In this document: in pieces, positions 1 through 64,000 of the stretch | Layout of the letters: each line of letters begins with the position of its first letter | Position numbering within the stretch: the first letter of the stretch is position 1 | Origin: Adineta ricciae | Taxonomy: Eukaryota > Rotifera > Eurotatoria > Adinetida > Adinetidae | Assembly (NCBI GenBank): GCA_905250025.1 | Contig: CAJNOJ010000468.1 | Coordinates: 1 to 64,000 of the forward strand | Reading direction: 5' to 3' | DNA length: 64,000 bases | Notes under the pieces: generated by a model | Seen by the model: only the letters and a program-made list of their open reading frames with translations | The model's database searches: none | Told to the model about the DNA's origin: nothing | Made by a program: the position numbers and the translations under genes

Positions 1-3000
1 ACGGTAGTAAATAGGGTTCCAATATGCCATTGATCGAAACCCTTTAGAGTGAGATATAGAACTAGTGCGACTGAGAGCATGCCATAACTGAATAGGCGCA
101 CAAATCGAGTAATAAACAATAAAATGATATCTCGGTCCGAATCGAAGTTACATATGAAGTATTTATTAAATAATCGTGAAATCGACACCGAGGCATGAGT
201 GAAGAAGCAATAAGGCGGAAAACACCCGATTATCTAATTAAAAGGCGTATAAAGATGTGATATTGTCCTCTTCGCGAAAGACAAAATTTTCATTCTACAA
301 AAAACGACAATCAATGAATTCTAACAGAAGTATACAGAGCTAGTAGTTAAAAAGTAACGCTCATCCTTTGGATTCGCTGACCCTTTTCTGAAAGACTTTT
401 CCAAATGTTGAACACATTCAGAGACTTCGAAAGAGAAAAAAACGCACTGCGATTGCTACTAGCATTCAACTGAATCATGGCACTATGCCACACACTAGAA
501 ATAGAATGAATAGGATACAGAGGTCCTTTTAGGAATCAGACCGATTAGTCATTTGTCAGTGGATAATTCTCCAGCACTAACTATGTTGACTGAAAAAGTC
601 ATCGCTCAACGGCTAATCAGACGGCCACCCACGGCCAACCGTTGACCTATCTCATCTGTTTTTCTATTTTCACATCACGCGCATGGAAATTTTCATAAAT
701 GCTTTACTAAGTCATTCATAGACGGACGATATACAGTAGACTACTTGAAAAGTTTGAACATTCACCTGTGTCTTCCAGCGATAATCCGATTCTTTTCTCT
801 CCTGTCAACAAAATGATATCTTGTCGAATATTTTCATTGAGAAATATCCATTCGTCAAATCCATTTCAAAATTATCTGAAGCCTGGCGAGGTTATTCTAA
901 GCGTACACTTTAGGATTAATCTAGCATTTGAATGCCTTGTCGCTTCGACAGTCATGATCTTGTATTCATTCGACTACCAAAAGAAACTAGATAAGAAATT
1001 CTTATTGTATGATTCGTTTTGAAACGAACATCTTTCATAGAGCTGCATGTGTTCAGGATACTGCTTCTACAGTCCACGCGTCTGTAGTTATTAAAATGGA
1101 ATTCCACCGACGGGTATATCACTTTGCGAACTACTTCTAATAAAATCCCATAAAAAGACATGATGTATGTAGCCTCCAAAGCAAAGATGGTACTAAGCTC
1201 ATATCACTTTTTCGGATTTCTTGAATTAGAAGCATCATTATGTACAATGCATTAGATCTTTTCATGTAAGCTCTTGAGCTACTATCTTTGTACACATGAC
1301 GTCCGTGAATAGCGTTCAGCTCACCATCTTCTACGAAAGATTTCAGAACAGATAAAGAAAAAGATCTCCTTTGTAAAGAAGAAGGAACAACCCCCGGCTC
1401 AGCGAATAAGACGAAATTCACCCTCAAATTCGAATTTCCCGACGTCAGAAATCATTCGGTATACTCTGACAATGGATGTTAATGAGTCGTGGCTAGTTAA
1501 TGAAAAATTAATAATTAATTAATCAACACTAACGTCTGATTCGTGATCCTCGACCTCGATCGACCCTTACTCGATAACCCGAAAAGTTTTCATTACTTAA
1601 TTAGCGAATTGAAATTTCCAGAAACTAACATCAGATTCGAGATCCTTGACCTCGATTAACTTGCAAGAATCACTTTGTTAGGAACATCGTTAAGTTTTCA
1701 TTGGTTTATGAAACGCTGCAATCTGATTGGCTTGGAAAAACAAACAAACAAACTTTAACCAGTTTTAACGCGGCTATAACCCTTTCTTTCAGAAAAGGGA
1801 ATAAAAAGAGGTATATTTCAATACATATATAGTACATAAATTCTTACCTTGTATTTCATCGCTTTGGCTAGCCTAAAAATAGCATTTATTTAAATAATTA
1901 ATTACTGTTCGATTTTTCATTCAAGATAATCTAGACAATACCAAAACTATGTGATAGCTAAATCCAACTCAACTCAAAACTAATTTACGGTTATGTTTTT
2001 TCGACCTAGATTGACGACAGTAAACTAGTCAGGAAACAACTACTACACTCAAGAAAAGAAGCCGCGAGTCATCTCAGATAGACAAGCTTTTACATTACGA
2101 CCATCCATTATTGGACAAAACTTTCCATGGTTTATGTCGTAATGTCAAATAATTTCTCTCAATTTCAAACATGTCACTAAGAATCGCTGTATTTTTAACA
2201 CAGGTCTCCAACTTTGGCAGAGAGTACACTAACTGTCTTCGGGAAAAGCGTTTACCTACAATATAGATGGCGCTGTTTCACAGGGGAATACACGGCTTTG
2301 ATCAAAATCGTAAATATATCTTCTGCCACACTTGAGAACTCAGGTTCGGAAACTATGGTGATTCTTTAGTGGCAATCCGAAGTTAACAGGGATTTTCTTG
2401 ACGTAGGTTATTTTAAGTGCAATGTCTGCTCTTTCAAGACTGATTCGTCTACAGATGCATTCCAATACTAAAAGGTAGTTTAAAAGCTTCGACCTCTCAT
2501 AATAAATCCATGATAGCTATGATGAACTTATACATAGGTCGTTGATTGTTATATGTGATTTATTAGAGGGCGATCGGAGCTATCATTCGAAAAAAGATTC
2601 TTTGAAATGTGTAAATGGAATACAGTTTTATGGGCATTTTACTAATCTTGAGTGAATATTTTCATCTTATATCTTTTTAGGCAAAGGAGAGGTGGTGTTA
2701 AACCATGGAATCGGCCCATCCACCAAATCGAATTTTTCCGGCACCATACATTGAAGAAAGCTTTTTTGCTTATTTCCAGCTACAAGAAACTGTTTTGCAC
2801 ACTTTTCAGTGGCAAAAAGCGTACTTTCTCGTACCCGTCTTTTATGTTGCTTTTTATCCTCATTCAGATATCAGGAGATAATGTCATTGAAAGATTTAGT
2901 GTCCTGAAAATTTCCTTTTAGTCCCATCTGATAGAGCTCGACAGTCGTAGTTGGAAACTGGTCTGTACAGTAGTGGAATGCATCTGTGTTTGATATCATA

Positions 3001-3530
3001 GGCTAAAGTATAAACAAGAGCTGATTGGAAGTGAAATCAACAGAGTTTATCATGTCTTCGCTCTTTAAAGGCTTTTGTGAATCTGGAATGTGGACGAGTA
3101 TTCAGGTAGCGTCATAAAAGGGTATCTTTTGTTCAAGTTTATTTCGAAGTTACTCTTGTTCTTCATTAGTACTATCATAAAAGTCAGAGATCTGACTAGC
3201 GTCACAGAAAAGATTGACGTAGTTTCCAGAGGATAACTGACGCTGCTTGGTTTGGTATCTTTTGAATGAGAGAGACCCTATCGCGTTTACAATATGACTG
3301 CAACACCCGACATGACGATTTCTAATTGCATCCCTATTTTAGAATTCTTTCTGAGGAAAATTCAATAAACGGACGGTGAGTAACTCGACTGCTGTGACAA
3401 GGTCTTGATGATCAATATTCTCCCATTTTGATGGAGATCTTATTAATTGGTTTTGTTGGGGAAACTGAAAGCAGACAAAAGGAACAACATTGTAGTTGAA
3501 TTGAAATAAATAGATTGAATTACCTGTTCG
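1..3530. other. Gene-poor region with dispersed repeat fragments
   Basis: I see no convincing gene here; the ORFs are short and lack recognisable motifs. A 23-bp segment at 359-381 recurs with one mismatch at 15459-15481. A short segment at 1528-1560 recurs imperfectly at 1624-1657 (spacing 96 bp) and again near 16051. The following 140 bp (to about 1805) also resembles 16100-16240, including a 'ttttcattgg' block and a 'ttcagaaaa(a)gg' block. The region therefore holds old copies of a dispersed repeat family rather than unique coding DNA. Confidence 0.5.
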
Positions 3531-3539
3531 AATGTTTTG

Positions 3540-4110
3540 CTCCTATTCAGTATAGATAACACTCGTTGTGTCACTCTTTTCATTTCAAGAGTGGAGATAA
3601 CCATCGATGTCCAAAGCGGTTCATGAGAGAGCATACAATCAACATACATGTTTCTAAATGCGACAATGAAGAATTCTGCACGATGATGGAGAAGAAGTTC
3701 ATCTGCTTCATTCTTCCATGCACTGTCTCTACAATTCGCCGTATTTCGGTGATGCATCTGGACTGATTATATTCTTTGGATGAGAACTGTCGACGACGAT
3801 TTAGAAACGATGGCATTGATACTTCTAAACCGAGTTCTTACATTGCATCAGCAGAATCTATAGACCATCTGTCGAGCACGAGTACATCGCCCTTGAAATT
3901 TTTAACAGGGACAGTATGTCTTTTTAATATAGAATTGAAAAGCTCATCTCCTTCAACCAATTGAGAATGTCCTAAGTATATCTAGAGATGATGTTGTTAA
4001 TATTGTCAGAGAAGAACGTTCTGAGACATGCAATCATGTAGCCGGTGGTCAGAACTAGCATCATTGGCTTCAATAACAATCTTTTTCTAAGCAGACTGAA
4101 TGATTTTCTT
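3540..4110 (-). pseudogene. Decayed DDE_Tnp_4 (Harbinger/ISL2EU-like) transposase
   Basis: Minus-strand translation gives, in order, a 'KPMMLVLTTGY' block (about 4060), a 'GDVLVLDR' block followed by 'DSADAM' (about 3880), then 'PSFLNRRRQF' and 'IRRIVETVHGRMKQ' (3690-3815). That order and spacing match the C-terminal half of DDE superfamily endonucleases (Pfam DDE_Tnp_4). The Asp in VLD and the Glu in IVET would be the second and third catalytic acids. It is broken by an in-frame TAA after 'DSADAM' and by frame changes further upstream; the N-terminal part was not found. The family call rests on motif recall. Confidence 0.7.
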
Positions 4111-4119
4111 TGGAATTCG

Positions 4120-4680
4120 TCGCACATGTAATTAATTCATGTATCGACTTATGTTGTTTTTAAAATTGACCTACGTAATCTTGTTCCTCAATTAATGAAA
4201 TAAACATTGATTCTTGACCAACTGTGTTAGCCTTTGGAAGTCGAATCTAAGTTTCTAATAGGATCCTGGAAGATTAGGAAAGATCAATCAATCTAGAGAT
4301 GCAATATAAAAGTTTCCCCAAATAGGGCAATGTCACTTGACTTGTATTCCTCGTGCAAAAGCCACCAATGGAATATTTGATAAAGAAAAGGCATTCATAT
4401 TGTGTTTAGTTTTATTTGTTTGATTGCCAGCAAACATACTTCGATCTTTTCCCATGTATATTATATCATTGGTTTGCTCATTTTATACGTTTCTTGGACG
4501 AGAAAAAGAAAAAAACTGCTATGTGCAACATATGTTGATTCGTTTCTTTCGCTTTTTTTCGACATGGAGCTTCTTACAGTCGAGGAAATAATTAATGAAA
4601 CAATTCTGATACTGATATAAAACAAGATAAGATATTCATGTTTTACTTGATATATATTTCTTTTAATCAGTATAGAAATA
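4120..4680. other. Intergenic, nothing recognised
   Basis: AT-rich sequence between the transposase remnant and the PAN-domain gene. No coding pattern, tandem repeat or RNA motif was recognised. Confidence 0.4.
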
Positions 4681-4684
4681 ATTG

Positions 4685-5199
4685 TTAAACTGGAAAATAA
4701 GCACTATCGATAGAATCACTTTCGAAAGATGTTATATTGGCTTCGATCCAACATTGATTTCTCGAACCTGGATTAGTATGATTTGACCAAATCCAAGAAA
4801 ATCCACGACAATTTATGGTTGATAAACATAAATTGCAACACTGTGTAAAAGTCATTGATGATTGAGATATTATATCACCACGAGGTATANCAGATAATTA
4901 TTTAAATTCAGAATATTGTTTATATGAAATAATTGACAAGTAAAATTAATTTTTTGAAAAGTAATTACAGTACATTGAATTTGTTCTAGACATTTCAGTT
5001 GACATTGACGTATATTTAATGTAATTGTTTTTAGAAATGGCAAACAAGTTGTTGTTTCACATTTCAATCTTTGTTCCGGATAGAAGTTCATTTTAAATGA
5101 TCGAATATTTTCCGTTTGTGTTTGTGTCTGTGTAATAAATAAAAATATCATTGGAAACAAAATACTTCTTAACATTTTAACGAACAAGGCTGTTATCAA
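4685..5199 (-). CDS. PAN/apple-like secreted protein, incomplete at a gap
   Basis: The first part (5199-4891) starts with a hydrophobic stretch that reads as a signal peptide ('SILFPMIFLFI'). A cysteine-patterned domain follows: C..TTC, then 'QCQLKCLEQIQC' and a 'C.LF' ending. This spacing is typical of PAN/apple domains, which bind protein or carbohydrate extracellularly. Beyond the N at 4890 a second part (4889-4685) shows 'CCNLCLSTINCRGFSW', a second PAN-like half, and ends at a TAA (4685-4687). The two parts are in different frames, so the gap hides sequence. Start choice among the early Met codons (5199 or a few codons later) is uncertain. Not clearly a pseudogene; the ligand is unknown. 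Confidence 0.55.
4890..4890. other. Assembly gap (single N)
   Basis: A single N interrupts the PAN/apple-like gene. Reading frame does not continue across it, so it is a collapsed gap of unknown length rather than one ambiguous base. Confidence 0.8.
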
Positions 5200-5789
5200 T
5201 ATTAGAAATGAAAATGATATAATTTTCTTTTTCTTCTTCTTATGTTTTTTCCTTCAATAATATTATTCTTAAATTAATTGATATTTTATTCGGATTCTCT
5301 TAGCAAACCATATGTCTAAGAAACGAAAGCATGTCATCTATTTTAAGTATATAGTATTTTATATAAGAAAATAATTTCTCTTACTTTGTCTTATAACATA
5401 AAAAGAGAAAATTCTCATTCTTGGTTAACTGATAAAAATTTCAATTGTGAGTTAAAGAAAAGAGAACTTTGTATTTTGTTCATCAAAGATAAGTCTAGGA
5501 GATAAAAGACTTCAATGGAAAGAACTCCCTATTGATGAAAAAGATCATTTTGCAGCAAATTCATGTATAACAAATGAATATTAACTAATATAATCATTAT
5601 AATGGCCTTTGTCTGGTAACGGTATTGTGGTATAATACTATAAGAATATAGAATTGATTAAGAAGTTCATCGTACAAATACGGATATATTGAGTATTGAA
5701 TTCCTACCAATAGAGACGAATGAGACAAATGCTATAGCATCGTAGTATAGACAAACTATCGAAAATATATTTGTCGAAAAGAAATATTG

Positions 5790-6080
5790 TATTTTTAAAA
5801 AATAAATAATGCTCGTCGAGAGTGACTCGCATTACTCTCGACTAAAACAGTAGCTCAACAACGTACAATAGTTTTCATTCATGTTCCATACCAAAAAAAT
5901 CAGAAATATCTAATTAGGTTTGACTTCTAGAACTGATTTCAGGATCGCTATCTATCTCTCTGTTTAGCGTGCATTTCTAAATAAAGATCATTGTGAAAAT
6001 GAAACGGTAACTACTCAAGAGCGGGTAACTTGAACTTTCCACCTTTAAACACGCCTCCGTTTTTTAACGAAACGATGAAT
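5790..6080. repeat. Dispersed repeat, related copies at 27.6 and 35.1 kb
   Basis: The segment around 5800-5830 contains 'gtcgagagtgactcgcatta', which recurs in inverted orientation at about 27603-27622. The next segment ('ctcgactaaa.cagtagctcaa', then 'aaatg.aacggtaact' near 6000) recurs in direct orientation and diverged at 35140-35350. At least three window positions thus share one repeat family. No coding capacity seen. Confidence 0.65.
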
Positions 6081-6239
6081 AGCATGAAGTGGCAAATCTC
6101 AAACTGTTACCAGTTTGAAAAGCTGAGTGTGAAAATTTTCAAAACTTGAAATTCAACTCAAGTATATTGTAAGGCTGAGTTGTTGGAAAGTTCCTGATGT
6201 TGTTAGAAAATTAACAATATTCTACTCGAGTTGACTGAT

Positions 6240-6397
6240 AAATACGAAATATTTAGACATGTATATTGCTCGACAAGCTAGATGAGCAGATATCAGATAT
6301 TTAGTCACGTATATTCCCAACAGGTTTCAGAACCAGATATCAGATATTTAGTCACGTATATTCCCAACAAGTTTCAGAACCAGATATCAGATATTTA
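6240..6397. repeat. 47-bp tandem repeat, about three copies
   Basis: 'cagatatcagatattta' begins at 6287, 6334 and 6381, a period of exactly 47 bp. A more diverged unit precedes it from about 6246. The two central units are nearly identical. It lies about 190 bp beyond the stop codon of the KDZ transposase, a position compatible with a subterminal repeat. Confidence 0.85.
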
Positions 6398-6582
6398 CTA
6401 TTATCCTTCTCTGACTCAATAAGTTTTAAATAATGTACAAGTTCGTTGATAAAATATTTATGTATCATTTCAATGGTGCACCTATAGAGAAATTTGAAAC
6501 TGCTGGAATATATAAAATGGCTATGATAAATAACGAATAAAAAAAACTAAATAAAGTCATGAAGTATGGATTCAAAGGATTG

Positions 6583-9161
6583 TCAAACCCCTTGCTCGAA
6601 CGAACTTATACCAGTTGTCATACAATTTTTTAAATGAAATAACATTGTAAAAAATATTGTGGACTTTGGATAACTATATCCTCTGAAAGAGTTTTTGAAC
6701 TTTGACATATACGAAAACATCTGCTCAGCAACTTGCGTATTAATCGAATTATAAATGTCTTTATGAGATGGATCATCAGGTCTCATAATTGTTTTACACA
6801 TATGTCTTTTGTGATTTTTCACATGAAATCGATCAATTGCCATGGTTAATGATGTTAAAAATTCTGTAAATTCTGTTGACTTTAAATTATCTGAACCAAA
6901 GTGTTTCTCTACGAACAGCTTCAAGGTACAAGCGCAATCGTAGCACATAGCTGTTGGTAACGGACCATATCGTGATATTGTTAAAATATGGTGTAAAACA
7001 CGTCGCACTATTATTAAATTAAACGAAAAGTATTTGTTTTATTTCATGCTGGTTAATATAAATCTTCTATAATTACTTCCTTCAGAACATGGTTGTTCTG
7101 TAAATCCAACTATAACCGAACAATTCAAGAATGTAGCTAAGAAACCATAAGAACTAATTTTTGAACTACAACCAATTCCAGATCTGAATACATTGCACAA
7201 ATTATCATCATAACGACCATCTTTGTCAATGTACTCAATCAATGCCTCCTTATCTAAGTGTATTTCTTTATGGTCTTGATCAATAAGATGCACCGTAGCT
7301 GATGACAATATTGATGGTTGATGATGTTGACAAAATCTGTGATCGACATTAGGTGCTATAACAACGGAATATGATGAATTAATTAACAATGAAAAAAATT
7401 GACAATGATATGCTATCGGTCTTGAAACAATACGTTAAATCTTCAATAGCATCGCCGGATTTCACTCTTTTCATAGGATATTTCTTCTATTCTCTCTAGT
7501 ATGAAATATGTGCGGTTCGATGTTATCCGATATATATTTTTTTTCTCTCTTCCCCTCTTATACATACATATGTATGTATCGAATATGTCTAGCACTTCAA
7601 TTATTATCGTCTATACTCCACAAACATAAATTTACAACCAAACTCGAATCCCGAAGAGAATAATGATATGGTAAGAAAAACAAAATAATAGAAAGGACGA
7701 TAACATATCGATATCATAAAAAAAACGAATAGTCCATCAATAATCACTTTTTTTCTCTCGTTTCAGCTTTATATTAGATCCTTACATTATGTTACAATAT
7801 CGGATTTTATTTTAATTGATTGTAAAAATGTAAACCTGAACTTTTATAAATGAAAATATTTATAGGTATATTTCTTCAAGAACTATTTCGATCCAAATGA
7901 ATTCACGTATATCTATGGGACAGATTAGTAAAAGCAAATTTACCTTTTCTTAAAGGAGAATATAAACATCCCATTTGAACCAGTCCAAATTCAGGTATTG
8001 TATCATCAAACACATTCTTATATTGACATATCAAACGATTTGCTTTCTGATGCCCATCAACAACAAAGACTTTTGAGCATGTAACTGGATCGCATGCTTT
8101 TGTAAATCGTTGATGTTGTGTCCAGAAACCAACGAAATGTTTATACAAATCCAATTTTGCCGCTAAAAAATAATCATTACATTCTTTTATATCTCTTACA
8201 GACATTGGTACAGCTACAACATTGTGTTTTGTCGTCATGAAGGTAAACTTTGCTATATTAATAATAAGCCATGTCATTTGGAGAACTTTTCCGTTTAGTA
8301 TAGTTCTACGAAAATATGAGCGATAGATTTTGAAAAGTTACAATATGAATGACTTGTCTTACGTTTCACAATTATCAACTATTGTACTCATGAATGATTT
8401 ATCTTCTCTTTCTCTAACTATTGCTATTCTTGAATTGTAGGCTTGTGTATATCCATCAAACGACAAAGTATTTTTGACCAGATGATGGTCAAAATCAAGT
8501 AATAAATTTTGATCAAATATTTGATTTCCATTCAGATAAATAAATCGATCATTTTTAATTGATTCGTTCGTAATAAATTTCATCTTATTTTTTGTATAAA
8601 AATTCGGAAAAATTTCTACACCACAAGCATCACAAGAACAAGTAGCAATCACTATGTAGAAAATAGAACTTCAATCATTCTCGATTAATGGAAAATTTAA
8701 TGTAACATACGTGCTTTATAGTTACGTGTTAATGACAAAACCGTCTTTGGACGATGAGAGAAAACGACTTTTAATTCTTTCTTACAAACAACACATTCAT
8801 CGGTATATGGCTTCAGATATAATTCACATGCACCATTAAATTCAGCAAATCTATCGTTCTGATACTTTTGAATCATTTCATTAACTGATTGTTGTTGAAA
8901 CATATGATTATATGCTGGATTAATAGAGATAAATTCAATCATTGATTTTATCACATGAATTTCATACGACTTTTGATAATGTAAATTAATTATATTCATG
9001 ATGTGATCATATCTATTTTGCAGTTCTTTTGGAAAAACCTTGTTGAGCATCATCGTGTGAAATATCTCATTTAAACCCATCGAACGTGTCATTAAAATTA
9101 AGGTATGTTCCGCATCAGTGAGTTCCACCAACTTTAGTGATGACGAAGAGTTGCTATCCAT
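6583..9161 (-). CDS. KDZ-type DNA transposase (CxC5/6-like), intact
   Basis: Five exons: 9161-8711, 8651-8363, 8305-7944, 7355-7077 and 7007-6583. All have GT-AG junctions and the frame closes to give 601 aa. The N-terminal half carries zinc-type cysteine pairs (CVVC near residue 123, and 'CSCDAC' after the first intron), matching the CxC clusters of KDZ transposases. Then come 'VDGHQK' (Asp about 330), 'CQHH', 'CYDCAC' (Asp about 484), 'IDRFHVKNHKRHMC', and 'NTQVAEQMF' (Glu about 555). These fit the DDE-type catalytic core described for the Kyakuja-Dileera-Zisupton superfamily; the residue assignments are mine. It lies 232 bp downstream of the DUF3987-like gene on the same strand. The unusually long 588-bp intron 3 holds no visible gene. 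Complete frame and splice sites suggest a recent or still active copy. Confidence 0.85.
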
Positions 9162-9393
9162 TCAATTCGATTATCTAAAAAAAAGATTAAAAAGCATATC
9201 AAGAAAATGTCATTTTGCAATGTTGATTGCTAATAGAATTTCCTTCTTGCGTTGTAATAGTAAAAATTCGTTAAAAATATATGTAAGAAGGCGAGTAAAC
9301 AATATTTGAAGTCGAACTATATAAAGAAGGTAAAAATCAATAAGAAGACTGCGTAATTTCTGTCAAATTAAAGTAGAATTAATGAGAGGCCAT

Positions 9394-12300
9394 TTAATTT
9401 TTTCTTAATTTCTTAGTTTGCGTTCGTGTTTGCGGATGTACACCATAGTTTTCATCAGTTTCGGCCTGCCTTTTACGACGATGTAGTTGTGATCTAGTAT
9501 GTATTACTTCATTCTCCTCGGCGTGTTGATTTTGTTTTTCAGCATCTTTTGTGTTGTTATTTGTTGTCTTTTCTGTATAGTCTTTTATTGGTGAACGTTG
9601 TGGAATCGATGTTGACACCCCACTTTCAATATTTCTCTCGTCAATTATCATATCACATGGACGAAATTGTTCTTTATTCCATCGTACATGTTCCTTATAG
9701 AAGAAATTTGATCCCATCTTCTCAATAAACGTTTCTGACAAAGTCCAATTATTAGCGGTAAAAACATTGTCTTGTTGGTGAGGATAAAAGCATTTGAGAT
9801 ATTCTTCATACGTTAGGTTAACCTACAAAATCGATTTGGAAATTATTATCAAATATAAACAGTCTCAATATGAAAAGTATGATTATTAACCTCTTTCTGT
9901 AACAATTGGATGAATTCAAGTCTAGCTGCATCAGTGTTGGTCAATGGAGCACTTCTATCAAAAAAATATACGGTAAATGATCAAAATTTGTATAAATTTT
10001 TTTACTTAATCCATCCTTCTCTCAATATAGGTTTTTTGTTTTTCTCTGATACTTTTTTTGAACGACTTGGTTCAATCCAGAACTGATCTCCATATGTCAG
10101 TAGCTTTGAATCAATCAAACGTTTTACTGCATCCAACCTCAGTTGTGGTTTGTTACAAATTTGAGTAAGATCAGTTTTCGTATATACGACAGATTTCCAA
10201 GTCATTATATTTTTCATGACTTTTTTCACTGCAAGCTCATGTTTGGCATCGCAAGTATTTGTAACTAAATACAATAAAAACGAGACGATCTTCAATACAA
10301 AATAAAGGTAAAACACAAACTTTCTTTAACTGTTGGTGATGTTAATGTATGTGAACTGTTGGATTCAATATTATCAATTTGTTCAAAAGACATTGCTGAT
10401 AAATTATCAATCCTTTCTGAAGAATGATTATTTTCAAGTGCAGATTCTTCTAATGAGAACAATAAAAGTGTAATAAAATTGATACGTTAAATATTGTAGT
10501 GCTTACGAGTCATAGGTATATCGGGTTGACTACTCAATGCCTCAATGTAACAATCATGCTGTGGCACGGAACTCTCTGCAACAATATTCTGGTGTATGTT
10601 AACTTGAATTGGTGTTATAGTTTGACCTGTTGCTTTAGATGCTGGTGCACAAAATGCCGTTGTAGTTGGTTGATTTCGATTATTTGTTTGCTGCGTACAA
10701 GTACCTACAGTCCAATTCTCAATATCATGAAATTGAACATCAAATGCATCTGGATCTTGGACAATAAAACTTCCAGTACCGACTTCATGAATAATCGAAT
10801 TAGCAATATGACTTTGTATTATATTGGTCAATGCATCTCGATACTTCGCATATTGATTAACTAAACATGAACTACCTGCAAAGATTTTTAATGTCATCTT
10901 GGAAAGACTATTATTCGGTGGAATGGAACACTTTTCGTATATCGTACAATATTCATCGATGTTTATACCATGTTTCAACATCTTAGCAACGAATTCTTTT
11001 CGCATTGGATCATTTGTTGATGGTGGTGGTATTTTCATATACGCTTTGACATTGTGTCCTCGAATATTGGTCAAAAAGTAATTGTATTTCAATAAATTAT
11101 CTTGCATCAGCTCGTTAATCGCACGTTCTCCCAAAGCTGGTCTATTTTTGATAATTCCACTAAACAACAAAAAACGTTATAGATATCAATCAGTTACTTT
11201 AAATCAAGATCTTTCTTTAATACATACGTTTCGCCGGTGATAGGATGCTTCACACTTATCGCTGATGTCGGAAATATGTTAAAGTCCAGGTACATTATCA
11301 ATTCTTTAAGTGACTTTTGTCGAGCTGAAACGGAAGGTGGTAATGAAATCAAATTAGTTGGAGAAGTGTAATCAATCGTGAATAGTTTTGTAACAATTCG
11401 AAGATAATATTCATACAATTCCCATCCAATTAATACTGCATCTTTACTAACAATAATCATTGGATCTGTTACTACTTTTTCATCTTCCATGCTTAACAGG
11501 TAAGTTTTATCGTACTTGTAATAATCCTTTTTAATAATTTCTTCGACAGTTCTTATAAAACTTTCGTTAATGAAAGAATTCGGGTTGTCACCTTCACTAA
11601 AAGCAACAAAATCTTTCACCTGCTCAAGTATATGCATACAATTTAAAAATAATTGAACTAAGCAAGCCAAGCGAGGAACTATTGCTTTCGCCTTGGCATA
11701 AAAGTCCGTTATTTGTTGTTGCTGATTTTGTTTCATATTGTGATTGTCGACTAAATCAGCAATAAGATTCCAAATGGTAAACATAGCGGAGCTGGGTGCT
11801 TGTGTTTGATCGTCAATATTTTGTGATGATGGTACTTGATTGGATGTTACTATGATAATAAAATGAAATCGAGCAATGTCTTATCAATTTAATAGATCTT
11901 TTACCACCCGCAAATTTCATTCGCTCCGCTTCCGACATCTCAAACACATATCTGACTGACCCAAAGAGATGCGAAATCACACATAAGTGAGTAAAAGATG
12001 GACTCTTCTTCAGATCATTATTGATTTGAAAACTAAAAGAAGAAGATCATACATCAATTCATGTTTGATGATACTATTATGATCTCACTGTTGAGGTCTT
12101 GAACACAAGACCTTAGGTATGCACATGTAAAGAAACCGATTGTGAGATCCATCAAAACCGGTGCAATTTAACCAATTTCTCATATTTTTCATTAATTTAC
12201 CACCTGTTGTAGCAATCAAGATTGTTAAGCGTTTATCTTTAATTTCAACACATGTTGATCCAGTAGTTCTTAGTGAATTATCAAATCTAATAGCAAAAAT

Positions 12301-13458
12301 TGTGCAATTAATGTATATGGTGTCATTATTGATATTACCCATCATGTCCAACTAATAATAAGTTCCTATCGTGTTCTTTGGTCGGATCATTCACATTGTA
12401 GATTCCGTATTGCTCGGCGATAACATCAGCATCATCATTTAACAATATTTTACTATTAGACGATAAATGATTACGTAACCCAATATGATTGGTATGCGTT
12501 ACAATTGATGACATGTTTGTTTCTGTTGGTGCACCATTTACGATGACAGGTTTCAAATATGTAAGTGGAAAAAGTTTCTCTGTTTTGCTGATTGCTTTAT
12601 CCACTTGTTTAAACGCATAAGTTTTACCACTGCCTTCAAAAACAAACAGTCAGAAAAAATAAAAACCTAAGAGAGAAAAGGAGACTTCGAACTTTGAAAC
12701 TTTAAAGAATTCCGTAGGATTCCAAAGTACTGCAAAACTCCATGAGGCATCACTACATCTGAAAAATCGCTTGAAATCGCATGAAGTCTTACGGAATCCG
12801 TAGATGAAGAAAAAACGTTGGTACCTCTACCAAAACTTTTCCTAATTTTTTTCTGCTCATGCGCATGATCTTCTGGAACTTCTTGGACAAGATTGTGATA
12901 CTCTATGGACACATCTTGAGATCAAGTCTTGACAAGCGCTTGAGTAAAAAAGTTCGCCTAGGGATATCTCCATTGTTATTGATCTATATTAAATTTTCTC
13001 CATTGAGTCATCATCGTTTTCTATATCCTATCGTATGAAATATGGAAAATACTCATATAAAATTCTTCCTTCTTCTCCCGGAATAGAAAAATACGTATTT
13101 AAAAAAGAAACTATAATAGATTATATTCGATATTTTTCCTCAATTATTCTGTCGCATATTATTTAAACATACCACTTGGCCCCAACAACCATAAATACAA
13201 TTGGACAGGACATGGATCGGAAGAACTGAAATAAGTGTAATAAGAATTCTGGGAGAAATGAGACATCATGCCTAATGATAAAAAGAAAGACAAAGATGTT
13301 TCATAATTGTAAATGTTTTTGTATGCTTTTAATAGTTGCATTTGCGGTGGATTCAGAATATCACTCATTTCAATATTCATATTAGATGCTAATGATATAT
13401 TTGTTAAGATCATTTCGGAAATTGTTTTGTCATCGATAAAAGAAGAACGTTTTGTCAT
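9394..13458 (-). CDS. DUF3987-like P-loop ATPase/helicase, intact
   Basis: Ten exons: 13458-13173, 12633-12339, 12286-12089, 12032-11905, 11849-11198, 11159-10507, 10449-10321, 10264-10006, 9954-9891 and 9822-9394. All are GT-AG; the sum is 3093 nt, or 1030 aa. Start is the ATG at 13458 ('MTKRSSF'). A Walker A motif 'GPSGSGKT' spans residues 93-100 and is split by intron 1. A Walker B-like 'ILLNDDAD' lies at 158-165, followed by 'RLTILIATTGGK' and 'GSHNRFLY', an order like the DUF3987 primase-helicase-associated ATPase family. A helical region and winged-helix-like stretch follow; the C-terminus is polar and basic ('RRKRQ', 'TKKLRKN'), suggesting DNA binding or nuclear targeting. Tandem placement upstream of a KDZ transposase suggests a replication or transposition accessory role (inference). 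The family call is by motif order, not by search. Confidence 0.75.
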
Positions 13459-13862
13459 AATGAATTGAACACAAAAGATAAGTACGAATATATGGATATA
13501 AATGTATAACCTTGACATAAAAAAGAAATAGCTTTCATTCATAAACAAGACGAACATCGTTATCGTAAGCAGAAAAGAGCTAAAAACGAATTGTTATCCT
13601 TCCTAATCTATTTGTATTGTGTTAACATAGCTCCTCCAGTATTTAGTCGACACTTACTTGACTACTTGACTTCGATGCTAAGCGTTAAATTTTTTACTGT
13701 ATATACTTAGAATCAAGACAAAATCTTTTTTTAAATAGGCATGAATACAAAAGACATATATCATATAGTGAATACTTTTTAGAAATCATCGTTTATCTTA
13801 TTAGATGATTAAACAAAATACGAAATCTGATATCTATTGCAAAACATAGAAATATCGTATGA

Positions 13863-14040
13863 CATGCCCTCGATCAGCTGGTTTCCATATGTTGTTCTTG
13901 TATTTTTTTTCCTCTTCACCATCTTTCATATGCTCTCGATCAGCTGATATCCATATATCGTTCTCCTTTTTCTCGTTCTTTCCATGTATGTACACTTAAT
14001 CAGCTGAGATATATGTGACTATGTTCTCTCTTTCTTTTCT
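13863..14040. repeat. Imperfect 60-66 bp tandem repeat
   Basis: A 'c(g/t)atcagctg' core followed by a pyrimidine-rich stretch occurs at 13871, 13937 and 13997, with the surrounding 60-66 bp partly conserved. It lies upstream of the DUF3987-like gene start and may be a subterminal or promoter-proximal repeat of the element. Confidence 0.6.
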
Positions 14041-14829
14041 TTTCGCTAAACCCTTGATTAGATGTTTCTATTCGTTTTCTTATTTATATTTTGCACTTAA
14101 CGGAGAAAACATCTGTCATCAATATGCTAAAAAATGATTCGAAGAACATTAGATTTTTTAAATCAATCAATCCCTAAATTTTCGTCGACAACAGCTGCTA
14201 CAATTCGTTCTCCTATCTCTTTATCTTCGTTTCATATGTGATCACTTGCCATGAAATACTATAAAGGTGTTCTAGCATCGTTCTTCGTTCATCCAAACCG
14301 TTTTGAAATCGTTTTCTTTTAATCCTACATCTGACCAAAGAAATGAAACATCACATGTTTCTATAAATTTCTTCCGCAATCGTCTACCACTATACAATTT
14401 TACGTTCCAATCATTTTCTCATATACTTTGATTTTCAACATGTACAATATCTGATGACTCAATCAGATAAATAGCAGCATTTCCGTTATGCACACTAAGA
14501 AACAATTAAACTTTGTTTTAATTCTCCTTTTAAATTCTGATTATGACCTTCTATCGAAAACCAGAACATAGAGGACAATTAAGATAACTCAAACATATAA
14601 GTAACATCAATATTCACAAATAATTTTTCTTTGTCATAAAAAGGTTTTTTTAAAACTTCTGACAGTCACCGAAGGGTCAAAACTTTCCCTAAAGATCTTC
14701 TCGTTATTTCAGTTATATTAATCATAGGTAGGTACATCATATAACGAAACTACTTTAACCCAATATCGAACATAAAATCCGCGAGCTATCACTCATTCAA
14801 TCCTTATTCATTGTACTTCACTCAATTTT

Positions 14830-15008
14830 TGTATATATATATGGATAAATTGTTGCACTTTAACATGTATGGAAAGTGAAAACTTTCTATGTAAAACTGA
14901 ATATCTGATATCTGCATATCTGTTGATGCCAATGTCCATAGAGATATATGGATGAATTGTTGCACTTTGACATGTATGGAAAGTGAAAACTTTCTATGTG
15001 AAAGCACA
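14830..15008. repeat. Direct repeat, 107-bp period, plus (AT)n
   Basis: A block of about 55 bp reading 'ggataaattgttgcacttt' at 14843 recurs as 'ggatgaattgttgcacttt' at 14950. Both copies run on through 'acatgtatggaaagtgaaaa'. The segment between them holds the inverted 'atatctgatatctg' that matches the left-flank repeat at 6287. Confidence 0.8.
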
Positions 15009-15073
15009 GATATGATAGTTATCTGCTCACTGAAACTGTGCACATTCAGTTGCGTGCGTGTATGTGGTCCATA

Positions 15074-15105
15074 CCATATATATATATAGATAGATAGATA
15101 GATAA
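15074..15105. repeat. AT/GATA microsatellite
   Basis: An (AT)n stretch runs into about five GATA units. No associated feature was recognised. Confidence 0.85.
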
Positions 15106-15449
15106 GTAGAACTTATGCTGCGAACGAAACGTCTTAATTTATGTGCTACGATCTAATGGTGTTTATGGAAATAAATATCTGATTTTCGCAACCGCAGAAG
15201 ACAAGAAGAAAATGCTATTTAATAAAAACTGGTTACAGTTTGAGATTTGCCATGCCCTCATGAATAGTGTGAAATAAAATACGATTACCTATAGATTTCA
15301 GAATCAAACTGGCATGTCTTTTCTCATCCGTACAACAGAATATTTCACTGGAAACAGCTCCGTAATCCTCCCAAATTCTGATTTTACTGTTCTATTTTAT
15401 TCATCACGACGTTTAATTGAACAGTCTTTACTGAGATAATCAACAAATA

Positions 15450-16250
15450 GAGGAGTGACGCTCATCCTTCGGATTCGCTGAGCTATTTTTGAAACAGAAT
15501 TGACATTGCGTCAGTGTGATTCTGGGAAGGAAACTGTAGAGATGTGATGCTATTTTCTAAGTCACTATAATTCGAATACGTTAGTTTTTCATGCCTAGCT
15601 AAATCCAACAGTAGAATCAGAAACGTCCATTTGGTTTTTCTTCACATATATCTATTGAAAATTCTACCAGATAATCTATCACATAGTGGTTAGCGGTACA
15701 AAAACTCTTAAACACTCCTGGTATAAGTCTCATACTTATTCTATGGTTTACCTCGACTGTGTTTTTTTAATCAATTTACTACTAAGTTTTACAGTTAAAA
15801 GTCGTAAATGGCTCGATTCACACATAAAGACGCAAGTACCAATCAGTTCACTAGCTTCCATTACAATGTCAAATAGAAGTATGCACGAATCTTTTTCCTG
15901 AGCAGAAATCAGTTCGAGAGAATTCCCGTCAGATTTATGGATATTGCTATCGGTAAATATTGATCGAATTCAAACAGACGCTCGCACGATTTCAGCTTCT
16001 TGATGGCAAGACAAGGATCAGCATAGGTCATGAACAATACTTCACACAAAAGCTAACGGCGGATTCTAGATCTTCGACGTCAATCACCTCTTGGTTCACT
16101 TTTTCGCGTCAACTAAATTATTTTTCGCTAGTTTAGTGAGTACTTAGTTTTCATTGGATGGGAGAGGCAAACTATTGGCATTCCAAGCTGTTGTTTTTAG
16201 CGCTTCATAACCTTTTATTTCAGAAAAAGGAATCAACTTATCAAATCACA
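15450..16250 (+). repeat. Dispersed repeat, second copy of 0.36-1.8 kb family
   Basis: Blocks at 15459-15481 and 16050-16240 match blocks at 359-381 and 1624-1805 in the same order and orientation. The spacing between the two blocks differs (about 590 versus 1265 bp). No protein-coding relationship between the copies was seen, so this is probably a non-coding or fragmented transposable element. Confidence 0.55.
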
Positions 16251-16259
16251 GCCTTCCTC

Positions 16260-17278
16260 TCAGATCGCATGACCGTTATACAAAATACGTGTTTAGATAC
16301 ATGCCCATTGATAAAATAAATAGATGGAAGATGCTAGCTAATTTTAGTAATGCACTCATATTTTCAGTCTGTTATAACGATCACATGTTTCAAATATGTT
16401 CTCCGTAACATGTTGTTGATACTTTAGCTATATTCAGTTTAAAGATCATCCGTAATTGAAACAGGAGCTGTGCCTGAATAGAATTCTACACTTCGTAGCA
16501 TCCAGCACATCTAACATAATACCATTGGGTGAAAAAAGAATGAGAGGACGACCAGGAAAAGTAACCAAAGCTTTATTAATACAATAATGGTTCGTTTAAA
16601 TTATTTACTTAGAAATCTTTTCAATGGAGTACTTAGAAGAAACTAAATTTTTTACTTAGTATTTGAATGTGAGCTAATATACACGTTGTATTTATGAATA
16701 GAAAAAATTTGGAAAAGAATATGTGTTTGATTATAGCTATTGCAACGTCCTTGAAAGAAATATTCATTTTGTAGAATTAAGATTAATGACGATGAAAGTA
16801 TATGTCAAATCATGGTCACTATTGTGTCGTGAAAAGAAACATTGTGTTTCGATCTCAGCGTATATCTGTCACCATGATGAGAAGAATCTATAGAAATACT
16901 CAGTGTGAATTCATTCGTCCGAATTATTTTCAGTGGCGCATAAAGTTTGAAAGATGTTCTTTTCCGACGATGTATAATTTCTTATACCCTATACATTGAG
17001 ATGCATTTATTTAAGCATACCGCCTTGCGTTCATTTAAGATCTAAACTATGCGCGCCGATGTGAAGAAGCTATCTGATAGGACCTCTCTATGAGTCGTAA
17101 GAGGAATGAAATTGAAGCATGAACTTATATGCGTAAATCAGTTTACTAGAGAATCGAGGAAAATGCTGAATTAATGTGATTGGGTCACTTCTTTATCTGC
17201 TTCATTTTTCTCGACCCAAAGAAGAAAACAAAAAAACAAGTTCTTCTTACAAGCATTTATGTATGATAGATCTTAAAT
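16260..17278. other. Intergenic upstream of 7TM receptor
   Basis: No gene, RNA or repeat recognised. The last few hundred bases would hold the promoter of the receptor at 17279, but no specific element can be named. Confidence 0.4.
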
Positions 17279-18298
17279 ATGTGTGATGTTTCTTTTAGTC
17301 ATTTCTTCGAACAAGGCAACACTTCGACGACGATGTATTCAAATTTTTTAATTTCTAATGAAGTTCAATTTTGGCTATTTTTAACTGCATTTATTCCATC
17401 TGTTGGCTGTTCGATCTTTGTCCTTTACCACTTAATATCTAATCGAACTCAACGTCATGCCATCAACAATCGAGTTATTATCGTTCTTATATCCAATAAC
17501 CTGATCTATGAGCTTATTGATATCCCATTGTTTCTCAACTATTATCGTTTAGAGGCTGTCTGGCCTAATACGCCAGGTTTATGTTTAATGTGGATTTTCA
17601 TTGATGAAGCACTGTATTCTATTTCAACGGTAGTTCTTGCTTGGGCATCCATTGAACGACATATTCTTATTTTTCACAATCGATGGTGGTCGAGCACTAG
17701 AAGACGTCGCCTTATTCATTTTATTCCTTTAGTATCACTCGTATTCTATATAATTATATTCCATACTGTCTTTATTCTACTACCACTCTGTGAAAATACG
17801 TATGACTATACACAGGAGCTGTGTGGTCATAAAATTTGTTTACACAATACAAAGATTGTTGGCACATGGGATAGTATTATGAATGATATTTTGCCAACGC
17901 TAATAATTGTTGGCTTTAGCATTGCTCTTCTAGTTCGTGTTCTCCTCCAAAATCGTCGCGTCCATCAACATATTCAATGGCGAAAACATCGAAAAATGGC
18001 AATTCAGTTATTGTCGATTTCTATTCTCTATTCTTTGCTTTACATTCCAATAATGTGCATTGTATTGGCACAACTATGCTGTATATCCCAAGATAGCGGT
18101 GACATTTTTATACAATATGGGAGATTCTTTTCTTATTACGTTACATTTCTCCTTCCATTTGTATGTTTTATTACATTATCTAAATGTTCATACAAATTCA
18201 AGGACATGTTCCCAAATTGGCACCGGCCAGCACGATTGATTCATCCTATGCCGTTGCCAATGATGACAGTTGCAGCAGAACGGCCAAATATAATGTAA
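17279..18298 (+). CDS. Seven-transmembrane receptor (rhodopsin-like), single exon
   Basis: Single-exon ORF of 339 aa with seven hydrophobic segments. N-glycosylation-type sites (e.g. 'NTST') precede TM1. The TM3 end reads 'ASIERHILIF', so the usual DRY motif is ERH. A conserved-type Cys lies before TM3 ('GLCLMW') and further Cys residues lie in the second extracellular loop. A basic third intracellular loop precedes TM6, and the cytoplasmic tail is short. Length and topology fit class A GPCRs; intronless receptors of this type are common in bdelloids, and the ligand is unknown. An AATAAA lies at 18358-18363, 60 bp past the stop. The 3' half of the gene is duplicated at 20117-20436. Five Met codons lie near the start; the first is taken. 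Confidence 0.85.
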   Translation: MCDVSFSHFFEQGNTSTTMYSNFLISNEVQFWLFLTAFIPSVGCSIFVLYHLISNRTQRHAINNRVIIVLISNNLIYELIDIPLFLNYYRLEAVWPNTPGLCLMWIFIDEALYSISTVVLAWASIERHILIFHNRWWSSTRRRRLIHFIPLVSLVFYIIIFHTVFILLPLCENTYDYTQELCGHKICLHNTKIVGTWDSIMNDILPTLIIVGFSIALLVRVLLQNRRVHQHIQWRKHRKMAIQLLSISILYSLLYIPIMCIVLAQLCCISQDSGDIFIQYGRFFSYYVTFLLPFVCFITLSKCSYKFKDMFPNWHRPARLIHPMPLPMMTVAAERPNIM

Positions 18299-20115
18299 AC
18301 TATCACATAATGTTCAGTATTGAAGAGTTGTTTTTGGAGAAAATAGAATTGTCAATTAATAAAGCATAGGAGCCGATAAGGATGCAAATCAGATCATTCT
18401 CTGTTTTCGATATCATCCCGAAGCTGAGTGTGAGGGTGTGGGTGAAAAAGAGATACCTTGCCCCACACCCTCTTCTTTTCAACATTAAAAAAATCTTCTA
18501 GACCCAAGGTCAATTGGGAACATAAGTACCTGAACGATAGAGAACAACATATGTAAAAGAAACGATAAAAGTCGATATATGATAAAAGACTGGAATTCTT
18601 TTTTCTTATATTTTTCCATTTTCGATCAATTCTATCTTTCGGTATTTTTCGTTTTTGATTTTATTGCCTGCTCGTCATTTTTGCTTTCGACGCTTTTTTC
18701 ATTCGACATTATTCAGTAGAGTCGTTGACGTCGAATGAATGAACACGGGAATTGGTTCGCTATTTATAGCCTAATATGAGAATGATTAACATGAATTTAT
18801 CTTTTGTTTAGTCTAGACTACTTCCTGTCAATCCTATCGATCAATGCCAATAACCATATCTAATTCTTCACTCATTAAGTGTTTCATTTTTAGCATCCTT
18901 TTCTCGTCTATAATTTTTATTCACTAATATCCGGTTCTCATCACTTGAAAAAGATAGTAGTGTCCGTTTTTCTTTTCTTTACTATATGATGGTTCACTTA
19001 GACATGCTGTTGTCAAATACAGGGATAACATGTTAGCTATTAGAAAAAACCTTATTACTCACCATAATATATGACGCTACTACTATCGAGAAAAAAAAGA
19101 AACTCAATAATAACAGGAATTTGTTTAAAATAACAAACGATTATTGTTTTCAATTCACTCTTTAGCTCTTCCGAATGATGTTTTAAGCATTTTCAGTAAA
19201 AATGTTTTTTTTTGACCTTCGATCATTGAGCACAATCCTCATATACATCCTTTCTTATCAACATCTACCTTCAAAGCATATTTTAGGAATATGAAGCTTT
19301 AAAAGTACTAATAAATCGTGACTTTTGACCCCGACACAAACTTTTTTTGTGTATGACCCTCCTTTCAGTCGAGAGAATAATTCATACATACGTCTGTCTA
19401 AAATACTATTTTTGAAGCATTCTCAATCTTTCCAAAGCAATCGATCATCGTCAGTTTACTTCAACTGCAATTCAAATCAAAACACTAAAGCGTAGATACT
19501 ATAACTCACATGCGACCAACTTCATCAATATTAACAATTACAAGGTGAGGAAACACCAAAACAATGTCCTAACAGATTCGGACAGCACACAGCATCAGCA
19601 CGATACATGCGTCTTTGAATCTCATCGAAAACAGCTCATTTTGCCATGATTTGACCTTGAGATCAACTTTTTCTTTTGCAAATGTTTAATTTGAACTAGA
19701 TTATACGAAATCATAGGTCATTTGACGAGCCCCTTAAACAAAGACGAAACGCGTCGTGAGTGCTTGGAATTGTTTCTTCTCTATGTTAAACTCACCCTCA
19801 TCGAGAATTTGAGATATGTTTAACTTCTTAGTATTATATTGTACGCATTAAGGATTTATTCTTAGTAAACTTTATAAAAATCACTTCGAATTGTGTGAAA
19901 TAATATATTTCAAGTAAAGAAATATTGCAGGATTTTCTTTAAAAAGCTGAACTCCTGAAAGATAAGAGTTTAGTACAAAGCGATAACCAAAAGAACTGTC
20001 AATGATGATGATGATGATGACGATGACATTTTTCTTCTTATCATCATTACATCTTCAGTTTTGTCATCTATTTTAATGTGCATGCTTTTGCCTTTTCACG
20101 TCGATGCGTGGATTA
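17990..20115. repeat. Tandem segmental duplication, left copy
   Basis: The stretch from the receptor's TM6 region through the 3' flank to 'cacgtcgatgcgt' at 20098-20110 is repeated at 20117-22645. Conserved landmarks include the AATAAA, the 'gtacctgaacgatagagaa' block, the ATG-repeat (TGATGA)n and the start of the papain-like gene. Divergence is a few percent plus indels. The left copy ends at the N at 20116, just as its papain-like gene would begin. Confidence 0.9.
19713..19768 (+). ncRNA. Hammerhead ribozyme-like motif, copy A (decayed)
   Basis: The order of parts is that of a type I hammerhead: 'TTGACGA' (19722-19728, C3 changed to T), a weakened stem II, 'GACGAAA' (19743-19749), then the palindromic 'ACGCGT' and C at the predicted cleavage site (19755). 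After it, GTGA can pair with the TCAT before the core to start stem I. A very short stem III with a palindromic ACGCGT resembles the minimal hammerheads reported in Penelope-like elements. The C3 change and a mismatch in stem II predict loss of activity. Confidence 0.6.
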
Positions 20116-20116
20116 N
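20116..20116. other. Assembly gap (N) inside the tandem duplication
   Basis: Left of the N the sequence matches the first bases of the papain-like gene (compare 20104-20115 with 22633-22644). Right of it the sequence matches the middle of the receptor gene. The single N therefore replaces at least one papain-like gene copy and the 5' half of the second receptor, not one base. Confidence 0.8.
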
Positions 20117-20436
20117 GGCGAAAACATCGAAAAATGGCAATTCAGTTATTGTCGATTTCTATTCTCTATTCTTTGCTTTACATTCCAATAATGTGCATTG
20201 TATTGGCACAACTGTGCTGTATATCCCAAGATACCGGTGACATTTTTATACAATATGGGAGATTCTTTTCTTATTACGTTACATTTCTTCTTCCATTTGT
20301 ATGCTTTATCACATTATCTAAATGTTCATACAAGTTTAAGAACTTGTTCCCGAATTGGCACCGACCAGCACGATTGATTCATCCTATACCGTTGCCAATG
20401 ATGACAGTCGCAGCAGAACGGCCAAATATAATGTAA
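20117..20436 (+). CDS. 7TM receptor, second copy, 3' part only
   Basis: From the base after the N the frame continues to a stop with about 106 aa nearly identical to the last third of the receptor at 17279-18298, covering the basic loop, TM6, TM7 and tail. Substitutions are few, and most of those seen (e.g. Ser to Thr after 'CCISQD', Asp-Met to Asn-Leu near the tail) are conservative, suggesting that the copy stayed under constraint. An AATAAA follows at 20496-20501. The missing N-terminal two thirds probably lie in the gap; a truncated pseudogene is the alternative. Confidence 0.7.
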
Positions 20437-21727
20437 ACTATCACATAATGTTGCGTGTTGAAGAGTTGTTGTCGGTGGAAATAAAATTGTCAATTAATAA
20501 AGGATAGGAGCCGATAAGGATGCAAATCAGACCATTCTCTGTTTTTTATGTAATCCTGAAGTTGAGTGTGAATGAGGATGAAGAAGATACACCTTGAGCC
20601 ACACCCATACCCTCACCTACACCCTCGGTAATCATTTAAAGATAATAGTAATCGATTTTCATTTGATTTGAGAAATGTTAATTCGACATTTTCTTTTCCC
20701 ATTGTATCCATTAGTTAAGAAGGGAAAAAATGAATATGTAATGATGATTTCTCTGTTTATTTCGATTTATATAGATCATGGACAAAGGAGAAGTCAATAG
20801 CAACTTCTTCTTTTCAACATAAAAAAAAATTTTAGACCCAAGGTCAATTGGGAACATAAGTACCTGAACGATAGAGAAACATACAGAAGAACGAAAGAGA
20901 ACAACATATGTAAAAGAAACGATAAAAGTCGATATATGATAGAAGACTGAAATTCTTTTTTCTTATATTTTCCCTTTTTATCATTTCTTTTTCGATGTTA
21001 TTGCTTGTGCGTCATTTTTGCTTTCGACGCTTTTTTCATTCGACATTATTCAGTAGAATTGTTGACGTCGAATGAATGAACACGTGAACTGATTCGCTAT
21101 TTATAGCCTAACATGAGAATGATTCATATGAATTTATCTTTTGTTTAGTCTAGACTACTTCCTGTCAATCCTATTGATCAATGCCAATAACCATATCTAA
21201 TTCTTCACTCATTAAGTGTTTCCTTTTTAGCATCCTTTTCTTATCTATAATTTTCATTCACTAATATCCGGTTCTCATCACTTGAAAAAGATAGTAGTGT
21301 CCGTTTTTCTTTTCTTTACTATATGATGGCTCACCCAGACATACTGTTGTCAAATACAGGGATAAAATGTTAGCCATTAGGAAAAAGCTTATTACTCAGC
21401 AATAACAGAAACTTGTTTAACATAACAAACGATTATTGTTTTCAATTCACTCCTTAGCTCTTCCAAATGATGTTTTAAGCATTTTCAGTAAAAATGTTTT
21501 TTCGACATTTGATCCTTGAACACAATCCTCACCTGCATCCTTTCTTATCAATATATACCTCCAAAGCATGTTTTAGGAATATGAAGCTTTAAGAGTACTA
21601 ATAAATCGTAACTTTTGACCCCGACACAAGCATACAGACATACAAACTTTTTTGTGTATGACTCTCCTTTCAGTCGAGAGAATAATTCATACATACGTCT
21701 GTCTAAAATACTATTTTTGAAGCATTG

Positions 21728-21976
21728 TCTCATGTAAATCACTGGGAAAAATTCTTACCCACATGCATTCCTTTCTAAAAAGGCCAAAATTCACTTTCTC
21801 ATAACGATTATATATACCGAAAGTATTTCTCGTACTGTATTCATTATTCATTTCAAAGTAAATAGTATACTTCTTCTTATAGACCATATAAAATACAGTA
21901 TTTTTCATTACATTCTGGTTACAACAAGTTTCTTTAGCCATACATAGACCATGTTAATCGTGAAATGCAAGAATTT
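21728..21976. mobile_element. Candidate ~250-bp insertion unique to right copy
   Basis: Relative to the left copy (19417-19430) this segment is extra. It is flanked by 'aagcatt' on both sides (21721-21727 and 21978-21984), which occurs once in the left copy. That fits insertion with a 7-bp target duplication. Deletion from the left copy between short direct repeats fits equally well. No terminal inverted repeats or coding sequence were seen inside. Confidence 0.45.
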
Positions 21977-22274
21977 CGAAAGCATTCTCTATCTTTCCAA
22001 AGCAATCGACTGTCGTCAATTTACTTCAATTGCAATTCAAACCAAAACACTGAAACCTAGATACTATAATTCACATGCGACCAACTTCATCAATATCAAT
22101 AATTACAAGGTGAGAAAGCACCAAAACAATTTCCTAACAGATTTGGACAGCACACACCATCAGCACGATGCATTCGTCTTTGGGTCTCGTCGGAAACAGT
22201 TCATTTTGCCATGATTTGGCTTGAAATCATCATTTTCTTTTACAAATGTTTAATTTGAGCTAGATTATACGAAA

Positions 22275-22332
22275 CCAGTAGCCATCTGACGGGCCCCTTC
22301 AACAAGAACGAAACGCGTTGTGAGTGCTCGGA
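22275..22332 (+). ncRNA. Hammerhead ribozyme-like motif, copy B (decayed)
   Basis: This is the duplicate of copy A: 'CTGACGG' (22286-22292, invariant A9 changed to G), a degraded stem II, 'GAAA' at 22310-22313, then 'ACGCGT'. The predicted cleavage-site base is T instead of C. Stem I pairing between 'GTGAG.GCT' and the bases before the core can still be traced with an internal loop. The lost A9 predicts an inactive remnant. Confidence 0.5.
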
Positions 22333-22632
22333 ATTGTTTCTTCTCTATGTTAAGCTCACCATTATCGAGAATTTGAGATATGTTTAACTTCTTAGTAAAC
22401 TTTATAAAATCACTTAATATGGTGTGGAATAATATATTTCAAGTAAGGAAATATTACAGGATTTTCTTTAAGAAGCTGCACTCTTAAAAGATAAAAGTTT
22501 AGTACAAAGAGATAACCAAAAGATCTGTCAATGATGATGATGATGACGATGACATTTTTCTTCTTATCATCATCATTACATCTTCAGTTTTGTCATCTAT
22601 TTTAATGTGCATGCTGTTGCCTTTTCACGTCG

Positions 22633-24050
22633 ATGCGTAGATTAGTTACAACTTTAAGAATGCAGGTAAGATATTACTATTGCGCATTACTTTCACACAT
22701 TATGAAAAATAGCAAACGTTTCTTTTCCTGTTTTAGTTCATTATTTTCTTTCTTCTATTTGGTACAATTACCAGTGATTTATCATTCGAATGGAATAAAT
22801 TCAAACAGGATTATAATAAACAATATAAAACAATTGCTGAAGAAAATGAACGTCAACAAATATTCATTAACAATGTGAATCGAATGCGTTCTTATCAACG
22901 AACGCATCCTGATGCTACATTTACAATGACAATCAACAATCTAATGGATCAACGTACTGAAGTAATCTTTCATTATATGTTCTCGATAGATAGAATAGTC
23001 CCAACAAATTATAGGAACTTGTATCAGGACGAAGGCTTCCTCTTAATTTTCCTTCATTTTCATCCAAGAATTCTATCGACATGAAACAATTGCCCGAATC
23101 ACTTGATTGGCGTACAAAAAATGTGATTTCACCAGTTTTTCTAGATAAAGTCCGATATGATGTCACTGCCGTTGTCAGTACTGGTAAGCATAAATAGAAA
23201 GATCTACAAGATTCATTGCTCATTTCGTAGAACTGGTGGAAACACTCTATGCGTTAGAAACTGGCAATCTTATCAAAGGCAGCATATCACGAGTGGACGA
23301 TTGTTGTCCACAGCCAACTGATGCTTTCGAATGTATAAAAAATATGAGTGGTATTTGTCGTAATAGTGACTATCCAATTACTCTTGGCTCATGTGAACCG
23401 AATAAATGTAAACCATTTACTACAGTTAGTATTGACGATATATACGTAAAAAGTTTTTTTGAAGTAAATTTCAATGATCTAGTTTGATAAAATCAAGAGA
23501 CTCGAAAAACCAGACGAGAATGTTATGTTAGCTTGGATTCAAGATTCTACTTTATGGGCGGAAATGAACCTTTCTGGAAAAGGTTTTCAAGCATATACTA
23601 CAGGTATGAAATTGCATACTTTGATATACTTTTCAATGGTTTTCTTTTTGATTTTAAGGTATTTACGATGAACCATCATGTTCGCAGAGTCGCATCGATG
23701 ATGTGGTAAAAGATGAATTTGTGTATACATTAGATTATCACTTTATTTAAAGGTACAAATTGTTGGTTATGGCATTGAAGCGGGTAAACCCTACTGGATA
23801 TGTAAAAATAACTGGGGTATGTACTATAATTTCATATGTATTTATTTCGATGATTTTTTTTATCGTTTTAGGTGAAAAATGGGGTGAAAAGGGATATTTT
23901 CGAGTTGTACGTGGAAAAAACATGTGCCATATTTCTGAAATAGTCATACAAGTAGCTAATGAAAAGAAAAGTGATGGCACACGACAATATACTATTGCTT
24001 CAATTCCATTCGCTTTTATTTTAGCACTCATTTCTCGATTGTTCAGTTGA
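22633..24050 (+). CDS. Papain-like (cathepsin-type) protein, probable pseudoenzyme
   Basis: Eight exons: 22633-22665, 22737-22961, 23015-23183, 23231-23445, 23483-23603, 23659-23705, 23753-23816 and 23872-24050. All introns are GT-AG, 37-71 bp; the frame closes at 350 aa. It has a signal peptide ('FIIFFLLFGTITS'), an I29-type propeptide ('FEWNKFKQDYNKQY', 'INNLMDQ') and a mature start 'LPESLDWRTKNVISPV'. The normal CGSCWAF site reads 'YDVTAVVS', so the catalytic Cys is replaced (Thr about 137). The His position ('NHAV' in relatives) reads 'DDVV' (Asp about 269). The Asn in 'WICKNNWG' (about 289) and C1A-type cysteines (DCC, GIC, GSC) remain. The C-terminus ends in a hydrophobic stretch, possibly a membrane or lipid anchor. 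The intact frame with a lost active site suggests a non-proteolytic secreted or surface role. Confidence 0.85.
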
Positions 24051-24342
24051 CTGAACTCAGACTTGAGCGTGTCCATATTTTTAGTCGATTTATCAACTTT
24101 TGTTTTGTTACCGAAACTCTTGTAAATTTATAAACATACACATCGATGTACTATCACGAATTCAGTTGACTTTATCATGATGAGGGTGTGCGACAAAAAC
24201 ATTTTTCTCGGAACATTGAAAAGTATAAAAAACACTATCATAGTCATTATTCATTATTCCATAGAAAAATGAAATTGCTGCTTTTTTTAATCGTGAACAG
24301 AATAGAAAAGTAACACTTTATTTCACAAATTACATATTTTGT

Positions 24343-25326
24343 TACATGCTGTCTCAAACAAATCTTATTCCAGTGTTTCTATCACCTAAATATTATCGAC
24401 ATTTTTCATTCATTTGCTCAATTAGAACTTTGAAAATATTAAAAACAAATTGCAATGCGATGAATTTTTTCAAAAACTATCATCCGATGATGCATTTAGA
24501 AATTAACTCTATTCGTTATATCTATCAAATGAAAACACATCTTATATCCAATTCATTTATTGATTTCAAAACTTTCACTTTGGGAATTTCCTATGATCCT
24601 CGCTTCTTATCTTTACAAAAACTAACACAAAATAATTAGAAATCTCTGCATCCAATGTTATCATCAATACCTGAACTGTGTTCATTTCAAATGATCGAAT
24701 GCACCCTATTACTACTTGATAATGCATTTTCGGTACTCATTATTCTTCACTTGTGTATTTATCAATTGATGAATGTAATTTAAAAAATATATTTATACTG
24801 TTGAGTAGAGCTCTGAAACTAGATCATTTGAAAATAAAATATCTATTTTGACCGCCGAGATGTACAAATCAATGATGAAAGCGTCGTGAAAAATCCTGCA
24901 TATCATCTCAAAATATTATATATTAATGAACTTGCAAATTGTGTTAAATACGTTTTTTTGAATTATTTTGAAAACAAGCACCAAATTTAGAAAATTTGAC
25001 ATTATTAATGCTTATGAATGGCAAAATTTCATAACTGCTTCATTATCTCATTTGAAGAATTTCAATTTCGATATCGTGCCAATGGTTTTCTGCCCAACGG
25101 TAGTATTGAAGAAAGTTTGGAAGTATTTCAGAATGATTTTTAATATAATAAACATCACTGATATACATAATATATGATGTCAATATCTGTCATATCAATC
25201 TATACAATACCATATGGATTTGATCGTTTCGTATTTAAATCACATATTGATAGATTTTATAACCACTCAATGAATTACCTTAATACATTTTATAATGTAA
25301 AAGAGTTAACCATTCATCTGAATTAG
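24343..25326 (+). pseudogene. Decayed F-box/LRR-like gene of bdelloid type
   Basis: One frame begins with an F-box-like 'CFYHLNIIDIFHSFAQL' (about 24375-24425). Other frames carry 'YEWQNFITASLSHLKNFNF' (about 25010-25070), then 'GSIEESLEVFQNDF' and 'SIYTIPYGFDRF' (25100-25230), and the region ends near 25326. This order fits a repeat-rich F-box protein family I associate with bdelloid rotifers. There are several frame changes and stops (e.g. after 25177 in one frame), so the copy is dead. The family call is from recall; a search is needed to confirm it. Confidence 0.6.
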
Positions 25327-25494
25327 GAATGGGTCACTCAACTTAATTTAAAATTAAACAATTAAGAGATCATCGATCTTGAAGTTCTTTTTTTTTATAC
25401 AAATATCCTTGAGTTCCTAATGCCTGTCACACGGCGGTACTCTCAGTTGATGAGGAGTTATTGTGTAAAGGTAGTCTGACGTAATCAATTCCTA

Positions 25495-25540
25495 TATATA
25501 CACATACTAGCGGGCGTACCCGCTGCAAAATAAGAAATAT
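25495..25540. repeat. Hairpin resembling a Helitron/Helentron terminus
   Basis: AGCGGG-CGTA-CCCGCT forms a perfect 6-bp stem at 25509-25524, preceded by 'catact'. 'ACTAGCGGG.(N)ACCCGC' type sequences are familiar at ends of Helentron-like elements. It lies about 230 bp upstream of a PIF1-type helicase remnant, which strengthens the link. No matching second terminus was identified. Confidence 0.45.
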
Positions 25541-25739
25541 CTATGTCGAACGTCTGACGTGTTGAAAAGCTGCAGCAAATAGAAAAATCAATAGACTCCA
25601 AGTTTGTGCGCTGGCGGTCCTAATTTTTCTCGCCGTGCATCGCACAAAACGACAACTTCAATTATAGATCTTTATGCAAAAGAGTTACCGAAGCTGATCT
25701 CTGCCTCAAAACTTATTCAAATTTCCACTCTCTCTAATA

Positions 25740-27000
25740 TTCATTCTAATAGAAGATAATAATGATCAACTCATCATGTGTATACCCGGATGTGGTGGTA
25801 CAGGAAAATCACAATTTATTCGTGCTTTTACAAACAGAATACAAAAAGATACGAAAGCTAGTACCTACTGGAATTGCAGCTGCTGAAATTGGTGGCATCA
25901 CTATCGATCCATTTTTAGGCGAACAATCAAACCGGGCGATTTAAAACTCGAAAAAGAACGGACGCTTGTGAAATATCTCTTGATTGCTGAAATGCGTATG
26001 ATTGGTTTGACTTTACTCGGCAAACTCAATCGAATTCTTTGTGCCGCGAAACACACCGATCCGCAAATTCCATCCGGTGGTATAAACGTTATATTCTTTG
26101 ATGACTATTTACAGTACCAACCAATATACGATGCCCCGTTACACACTGATCTTTCGCCGGAAAACAAAACGAAATCCAACAACATATTACATATTCGTTA
26201 CATCTACAAATTAATTGTTTGATCAAATTTACTCAACAGATGAGAATGGAAGACATCCGATATCTTCAATTATTTGAACGACTTCGGCAATGTTAATGAA
26301 GTTATGAAGATTATGAATTATCATTGACGCGCGTTGTCGGACAGTCATCAGTATCTCTTCGTGAACCGCCATGGAATAAAAATATATTTCCATGTTTCTT
26401 TTAGGCGCGCATATGCTTGTATTTAGAGATGAAATACGAACGCAATCGAACCACACGTCGGCAATTCATCATGCAATAGAAACAGGTTGCAATCCAATAG
26501 TATGTGTCGTCCAGAATTTTGATAAAGGCAAAGCTGTGGAACAGCCGGCGCTTTTAAAAAATTATCGAACCTATCCGACAGTAAGACTGAACACTTATCG
26601 GGTTTGTTACCGTTAGTTCCTGGAATGCCAGTTATTCTTACACAAAATATTGCTATTGAACTCGGATTAATTAACGGCATGAATAGAACTTTCAAGCAGA
26701 CGTTTCTGATATTCTTTCGAAAGTTGACAACAAGTCAAGAACAAATAGAAAGGCAATGTTATCGATTAAGCGACGGGCATTATCTCTTGTACTCACTTAT
26801 TCTATCATAACCCACCAAAGCCAGGGATAGATTTTAAACGAAGTTGTAATTGATTTGAAGTTACCAAAGGATACAGACGATATCGCAGCAGTCTATATAC
26901 CACTATCAAGGGTGAAACGTCTGACTGATTTAATTATTTTTGCGACACTTTCATCACAAAGTCGTACTGATCAAGTCCAGTAAATCTCAAGTCGCCGAGA
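25740..27000 (+). pseudogene. Decayed PIF1-type DNA helicase (probably Helitron-derived)
   Basis: Helicase motifs occur in the right order across three frames: Walker A 'GCGGTGKSQF' (about 25790), 'LLIAEMRMI' (about 25983, motif II with its Asp lost), 'FFDDYLQYQPIYDAPL' (about 26095-26145), 'LPLVPGMPVILTQNIAIELG' (about 26610-26670) and 'PLSRVKRLTDLIIF' (about 26900). This is the PIF1/Rep-helicase layout with the C-terminal 'LSRV' motif. Several stops and frame changes, e.g. after 25944 and after 26222, disable it. No Rep nuclease domain was seen, so it may be a fragment of a Helitron or a solo PIF1-like gene. Confidence 0.75.
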
Positions 27001-27009
27001 TGCAAAGAC

Positions 27010-28120
27010 TAAATAAACTCTACACGGAAACATAGACGCGTTTTTCAGAACGGTTTTGACAAATCTTATAAAAAAAAACACCAAATATCCGTTGCTTGTC
27101 ATCCATTTTGCGCACCTGATTTATTTGCATCACTTGCCGCTATACAAGTCTCTCGTATAATGAAAACGTTTTTATCCGTTGGTTGTTTGTAATCGAAGTG
27201 CATATTTTGTTTTCAATTTCATTTTAGCTACTACTTGTGTTTCACGCTTCTTATTCGTACTCGCTTATACTCCATATTCACTTCTTTAAACACTAGTTAA
27301 CACTACAAAGAATTACTTCTTTTCTTTCATGTAGTTGGTCATTATATCATCGATGTATCTTTGTTTCATTGAAAAAAAACTTCGTGTCGGAAAGCATTTT
27401 TTTCTCTTAAGCGGAATAAAAATAATAATAAATTGATTATTATATATTGATCTCCGCAGTCGAGGGTGTAACAACTTTCTCGTGATGCTAATTCACTTTG
27501 GTTTATTTCCAGTCATCTGTCCTCTCACATTTTCTCCGTGCACATATATGCCCCATGGTGATGTGTTCGAGAGATAAATCATGTGATTCATCACAGCGGA
27601 TAATGCGAGTCACTCTCGACAAGCGTTATTTATTATAAGTCTGATAAAACCATGTTAACACCTACCAGTTTATATAAATATAATTTTTTTCATTCTTTCT
27701 GTCGAATCCTTGAAGCTGCAACACGCACACACACGAGGTTGCAAAGAACGAAATAAACAATGATATCAGATCTTTCTTCTTTGTAGATATCGACAGTCAT
27801 GACGAGCACTGTGCCATCGCTTCTTTCTTGCACTTAAGTTACACAATTATTCATTTGAAATTTATAAATACAAGTAGGATATATGACCTATTCACGTACA
27901 AAGTAGACAGATGGAGACTGAGGAGAATGAGTATAATTATGGATGTTGATGAGCCTATACATGTAGTTGATACTAACCAAATTCTCATCCTCAGCATTAC
28001 ACCCTCGCCCTTATGCAATCTTTGTGGAAGATTTATACAATATCATGAAATTATTGGCTTCGATTTCAGAATCAGTGATACTAGTTTTTTGGCGTGTTCT
28101 GTACATTTTCAGATTAAACC
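27010..28120. other. Intergenic; inverted copy of the 5.8-kb repeat
   Basis: No gene recognised. At 27598-27640 the sequence is the reverse complement of 5797-5830, centred on 'gcgagtcactctcgac'. A short (AC)n tract lies at 27719-27736. The last few hundred bases precede the ABC transporter and may include its promoter or 5' exons. Confidence 0.5.
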
Positions 28121-28124
28121 AACT

Positions 28125-31100
28125 ATGTTGCAGCTAATCGTAAGAATTTTCCAAAGGTTTCGTCAACGTACAAATCAGAACAACTCATCAAAAGAGTTCG
28201 TTAGCTTTTTTAGTCTAGTAAGTACTATAAATGACCCTAAAAGTCCTTCAAACATTTCTATTCCATTTTCTCTGTGATCAAGTTTCGCTTTGCACAAAAA
28301 TCTGATTGGTTCTATATTACTGTGGCAACTTTAGCTGCAATTGCAAGTGGTATCACTTTTACTATTTCTTTGATGGTTTTCGGTTCATTGACTGGGGTGT
28401 TCATTGATGAAGGTTTTAAACCCTGTTCTTTAAATACAACAACACCCAATGAATTGTCAACAAATTTTAAAGCAGATATTCATCGATACGTTTTGTATCT
28501 CGTTGGTACGTAAATTTTTCCTACATTTATATTGCAACATATTATCATAGAATATTCTGTATACACGTTAAGGAATTCTCCTTTAACTTTCTATCAGATC
28601 ACATGAATGAATAGAATGTACTGCATGAGAGTTGCCTGCACTATTTTCTTTCATTGATTTTTAGGACTTGGCTGTTTAGCTTTCGTATTAGCCTATACTG
28701 AACACATTTTTTGGACGATGTCATCTGAAAAGCAAGCTAAAAGAATTCGGAACCACCTTTTTCGTTCTCTCCTACATAAGGTGAATTTAGTCTTGTGAAA
28801 TAATCAATATTCAACTGTGGATTATTTTTGCATTAGGGTATCGCATATTTTGACAAATGCAAAAGTGGTGAACATACTACAAGGCTATCGGAGTAAGTAC
28901 TTACTTGTCCTAAATTTACAGATATCTCATCGAAGCTTTTACCTAATAGTGACATTGATAAAGTTCAAAAGGGAATTGGTGAAAAACTTGGTGTTTTGAT
29001 CAATTCTGTATCTATATTCTTATCTTCTTGTATCATCGCATTTATCAAAAGTTGGAAACTAGCATTAGTTCTACTAAGCATTACTCCAGTACTTGTCATA
29101 AGTGCTTACTACTTTGCCAAAGTTAGTTTTGATTAAACACTTAAAAACTAATTTGTACAGAAACTATCATCAGTGTATATTTCTAAACTTCTACGAGAAA
29201 TTTTAATATCTGTGGGGTAGATTTCACCTTTTCTAGTGTGCAATTGCTTATGAATGTTCTAACTCTGGTCAGAACAATCTCAAATAGAGTCATCCGTAGT
29301 CTACCAATCGAAAAAGACTAATTTTTAAAAATAACCTTCGTTACTCTTCTGAAATTTGTCTCTAAAACGACTAGACATATTAAATTTAATAAAAAACGTG
29401 TTATTGAACTTCATTTTAACACGACGCCAAATTTTCTCTAAACTCGATACGACATCGAAATGATCTTGTCTATTCTTCTTTTTAATTTGGTAAAACTTGA
29501 CACTTTTCTAGACCATGGCTATAATGACAGCGAATGAATTGAAAAGCACTGCTTTAGCGAGTGGTGCTGCAGAAGAGGTGTTTACATCGATTCGAACCGT
29601 TTTTGCTTATAATGGATCTGAATATGAACAAACTCGGTAAGTGTTTATCTATCTTAAAGACATAATTGTCCTTTTGTTTCTAGTTATGGAAAATATATAG
29701 ATGAAGCAAAACATAAAGCTGTTAAGAAAGGATTCGTGTATGGTCTTTTTACTGGTTTCACTTCGTTTGTGGGATTCTGCTTTGATGCTTTGGGATTTTG
29801 GTACGGAGCCAAACTTATTCGAGAGGATTCTAATCAAAATATCGGAATTGTCATTCTTGTAAGTAAGATCTTAGTAAATTACCACCATTGAAAAAAATCT
29901 TTTCAACTTTTATGAGAAGAAATTTCGGCACCTGTAGTAGTATAGTATAGCTAGATAGAGATTACTATACTAGCTTAGCTGACTGGAATCTCCTGCTCCA
30001 CTTTTTCAATGCTTTTATAGAATTTGTTAATTTTACAAAAATTAGAGATGTTTTTGGATGAAAGTAGCTACTTCTTGTAAAAAGAAATAATTATAAGATA
30101 GACGTGTTGTATTTGTTTAGGTTTTATTTACGATTGTTGAAGGTGTTTACTGTATCAGTATGGTCATTCCACATTTTCAAGGATTATCGGAAGCTCGCGG
30201 AGCAGCTTATCACATTTGGCAGTTGATTGATATCGTAAGTGTTATTCTCATTACTCTCTCTTTCTATCTGCACGACACGTTTATTGACATAGTCACCCAA
30301 GCAAACTCTTCCTGTTGAACCACTTGTATCAACATTGCGGACAAATTTCATGGATACTATCGAGTTTCGTAATGTACACTTCTCTTACCCAACACGACTT
30401 GAAACGCAAGTGTTGAATGGACTTAGTTTCAAAGCACAGCGTGGTCAAAAAATAGCTCTGGTTGGTAGTAGTGGATGTGGTGAGTTTTAGAGGCATTTTT
30501 ATTGAAAATTATGGAAAACATATAAGCTAAATTCGATATCAAGATTCTGAAAGAGATAATTCATATTCACTCACTTTGTCAAATGGTTTTTTATCTTTCA
30601 GGAAAAAGCACATGTGTTCAGCTACTCTTGCGTTTCTATGATGTGAAATCAGGTGAAATTCTCTTTGAAGATCGATCTATAACAGATCTAGATGTTAATT
30701 ATGTCCGACAAAATATATCTGTTGTAAATCAAGAACCGGTAAAAGAACTAATTGTTTTAGATATATAATATAGTTTTTTCGTAACTAAAGATTCTTTTTG
30801 GTACAACGATCTTTGAGAACATCAAATTTGGATGTCCCACGGCAACAGTAGAACAAATCGAGGAAGCAGCACGCAAAGCAAACGCTCATGATTTCATTAT
30901 GCGTCTTCCAGAGGTAAATACATCTGATAAATTTTTCATTTTGAAGAAACTCATTTAAAGTTAACTGTCCAGAATGAAATAATATTCTAGAAAAACATTC
31001 TCAGAGAGGATTTTATTAATCTTTGATAGAAATATTATACAGTAGTTGGAGAACGTGGTGCTCAGCTATCTGGCGGACAAAAACAGCGTGTAGCACTTGC

Positions 31101-34100
31101 CCGAGCCCTTGTATCAGATCCAAAAATTCTCATTCTCGATGAAGCAACAAGTGCTCTTGATCGAATTTCTGAAAAAGCAGTACAAAAGGCTTTAGACAAT
31201 GCAAGTGAAGGTACATTTTCTTTCACACAATTATATATAGTACCATAATTTTGTAATAGGACGAACAACAATTATAATTGCACATCGCCTATCCGCTATC
31301 GTAGCAGCAGATAATATTGTTGTAATTCAGAAAGGTTGTGTGGTAGAAGAAGGTAATCATGAATTACTCATGAGACAAGAAGGTGTCTACTATCAACTTG
31401 TACAAGCACAAGAAGCGGAAAATGTGATTTATACATCAGAAGATGAATACACAACTCAATACAATCAAAATGGTATTTGTAGATAGATCATATTATACAA
31501 ACAGAGTATCAATATTATTTTGTTTTCTCGTTTCTTACAGATGAAATACTACTCGAAGATGAATTTGCTGTCACAAACAGCATGAATACTTTAACAATAA
31601 ATTCGGAAAATACTTCAGATAAAGATAAGAAAAATACAACTAGTGAAACAGACAAGGTATAAAAATTTTTTACGATATACACCGTCGTTTCTTACATTTT
31701 TCTTGAAGAAAAAATCAGTATTTTTTGAAATGCTCAAACTAAATCGTTCTGAATGGATCTATATTTTATTTGGTTGTTTGGCCAGCCTATGTAACGGATG
31801 CGTTCAACCAGCGTATGCGTACGTTCTCAGCAAAATGATTTCAGTATCGTATTGTCACTTTCTTTGCGAAAGATTAGAGAAACGATTGATGGTTTTTTCT
31901 TACTTGCAGGTATTTCAGGAATGTGATTATGACCTGCAGATACAACGTATTCAGATATATGCTGGTATATTTCTATCTCTCGGCGTTGTGACATTTCTCA
32001 CTAAATGGCTTCAGGTAAATATATAAATAGAACAGACAAAATCTGAATACTAAATGATTTGTGAGCTGTCTTACGCTTCTTTGGTCATATCAATCATCTT
32101 AGAGTTTTATGTTTGCCTGCTCTGGAGAAGCGCTCACTAGACGATTGCGGGCAAAGGCATATAAAACAATGCTATGCCAAGAAGTAGCTTGGTTTGACCG
32201 AGCAGAAAATAACTCTGGAGCATTGACGACACGATTATCTACTGATGCATCCGCTGTTCAGAATGTAAATGACAAATCAATTCAAATTTTATATAGATTA
32301 TTTCATAAATGTGATCCTTCTAGTCTGTTGGTATTCGAATTGGAGCAAGCTTGGAAATGATAGCTAATTTAGGCGCTGGTCTTATTCTAGCTTTCATATT
32401 TAGTTGGCAATTGGCATCAGTCATGATTGGCTTTACCGTAGTAATGATAGTGGCGGGATTTGCAGAAACATATCTTACAGAACGATTCTCTTCTATTAAC
32501 AAACAGAAAAAAGAAGAAGCCGGCTCGGTAAGAATACGTTATATATACATTCGAAAGAAAACAGCTTTTCGAAAGATGTAAATCTTGCTCATCTCTACTT
32601 TATGGGTATTCAAGAAGCTTAGCCTTCAAATTTTATAGGTGAATTAATTTTAGTAGAATATATATATATAGAACTATACAATGACATCATAAATCTAAGA
32701 GTTTTGTGGAATAGCATTGAAATAGATAACATGATACAAGAAATATATTTCTATCATTATCAAATTTTTAGACTTATTTAAACCAGAACTGAAAAATTTT
32801 TTCTAAATATTTATCGGTTATCCATACTAGGTAGCTGCTGAAGTTTTAGCCAATATGCGAACAGTGGTTCAACTCCAACAAGAAGATTTTTTCTTTATGA
32901 AGTATAAATCTCTTGTACAAGCTGTTTGTCGGTAAGTGATTTTTACATAAAACAAACGGTGATAATGACGAGATTTTACACTTTTTCAGTTCAACTATTA
33001 AGCGTTCGACAATTACTGGAGCAGTGTATGCGCTTACTACAAGTATTCCATTTTTCATCTTGCCGGCTCTTTTCTCATTCGGATTCACTTTGATTGAGAA
33101 AAGACTTCTCAAAGAAGAAGATATTTTATTGTAAGTATCTACTTCATCTCAAGTGAGACGTTGCATCTTCATAATTCTTTCCCTTCAGGATTTTTGCCTT
33201 TGCTATATTTCTGACACAAGCGCTTGCTGTATCGCTATCTATGTAAGTTAGCATTCGATGCTCATATTCAAGGTCTTGTGAATAATTAACTAATGAAAAG
33301 AAGACTTCGAAGAAGTATCGCGCATCACACGTTTAAAAAACGACATTAAATCTACTCAATAGTTTCCAAATATCTGTAGACGCTCATTGTTCGTTATTAC
33401 TTGCAAAAAGAAAATCCTTAAACTACTTAAAATATCAAACGCTTAATGGCCGCATTATTTGGTACTGAAGATATTTCTCACAAGAAAAGCGACAAAAGTA
33501 TAATTATAAAAAATATGTATATGCCAAGTTGAACACGTCATTCAAAGATTCTTTTAATTGCATTGGTCGTATAAAAAAGTAGTCATTATTCTTTTCTATA
33601 TAATTCTACTAAAATATTATGCTCAAAAGATTTCTCTGACATATATTTGAAATCAGTTATTTTTGAAGGGTACCTGATTATGGTGATTCAATTTCGGCGG
33701 CCGAAGATTTTATTCATTTATTCAATCGAAAACCAGCTATAGACAACAGTAGTACCGCTGGCACAACATTGGTATTTTTATGAAAGAATTTGTAGTCGTT
33801 CATTAATATATTAATGTTCTAGTCAACTGGCCCAGAAAATATTACTATGACCGATCTTGAATTCGCTTATCCTGGTCGAAAAACTGTCAATGTCTTGAAA
33901 AAACTGACAATGCATATCAACCAAGGTTAGTAGATTTAATTAAAAATTATAGAAAAAAGTTCTGGTTAATCTCATCGTTTTTCGTAGGTCAACGTGTCGC
34001 TTTAATTGGTAAGATATCGCAACAGTAAATATTTAACATAGCGAAATAAATGTGTTTTTTTTTGTATTTCAAAGGACCAAGCGGTTGTGGTAAATCTACT

Positions 34101-34971
34101 GTGGTACAGCTTCTCGAACGTTTCTATGATATTTCAAATGGTGCTCTGGTAAGACAGCGTCACGTATTTTTCACAGGTGGAAAACAGAATGATGAATTGA
34201 TTGTCAGATTTGATACTAAGAGTTAGTTTTTCAAAAGTTCATGATTCCAAAAGAATGTCTATGTGTACATTACCTGACGAAAAAAGTTATCTTTGAATTT
34301 CACTTTCAGACTGCTAATGCATGCGATGTTCGTTCACTCAATTTGCATTGGTATCGTGGACAGATTGGAATCGTTAGTCAAGAACCAATTCTTTTCGATA
34401 TATCAATTCGAGAAAATATTGCTTATGGAGATCATAGTCGACAAATACCTTTAAGTGAAATTATTGAAGCAGCAAAAACAGCCAACGCACATGATATGAT
34501 TCAGAAATTACCACAGGTTTAAGATAAAGATTGATGAGAATGAACATTCAATGTCTTCGTTTTCTATTAGGGATATGATACTATTGTTGGATTGAAAGGT
34601 GTACAAATGTCTGGAGGAGAAAAACAACGTATTGCAATTGCTCGTGCTCTCATACATAATCCTTCAATTCTTCTTCTCGACGAAGCTACGAGTGCTTTAG
34701 ATAGCGCCAATGAAAAAGTCATTTCATTTCATAATACAAATTCATGTATGTTATATAATCTTTTCTTTAGATTGTTCAAGATGCTTTGGAACGTGCCCAA
34801 GAGAATAGAACGAGTTTAACTATCACTCATCGTCTATCAACAATAAGAAATGCCGATGTTATATATGTAATACACAATGGACAAATTGTTGAGTTTGGAA
34901 CACATGAACAATTGTTGCTAAAAGAAGGCAGCTTATATGTTCGTTTGTTACAAATGCAGTCAAATATGTGA
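28125..34971 (+). CDS. ABCB1-like: ABCB1-like full ABC transporter (P-glycoprotein type)
   Basis: Twenty-eight exons join with GT-AG introns to 3828 nt, 1275 aa, close to human ABCB1. Exons start at 28125, 28283, 28665, 28837, 28922, 29512, 29684, 30121, 30293, 30602, 30791, 31030, 31260, 31541, 31709, 31910, 32103, 32324, 32831, 32990, 33189, 33669, 33823, 33988, 34075, 34310, 34571 and 34771. Layout is TMD1-NBD1-TMD2-NBD2. NBD1 has Walker A 'GSSGCGKST', Q-loop 'NQEP', signature 'LSGGQKQR', Walker B '[12 protein letters not shown]' and H-loop 'AHRLS'. NBD2 has 'GPSGCGKST', 'SQEP', 'MSGGEKQR', '[12 protein letters not shown]' and 'THRLS'. All ATP-site residues are present in both, so both sites should hydrolyse ATP. 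The role is ATP-driven export of hydrophobic compounds across a membrane. The start at 28125 is the least certain part; an upstream exon is possible. TMD2 begins with a polar linker rich in Glu/Asp/Asn. Confidence 0.93.
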
Positions 34972-34999
34972 TAGTTATGTCAATATTTTCGATACTGTG

Positions 35000-35768
35000 C
35001 ACTATAAAAAAATATTTCTATACAAATTCGTATCGCTATTGAAAAGGACAAGTTATACTATGAACTTTTTCCTTTAAATTCTCCTCTATAGTTCATCACG
35101 ATTGTAACAATTAATCCTTGCATGAATATTACAACTAACCCTCGACTAAACTAGTAGCTCAATATACAATAATCTTCAGAGATGTTTTCTATGGAAAAAG
35201 TCGGAAATATGTCCTAGGAAACCACTTTCCGAGGATGGTTCTCATTCATCTCACAGTTTTAAGAACAAATTTGACCATTATTGTCGTTCTCCTTATTTGT
35301 CGGATGTTTCTAAATGGATACCACTGTTCAAATGGAACGGTAACTTTGTAATAATGATAATCATGACTTTGTCATCTTCCACCATGTCTGCCTATTTTCA
35401 ACCGAACAATACATACTGTGCAATAAGATAAGGTTGCTTAAACATTTCAAATACAAATTTGCTTGATTTTCTTCGTTGGCGTATCAGAAGATTCCTTTGG
35501 GAGCAGTTTGTTATTGGTGGGCATCCCTATGGTGCGCCACTCACGGCTCGCCGCTCCCCAAGCTTCTCATCTGCAAGGTTAACTATCCAATTTTATAAAT
35601 CAAGATGTCTGACTGAACAGTTTTTACCAAAATAATCCATAATAAAATGATCGAATCAGGTCACGATCTAACTCCTCTATTCTATGAATACTGTCGCTTT
35701 TCTTCTCTATAATTTCACAACTAAAAATTAGTTTAAAACACTCTTTATTATCAGCATGTAATTCATCG
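35000..35768. repeat. Dispersed repeat related to the 5.8-6.0 kb copy
   Basis: 35135-35350 aligns, diverged, with 5830-6015 in direct orientation ('ctcgactaaactagtagctcaa', later 'aaatggaacggtaactt'). A short GC-richer stretch (35515-35570) is unexplained. No coding sequence recognised. Confidence 0.55.
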
Positions 35769-35937
35769 TACAAAGTACCAAAGGTTCCATTCCAAAGTAC
35801 AATTAAAGTAGCTCTCAAGTACGATCAAGTATCTACAAAGTATCGTCAAAAACAAAACTAAGTACTTGAAGTATGTCCAAAGTCATTGAAAGTATGATTA
35901 AAGTCTTTCGAAGTACAGACAAGTACCACAAAGTGGA
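35769..35937 (+). repeat. Left AAGTA array
   Basis: About 12 AAGT(A) units on the plus strand, many at 9-11 bp spacing (e.g. 35795, 35806, 35817, 35827, 35838), with some longer gaps. It lies 90 bp beyond the stop codon of the transposase. Confidence 0.85.
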
Positions 35938-36027
35938 ATAATGGTGGTGAAAAGTTATCGATTTATCAAATGAAATTTAATTCCAATGAAGAAATATCGA
36001 TAATGAAAAATAGAGTCACAAATTTTA

Positions 36028-38738
36028 TCAGTTAATACTGCTCGTTTGTTGCATTACTCGAGATACACGATCACTTGATAACTTTGTTTTTGTGTTGGAT
36101 AACACCCAACATGCTGATTGTTTATGAAGATATTTAGTTTTTTCCTTTAATTTGATCCTAAAATACGAGTGTTTCAGAGCAGGATTAAGACAATCAACAA
36201 GTTTAATTCCATAGAAATTTGATTTTGTTGTGTTTAATACCTCTGTTTCATTATTTTCATTACTGTCTTCAAAAGTCAATAACTGATTATAAAACTCATC
36301 TTCTCCATCATCATCGGATTCTAGTTCTTCATTGATATACGTTGTTGCTTGTGATGAATGGCCGAACATTTTTGAACTCTTCTTTAAGTTGTTGTATATA
36401 AATTTACTTAAAATTTCCAAATTAATCATATCATTTTCTTCTAATTCTAGCAACATGTTTGAATGATGTACGATATTGACTGCTTGTTCGTACGCATCTG
36501 ACATAATTTGCTCAAGATCCAATGTATTTATCTCATCTAAATTATCTGCCACTGTCAATAAATCATCATGTTTATGCTTGTGATGGACTGGAAATGACAA
36601 ACCATTATTCAGTTGATTGTGCTTGATTTGATTTAATATGCATAATTTTTGTGCACGTTGAACAAAATTTTTCACAGTAAAGTTTATCATGGTAGAGAAA
36701 GAACCACTTAATAATCGTGCAGCACGAAAAACGGATTCGCATGGCTGCGATGAGAAAAGATTTATATTAATTAAAGCCTGTTTAGGTAAATGTTTTAGTA
36801 TCACTAGGAGTATCAAATAAATCAGATTGTGTGCATTCAACTCAACACAAATGTATGCAGGTTTTGAAATAAAATGCTTGTGTACATCATTCTTCTTTGA
36901 AGTTGTTACTTTATTTCTCGAAGAATTTGAAATTGAATTTATTATTAACCATGCCAACCATAAGCGACAAATAAATACGACACACCATGCTGATTGTACG
37001 CCAATGTAGGTGTACAGAAATAGTATAGAATTAAAAAATCCAGTATCACGGGTCAAAAGAATCGAAAATAAACTTACGTTCACGAACGGATGTTTCTCTA
37101 TTAATATAAGCATTCACTATCATTTTAATTAAAGTTAAGTAAATGACGGTTCCATTCGTCTCATCACGATCAACCAAAAGTTTTATTACATCCTCTGATA
37201 TTATCTTGATGCACGAGTTAAAATTCTGTCTATCTTTCGGGTTAATGTCACTTATCGTAAGACCATGATCGAGTTTTGTATGACACCCATCACTAACCAA
37301 TGCTTCAATGTGTGCTATATTGATTTTATCAGTTCCAATACGTAAATCAGCTGTAGAAGACAGCATCCTGTTTCTCAATTTTGTTACGATATGAATCGGA
37401 TCCTGAAAAAACAAGAAAAGCTGATGCTCTCCAAGAAAAAACCAAGTCCAATGTGTTGGTATATTAATTTTAAATGCATGTTCATTTTTATCCCATTTTA
37501 AGTCATAGGAAGATGCGAAAAAACCACTGGCTAGTCGCATGGCACTTACATACCGCCTATCCGCATCTAATTTAAATTAAAGAAGCGTATTAGAAAATAT
37601 AAATGCTTTAGAATTTACCTGTAGCGAAACCGATAATGCGGACGTTTTGCTTCAAACATTGTTGGAAAACATGCATCCATCGATGAAATACATTTACTGC
37701 GGTGATTTTATTGTCAACACCGTACGCAGATAACAACAATGGTCTTGGAATACATGATTGACTTTCTACAGTTGGTATTCCTTGAAACATGTGGACATTT
37801 AGTAACGGAGCTATTTCTTTATTATCATAAATTGCTTTTAATTCACCAAATGTATTTGCTTGATAGAATCGTGGTGATGGAATACCATGATCAATTGGTG
37901 TGGCGAATCCGATGAAAGAATTTGTTTTAGAATCGTATTCAACTCTACGAATAACTCCCGTAGTGTCTTCAGAGCAAAAGCCAAACTCTGAGTGACATAG
38001 CCGCAGAGATTCAAAATTAAATTCTGCTTCACTAAAAACGGTTCCTGAATTATTAATCAATTCACTAAGCGTTGATAAACTAGGAACAGATCCATACAGA
38101 TTCAAACGAACAAACTCATACACTTGTTTGCCACCAAGAATATATAAACACATTGCAAAACTTTTAACCGATTCATTATGTTTAAAGTTATTTGGAGATT
38201 GTGTGAGATTATTCACTAAGTTATCGATGAATGATAATAAAAATCGATTTGACTGTTTCACGTCATTTGAGTCAGTAAAACGATACCATTTAATTAACGA
38301 TTTTAATAATGGATAACTATTCAGAAAATCATCAGTTAAATAACTTCCACAATTCTCTCTCTTTTCATTTAATGCTGTTTCTTGTTTTTGTTTTAATCCT
38401 TTTTCCAATAACTTCATAAGAAATGAAAACGCGCTTTGAATACCTGGTTTTACAATAACTTGTCCTGATTTAGATATGTAGCATGATTCAAGTTTAATAA
38501 CATCAGTTTCTTTTATATCATACTGAAAAAATGCAAAAACATCAGGCGTATTAAGTAATTTTGTAACAGAATTGATCAATTGTATTTTTAAAATTTTCGC
38601 TAATGAATCACCTGCTGTTGATTGAATAAAATCGTAAAAGCGATAGTCAACAAGTTCAAAGATATCATCTGGTAAAATCGAAATATCAACAGACATATTA
38701 TCTGATAGAGAACACATTTCTTTTGAACAATAATTCAT
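36028..38738 (-). CDS. Putative DDE-type transposase, intact, family unnamed
   Basis: Three exons (38738-37619, 37566-37078, 36989-36028) with GT-AG introns give 856 aa in frame. The N-terminal ~110 residues are homologous to the N-terminus of the divergent neighbour (39509). Motifs follow in order: 'TDADRRYVSAM' across intron 1 (Asp 374/376), 'FFQDPIHIVTKLRNRML' (Asp about 429), 'DINPKDRQNF', 'FICRLWLAWL', and 'QPCESVFRAARLLSG' (Glu about 621). A D...D...E set with 'DP.H..(K)..RN' after the second Asp recalls P-element/THAP9-like RNase H folds; the catalytic assignment is inference. I know similar uncharacterised proteins from other invertebrates but not a family name. The intact frame and splice sites suggest a recent copy. 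A truncated relative lies at 45334-45662. Confidence 0.75.
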
Positions 38739-39508
38739 ATTTATCTAAAAAAAGATGAAATTAGCGCACCATTACAGAATTTAAAAGACGAATATTTTCC
38801 AGCTAGAGAACTTGATGAATGTTGAGAGCGGTTTTCTATTTTAACTACTTTTAAATCGGCAGGAAAAAGTAGGTTTGACAATGAAGAAATTCTGTGATAC
38901 TTCTTTGCAAGAAAAGCATGGACGCATAAGCACGGTAAATAAATCTCACGAAAATAAATTACCAAAGAATGAAAAAGTTCATCAAAGAAAACCATAGAAA
39001 ATGACTATTCTGGCTAAATAACAATCTAAATAGAGTATAATCATACGTAGATCATTTTGAAAAAATATTCTGTAGAATTGTACATCGTGTCATAAATATA
39101 ATATTTCACTAATCTAATACAATGACAAAATTTTTCATATTCATCATCGATGGCGTGCGGACATCAGTATCTAAAAATCATGTTCAATGTACATTACATA
39201 TCACTCTCGAAGGTATACATGAGTCATCAATAAGATCAAAGAATTCTTTTTTATTTGTAGAGGTCTCTATTTTATGAAGGATTTAAGAAATTAGTTGTGC
39301 TATTTATATTATATACATGTATGTATACACGCATTTCTTTACCATTGGCTAGTTTTATGTACAAACCATGTGTCCGTTTCTTCTTATGCGCAGGAATTCA
39401 ATTTACTTGTTTTCTTTCGCTATAGAAATATTTCCTTTACACGAAAGCATTGTTCATCTACAGTGCTTTCTTTTGCACTTTTATTTTATCTTTTAGAGTA
39501 ATTAATTC
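38739..39508. promoter_or_regulatory. Bidirectional central region of the divergent transposon
   Basis: This 770-bp stretch lies between the two divergent start codons. Its half next to the transposase (38741-39100) is conserved in the truncated copy at 45663-46273, apart from a ~250-bp insertion there. It must hold both promoters. No individual element can be named. Confidence 0.55.
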
Positions 39509-40444
39509 ATGCATCGTGACTATTATTTTGGTCATTTACCATCGAATGTTTTAGCACTATCTGGTTATGAATTCTTCCAGTTCATTCAAAGTATTCTAGG
39601 TGAACCCGAAGTAAACCTTTTAAAAAAAATTTCTGTGAAAACAACATCGTCTTTTATGAATATTGAAGATCCATTGGCTGTTCTTAAACAAGATATTGAT
39701 GATGAAGAATTAGAGATATTAAAGAAACAATTATGTTTTAAAATGAAAAATGATAACTATTTGATTAAACCCGGTGTTGAGTCTGGATTTTCATCGCTAC
39801 AAAAAGCATTAAAAGAAAAACTAAACCAACAGATCAACAGTTCCACTAAAAAGAAACAACAACGGAATGGTGATGTATCATCTATTTCTTCTTTGACATT
39901 ATCATCTCAAGAAGCAAAAACTTCTTCATTTTCTTTACCAGAACATAAATCACATGTTCTTCAATTAATAAAAAAATGGTGTAATGACAATAAAGAAAAT
40001 TTTAATTTAGAAAATTTTCAATTGGAAGAAGATATCGATTTTACATTAAATATTCAGTTTGATGAAAATTCTACTGTACAAGCCACTATCAAGTGCAAAT
40101 GTGGTAAATTGATTTCATTGTGTAGAAATGGTTCGAAAATACAAGTGTCCAATTATTATAAACACTTGCATTCTTTTGGATGTAGTCGTATGAAAGAAAT
40201 CAAAAGAGACAACAGAAAACCGCAGGTACAGCAGCAGCAGTTGCAATCGACAATTACATCATTACGTGTTTTAACATCTCAATCATGTGTGTCACCTGTT
40301 GAAGCGCACGCTGATGAAATGGCAGATACACAATCGACACCTAATGAAAGCTCAGTTTCAAGATCGCAATCAAGTCTAAACTTGAAGCGTCCTATACCAT
40401 CTGGTTCACAACACTCCGCTTCGACCAAACGAAGCCGTAGATAA
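39509..40444 (+). CDS. Transposon accessory protein with zinc-binding-like domain
   Basis: Single-exon 311-aa protein. Residues about 5-115 align with the N-terminus of the divergent transposase: 'YEFFQFIQSILGE' against 'YDFIQSTAGDS', and 'YLIKPGVESGFSSL' against 'VIVKPGIQSAFSFL'. A Ser/Lys-rich linker follows. Then comes a Cys/His cluster (CKCG, later 'YYKHLHSFGC'), like a BED-type or related zinc-binding DNA domain, and a long polar low-complexity tail ending in basic residues. An AATAAA lies at 40518-40523. The shared domain suggests that the two proteins dimerise or contact a common partner; the zinc domain may read the flanking AAGTA arrays (inference). Confidence 0.75.
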   Translation: MHRDYYFGHLPSNVLALSGYEFFQFIQSILGEPEVNLLKKISVKTTSSFMNIEDPLAVLKQDIDDEELEILKKQLCFKMKNDNYLIKPGVESGFSSLQKALKEKLNQQINSSTKKKQQRNGDVSSISSLTLSSQEAKTSSFSLPEHKSHVLQLIKKWCNDNKENFNLENFQLEEDIDFTLNIQFDENSTVQATIKCKCGKLISLCRNGSKIQVSNYYKHLHSFGCSRMKEIKRDNRKPQVQQQQLQSTITSLRVLTSQSCVSPVEAHADEMADTQSTPNESSVSRSQSSLNLKRPIPSGSQHSASTKRSRR

Positions 40445-40684
40445 CATTATCTTTTTTTATTTTCTTGGTAGAGACGTAGAGAATCATTTGTATTTTTTAT
40501 TTTATTCCATTGTTTTCAATAAACCATTTTAAAATACACACTAAACTTGTTTTTACATAATATTTTCTTAGTTCAAAGAAAATTTTATCGTTATGTCGTA
40601 GTTTACGAAATATACGACGAATCAGATTGCTAAAAATTCGAGATTTCGATTAAATTTGTATATTACGGGAAACTAAAGCGACTT

Positions 40685-40935
40685 CAAGTACCTTCAGGTA
40701 ACATAAAGTAGTTCCAGGTAGGCCAAGTAGTTTCAAGTATCTCCAAGTGATTTCAAGTAACCTCAAGTGGCTCAAAGTAGCTTCAAGTACCATACAAGTA
40801 ACCAAAAGTCCGCTTAAGTAGGCGGAAGTATCATCAAAGTATTTGGGAAAGTAACTACAAGTATTTCAAAAGTATCGGTAAAGTATCAATAAAGTAGTTC
40901 AAAGTACATTTCAAGTACCAGGAAGTACCTCAAAG
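40685..40935 (+). repeat. Right AAGTA array with 10-bp spacing
   Basis: About 24 AAGTA/AAGTG/AGGTA units on the plus strand. From 40686 to 40796 the starts fall at 40686, 40696, 40706, 40716, 40725, 40735, 40745, 40755, 40765, 40775, 40785 and 40796, almost exactly one DNA turn apart. Spacing loosens to 10-14 bp further right. The same strand orientation is used as in the left array. Confidence 0.92.
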
Positions 40936-40979
40936 TCTAAAAGTTCGCCGTTTCCCCCTTGCCTATATCAACTTCTTCA

Positions 40980-43900
40980 CATTTCACAGCTGGGTCTGAG
41001 TTTGTAATTGATAACTCACGCCAGGCAATGAATAATATGCTTGTTGCTATGGACCTGAGTCCGATTCCATCTCAAACTCGACAAAACTTGGAAAACTGTT
41101 CTGGCAGCAGTTTGCGTCGAATGGCTTCAAAACTGAATAATGCTGTAGCAGTATTTACAGGTATGTTTCGATAATGAATTCTCATGTTCGGTTTTTCTCT
41201 ATGTAAACGATTTCTAGATAAAATGGCACAAACAATTGCTCCAGGGCAACACGAAAAACTAGTGAAAATATCGGAACGTAGTTTACGAAGCAAAAGCACT
41301 CGAGATTCAGATCAAATAATGAACGATGAAATTGTGCAAAATCTGAAGCAACTATATGACGTGTATGTCAAAGAAAGAATGCCTTTTGTTGAACAAGTTC
41401 GACTGTTATCTCTGTTACCTCGCTCGTGGAAGTACGAAATGGTCACTAATAATTTTGGTGCTTCTCAACATGCGATTAAAACAGCTCACAAGATGTTTGA
41501 TGGTCAGACTTACATACTGGAAAATGGTACTAAGCCATGTATTAGACAGAGAGCAGATCCGGAAACAATAAAACACTTTGTGAGTTGGCTTGTCGAGAGC
41601 AACACACTTGTTTCAGGTAGTTACTATAATATTAATTGTTGCAAAAAACTTCTTTTCTCCCTCCATTTGACTCTCTGCTTCATAGGAAGCTATGGCCTTA
41701 CTGTTCTACGTATGGACAACGGAGAAAAACAAGAGGTTCCTCAACAAATTCTTCAGTTGCAAAAGTCTCATGCAATTTTTTATTACAAAAAGTATTGTGA
41801 CGAAACAGATTATGAATCATTAAGTACTAGCAAGTTATATGATATCTTGAATAGTATTAAACCATCACAACAGAAAGCTGTTGCAGGCCTAGATGAGTTT
41901 GTTGTTGAAGGTGTTGAATCGTGGCGAACACTGTCAGATTTGTTGAACAGTGATCTATAATTCTAGTAGAATAAAAAAGCATTTTATTTGAGAATGCGTA
42001 TCAAGAATCACACTAAGAGCTTATTCAGAATTAGTATTCTACATTCATTTAATGCTACCTATGTTGTACAGTTACTTAACGAGACGGAATAAATGGCAGA
42101 AAACAGCGATACATATTCTTCTCTGTTATTATTATTGGTTTTTTCTTTTTTGCCAGTGCTCATATTGCTCCCTACTTCTCATTTCTTTTTCTGCTTTTGT
42201 CTTTTCTTGAAACAAATCTCTCTCGATTCCTACACTCTTCCGCATAAATTTTATCATCATGGCCAATATTTGTTCGTGTTCTATTGACTTGATATTTTCA
42301 AGAACTGAGGAGAAATGTTCATGTACTTTCCATTGTAGTGATGGTAGAAGGAATACCTATACCTCAAGCTGAACGTAAACGCTTATTGAAACAAATTGAA
42401 ATCGCAGAGAGCTACTTAAAGTCACGACATATTGCTCATTGCACAATGAATTCTAATTGTATTACTCACTGTACTACCTTTGCCTTAAGTGATCCCAACT
42501 GTGACGCACAATATATGGCGTGTAGTGAAGAACATACATCGATTTGTCTAGATTGTTTGAACATTGTTCAAACACTTGATGAAATCAAACAAAGTATTGG
42601 AAAAATATCGAATGAAGACTTACTCGCAGAAGTTGAATACGATTTTGAAAACGCCATAGAGCACACCATTGAATGGTTTCGTCACAATGTACGTGCTGCG
42701 CAGCAAGATTTTGAAAAACCGAGAATTATCTCCAAAATGGGAACGGATGAAGCGTTCTGTACCTTTGACTGGGGCCAAAAATACTTCCACAAGAATATCG
42801 AGAATCGCAAAAAAAATACTTTGGGAAAAAAGGTATGTCTGTTCTTGTTGGTTCGTTCACCTGGAAAACGGGAGCAAGATCTACCGTCGCAAATCGTACG
42901 ACAACTGATATACAATCTCCAAACACATTTGCATCCGAATCGTATATTTTGGCGTTAACAACTGCTGCTCAAACTGAGTTGGATACATTAAGTGGTGGTG
43001 AATTGATTTTAGAACAATTTAAACTAGACTTTCCACATATTAAAAGATTACATAAACGTACCGATAATGCTGGAAATTTCTCATCACATTCAACTCCTGA
43101 AGCTGAAAGATTGATCTGTGAAAATGTAGGTTTTCGATATAACATTAGTAAATGGTTAAACAATGTACTCTATCATTCAGCTTGAACTTGAACTACTAAC
43201 AAGGGACTACAGTGAAGTTCAAAAAGGGAAAGACATTTGTGATCGCGTTTGTGGAGTAGCTAAGGATCGAATGAGGTCCTGGATTGCGACTGGTAATGAC
43301 TTATTGAGTGCTTACGACATTAAAGAAGGTATGCAATATTGTGGGGGCATTAGAAACACAAAGATCGCGACAGCTGAGATAATTCCAGGTGCTGGTACGA
43401 TAATTATTAACTAATATTAAATAATTACTATAGTTTCCTTTGTTCGAAGATCATTTGGATAAAACTACCATTCCAAATATCTCATTAGTACGTTCTGTTA
43501 AGTATGGAAGCAAAGCTATGAAGATTTATAAGGCTTCTGGTATTGGAAATGGTATCTCAATAAAGTATAAAGATATAAAATTCGAAAACAATATGAGAAT
43601 GACAAGTCCTTTCACGCAGTCTATGAATGAGTGTTAGCGTCATGGGTTGTTACTACATGACGCTATCGTTTTCACATATTTATGTACATATACATAGATA
43701 TGTTTATGTTTCTTTACGTTCGTCTCTTTTCTACCTCGATTCACATTCCTTTCCGTCGTGATACACTTTTTCTTTTCTTTCCTGTGGAATGTGGTTTTTC
43801 TCTTGATCATCATGTCCTCATGATGATCTTTCTTTGTTGTCTTTCCGTCATTCTTTGTGGTAGTTAGACCACGCTGTTATTTTTCAGTCGTCGTTTCTCT

Positions 43901-44807
43901 CTATTTGTTGCTCTATATTATAGAGTAGTTTGTTTTCTTTTTCGTGTGATTCTCATTATTCGTTTTTTGTCCTTGTCTCACCCGAATAAACGTGGTTGCC
44001 ATCTCACATCTTTCACTGGGTACGGTAAGATTGATTTCTTCTTTAGAGATCCATAGATCATTTGCGATCCAGGATTCATCATTGATTGAGATAGGTACAC
44101 ACACTTTTTCGAGACTATAGGACTTTTGCATCCCCTACATCGAGAACCTCACAATGAGCAATCATCAAAACCAATACGTAAAAGGTCTGAACATTATTCA
44201 ATGACTTTTAGAAGAATTTTTCCTTTCTCACAGAAAAAATGAGCGACAATATTACGATTTGGTACTATGTCCTGTTAATGGTTGCACGGATACTTTTGAA
44301 TCAGACACAGAACTAAACGCACACATTGCTGCTAATCTGCATACAATTCCGGAACAAGTTCCTCGAACAGCGAATGATATTGCTCGAACTCATTTAACTG
44401 AAATAGTACGAACAACACGATCACGCACGAGAGCCAAAGCAGCTGCTCAACAGCAACACAGCGATGATTACGATCTATCAAGATCGCACTGCTATGAATT
44501 CCTCTCAATCTGTGGTTGGGCGCTACGCACTAGAAAGCTCAGTAATCCAATGACTCAAAAAGTAAAAGATTTTTTAGAAGAAATTTGGCTTGATTTAATC
44601 AAGACAAACTCAAGAATCATTCCAGAAAATATTCAACAAAAAATACGAGCGAAAAGAGATCAACATGGAAAAAAATTTTTCTCTACCAATGAAAATCCTT
44701 CAAGGAATCAAATAAACTATCAATGCCGCAAATTTTCCCAGAAGTATGGCATAACCTCAAAGCAACGAATCATAGATGAAATTGTCGGTCAGCACCAGAA
44801 CTCGTGA
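40980..44807 (+). pseudogene. C2H2/RNase H-like transposase-type gene, one frameshift
   Basis: Exons 40980-41160, 41218-41616, 41686-41949, 42339-43125, 43181-43394, 43450-43630 and 44234-44807 join with GT-AG introns. From the first Met (41028) the model is about 850 aa if one base is missing between 42812 and 42832, in or beside two A-runs. Motifs are a Cys/His cluster 'HCTTFALSD' with 'CSEEHTSICLDC', 'DNAGNFSSHS', 'TRDYSEVQKGKDICDR', 'GIGNG', a C2H2 finger 'CPVNGC' to 'NAHIAANLH', and 'GWALRTRK' plus 'FFSTNENPSRNQI' at the end. I recognise this order from uncharacterised zinc-finger proteins in corals and other aquatic animals; 'DNAG' and 'GKDICDR' probably belong to an RNase H-like core. 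The 5' end abuts the right AAGTA array and lacks an upstream exon. The single homopolymer frameshift could be a sequencing error, so the gene may be intact. Confidence 0.65.
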
Positions 44808-44809
44808 TG

Positions 44810-45308
44810 GTTTTTTACGAATTTTTTTAGTAATACGCTAACTTGCTGTTCTAATCGATCGCTGGTTCTAATTGTAATTTTTATATTTACAAAAAAGGTA
44901 ATAGATCGAATAACACTGCCTTTCAACTACCTTCCACTAAAAGCATGAAAACGCATGACTCTGAAATATGCTCATCGTCGGAAAATGTCTACCAAACACA
45001 TTAGAAGAAAACGTACATCTTAATAACACGCACTGAAGCTACACGTTTTCGTGAAAACTCTGCACACGAAGAAATACATATCCGAACATCTTGATCTTGA
45101 TCTTGATGTCCCATGGGCTTAGCGCCCGTTGGGGCCAACCACTATACGGATGAGATTCTTCCATTGGTACCTGCTCTGCGCAAGGTGAACCAAATCTCTA
45201 CAACTGCGGCCACACCATTCAGTTATATCGTCTACCCATTCCCTACATGGTCGTCCTCTCCTTGATTTTCCATGTATTCCAGAGAAGACGATGTGTTTCA
45301 GGAGTCTA
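44810..45308. other. Intergenic up to gap
   Basis: No gene recognised. 45100-45300 is noticeably more GC-rich than its surroundings and ends at the N at 45309, so it may come from a different element joined by scaffolding. Confidence 0.4.
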
Positions 45309-45309
45309 N
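45309..45309. other. Assembly gap (single N)
   Basis: The N is followed directly by a 25-bp sequence that recurs inverted at about 45917-45941, then by the truncated transposase copy. The join is probably a scaffold break, and the left limit of the copy is not trustworthy. Confidence 0.75.
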
Positions 45310-45944
45310 ATATGATCGAGACAATGGTATGATAACTTCATAAGAAATGAAAACCCGCTTCGAATACCTGGTTTTACAATAACTTGTCCTGATTTAGATA
45401 TGTAGCATGATTCAAGTTTAATAACATCAGTTTCTTTTATATCGTACTTAAAGAATGCAAAAATATCAGGCGTATTAAGTAATTTTGTAACCGAATTGAT
45501 GAATTGTATTTTTAAAATTCTCGCTAATGAATCACCTGCTACTGATTGAATAAAATCGTAAGAGCGATAGTCAATAAGTTCAAAGACATCATCTGGTAAA
45601 ATCGAAATAACAACAGACATATTATCTGATAGAGAACACATTTCTTTTGAACAATAATTCATATTTATCTAAAAAACATGAAATTAGCAATCATTGCAGA
45701 ATTTAAAAGACGAGTATTTTCGAGGTAGAGAACTTGATGAATGTCGAAATCGGTTTTCTATTTTAACTACTTTTAAATCGGTAGAAAAAAGTACGTTTAA
45801 ATTTTCGATGCAGTGGCATATTCAAAATAAAATAAGCAGAAAATTATAATAATTCGCTATAATGAGTAGCATAGTCAAATCATCTGAATTTATAAATAAT
45901 AGCAGTAAGAATATGCTTTATCATACCATTGTCTCGATCATATG
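45310..45944. repeat. 25-bp inverted repeat pair
   Basis: 'atgatcgagacaatggtatg' (within 45311-45335) recurs as its reverse complement at about 45917-45941, some 580 bp apart. The right member lies inside the extra ~250 bp of the truncated copy; the left one touches the N at 45309. It could be the termini of a small element, or a fold-back assembly artefact. Confidence 0.65.
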
Positions 45945-46273
45945 ATATCAATAATAAAAGCCTTATAAGAAACCATACACGAGTATAAATTCAAAGTTTC
46001 ATTTAATATTTTGTTGAAAGGAATCAGTGCTTACGATGGTATAGCAGGTATGACAATGAAGAAATTCTGTGATACTTCTTTGCAAGAAAAGCATGGACGC
46101 ATAAGCACAGCAAATAAATCTCACGAAAATAAATTACCAATGAATGGAAAAGTTCATCAAAGAAAACCATAGAAAATGACTATTCTGGATAAATAACAAT
46201 CTAAATAGAGTATAATTATACGTAGATCATTTTGAAAAAATATTCTGTAGAATTGTACATCGTGTCATAAATA
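45334..46273 (-). pseudogene. Truncated copy of the divergent transposon
   Basis: 45662-45334 encodes the first ~110 aa of the 38738 transposase with about ten substitutions, then the match ends. 45663-46273 matches the central region 38741-39100, interrupted by about 250 bp of extra sequence (45797-46048). The rest of the transposase, the accessory gene and both AAGTA arrays are missing. The open frame up to the break suggests truncation was fairly recent, or is an assembly effect of the N at 45309. Confidence 0.85.
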
Positions 46274-46279
46274 CCAATA

Positions 46280-47214
46280 ATGCAGAGTATATGTTTAATA
46301 GTTGCACACTCTGCAAATATTTTTTTACAGAAAAAATCGAAGAAAACATCACAAACAGTAACATCAATATTAATTGGTCACAATGGATCAATGAAAATGA
46401 TCGAGCTGAAAAAAAAAGAATTTCCAGGAAATGTCCATGAAGCAGTTTTGTTATTGAAGTCCAAAGTGGAATATTTTCTGTTTCATGTATATATAAAATG
46501 AGAGCAATCGAAATATTTCGAAAAGTTAAAGAGCGAAGTTAGTGATGAAAAAATAGTAACGCAAGTCGATTTTGCCGAGAATTTCAATATGAAAGAACAA
46601 GACGAGATTTAAAAAGTACAGTGGAATACAAAGGCGTTGAGTATTTTTACTGCTTTTGTATAGTCAACAAATGAATATTTTTCTTTTCCTCTGCCATCTT
46701 CAGATTTAACACCCGACAAAGTTGTTGTTGATTCTGCTTTAAAAGTTATATTAAGTCATCTCAAAGCAGTTCTTCAAAATGTTAAAGAGATAAATGTTTT
46801 TTGAGATGGAGCAGCCTCTCAATTCAAAGAACGTTTTTATTTTTGAAATATGTCACAAATTGCTTCTGAACGAAAAATACATTTAAGTTGACATTTTTTT
46901 TTGCAACTTCACATGGTAAGGGTGATGTTGTTGGAATTGGAGAAGCTACAAAGCGACTCGTGTGGTCAGCAATTTTAGCAGGAGGAGTATGTTGGTCTGC
47001 TCAGGATTTTATTTATCTTGTTAAGCAAAAAACTAAGAAAATAATTTTATTTGAAATCACCAGAAACGACATTGATAATTCTAAAAAGAAACTTGAAAAG
47101 ATTTTTGAAACGGCAAAAACAGTACGAGAGACATTAAAAATGCATTCAGTTAATGTTATTGATGAAAATACATTAGAATTTCAATATTTCTCAATCCGCT
47201 CGGAAAAAAACTAG
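46280..47214 (+). pseudogene. Decayed transposase-like gene (RNase H-fold type)
   Basis: A nearly continuous plus-strand translation with several stops shows, in order, 'TSILIGHNGSMKM', 'TQVDFAENFNMKEQDEI' (about 46565-46610), 'DGAASQFKERFYF' (about 46806-46840), 'FFATSHGKGDVVGIGEATKRLVW' in two parts (46890-46955) and a C-terminal helical stretch to 47214. I recognise the 'DFAENF ... DGA.SQFK ... HFFATSHGKG' pattern from uncharacterised transposase-like proteins in several invertebrates; the first two Asp residues would be catalytic. Stops at about 46499, 46610, 46661, 46801, 46842 and 46890 make it dead. The last exon-like block (46888-47214) is still open. Confidence 0.7.
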
Positions 47215-47219
47215 AACCT

Positions 47220-48600
47220 ATTGATCAAATATATTTGGATAAATTTTTAGTTCTACTTTGTTTAGTTATTAAATTTATTTCTAGATATCATGCGAAAAGT
47301 GAAAAAAATACCATTAGCGAGGAATTTGTAAATAAGATTAGATAAAAAGAACAAAAAAACGTCTAGCTCGAAAGAGGCCGGGTTTTCGTCCCGGGCTGGA
47401 GAAACATTGGAGTGGAGGTGCTTGCATTTACACTATAGTGGCTAATAGTCTCTAAATATGTGTCAAATGTGAGATATACTCTTTGTCAAGATAAAAGACA
47501 AAAAATCGATGAACAAAACGAAGGTACTAATAAAAACTTATGTTATCTATCGATAACTGAGGCATTGAAATGCGTATTTTAGCGGTCAGATACATGTCAA
47601 AATAAATTAGGATCGAATAAAAAGATAATAATGACTTTTGGAAAAACAAGTGTCGCACCGTTACGTTTGTATTTTGACGTTCAGAGAAATTCAATCATTT
47701 TCTAATAGGAGTAAACAAATGGAATTTATCCGTCAGGATATGAGTTCAATTGATGAATTATTATATCAACCATTTGGATTGACTTTATGATAATATTATC
47801 ATGATAATGGTATGACACAAAAGTATCTGGTATGGTCGTGCCATAAAATGTGCTACTGAATTTTTGCAGACTGACGAAGGAATTCAAGCGCGATTAGATA
47901 ATATATTTTCACCTAACACCAATAGTTGAAACGAATACACTTATTCTGTGCTATAGGGATACCCTTTAGTTCGTCGAGCCCCATACGAGGACGGTATTTT
48001 GGGCTTTCACTTAGTAGTCAGGAGGGGTAGTTTTGAATATGCTGAATTTATAATGGGGAGATACGTGAAATCATCAGATCGTATCCTGAGGATAGTCCGA
48101 TGTTCTGGTATGCTGCTACATGGGGTGCTTTCTAAGTTTCCAAGTTTCATAAGAGCGCGATGCGTCAATTGCCGATGCAGTAATAGAAAAGAGCACGTAA
48201 GATTGGCTAGTCCTAGGTCAGAGAAGGAATTTCGGATCCGCCTATGTTAATTATACCGTAGCGACACCGTCAGAGCTTCGAACTTTCTAGTAGTCGTTGA
48301 TGAATGAAGGTAGTAACCACGGGAACGTCTTCTTTTATCTGATACACTACAGAGTATAAGAAAATACACATGTCTTTAGAATGACAGGAGCGGATACATT
48401 AATTGTCTCATGATTTCGGATGGTTGAATGAAAATATTCTATTCGGCTTGGAGTATGCGATTCGATTGCTAAGAGGAAAATGACATACTGTGATACAATT
48501 TATCACAGCGAAATATTGATATAAGATAGTAATATGCGCTGCGCTCCATACTCCAGTTCCATTTCCAGCTGAATTGTAGTGGGAAGTGAGAACGAGTCGC
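47220..48600. other. Intergenic, nothing recognised
   Basis: No supported gene. 47940-48250 is richer in GC and holds an 83-aa open frame without any motif I know. A 'ccgggttttcgtcccgg' hairpin near 47381-47397 recalls a tRNA T-arm but has no A-box partner. Confidence 0.4.
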
Positions 48601-48629
48601 CTGGAATTTTTCTGGATCAATATTGGAGT

Positions 48630-49090
48630 TAAATCAAATACCTCAAGGAGCATTCTCCGCCTTTATACAGCGAAAGGCAATCCTGAATTTGTTAGAACTG
48701 CGTTGCAAATAAAGACACTCGAATATAGATGCGATAATGAAAATATGACCGACTTCATCCACATAAAGAACTGTAGGTAAGGAAACACAAAAATAATTTC
48801 CTATCAGACGACAGCTACACAACTCCCGAATTCGATTAGCACTTACCTGGTAAAAAAACATAAACATGATGCATGCATCTTTCAGTTTCATACAAAACGG
48901 TTAAATTTAGTATAATTTGCATTGAAATAGGCTTTTTACTTTTTAAAATGTTAATTTAAATTGAAATTATCTTAGATTTTAGCCGACTGATGAGTCCTTG
49001 TGAGCAAAAGACGAAACACGTCATAGCTGCTCATCTCATCGTCAAGATTCTCGTTATAAACAGACTATTCATCAAATACGAGACGATACA
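48630..49090 (+). repeat. Dispersed hammerhead-bearing repeat, third copy
   Basis: 48690-49030 aligns, diverged, with 19470-19770 and 22030-22335. Shared blocks include 'acttcatc.a.at', 'aaggtgaggaaacacc'-like sequence, 'gatgcat.cgtcttt' and the hammerhead core. A partial repeat of the unit start may lie at about 49100. Such a repeat with a hammerhead is what one expects of the terminal repeats of Penelope-like elements, but no reverse transcriptase adjoins this copy. Confidence 0.6.
48978..49032 (+). ncRNA. Hammerhead ribozyme motif, copy C (best preserved)
   Basis: The core is intact: 'CTGATGA' at 48987-48993, stem II GTC/GAC (48994-48996 with 49010-49012) around a long loop, 'GAAA' at 49013-49016, then 'CACGT' and C at the predicted cleavage site 49022. 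Stem III is minimal (A-C/G-T around two bases). Stem I is weak: 'GCT' after the site can pair with 'AGC' before the core, separated by mismatches. All invariant core bases of a hammerhead are present. Minimal stem III forms are reported for Penelope-like elements and may need dimerisation. Self-cleavage is not shown. Confidence 0.65.
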
Positions 49091-49094
49091 TTTT

Positions 49095-49780
49095 ATCACA
49101 CTGTAATTCAAACCACAAAACTCTTGATCAGCAGCCGAAACAGTCCAAAGAGCTTGTCCGACTGAATCCACTAAACGAATATGCCAAAGTAACCACAAAG
49201 ACATCGAAAACTAATTAATCCTGTCTTTTCTGGAATACAGTACGGCAAATAACATTCGATCCACCTTTCAATCGCGGAACCATACTTGTGCATTCATTGA
49301 ATACTGTCAAATAAACGATTTTCATAGAAACATGGAACATCAACCGAGATGAAAAACCTCTTCTCCTTAGATTGAACCATGCACAACATATTTCTTTTTC
49401 CTCCGATACTTATAACATCCCAGTCGAAATCCGGATCATGGTATGCTGGACTCAATGAGAATTCGATGTATTGAGTTTAGAATAACAGCTGTGAACTTCT
49501 GGAAAACATTTTTCTAGATTTTCGAGAAAACGCTATACTGTAACATATGAAGCTCCAGGAATTACGTAGAAAAGAAGTTCCTTCTCTAAATAATCAACAA
49601 TAATAGATCTTTCATCAGCTACTCAGACGAAAAACTGATTAAAATCACATACAGATCATGTAAATTTATCCACGAATGATTGAAGGATTTAAAGAAAGGA
49701 TACCTTTGCTATTCTCGTTTCTTGTTTTTTATTATGAAAGACTTCTCAGTGAAAATGATGATCACAATGAATACAACATC
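49095..49780. other. Intergenic, nothing recognised
   Basis: AT-rich, downstream side of the minus-strand receptor. No gene or RNA motif recognised. Confidence 0.4.
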
Positions 49781-49782
49781 AT

Positions 49783-50718
49783 TTATGGTGTCATTACATT
49801 TGATTTACGACGTAATCTTTTCATCACAAATTCCTTTAATGGAGTTGTTATGAAAAACAAATAAATCATTGCTGAGAGATTTGATAATTGAAAAAATGCA
49901 TAAGCAATACGTGCATATCGTTTCATCGATGGTTGAATAAATGACATTGTGACGATGATCAGATATGGAAAGGAGATGACAATCAATGTTATTATCAATA
50001 TTACAATACGACGAATAGCTTTCAATTCTCGCTTAGCTCGCGCTAAGGAGTTTGATGCAGCGGCATTCTTACCCGTCTGTTTCACGTATCGAAATAATTT
50101 CAAATAGATGAAAATAATTATTGAAATTGGTAAATTAAAATTACAAAAGATTCCACAAATAATACATACAGATGGATGAAGTTTTGCTTGACACATATGA
50201 GTCTCTACTACGTAGACTATTTCTTGAGTAGGAATACATTCAGAAGGAAATATAATAGATACTATCCATGTTAAACAAATAAATGAAGTTTGACATCGAA
50301 ATGATCGAAAAAGTAGACGACTGGGATAAACAGCAATCGTGTATCGATACAAAGATTGTAAAGTGAATGAAAAATTAAAAATACCGCAGGCTGTATAGAT
50401 GAGATAGGCTCGAGTAATGCAAAGAGGATCTTTATAATCTTGCTGTTTAAGATCATTCTGTAATACAAATACTCCTACAGTGAGAACCGTACATCCTAAA
50501 ACAAGTGCAGCGAAACATGTATTAGTCATTAATAACATTGGAACAGTATGACATGTTTTGTCAATGATAATGATGAAGAGAAAGATAATCGACAATATAA
50601 TAATTAATGCTGAACAGATAATCATAAAAATATTTGTTGGAATAAACCAAGATTCAACTAACCCAACCGTTGAGTTGTTACTAAATATGTATAATTCGAG
50701 AGTAATTGTTACATTCAT
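49783..50718 (-). CDS. Seven-transmembrane receptor, single exon
   Basis: 311-aa single-exon ORF with seven hydrophobic segments. The short N-terminus has N-glycosylation-type sites ('NVT', 'NNST'). TM3 ends 'SLYRYTIAVYP', so the DRY position reads YRY. A basic third intracellular loop ('ARAKRELKAIRR') precedes TM6, and TM7 is followed by a short basic tail. It fits a divergent rhodopsin-like GPCR typical of bdelloid-specific expansions. It differs clearly from the receptors at 17279 and 57512, so the three are not recent duplicates. Ligand unknown. Confidence 0.82.
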   Translation of the reverse strand: MNVTITLELYIFSNNSTVGLVESWFIPTNIFMIICSALIIILSIIFLFIIIIDKTCHTVPMLLMTNTCFAALVLGCTVLTVGVFVLQNDLKQQDYKDPLCITRAYLIYTACGIFNFSFTLQSLYRYTIAVYPSRLLFRSFRCQTSFICLTWIVSIIFPSECIPTQEIVYVVETHMCQAKLHPSVCIICGIFCNFNLPISIIIFIYLKLFRYVKQTGKNAAASNSLARAKRELKAIRRIVILIITLIVISFPYLIIVTMSFIQPSMKRYARIAYAFFQLSNLSAMIYLFFITTPLKEFVMKRLRRKSNVMTP

Positions 50719-50799
50719 GTTTTTCGAAACTATTCAATTAATTATACGTCAAATTCTAGAAGATAGAAAATATAATAGTTTCCACCAAATAGAACGTAT

Positions 50800-53060
50800 A
50801 CAGTAAGAATATATGGGGTTTTCAGGCTTGCATTTTTACGATTAGGTCATATCAGGTATATTTTAGAAAAAAACAATAAAAACGACCACCACACCTTTTT
50901 AACTAAATAGAATTAAATCCTCTAATTATTACTCATATCTACTTATATGAACAGTATGGATGAATGTTTATCTTCAAATTGAAATACAAAATCATATATT
51001 TTCATTTAAAACCCTAGACGACTAGGTTTTTTGTTACTAACATAAAAAATGTCTTTTTATAGACTGAATACCAAGTGAATCTATACTTATGAGAAAACAA
51101 ATATTATTTCATATATTGCTATAGTTGTTTCAACAACAAACGATGTTGACTTCTTTACTGATAAAATGACAATTCGAAGAAGATAAATAACGATATTTTA
51201 TCTTTTAAATCGAGGATTTATCTCTGAAAAACGTTAATGTGAGAAAAGAAAAACTACAGTTATTGCCTTAAATATGTCTCTTTCTTTTTTGTCATTTAAT
51301 CCCCTTTCGTTCAGAGAATTAAAAGTGTCATCAGATTCATTTTATTCCGTAAACTTTCTATCACGTATTCCTTGGATTAATTTGCAGATTAAAATAAACA
51401 GATGATTGTTACTACACTGATCAAATTATGAATTCAAGGAACAAAACGTGAGAAAATTAACTACAGTACTCATAAAATAGATGACTATGTCCTAATTAGA
51501 AATAGGATATCAACGATTTAGCAGTTGGGATCAGTCGAGAATTCAATGAATATTTACACTGGAAACAGTTGAGTGAACAAAATCCATTAAAAATGAGCGT
51601 TAAAATATCTTATCCAAAAATAGTACTGATCCTCCTTTGGTTTTTAGCATAGTACTTTGATTTTCATTAATCAATAATGTATGACTTGGGCTTTTTACGG
51701 GGGAACAGAAGCACAGTCAAACATGAACACCATACAATTGACATTGACGAAATCTTAAGTAAAATCTAATTGATTCATCATCAAATTCATTGATAGTGCG
51801 CATATTTATGTCAATATTTATCGAAATACATAAAGGAGAAAATAAAATAAAGAACATGATTAAAGGCAATTCATGACAAAAGGAATATTTATCAAAGTGT
51901 AATAAATAACTCACATGAATCACAACGTTAATAATATTAGTGACATAAAAAATACACTATTATTCGTCAAAGTTTTGACGAATTGTGGTGAAATTAAAAA
52001 GTAAAAGTATCAAAGACTTTCGAAATATTATGAAGTGGTATACAATATACTATCTAAACTAATGAAATTCAAAAGGAGATATTCTTGACAAAACATTTAC
52101 TATTCTTTCCAGCAAAATTCTTAGAATAAATATAGAGAAAATCAACGGCTAGTGTCACCTTCTCTACTAAACAAAAAGAATCTGCTCAATTGATAAAATA
52201 CTTTATCATCAATATTGCGTATGCAGATTATGAAGGAAAAATCTCCTAAAATATGTCGAATTTTGACATAGTCAACAGTATTCTCTAGAACTTTGCTAAT
52301 TTTGATATCAGATAAACAATCTTGTTGAAAACTCAGGTAGTCTGTGTTTTATGTGTATTCGAAGAGCCAATATTATTAACAACAATCTGACCTTAACGGA
52401 GTTTTAATGCAGGCACCAAATCCAATTTCAATCAAATCCAAATCTTAGATTTGACTGGATTTGACTAAAATTTACTAGATTTTTCCTAATTTATTAGAAT
52501 TAATCATGATTAAGGCGACGTGCATTTGAAGTTGACGAGTGTTATTTGCACTTTATAGAATTTGAGCGACACTGAGCAACATCAACTTCTTTGATAAGTA
52601 GTAAATAATCATCAGTCAAAGAACAGGCATCATTCATATACACGCGGAACGTTAATTCGTACTTTCTAATTCCTCAACATCTGTCAGGCGTTAGTGAAAT
52701 ATCTAATTGTATAGACCAACGGCACGAGCTGTCACATTCGTCATGCCCTATGTTGAAGAAAACATTCTTTCGCTCACATATATATGGAAAGAAGTTGGGA
52801 AAATACATAACGTTCTGAGAAGAACTGTTAGCAAATAAGATCCATAGCTACCAAGGATATCAATTTATCAAACTAGAGCACTTTAATCAAATTCTATTTG
52901 AAGTAGTAGTCTGTACGATTTCATATAGTACAAGAGTAGAATAAAAAAATAAAATGTTCAGATACTTAGGGTAAGGATGAGCATAGCTACCGTTGTAATG
53001 ATTTCGTGCCTGCTGAAGGACTCTTCAGAAAGCTTGAAGTAGCAGTATTTGTTTGAATGA
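50800..53060. other. Intergenic, AT-rich, nothing recognised
   Basis: No coding pattern found in over 2 kb. Short A/T-rich repeats of 'aatccaaat'/'atttga' type occur at 52420-52490. Confidence 0.4.
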
Positions 53061-53071
53061 TTACGAAAATC

Positions 53072-53324
53072 CAGACATGGGCAAGCTATCAGCTTTTTGA
53101 ACCAAGTTAAGTCATAGCTCAAGCCGAGTCACAAATAACTTGACTTGACTTAGTTTGAGTCAAGACAAAATTGAGTCGAATTCCCATATTTGCCGCTACT
53201 TCACTGCATAAGTTTTTCTATGATTCTTAATTAAAATTTTTCGATACTTTTAGGATTAAAATTAATACTAAACTGCATAAAACATCAAGTCAAGTCAAAT
53301 GATATTTTGACTTGCCCATGTCTG
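53072..53324. mobile_element. hAT-like MITE, 253 bp, with target-site duplication
   Basis: Perfect 14-bp terminal inverted repeats: 'cagacatgggcaag' at 53072-53085 and its reverse complement at 53311-53324. They are flanked by 8-bp direct repeats 'cgaaaatc' (53064-53071) and 'cgaaagtc' (53325-53332), 7 of 8 identical. The CA..TG ends and 8-bp duplication are hAT hallmarks. The inside is non-coding and rich in 'tcaagtca'/'tgacttga', partly palindromic. Confidence 0.85.
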
Positions 53325-53999
53325 CGAAAGTCTGACATGTAATTGATATACGATGTTACTTGGAAGTATTATCGAGTGCATTTGCTTTCTAATATGAAAC
53401 ACTTTTTACTAGATTGGTGGGAGATAAATTTGTCGTTCATAAGTCAGCCATTGTTGACCGGAAACATGTTGGCAGAAGTATAATGATATTGAAGGAGGGT
53501 GTTTCGTTTTGTTTTCTAATTTATCTGAATTCATTTGAGTATTCGAACGGGCGACTTGCACATAGTCGGCTTCTGTACAATGCGTTTAACGGTGTCTTTT
53601 TTTAATAGTATTTTCAATCAATCGGGAATTATTTGGTTCATTCACGTTTTACTGCTAGTTATTCGTATGTGATAGTGTGTTAACAGCTGCAGGTTGATTT
53701 TTGTTCTTTTTTGTGTTTTCATCAATCGCTCGTGATCAGGTCAGTTTTGAAATTTATGATATTCAATGGTTCCTATTAAAATGAGTCGAATGTGTCCTAA
53801 CGTCTTACTGTTTCAACATCGACAATGATATTTCTTTTTTCAATCGATAAGATTAAGTCTGTGCTACCGCAGTGTTTATTTAGCAGCATGCAAAATTCGG
53901 ATAGTCGGTTCTCTGCATTTTCATTTATTAAGTTAAAGATTTTGAAAAAAAGATCATTGATTTTTCCATGAAGCGCACGACGAAGTGTGTCTCTGTGTG

Positions 54000-55540
54000 A
54001 TTATTTGGTATATACGTAGATTTGTCGTTGGTAGATGGATTAGTTCATGTTTGGAGTTGCATTCTGAGATTTGGGCTATTTCTAGTTTCGCCAATAAGAC
54101 GCATATAGATCACTGGAGTTTGACCGAAATGATCGTTCCAGAGATGATGAATATCTTCTTTGCAGCTTGTAAGACGATTCTTGTAAATATCGTGTATGAT
54201 AAGATTGTCATTTCATTTGGAGTTCTTTTTCAGTCATGCTTCGTTTTGTTGTTTAGTTATATCAACATCACTGGATTATGTTATTTTGAACACACGAGAT
54301 TGTAATGCCATTGCTTGAACGGTTGGTTTATTCAGTAGTTGATGACGTACAATATGAAATTGATGATCATCTTGCATTTGCGGTACCACTGGACATTTGA
54401 TGTCATTCTCACTGAGAAATGTTTTGATTTGACTATGTATAAATCTTGGCGGATATCTGAAAGTTTCAGAATGTACTAGAATTGTTGGGTATTTTTGTCG
54501 GGCGGTTTATCCATTGTATAGTATCATTAACTTGATGCTTCTTCGTTCACTTTTAAATATTGATAATGTGAAAGAATTATGTACCGCTCATAAAAAAGTC
54601 GTACTAATAGTATTTCTGAAGATATCTTTGGGATGATCAGATTTAAAAGGCACAACATATGGTTCAGCTGCTTCTTTATAATGAACTGATGTTAATAATA
54701 TATATGCCATTCTTATTTTTGATGAAGACAACCAAAAATGCTACACTTGATCCAATTTCAAGTACGAGTTTAATATATGGATGAAGAGCATTGACTTCAT
54801 CTAACATTTTATTGATAGATTTTGTCTAAGGGTTCGTTTGAACTGAAGATGATATCATCTATATATTTATAGAAAAAGAAAAGAACAGTCAGATGGTTGT
54901 GCAATCAAAATTATAGATCAAGGAAATAGTACGATTCACCGACCATAGATGTCATTCAAAGCTGCTTGGCGAAGAGCAAGTTGTTCTTTTCCCATTTTCA
55001 CATGTAAATCCCATTGCATCACCAACTCATTGCTGGTAGAATATCTTCTCATATGTAAAAATATTTTTCTGTAAGAACAAGACGAGCTAATTTCCGAATG
55101 ACATCTAATAGAATATTTTTTACTCTTTGATTACCATGTTTCAACAGAGATTCAGTTAAGATCTTGAGAGATTCTTCTTGAGATAATACCGTATATAAAT
55201 CTGTAATGTCAAATGTACATAAATATGTAGTTGGCTTTAAATAACCATTTGTAACATATGTTTTGAGACGGCGAATGATATCAACACCATCAATAACTGT
55301 AGTTGAACGAGCATGTTTATCAAATAATGGTTGAAGTAGTCGATCAAGAAATTTAGAAATGCCAGTTGTTGGTGTGTGGATTGAAGACACAATGAGCCGT
55401 AACGAAGTTCTTTCATAGATACACGAATAAGAGTGGTTAACTTTAGTGAAAGAGAGGACATTCAAAAATCACCTTATGTGGTTTAGGAACAAAATAGAGA
55501 TAAGCTAATTTTATTACAATATTTATACTTCAAACATTAG
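54000..55540 (-). pseudogene. Penelope-like (Athena-type) reverse transcriptase, decayed
   Basis: Minus-strand translation shows the RT in order but in several frames: 'AYLYFVPKPHK' (about 55500), then a 138-aa open part (55465-55049) with 'LRLIVSSIHTPTTGISKFLD' and 'TFDITDLYT' (first RT Asp box). 'YIDD' follows (about 54865), then 'AAEPYVVPFKSDHP' (about 54640), 'SERRSIKLMILYNG' (about 54540), 'LNKPT' (about 54320) and 'NRLTSCKEDIHHLWNDHF' (about 54150). This matches the Penelope-like RT of bdelloid Athena elements, which lack the GIY-YIG endonuclease and occur near telomeres; I saw no endonuclease here either. Many stops and a broken central part make it inactive. The family call is from motif recall. 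Confidence 0.82.
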
Positions 55541-55559
55541 TTCAATATAATAAAATGAG

Positions 55560-57190
55560 TGCTACAAAGAAACTACTGAAAGAAAAACTCGTCAATTTAT
55601 ACCCTAGATATGTGAACTAATTCACTTTACAATTGGAAGAATTAGAATAAAAAGGTCCGCTACACTTTGCCGACAACCCAGGTCGAACAATCCCATACTC
55701 GGATCCGGTCAGATCCAGCATCGGATTTGTTGACCTGGGAAGTACACTTTGTATGTTATATCTCGTGGTTTCTAAAGTCTCACATAACTACGGAGTGAGC
55801 TAGTCTTCTATTAGATAGAGTGTAAATACATAGCATAAAGAAAGACAATGAATGCAGACAACCATGGTATGTAATCAGTTTTTATCAACTCTTATGAAAC
55901 TCTATCTTTTTTCGGATTTTTAAAATTCTTTTAATAAAAATGATAGATAGTTACATAATGAAAGATTGTGGGCGATACCCCGAAGAAGATCCATATTTGT
56001 TCCGTCATCCCGATCACTAATAACATTTTTAATTCTGATTTCTCTGTCTTCACTTTCTTTGGAGCTAGTTCACCACGCATTGACTTTTCAATCTTCATTT
56101 CCGCTATATTTTGTTTTTTTTTTGTATCTGTTTGATCGTCATGATAAATACGATATGTGACGAGGAGAAAACGAAGAAAATATGCATGCATATCAAATAT
56201 GTATATAAGAAGTGAAAAGAAGAATATAGCAAAGAATCATGTTATTACATTATTGGATTTCAAAACTGTTTTTCGCAGTTGCATTTTTATAAAACTTTTG
56301 TCGGCAAAATGATTGTGACCCGAATAAAAATAAAAGGTTTTTATATAGTAGCTCTCATAAAAAAAGAATATTATAAACCAAGAACACCATTATAAAAATG
56401 AAATCATGCATTGAAAGCAAGAGCAAAAAAGCGGAAAGGCAAATCACTCTGTATATTTAAAATAATGTCTGATGATAATTGCTATTTTGAGTTTTACGAG
56501 TTTTACACATGAAAAGCATCTTAATACATGATTGGGCAAAAGTCGTGCTACATTTTTTTTCTTTTGTAGATATCTCGATTTTGAGTCTAACAAAATATTG
56601 ATCTCGTTTTAGAGGTACATCGAATTATCCACAAATTTCTATAAACTTTAATCTAGAATAAAAGAACTGATCATTTACAGGTTGCTCAGTATAATCATGT
56701 CAACTGTGTTTGCTTCCTACTCATGTTTAAAAATTTCTTCAGAACGCTTTTCAAGCTACAAACAGACCCACTATTTCTGATTTGAATGTATAGCAAATAT
56801 TCTTTCAGAATTGTTTGTAAACCTTTAAGTGCAATTGATATTTCTCTGAAAACACATAGTCTAAGTAAGGTACAACAACCAAAACAGTTTTCGTTATGCT
56901 ACTCGGATTCTTCTTTCATCTAAAATGTTCTCTTTGAAGAGAATAAGTCATATATGAAGACTGCGTCGTTTTCGAAATATGGCAATAGGTTCAAACAAAA
57001 CAATAAATATTTAAAGATATCAAATAGATACTCAATCAACAAAAGGATTCTAAAAACTATTTATATATAAAGTATCGTTTAACGAAAAAGATTTATTTTC
57101 ACAAAAAATAACTAGGAAATAAACACAGTTGATATAATTATCCTAAACAACCTATAAAATGCTCAGTTCCATTATTCTAGGTTAAATATT
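55560..57190. other. Intergenic, nothing recognised
   Basis: AT-rich, with no supported gene or repeat beyond simple sequence. Confidence 0.4.
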
Positions 57191-57198
57191 ATACAAAT

Positions 57199-57450
57199 CT
57201 ATAGATAGTTTGGCCTATCTTTAAAAAGAAATCCAGATTTTGGTACCCTCTTACACCGAGACATATACGAGGGAATGAAAGTGTCGCAAAACGGTTGCTT
57301 CACTGGATAGACCTCTTCTGTTTGTTCTTCATCTCCATTGACATTTTTATCGCATTTTATTAAAGATAAAGCTATATTGAGACTCAACAAAATTTCTGCT
57401 CGAAGGAAACCGAAAAATCCCTTAGCATTAGCGTACACAGACCAAGACAT
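57199..57450 (-). CDS. Hypothetical small protein, doubtful
   Basis: 83-aa ORF divergent from the receptor at 57512, with 60 bp between the starts. It has a hydrophobic stretch ('ILLSLNIALSLI') and four Cys, but no recognised domain. It may be chance. Confidence 0.2.
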   Translation of the reverse strand: MSWSVYANAKGFFGFLRAEILLSLNIALSLIKCDKNVNGDEEQTEEVYPVKQPFCDTFIPSYMSRCKRVPKSGFLFKDRPNYL

Positions 57451-57511
57451 TAGAAATTCAATTCGTCTTCATATTTAACTTAACATTTATTTCAATATTT
57501 GTAAAATTAAT

Positions 57512-58456
57512 ATGGCATCATTGATAGAGATAACAAATAATATGACTCCTATCAGTTTCATTATCTTATTAATCATGGGCACAATTGGAAACATATTGAA
57601 TATTATTACATTTTTTTCTAAAGATTTTCGAACAAAAGCTTGTATATTATATCAGATTATTTCTTCTGCACTTAATATATGCTTCACTAATTTTTTTATC
57701 ATTATCTATCTGACAACACAATATTCAGGAGAGAATATCACACAGACGAATCGTCCAATGTGCAAAATATATGGTTATTTTTCGATATGCTCATCAGCAA
57801 TCACAGCAACTTGCCTTTTCTTATCGACACTCGATCGATGCTTATCGACATCACGAAATGTGCGTTACCGGCAACTGAGTAATCTGTCATTTGCTAAACG
57901 CCTTTTAATTGTAACAATGCTGTTTCTATTAAATTCAAGTATCTTTTGTCTGATTGTCTATGATCTTTACGATGATATGTGTATATCAGCACCTGGTCTG
58001 GGAACGATCGCTGTTATTGTTTATGCAAATATTTTTATTTCTCTGATTCCTCATGGCGGTATGCTAATTTGTGGTATCATTACATCGATACATATGCGAC
58101 AAATGAGAAATCGTATTGATATTAGTTCTGATGCAGGTAATCCAACGCCCGCTGTTCAGAGAATGAATCGACAATTATTGATCTTAATATTTATACAAGC
58201 TTTGGTGGAAATAATATTAGAAGTACAACGCAATATTTCAGCTACATATAATTTGATTACTAGTTCAGTAGAGAAAAGTGTTGAACAACAAGCAATTGAG
58301 TATTTTGTTACACAACTGAGCATCATACTTTACACCGTAAAACATGGCATATCTTTTTATATTTATTGTGCTTGCAGTAGTATGTTTCGAAAGAACTGTC
58401 GAAAATCTATCAAATCGTTATTGAATAGATGCTGTTGTTTCAATCGACATAATTAG
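57512..58456 (+). CDS. Seven-transmembrane receptor (rhodopsin-like), single exon
   Basis: 314-aa single-exon ORF with seven hydrophobic segments. TM1 carries the class A type 'GTIGNILNI'. TM3 ends 'LSTLDRCLST', so the DRY motif is DRC. A Cys before TM3 ('PMCKIYG') and Cys in extracellular loop 2 could form the usual disulfide. TM6 follows 'AVQRMNRQLLILIF'. The tail ends in a Cys-rich cluster ('NRCCCFNRHN') suited to palmitoylation. The layout resembles bdelloid peptide-receptor-like GPCRs; ligand unknown. Confidence 0.85.
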   Translation: MASLIEITNNMTPISFIILLIMGTIGNILNIITFFSKDFRTKACILYQIISSALNICFTNFFIIIYLTTQYSGENITQTNRPMCKIYGYFSICSSAITATCLFLSTLDRCLSTSRNVRYRQLSNLSFAKRLLIVTMLFLLNSSIFCLIVYDLYDDMCISAPGLGTIAVIVYANIFISLIPHGGMLICGIITSIHMRQMRNRIDISSDAGNPTPAVQRMNRQLLILIFIQALVEIILEVQRNISATYNLITSSVEKSVEQQAIEYFVTQLSIILYTVKHGISFYIYCACSSMFRKNCRKSIKSLLNRCCCFNRHN

Positions 58457-58469
58457 ACACAGCACTATA

Positions 58470-59860
58470 AATAGATGACCGCGTTTCTTTTCATGTCTTC
58501 TATTTACCCGATGATATTTGTAATGTATCAATTGACTATCTTCGTTGCTCTATCTTATTTACCTTCTTGTCATGTGTACGTATTGTATTTGAAGTAGAAT
58601 AAAATAAAATAAGTTAAACAGATACGATGAATAATTGCGGCCAATAATGAATGTACGGGTGTAGTTCTTTTTTTTCTCACAGTCGTATGCTGCTTTACTT
58701 AACTTAATTGAATACAAGACAAAAGAGTGTACACAAAGAAAGGCAGTGTCGTGTTGAATATTGTTACATGTAATGTACTGGGTATTTCAAACAGTGTTTT
58801 ATATAAGCATGCGATTAAGCATTTGTATCTTAAGTTGTTCGAAGTCTACAAAGATAAACTAATGCGTGAATCCATGAGGACCCATCCACTTTTTCGGAAA
58901 GGTCTTTTTTTGCGATTTTTTGCTTTCAAAATATCAGTATGGCCTAGAGAAACACTTTTTATGAAAAAAATAAATACTCTCTATCAAAAAATCCGATTTT
59001 TCGGGCATTTTCTCGGAACATCCATAGTGTACTTTCATATACAGGGGAAACGGTATGAAATAGAGTAGACATTTTTTAAAAACAACTTTTTAGGTTTTTT
59101 TGTGGTCTTCAAAAATATATAATGAAAGTCTAGAAACATGTTTCCTGGGATATGATGCCAATTCTGTTATAATTATTCAGTGCAGAATGATTTCTTTCAA
59201 TATGGTAACACTTATATTTTGTCAACTTGAGTGTATTCCATTATTTTGAATGATTTTATCTTCTTCTCCTGCTACGATACAACAGCTCCCATGATACTTG
59301 CCGCTCAGAGCAAAGTCGCCCTTATGATTCCATCCTAATAACTCTAAAAATTTGTTGTTTATACCGTTTTAAAAAGTGAGAGAACGGAGTCGAAAAGGAC
59401 ACCACTATCAAAATGATAGATTTTTTATTTCTTCTTAAGAACATTTTTAGATGTAGAGTCTTATCCATATATGTTGTGATTTCAAACTTATAAAATAACA
59501 GGATGAATCATAGAATATTAGAGAATATTGACTATTCACTAGTACTTCTTTCTGTTCAAAATTGTATTTCAATGCCGAGACGGAAAATCAATACGTGTAC
59601 CAAAAGGAATAGTAGCTGTGTCTTCAGAGCTATCGAAATTTTTAATAAGCCAATATGATGTGTAGAGGCGCCGCCCTTGCATCCGACTACACGTACTAAG
59701 TATAGTATGTAAGCCAATATAACACCGATACTATTTCATTGATTATGGACGATGCCTTGCGACACTGAAAAAAACGTGTGAATTCATGCGTTGGGAACTT
59801 CACCATTTTTATTTACAACAAATAAACCACTTAACGTAAAAGGATTCTGCTATTTTTATG
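58470..59860. other. Intergenic, nothing recognised
   Basis: It contains a 113-aa open frame (58727-59068) without recognisable motifs, probably chance. An 'aggcgccgccctt' segment at 59666-59680 loosely resembles 'gggcgccaccctt' at 62285-62298, on either side of the hAT remnant. Confidence 0.35.
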
Positions 59861-59889
59861 ATTAATAGAGAATCTAAGTTATTTCACGT

Positions 59890-61860
59890 TGCATGGCTAT
59901 AATGGTGAAGTCACTCAAGCGTTGATCTGGCATGGTGTTGCGAAGATGAGTTTTAATAGTTCTTAATTAAGGAAAAGGCCGTTCACATGTCATCTGGGAC
60001 ACCGGTATTGTTATGGCACTTTTGATCATTGTAAATGTCTGTGGGAATTCCGATGATAATGTAGTTAACTCGTTCAAAAACTCAATCACATTAGTGATTG
60101 TTTTCGATTCAAGCATCGGCTTATAACGAAGAATTCGTTCTTTACCAGATTCGGATTGATATTAATGTGACAACAGAAGTCACCCACTGCTTCAGCATCG
60201 AGAAAATGTTCGTTTTCTGGATAAGCAATGGATATGCTTTTCAATAAGGATGATGTTTTATACGAAAATCGATCATTCAATTCTACCACCATGGAATTGA
60301 TCAATGGTAAATATATTCAATTTAGATAATCTGAAGATGATGATATTTCTGTTCGATGTCCGAATGATGGTATCGAGAATTCAATCCCGAAACCGATTTG
60401 GAACCGTCGTTTCACGTCGACATTGGTACTGTTCCAAAAGGTTGATATCAGTTGCTTTGCAGAAATCTTTCGCTTCGATGTATATCTGACCAAAGGACTG
60501 TTCATTTCGACGGTCTTTTAATTGTTGAATTAATAATTTAATCAAGTATTCACCACGCACGTAATCAAGGGAAGAGCCTTTACAGAAAAAGCGTATGTTC
60601 GTGTTAAAGAAAATATGAGAGAACCGAGTATCTTACTTTTCTAAAAATCGCTCAAAACCTCCGTCAGATCGAACAGTTTATGAATGATGAACGAGGTAAT
60701 AATGAATATTGACTTCTGCATGGATTGACCTTGCTCCTCGCTCGACTTCTTTAACATCGATTAGTGCTTTGACAATCGCAGGATAATTTTTGATAATTGT
60801 ATCGATAGCATCGGCGAGCCGGCGAAAAAATTTCAGGGAGGGGGGGCAATTGCCCCCCTCTGGCCCGCCGATGAACTCACCCATCAAAAGACAAACAGAT
60901 GCAAGACTTCAATGGGATATTTAGACATATCAAAAACTCAACTATGGCTTTTGTTAATGTCAAATGCTTTTAATGGAATAAAACCAAGAAAATAATCATT
61001 CACTACATTCGATCGATCGATGGTATTATTTTTGAAATTTGGACAGAATCGTATGACGATGGACAGCTACTGAGTTCCACTAATATCGCGGCATTCGTCG
61101 GCCATCAACGCGTAATCAAAACTGTCTAGCTAGAAATAGGATAATCAGCCAAGCGTAGACAATTGACTAATTATGATTTATCATTGCTGAAATTTCTTTA
61201 CGAATCTGGTTACTCATTATATTGATCAGTTCATTTTGAATATCATGACTTAAATAAGTCGCATGACTAGTTGCATCATCGTATATTGAACTAACAATAG
61301 GATCAATTGTTGCCGCCCAACGAAGAATCTCTCGAAAATTTCCCTTGTTTGAGCTTCTGCAATCGAAAGAAATCAATCAGAGATCTCCTTGGAGACTCGA
61401 AAAAATAGAAGTTCATCCGATGCATCGTAATCTGAGAAACTCATCCTTTTTTTTATTGTTTTCACGTGACTAGCATGCGCGAAGATACGATAGTTCATGT
61501 TGAAAATGAATTGATATGACTTATTTTTCACTGTCGTTGTGTTCTCGCAAACTAATCATTTGACAACCCATTAGATGTAATGTTGAACATATTTTGATGA
61601 GTCATTGTCTGTTCTTGAGAATTTGAACAGCACGACCATGTTCTAATTGATTCACAACATTTGAGTTCGTTTCTAATCGATATTTAAATGATTGATAATT
61701 TCTTGTCGAGATCAAATGAGATTGAGTTACTTCGTGCTTTGTCAGACCGCCAGCTTTACCCAATGCATTTTTCCAGTTATTGAATCCTGTAGTAGAAAAC
61801 GCATCGTCATTATAAGATTGATGTGCTGATGTTCTTCGGAGTAGATTTTGTCTCACAACT
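59890..61860 (-). pseudogene. Decayed hAT transposase (TTF/DUF4371, ZMYM1-like)
   Basis: Pieces in minus-strand order: a TTF-finger-region piece 'FNNWKNAL' and 'HEVTQSHL' (about 61750), DUF4371 'NKGNFREILRWAA' with 'DIQNELINIM' (61376-61167), 'YALMADECRDIS' (about 61100), 'NDYFLGFIPLKAFDI' (about 60970), 'NYPAIVKALIDVKEVERGA' (about 60770), 'FSYKTSSLLKSISIAYPENE' (about 60230), 'VSQMTCER' and 'HLRNTMPDQRLSDF' (about 59910-59990, the hAT dimerisation region). The order is that of hAT elements with a ZMYM1-like protein. It is broken by stops, frame changes, a G-rich foreign fragment at 60820-60872 and a probable central deletion there. Family recognition is by motif recall. Confidence 0.82.
60815..60875. 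repeat. G-rich palindromic transposon-end-like fragment
   Basis: A 'gggggcaattgccccc' palindrome at about 60842-60857 is flanked by 'cggcgaaaaaatttcaggga' on the left and 'ctggcccgccgatga' on the right. Poly-G/poly-C ends of this type occur in some hAT and other DNA transposons. It sits in the middle of the hAT remnant, where coding similarity breaks on both sides, so it is foreign or marks an internal deletion junction. Confidence 0.55.
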
Positions 61861-61869
61861 TTTCTTTGA

Positions 61870-62735
61870 CGTCGAGCAGACTAGCAAAAAATGAAATGAT
61901 TACAGATAAGTTCAAATACCAAAAACTGACCGGATGAAGGGGTGGACGAAAGTATGGTTTTCACTGTCGATGATGATGGCGAATGAACTCAGATTTCTGG
62001 CGAGCGAAACGATAATGAAGATTGCAGTGATGAGTTTAAATACGGTGACGTATCTATTGGACTTGAATCTGATTCTCATTGATCATCACGTATTTTTTAT
62101 TTAAATAAAAATAATTCTCGATGGTTGTTCGTTTTCGGGCTGCATTTGAAATCTACTGATCGGTTTCTCGCGTGAGTTATGTTTGACAGCCAATGAGAAA
62201 AGGTGATGTCGCTAGATAGAACTAAAACTGGAGATTATTACTCCAAGATAACGATTTTTCTTCAACTCACAAAAAATTTCAGGTCGGGCGCCACCCTTAA
62301 GTTCTGAGTCTAAACACGATTGTGTTGGACATGAAACTTAGATCTCTATCGAATAATGTCATCGTTGAAAATGATTACCTAATGAAGAAAATCGGCACGC
62401 GCATGTCACATCCTTACCCTCTAGATATTGCTTCTCCAGTTATGCTGAGTGTAAAGATAAATGTGTTCTATTTAAAACTTTGATTCTCTATCAATTAAGT
62501 GAAATTGTTTGTGAGGGTGGTGATGGAAAGAAAAGGATCGATAATCTCACTTTCATTCTCATCACACAGAATTTCGCATTTTATGTATCATCGACCTGAG
62601 ATAAAAAGTGAAAGAACAAGTTTCATTCTTGCCTACTTTGTTAAAAACAGTCAGCGAGAAAAGAAAAAGATCACTTATCATCTTAAATGTACGAAGAAGC
62701 CGTGCTCTATCACACACTTTTATACCTGCGGTAAT
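61870..62735. other. Intergenic, nothing recognised
   Basis: No supported gene. It precedes the beta-lactamase-family pseudogene. Confidence 0.35.
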
Positions 62736-62739
62736 CCCT

Positions 62740-63732
62740 ATGTCGTCAAACAATAATAGTAACGTAGTTGGCCGTGTAGCCGCAGTATGAGAGGGAGTAC
62801 GTGCAGTTTTCCAGCAAAATTTAAACGATGGGCTTGGTGTTGGATTAAGCAAGAGCCCTATACGCCTGATACTCTGCAGCTATTGCACTATGCGTTGAGA
62901 AAGGTTGGCTCGATTACGAAGCGCCTGTTGCTCAGTATTGGACCGAATTTGGTGCCAATGGAAAGCAGGTATACATGCAATTTGTATGAGAGCTCTGTTT
63001 TTTTTCATATTTTATTGAGGGATATATCAGTGAGCAATCTTCTCGCTCATCGCCCTGGTATTTCATGCGTTGATCAAGATCTTACGACTACTGATGTATA
63101 TGATTGGAACAAAATGACTTCTCTATTAGCAGCTCAGAAACACTATTGAAAACTTGGATCAGATCACGACTACCATGCTTACACAGTTGGATTTCTAGTT
63201 GATGAATTAGATTCGGACTTTTACGTAGGAATACCTAATGACGAAATTGAAGCACCTGTGGCTCCTCTCATTATAAAAGAAGTAAGATAATCGATAAGTT
63301 GAGCAGCGCTTATCGACGATGTTAATGAAAACGGTAAAGAGAAAAAATGTCTTCCAAGCAAGAAAGTACTGACGCTGGCTGCCGAAAATGTAACACCTGG
63401 GAACGAAGTCGATCGAGTCATTTTTGGCATAGTATCAACATTTGCAAGAAGTGGGTTTCAATTGTATGATGATCTTTTCAATGTACTGAGCGAAGATGCG
63501 TTTGGTTATAAAGGTGTAGTTGTCGTAAAATCAGATCTGAAATACGTTGTCTTTTAGTATGCTAGGTATGGGTGGTAGTCTCGCGTTCGCTTCTCCTTCA
63601 TACCATTTAGTGTTTGCTCATATATGTAATCAGTTGGACATAAATGTGTTGGCGATTGATCCACGAAGTATGCGGTTTTTCGAACCAATCAAAGATATTT
63701 TCAAGAAAGAAAACTCATTTCATGTCTACTAG
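62740..63732 (+). pseudogene. Serine beta-lactamase/esterase-family gene, catalytic motif deleted
   Basis: Fragments in order: 'GRVAAV', stop, 'EGVRAVFQQNLNDG' (62760-62832), 'PYTPDTL' (about 62860), 'AAIALCVEKGWLDYEAPVAQ' (about 62875-62935), 'VSNLLAHRPGI' (about 63030), 'DVYDWNKMTSLLAAQK' (about 63095-63140), 'YHAYTVGFLVDEL' (about 63176-63210), 'FYVGIP', 'STFARSGFQLYDD' (about 63435) and 'GGSLAFASPSYHL' (about 63570). This is the class C-like beta-lactamase/EstB family known in animals as LACTB-like or lact genes, acting as hydrolases. The block between 'DTL' and 'AAIALC', where relatives have the SxxK active site, is missing. Further lesions are TGA at 62788-62790, stops and frameshifts, and a second deletion after 'VDEL'. 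It is not a resistance gene in any functional sense. Confidence 0.8.
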
Positions 63733-63739
63733 TAAGAAA

Positions 63740-64000
63740 TCCCTATTACTCTATATTGACTGATCCTTCTCTATACTTTGATGATGGTTATGATATAATA
63801 CAATCGTTAACAGTTTGGAAGAAGGATAGTTCTACTAATTCTCATCGTCGTAGCAATGAATAACAAAACTATTCGAAAATAAGGCATTGTTGTGAGCAAT
63901 TGAGTATGATCCATGTGAAATAAAAACATTCCTTTCTTCGGTCTTAGCGACGCCTGTCATAACAAACAGTAATTCAAATGTCCATGAAAGATATAAACAT
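63740..64000. other. Window end, nothing recognised
   Basis: AT-rich sequence without a recognised feature. Confidence 0.3.

Follow-up and report, generated by a model that had tools for sequence, protein, structure and literature searches.

A probable KDZ-superfamily DNA transposon of the rotifer Adineta ricciae that encodes a transposase and a DUF3987 ATPase

The window, that is, the whole stretch of 64,000 nucleotides of Adineta ricciae DNA that was analysed, contains two neighbouring genes on the minus strand, one predicted to code for a transposase of the KDZ type and the other for an ATPase of the DUF3987 family. Both lie inside a single element of 9,177 bp, located at 6083-15259, with the following features:

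6075-6082, plus strand: left target-site duplication, 8 bp ATGAATAG, single copy at the uninterrupted relative C396
6083-6116, plus strand: left end of the element, CATGAAG followed by the terminal inverted repeat TGGCAAATCTCAAACTGTTACCAGTTT at 6090-6116
6273-6403, plus strand: left subterminal array with 47-bp spacing and three inward-facing CAGATATTTA-type motifs
6583-9161, minus strand: KDZ transposase gene, 5 exons, 601 aa, with a CxC5-like Cys cluster and D330/D484/E555
8711-9161, 8363-8651, 7944-8305, 7077-7355 and 6583-7007, minus strand: exons of the KDZ gene
9394-13458, minus strand: DUF3987 AAA+-type ATPase gene, 10 exons, 1030 aa
13173-13458, 12339-12633, 12089-12286, 11905-12032 and 11198-11849, minus strand: exons 1 to 5 of the ATPase gene
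10507-11159, 10321-10449, 10006-10264, 9891-9954 and 9394-9822, minus strand: exons 6 to 10 of the ATPase gene
ATPase residues: Walker A at 93-100, Walker B-like LLNDDAD, Arg-finger-like DGxxNRF (R244)
14892-15181, minus strand: CAGATATTTA-type motifs of the right subterminal region, facing inward, at 14898 and 15172
15226-15259, minus strand: right end of the element, with the terminal inverted repeat at 15226-15252 and a terminus ending in GATTTGCCATGCCCTC
15260-15267, plus strand: right target-site duplication, 8 bp ATGAATAG

Both gene models were rebuilt exon by exon from the sequence, with the splice sites chosen by hand. All 13 introns of the two genes have GT..AG borders. When other copies from the same genome (C276, C504, C732, C796, C716) were compared by tblastn, nearly all the exon edges fell on a block edge in one or more of them, which supports the predicted splicing; at the border between KDZ exons 1 and 2 tblastn gave no visible block edge in C732. 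The TGA stop of the KDZ gene ends at 6583. The original prediction described two multi-exon genes on the minus strand, 232 bp apart and coding for 601 and 1030 amino acids, and the rebuilt frames are open and have exactly these lengths and this intergenic gap.

In Pfam searches, exon 5 of the window KDZ gene matched the KDZ domain (PF18758) with 22.2 bits (E 1.3e-4), below the cut-off of 26.6, and no KDZ row was listed for the whole spliced protein. The CxC5 profile gave 20.0 bits with the exon 2 frame and 22.7 bits with the whole protein, for a cut-off of 26.9. The homologue found in C570, matched by the window protein at 7e-20, exceeds both cut-offs (KDZ 37.6 bits, CxC5 33.8 bits), which the window copy itself does not reach. 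The divergent proteins of the window, C226 and C570 all have D330, D484 and E555, and also share several Cys/His positions, with cysteines 123, 157 and 160 (C123, C157, C160) invariant in all three rows. The three acidic residues probably correspond to the catalytic DDE-type triad.

The spliced ATPase matches DUF3987 (PF13148) with an E value of 5e-11 and 42.8 bits, above the Pfam cut-off of 27, and its DUF3987-like identity was thus correctly anticipated; the match appears only with the spliced protein and is absent when Pfam is searched exon by exon. The AAA profile of Pfam scored 16.4 bits, under its cut-off of 21.2, and the C-terminal region has no Pfam domain over a cut-off. The Walker A motif GPSGSGKT, interrupted by intron 1, lies exactly at residues 93-100, where it had been placed before. 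An alignment of eight members of the family has Walker A, LLNDDAD and DGxxNRF (the C226 row is partial and begins downstream of Walker B), with R244 of DGxxNRF invariant in the eight rows; naming LLNDDAD Walker B-like and DGxxNRF Arg-finger-like is our own reading of these motifs. The relative in C570 matched a phage family annotated as DNA helicase in PHROGs at 5.6e-16 and, less strongly, two families annotated as DNA primase. The first 459 residues of the window ATPase matched the same helicase family at 6.6e-4, no single stretch passing alone. A PDB sequence search with the ATPase returned nothing useful, only RACK1 (E 0.015). For the exon piece at 10005-10265 AlphaFold gave three helices with a mean pLDDT of 54.6, and a winged helix in this piece is a guess, since the model is too weak for a fold search. 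In viral contigs one stretch matched the pattern of the ATPase and six that of the KDZ protein, with no relative among them, such a single-protein query finding close relatives only. In the available part of PMC5862659, DUF3987 domains are predicted to be helicases of mobile elements because they replace known helicases beside PrimPol primases.

The limits of the element were set at 6083 and 15259 because ATGAATAG stands immediately outside them on both sides, a few bases beyond the inverted repeats. The arms of these repeats (27 nt, 96% complementary) lie outside both genes, and the two ends, which read CATGAAG...GCCCTC, agree in their outermost 7 nt at just two of seven positions. An empty-site relative in C396 reads through the junction with one ATGAATAG (79%, query 1-741 of 742); the identity of this alignment is 0.77 to the left of the junction and 0.81 to the right, and its one gap of 52 lies elsewhere. 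The flanks of the element are part of a dispersed repeat. The pattern of the terminal inverted repeat was found at 32 places of the genome with up to three mismatches, the two of the window included, and its reversed control at none. The subterminal motif CAGATATTTA was picked after the repeats of the window had been seen; allowing one mismatch, all the motifs of this type in the window element (5/5) and in C504 (9/9) fall in the terminal 1 kb, facing inward in 5/5 and 8/9 cases, respectively. They are not concentrated there in C732 (1/2), and the window DNA to the right of the element has 0.21 per kb. An overlapping motif, ATCAGATATT, is less terminal, with 6/10 in the window element, 9/11 in C504 and 0/3 in C732.

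A search of this genome for further loci with the two genes, as the original prediction had proposed for bdelloids, found them in the same order at C732, C504, C796, C276, C716 and C413, the last four with parts of both genes. In C276 and C716 the contig stops within the copy. The C732 element has its own 8-bp duplication, TATGTTCT, at both ends (right end at 25260), with both genes inside. The layout of C504 is that of the window, but the 8-mers on its two flanks differ from each other. In C227 two ends with 0 mismatches lie 6.3 kb apart with no matching duplication, and neither KDZ nor ATPase was among the matches listed for it. For the element in C226 it was not possible to locate the ends. 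Four end pairs were compared (window, C732, C504 and C227), and the duplications match in two of them, both enclosing the two genes. KDZ copies ending between the genes would have counted against the original prediction; since both pairs with matched duplications enclose KDZ and ATPase, the copies with clean ends do not stop there.

Diverged copies show purifying selection on both genes. Comparison of the window copy (C468) with C276 gave a pN of 0.211 and a pS of 0.658 for the ATPase (1005 codons), and with C504 a pN of 0.182 and a pS of 0.723 for the KDZ gene (587 codons); omega is approximate because most pairs are close to saturation at synonymous sites. In the close pair C276-C716 the ATPase has an omega of 0.73 (274 codons), which means weak constraint, and KDZ one of 0.21 (181 codons), as might be the case in decaying copies. 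Identity to the window proteins drops in step for ATPase and KDZ, being 30 and 32% in C226, where the ATPase row is partial, and 20 and 24% in C570. With common ends and one duplication, the same gene order in C732 and selection acting on both, the KDZ and ATPase genes belong to one mobile element, as had been suggested for the pair.

After merging matches, at least 36 ATPase loci and at least 41 KDZ loci were obtained in the genome, the PF18758 matches falling on contigs already counted; these lists are lower bounds because the searches were run exon by exon and the best candidates alone were scored. A KDZ locus is found within 10 kb at 18 of the 36 ATPase loci listed, when about 0.6% per locus would be expected by chance; since the copies are not independent, a binomial probability can serve only as a rough guide. 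The ATPase lies 5' on the same strand in 13 of these 18 paired loci and on the opposite strand in five, and the paired lineages are 18-32% identical. The KDZ-DUF3987 association recurs across diverged lineages. Among the other ATPase loci listed, five of the 36 are beside a PrimPol-type primase and 13 beside neither, 10 of these 13 spanning less than 450 nt. Whether the ATPase occurs mainly without a KDZ neighbour, a point on which the original prediction depended, came out even, half of the loci listed having one. From the other side, no ATPase was detected up to 10 kb away from 22 of the 41 KDZ loci listed.

As to the loci with a primase, in C538 a DUF3987 ATPase is head to head with a frame resembling human PrimPol (2.2e-6), and relatives of this frame adjoin an ATPase at C140, C514, C298 and C473. 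For two more relatives of the frame, in C1018 and C1000, there was no ATPase among the matches listed. A KDZ frame was not seen in C538 between 35400 and 39400, and the PrimPol contigs are absent from the KDZ matches listed. The frame that lies in C514 between ATPase and primase matched nothing in Pfam and nothing convincingly in the PDB. The ATPases on the PrimPol side are distant from that of the window (C140, 24%, E 6.6e-4). The association with PrimPol supports a replication-type role of the ATPase family in this genome.

Zisupton elements are DNA transposons of the KDZ superfamily, the founding papers of which appeared in 2012 and 2014. The original prediction knew of no described animal KDZ architecture with this pairing, and no description of a KDZ and DUF3987 pairing was found in the literature searched either, the scope of which did not extend to the founding papers. 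The term ATPase is absent from the available part of PMC12730594, and both ATPase and DUF3987 are absent from that of PMC12062965. Like Zisupton, our element has a multi-exon gene (described for KDZ transposases in the accessible text of PMC9297572), duplications of 8 bp and terminal inverted repeats (both from PMC12730594, in part), and conserved DDE-type acidic residues, together with a predicted KDZ-type transposase that has a CxC5-like cysteine cluster; the 8-bp duplication is seen in the window and C732 and not in C504 or C227. According to the same portion of PMC12730594, a Dileera element also has 8 bp, so this length does not single out Zisupton. What sets the window element apart from Zisupton is the second, separately encoded DUF3987 ATPase. 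Kyakuja elements, as the part of PMC12730594 available to us describes them, have 7-bp duplications, 5'-CA..TG-3' ends and no terminal inverted repeats; this assignment was rejected for an element with 8 bp, inverted repeats and the ends given above. The bacterial mobile elements in which DUF3987 is fused to PrimPol (PMC5862659, in part) have an ATPase of the same family, also a predicted helicase, but the window ATPase has a DDE-type transposase as its partner, its gene has nine introns, and no primase was found in the element. KolobokP, in the available text of PMC9587614, is another DDD/E transposon of eukaryotes in which a second gene codes for an enzyme, in that case a homing endonuclease.

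We thus interpret the locus as a KDZ-superfamily DDE transposon encoding two proteins, and on balance we think that the ATPase works as a helicase-like motor at the ends. The KDZ transposase would recognise the inverted ends, probably by binding the inward-facing subterminal repeats, and would carry out cutting and joining, excising the element and inserting it with an 8-bp duplication. The AAA+-type ATPase, with its long C-terminal extension, is a retained part of the element and would act on the DNA at the ends, opening or remodelling it, which may aid excision and also replication or gap repair by host polymerases. We infer the biochemistry of the ATPase and its helicase role from its DUF3987 membership, the match to the phage DNA helicase family and the association with PrimPol.

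In bacteria it is well known that some DDE transposases work with an AAA+ ATPase of their own, such as MuB of Mu, TnsC of Tn7 and IstB of IS21, and by analogy the ATPase of our element could possibly be a regulator of the transposase and selector of the target, its ATP-bound form binding target DNA and recruiting or activating the DDE transposase with no unwinding. We hold this only tentatively: a transposase of the DDE type is indeed linked here to an ATPase of the AAA+ type, with constraint on both, but the relatives of the latter are predicted helicases, members of the phage helicase family or neighbours of primases, and the rows that Pfam (E up to 1) and NCBIfam (E up to 0.01) returned include neither IstB nor TniB. 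It seems quite unlikely that the ATPase is a captured passenger or regulatory gene, kept for host-directed reasons such as escape from silencing or dosage and not for transposition. Fungal Kyakuja, Dileera and Zisupton elements may carry a second gene, a TET/JBP dioxygenase where ours is an ATPase (PMC12730594, available part), and the many KDZ loci listed with no detected ATPase would fit this reading, but the association recurs in lineages as divergent as those above and in two relative orientations, with purifying selection and conserved NTPase motifs. That two unrelated elements simply adjoin, by nesting or by chance, we consider close to negligible and have rejected. Loci with either gene alone do exist in the genome, but both genes lie within a single pair of ends and a single duplication, the empty site in C396 reads through, C732 has the same layout and the gene order is repeated in the other five copies.

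Eukaryotic cut-and-paste transposons are usually held to need a transposase and host factors, while several bacterial DDE systems rely on a dedicated ATPase partner. The two-gene element suggests that some eukaryotic DNA transposons carry their own ATP-driven helper, and a KDZ element with a conserved ATPase of its own provides a directly testable eukaryotic counterpart of the bacterial DDE-ATPase systems. It also links KDZ transposons with a family of ATPases discussed, in the papers found, alongside bacterial and phage replication. The KDZ elements could conceivably be integrating replicons, one ATPase family serving a primase-based replication module at the PrimPol loci and a DDE transposase at the others, and could then have an ATPase-driven replicated or extrachromosomal stage, although we regard this as rather unlikely. 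If true, eukaryotes would have in them a counterpart of phage satellites that differs from both Polintons and Helitrons.

A PrimPol-type primase adjoins a DUF3987 ATPase gene on another contig of the same assembly, C538 (stretch L004, C538:39409-42945, together with stretch L075), and the same neighbourhood was found in contigs C140, C514 (stretch L080), C298 and C473, the C538 primase having similarity to human PrimPol at 2.2e-6. No KDZ transposase gene was detected at any of these loci, which look like a primase-ATPase replication module of this genome. In C514 an extra frame (L080:2517-3020) lies between ATPase and primase and gave no match in a Pfam search. Part of the window element's ATPase gene is duplicated in tandem in the copy at C276:3282-5634.

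Distant relatives of the window's ATPase and KDZ genes were found together, on the same strand, at C226:83500-93500 (stretches L073/L077). This pair is bordered by inverted arrays of a subterminal repeat with a unit of ~85 bp; exact element ends were looked for in this region and not found. At C227:217-6485 the TIR of the window element occurs twice with 0 mismatches, 6.3 kb apart, with no matching duplication at the two copies and none of the listed KDZ and ATPase matches, and this region is possibly a non-autonomous relative of the element. Immediately outside the TIR pair there is a mariner-like helix-turn-helix frame (C227:6577-6672).

The window contains other frames (score cut-offs: 30.5 bits for 7tm_1, 23 for P-element HTH):

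17270-18295 (+), rhodopsin-type 7TM receptor frame, 7tm_1 41.7 bits
37611-38744 (-), long frame whose similarity to P-element HTH is weak and falls short of the cut-off (18.3 bits, E 0.0032)
39506-40441 (+), long frame resembling by eye the one at 37611-38744
49786-50733 (-), rhodopsin-type 7TM receptor frame, 7tm_1 51.2 bits
57479-58453 (+), rhodopsin-type 7TM receptor frame, 7tm_1 20.0 bits, below cut-off

The window element (6083-15259) is itself hosted by another dispersed repeat; its joined flanks gave at least 50 matches in the genome, 2 of them the window itself.
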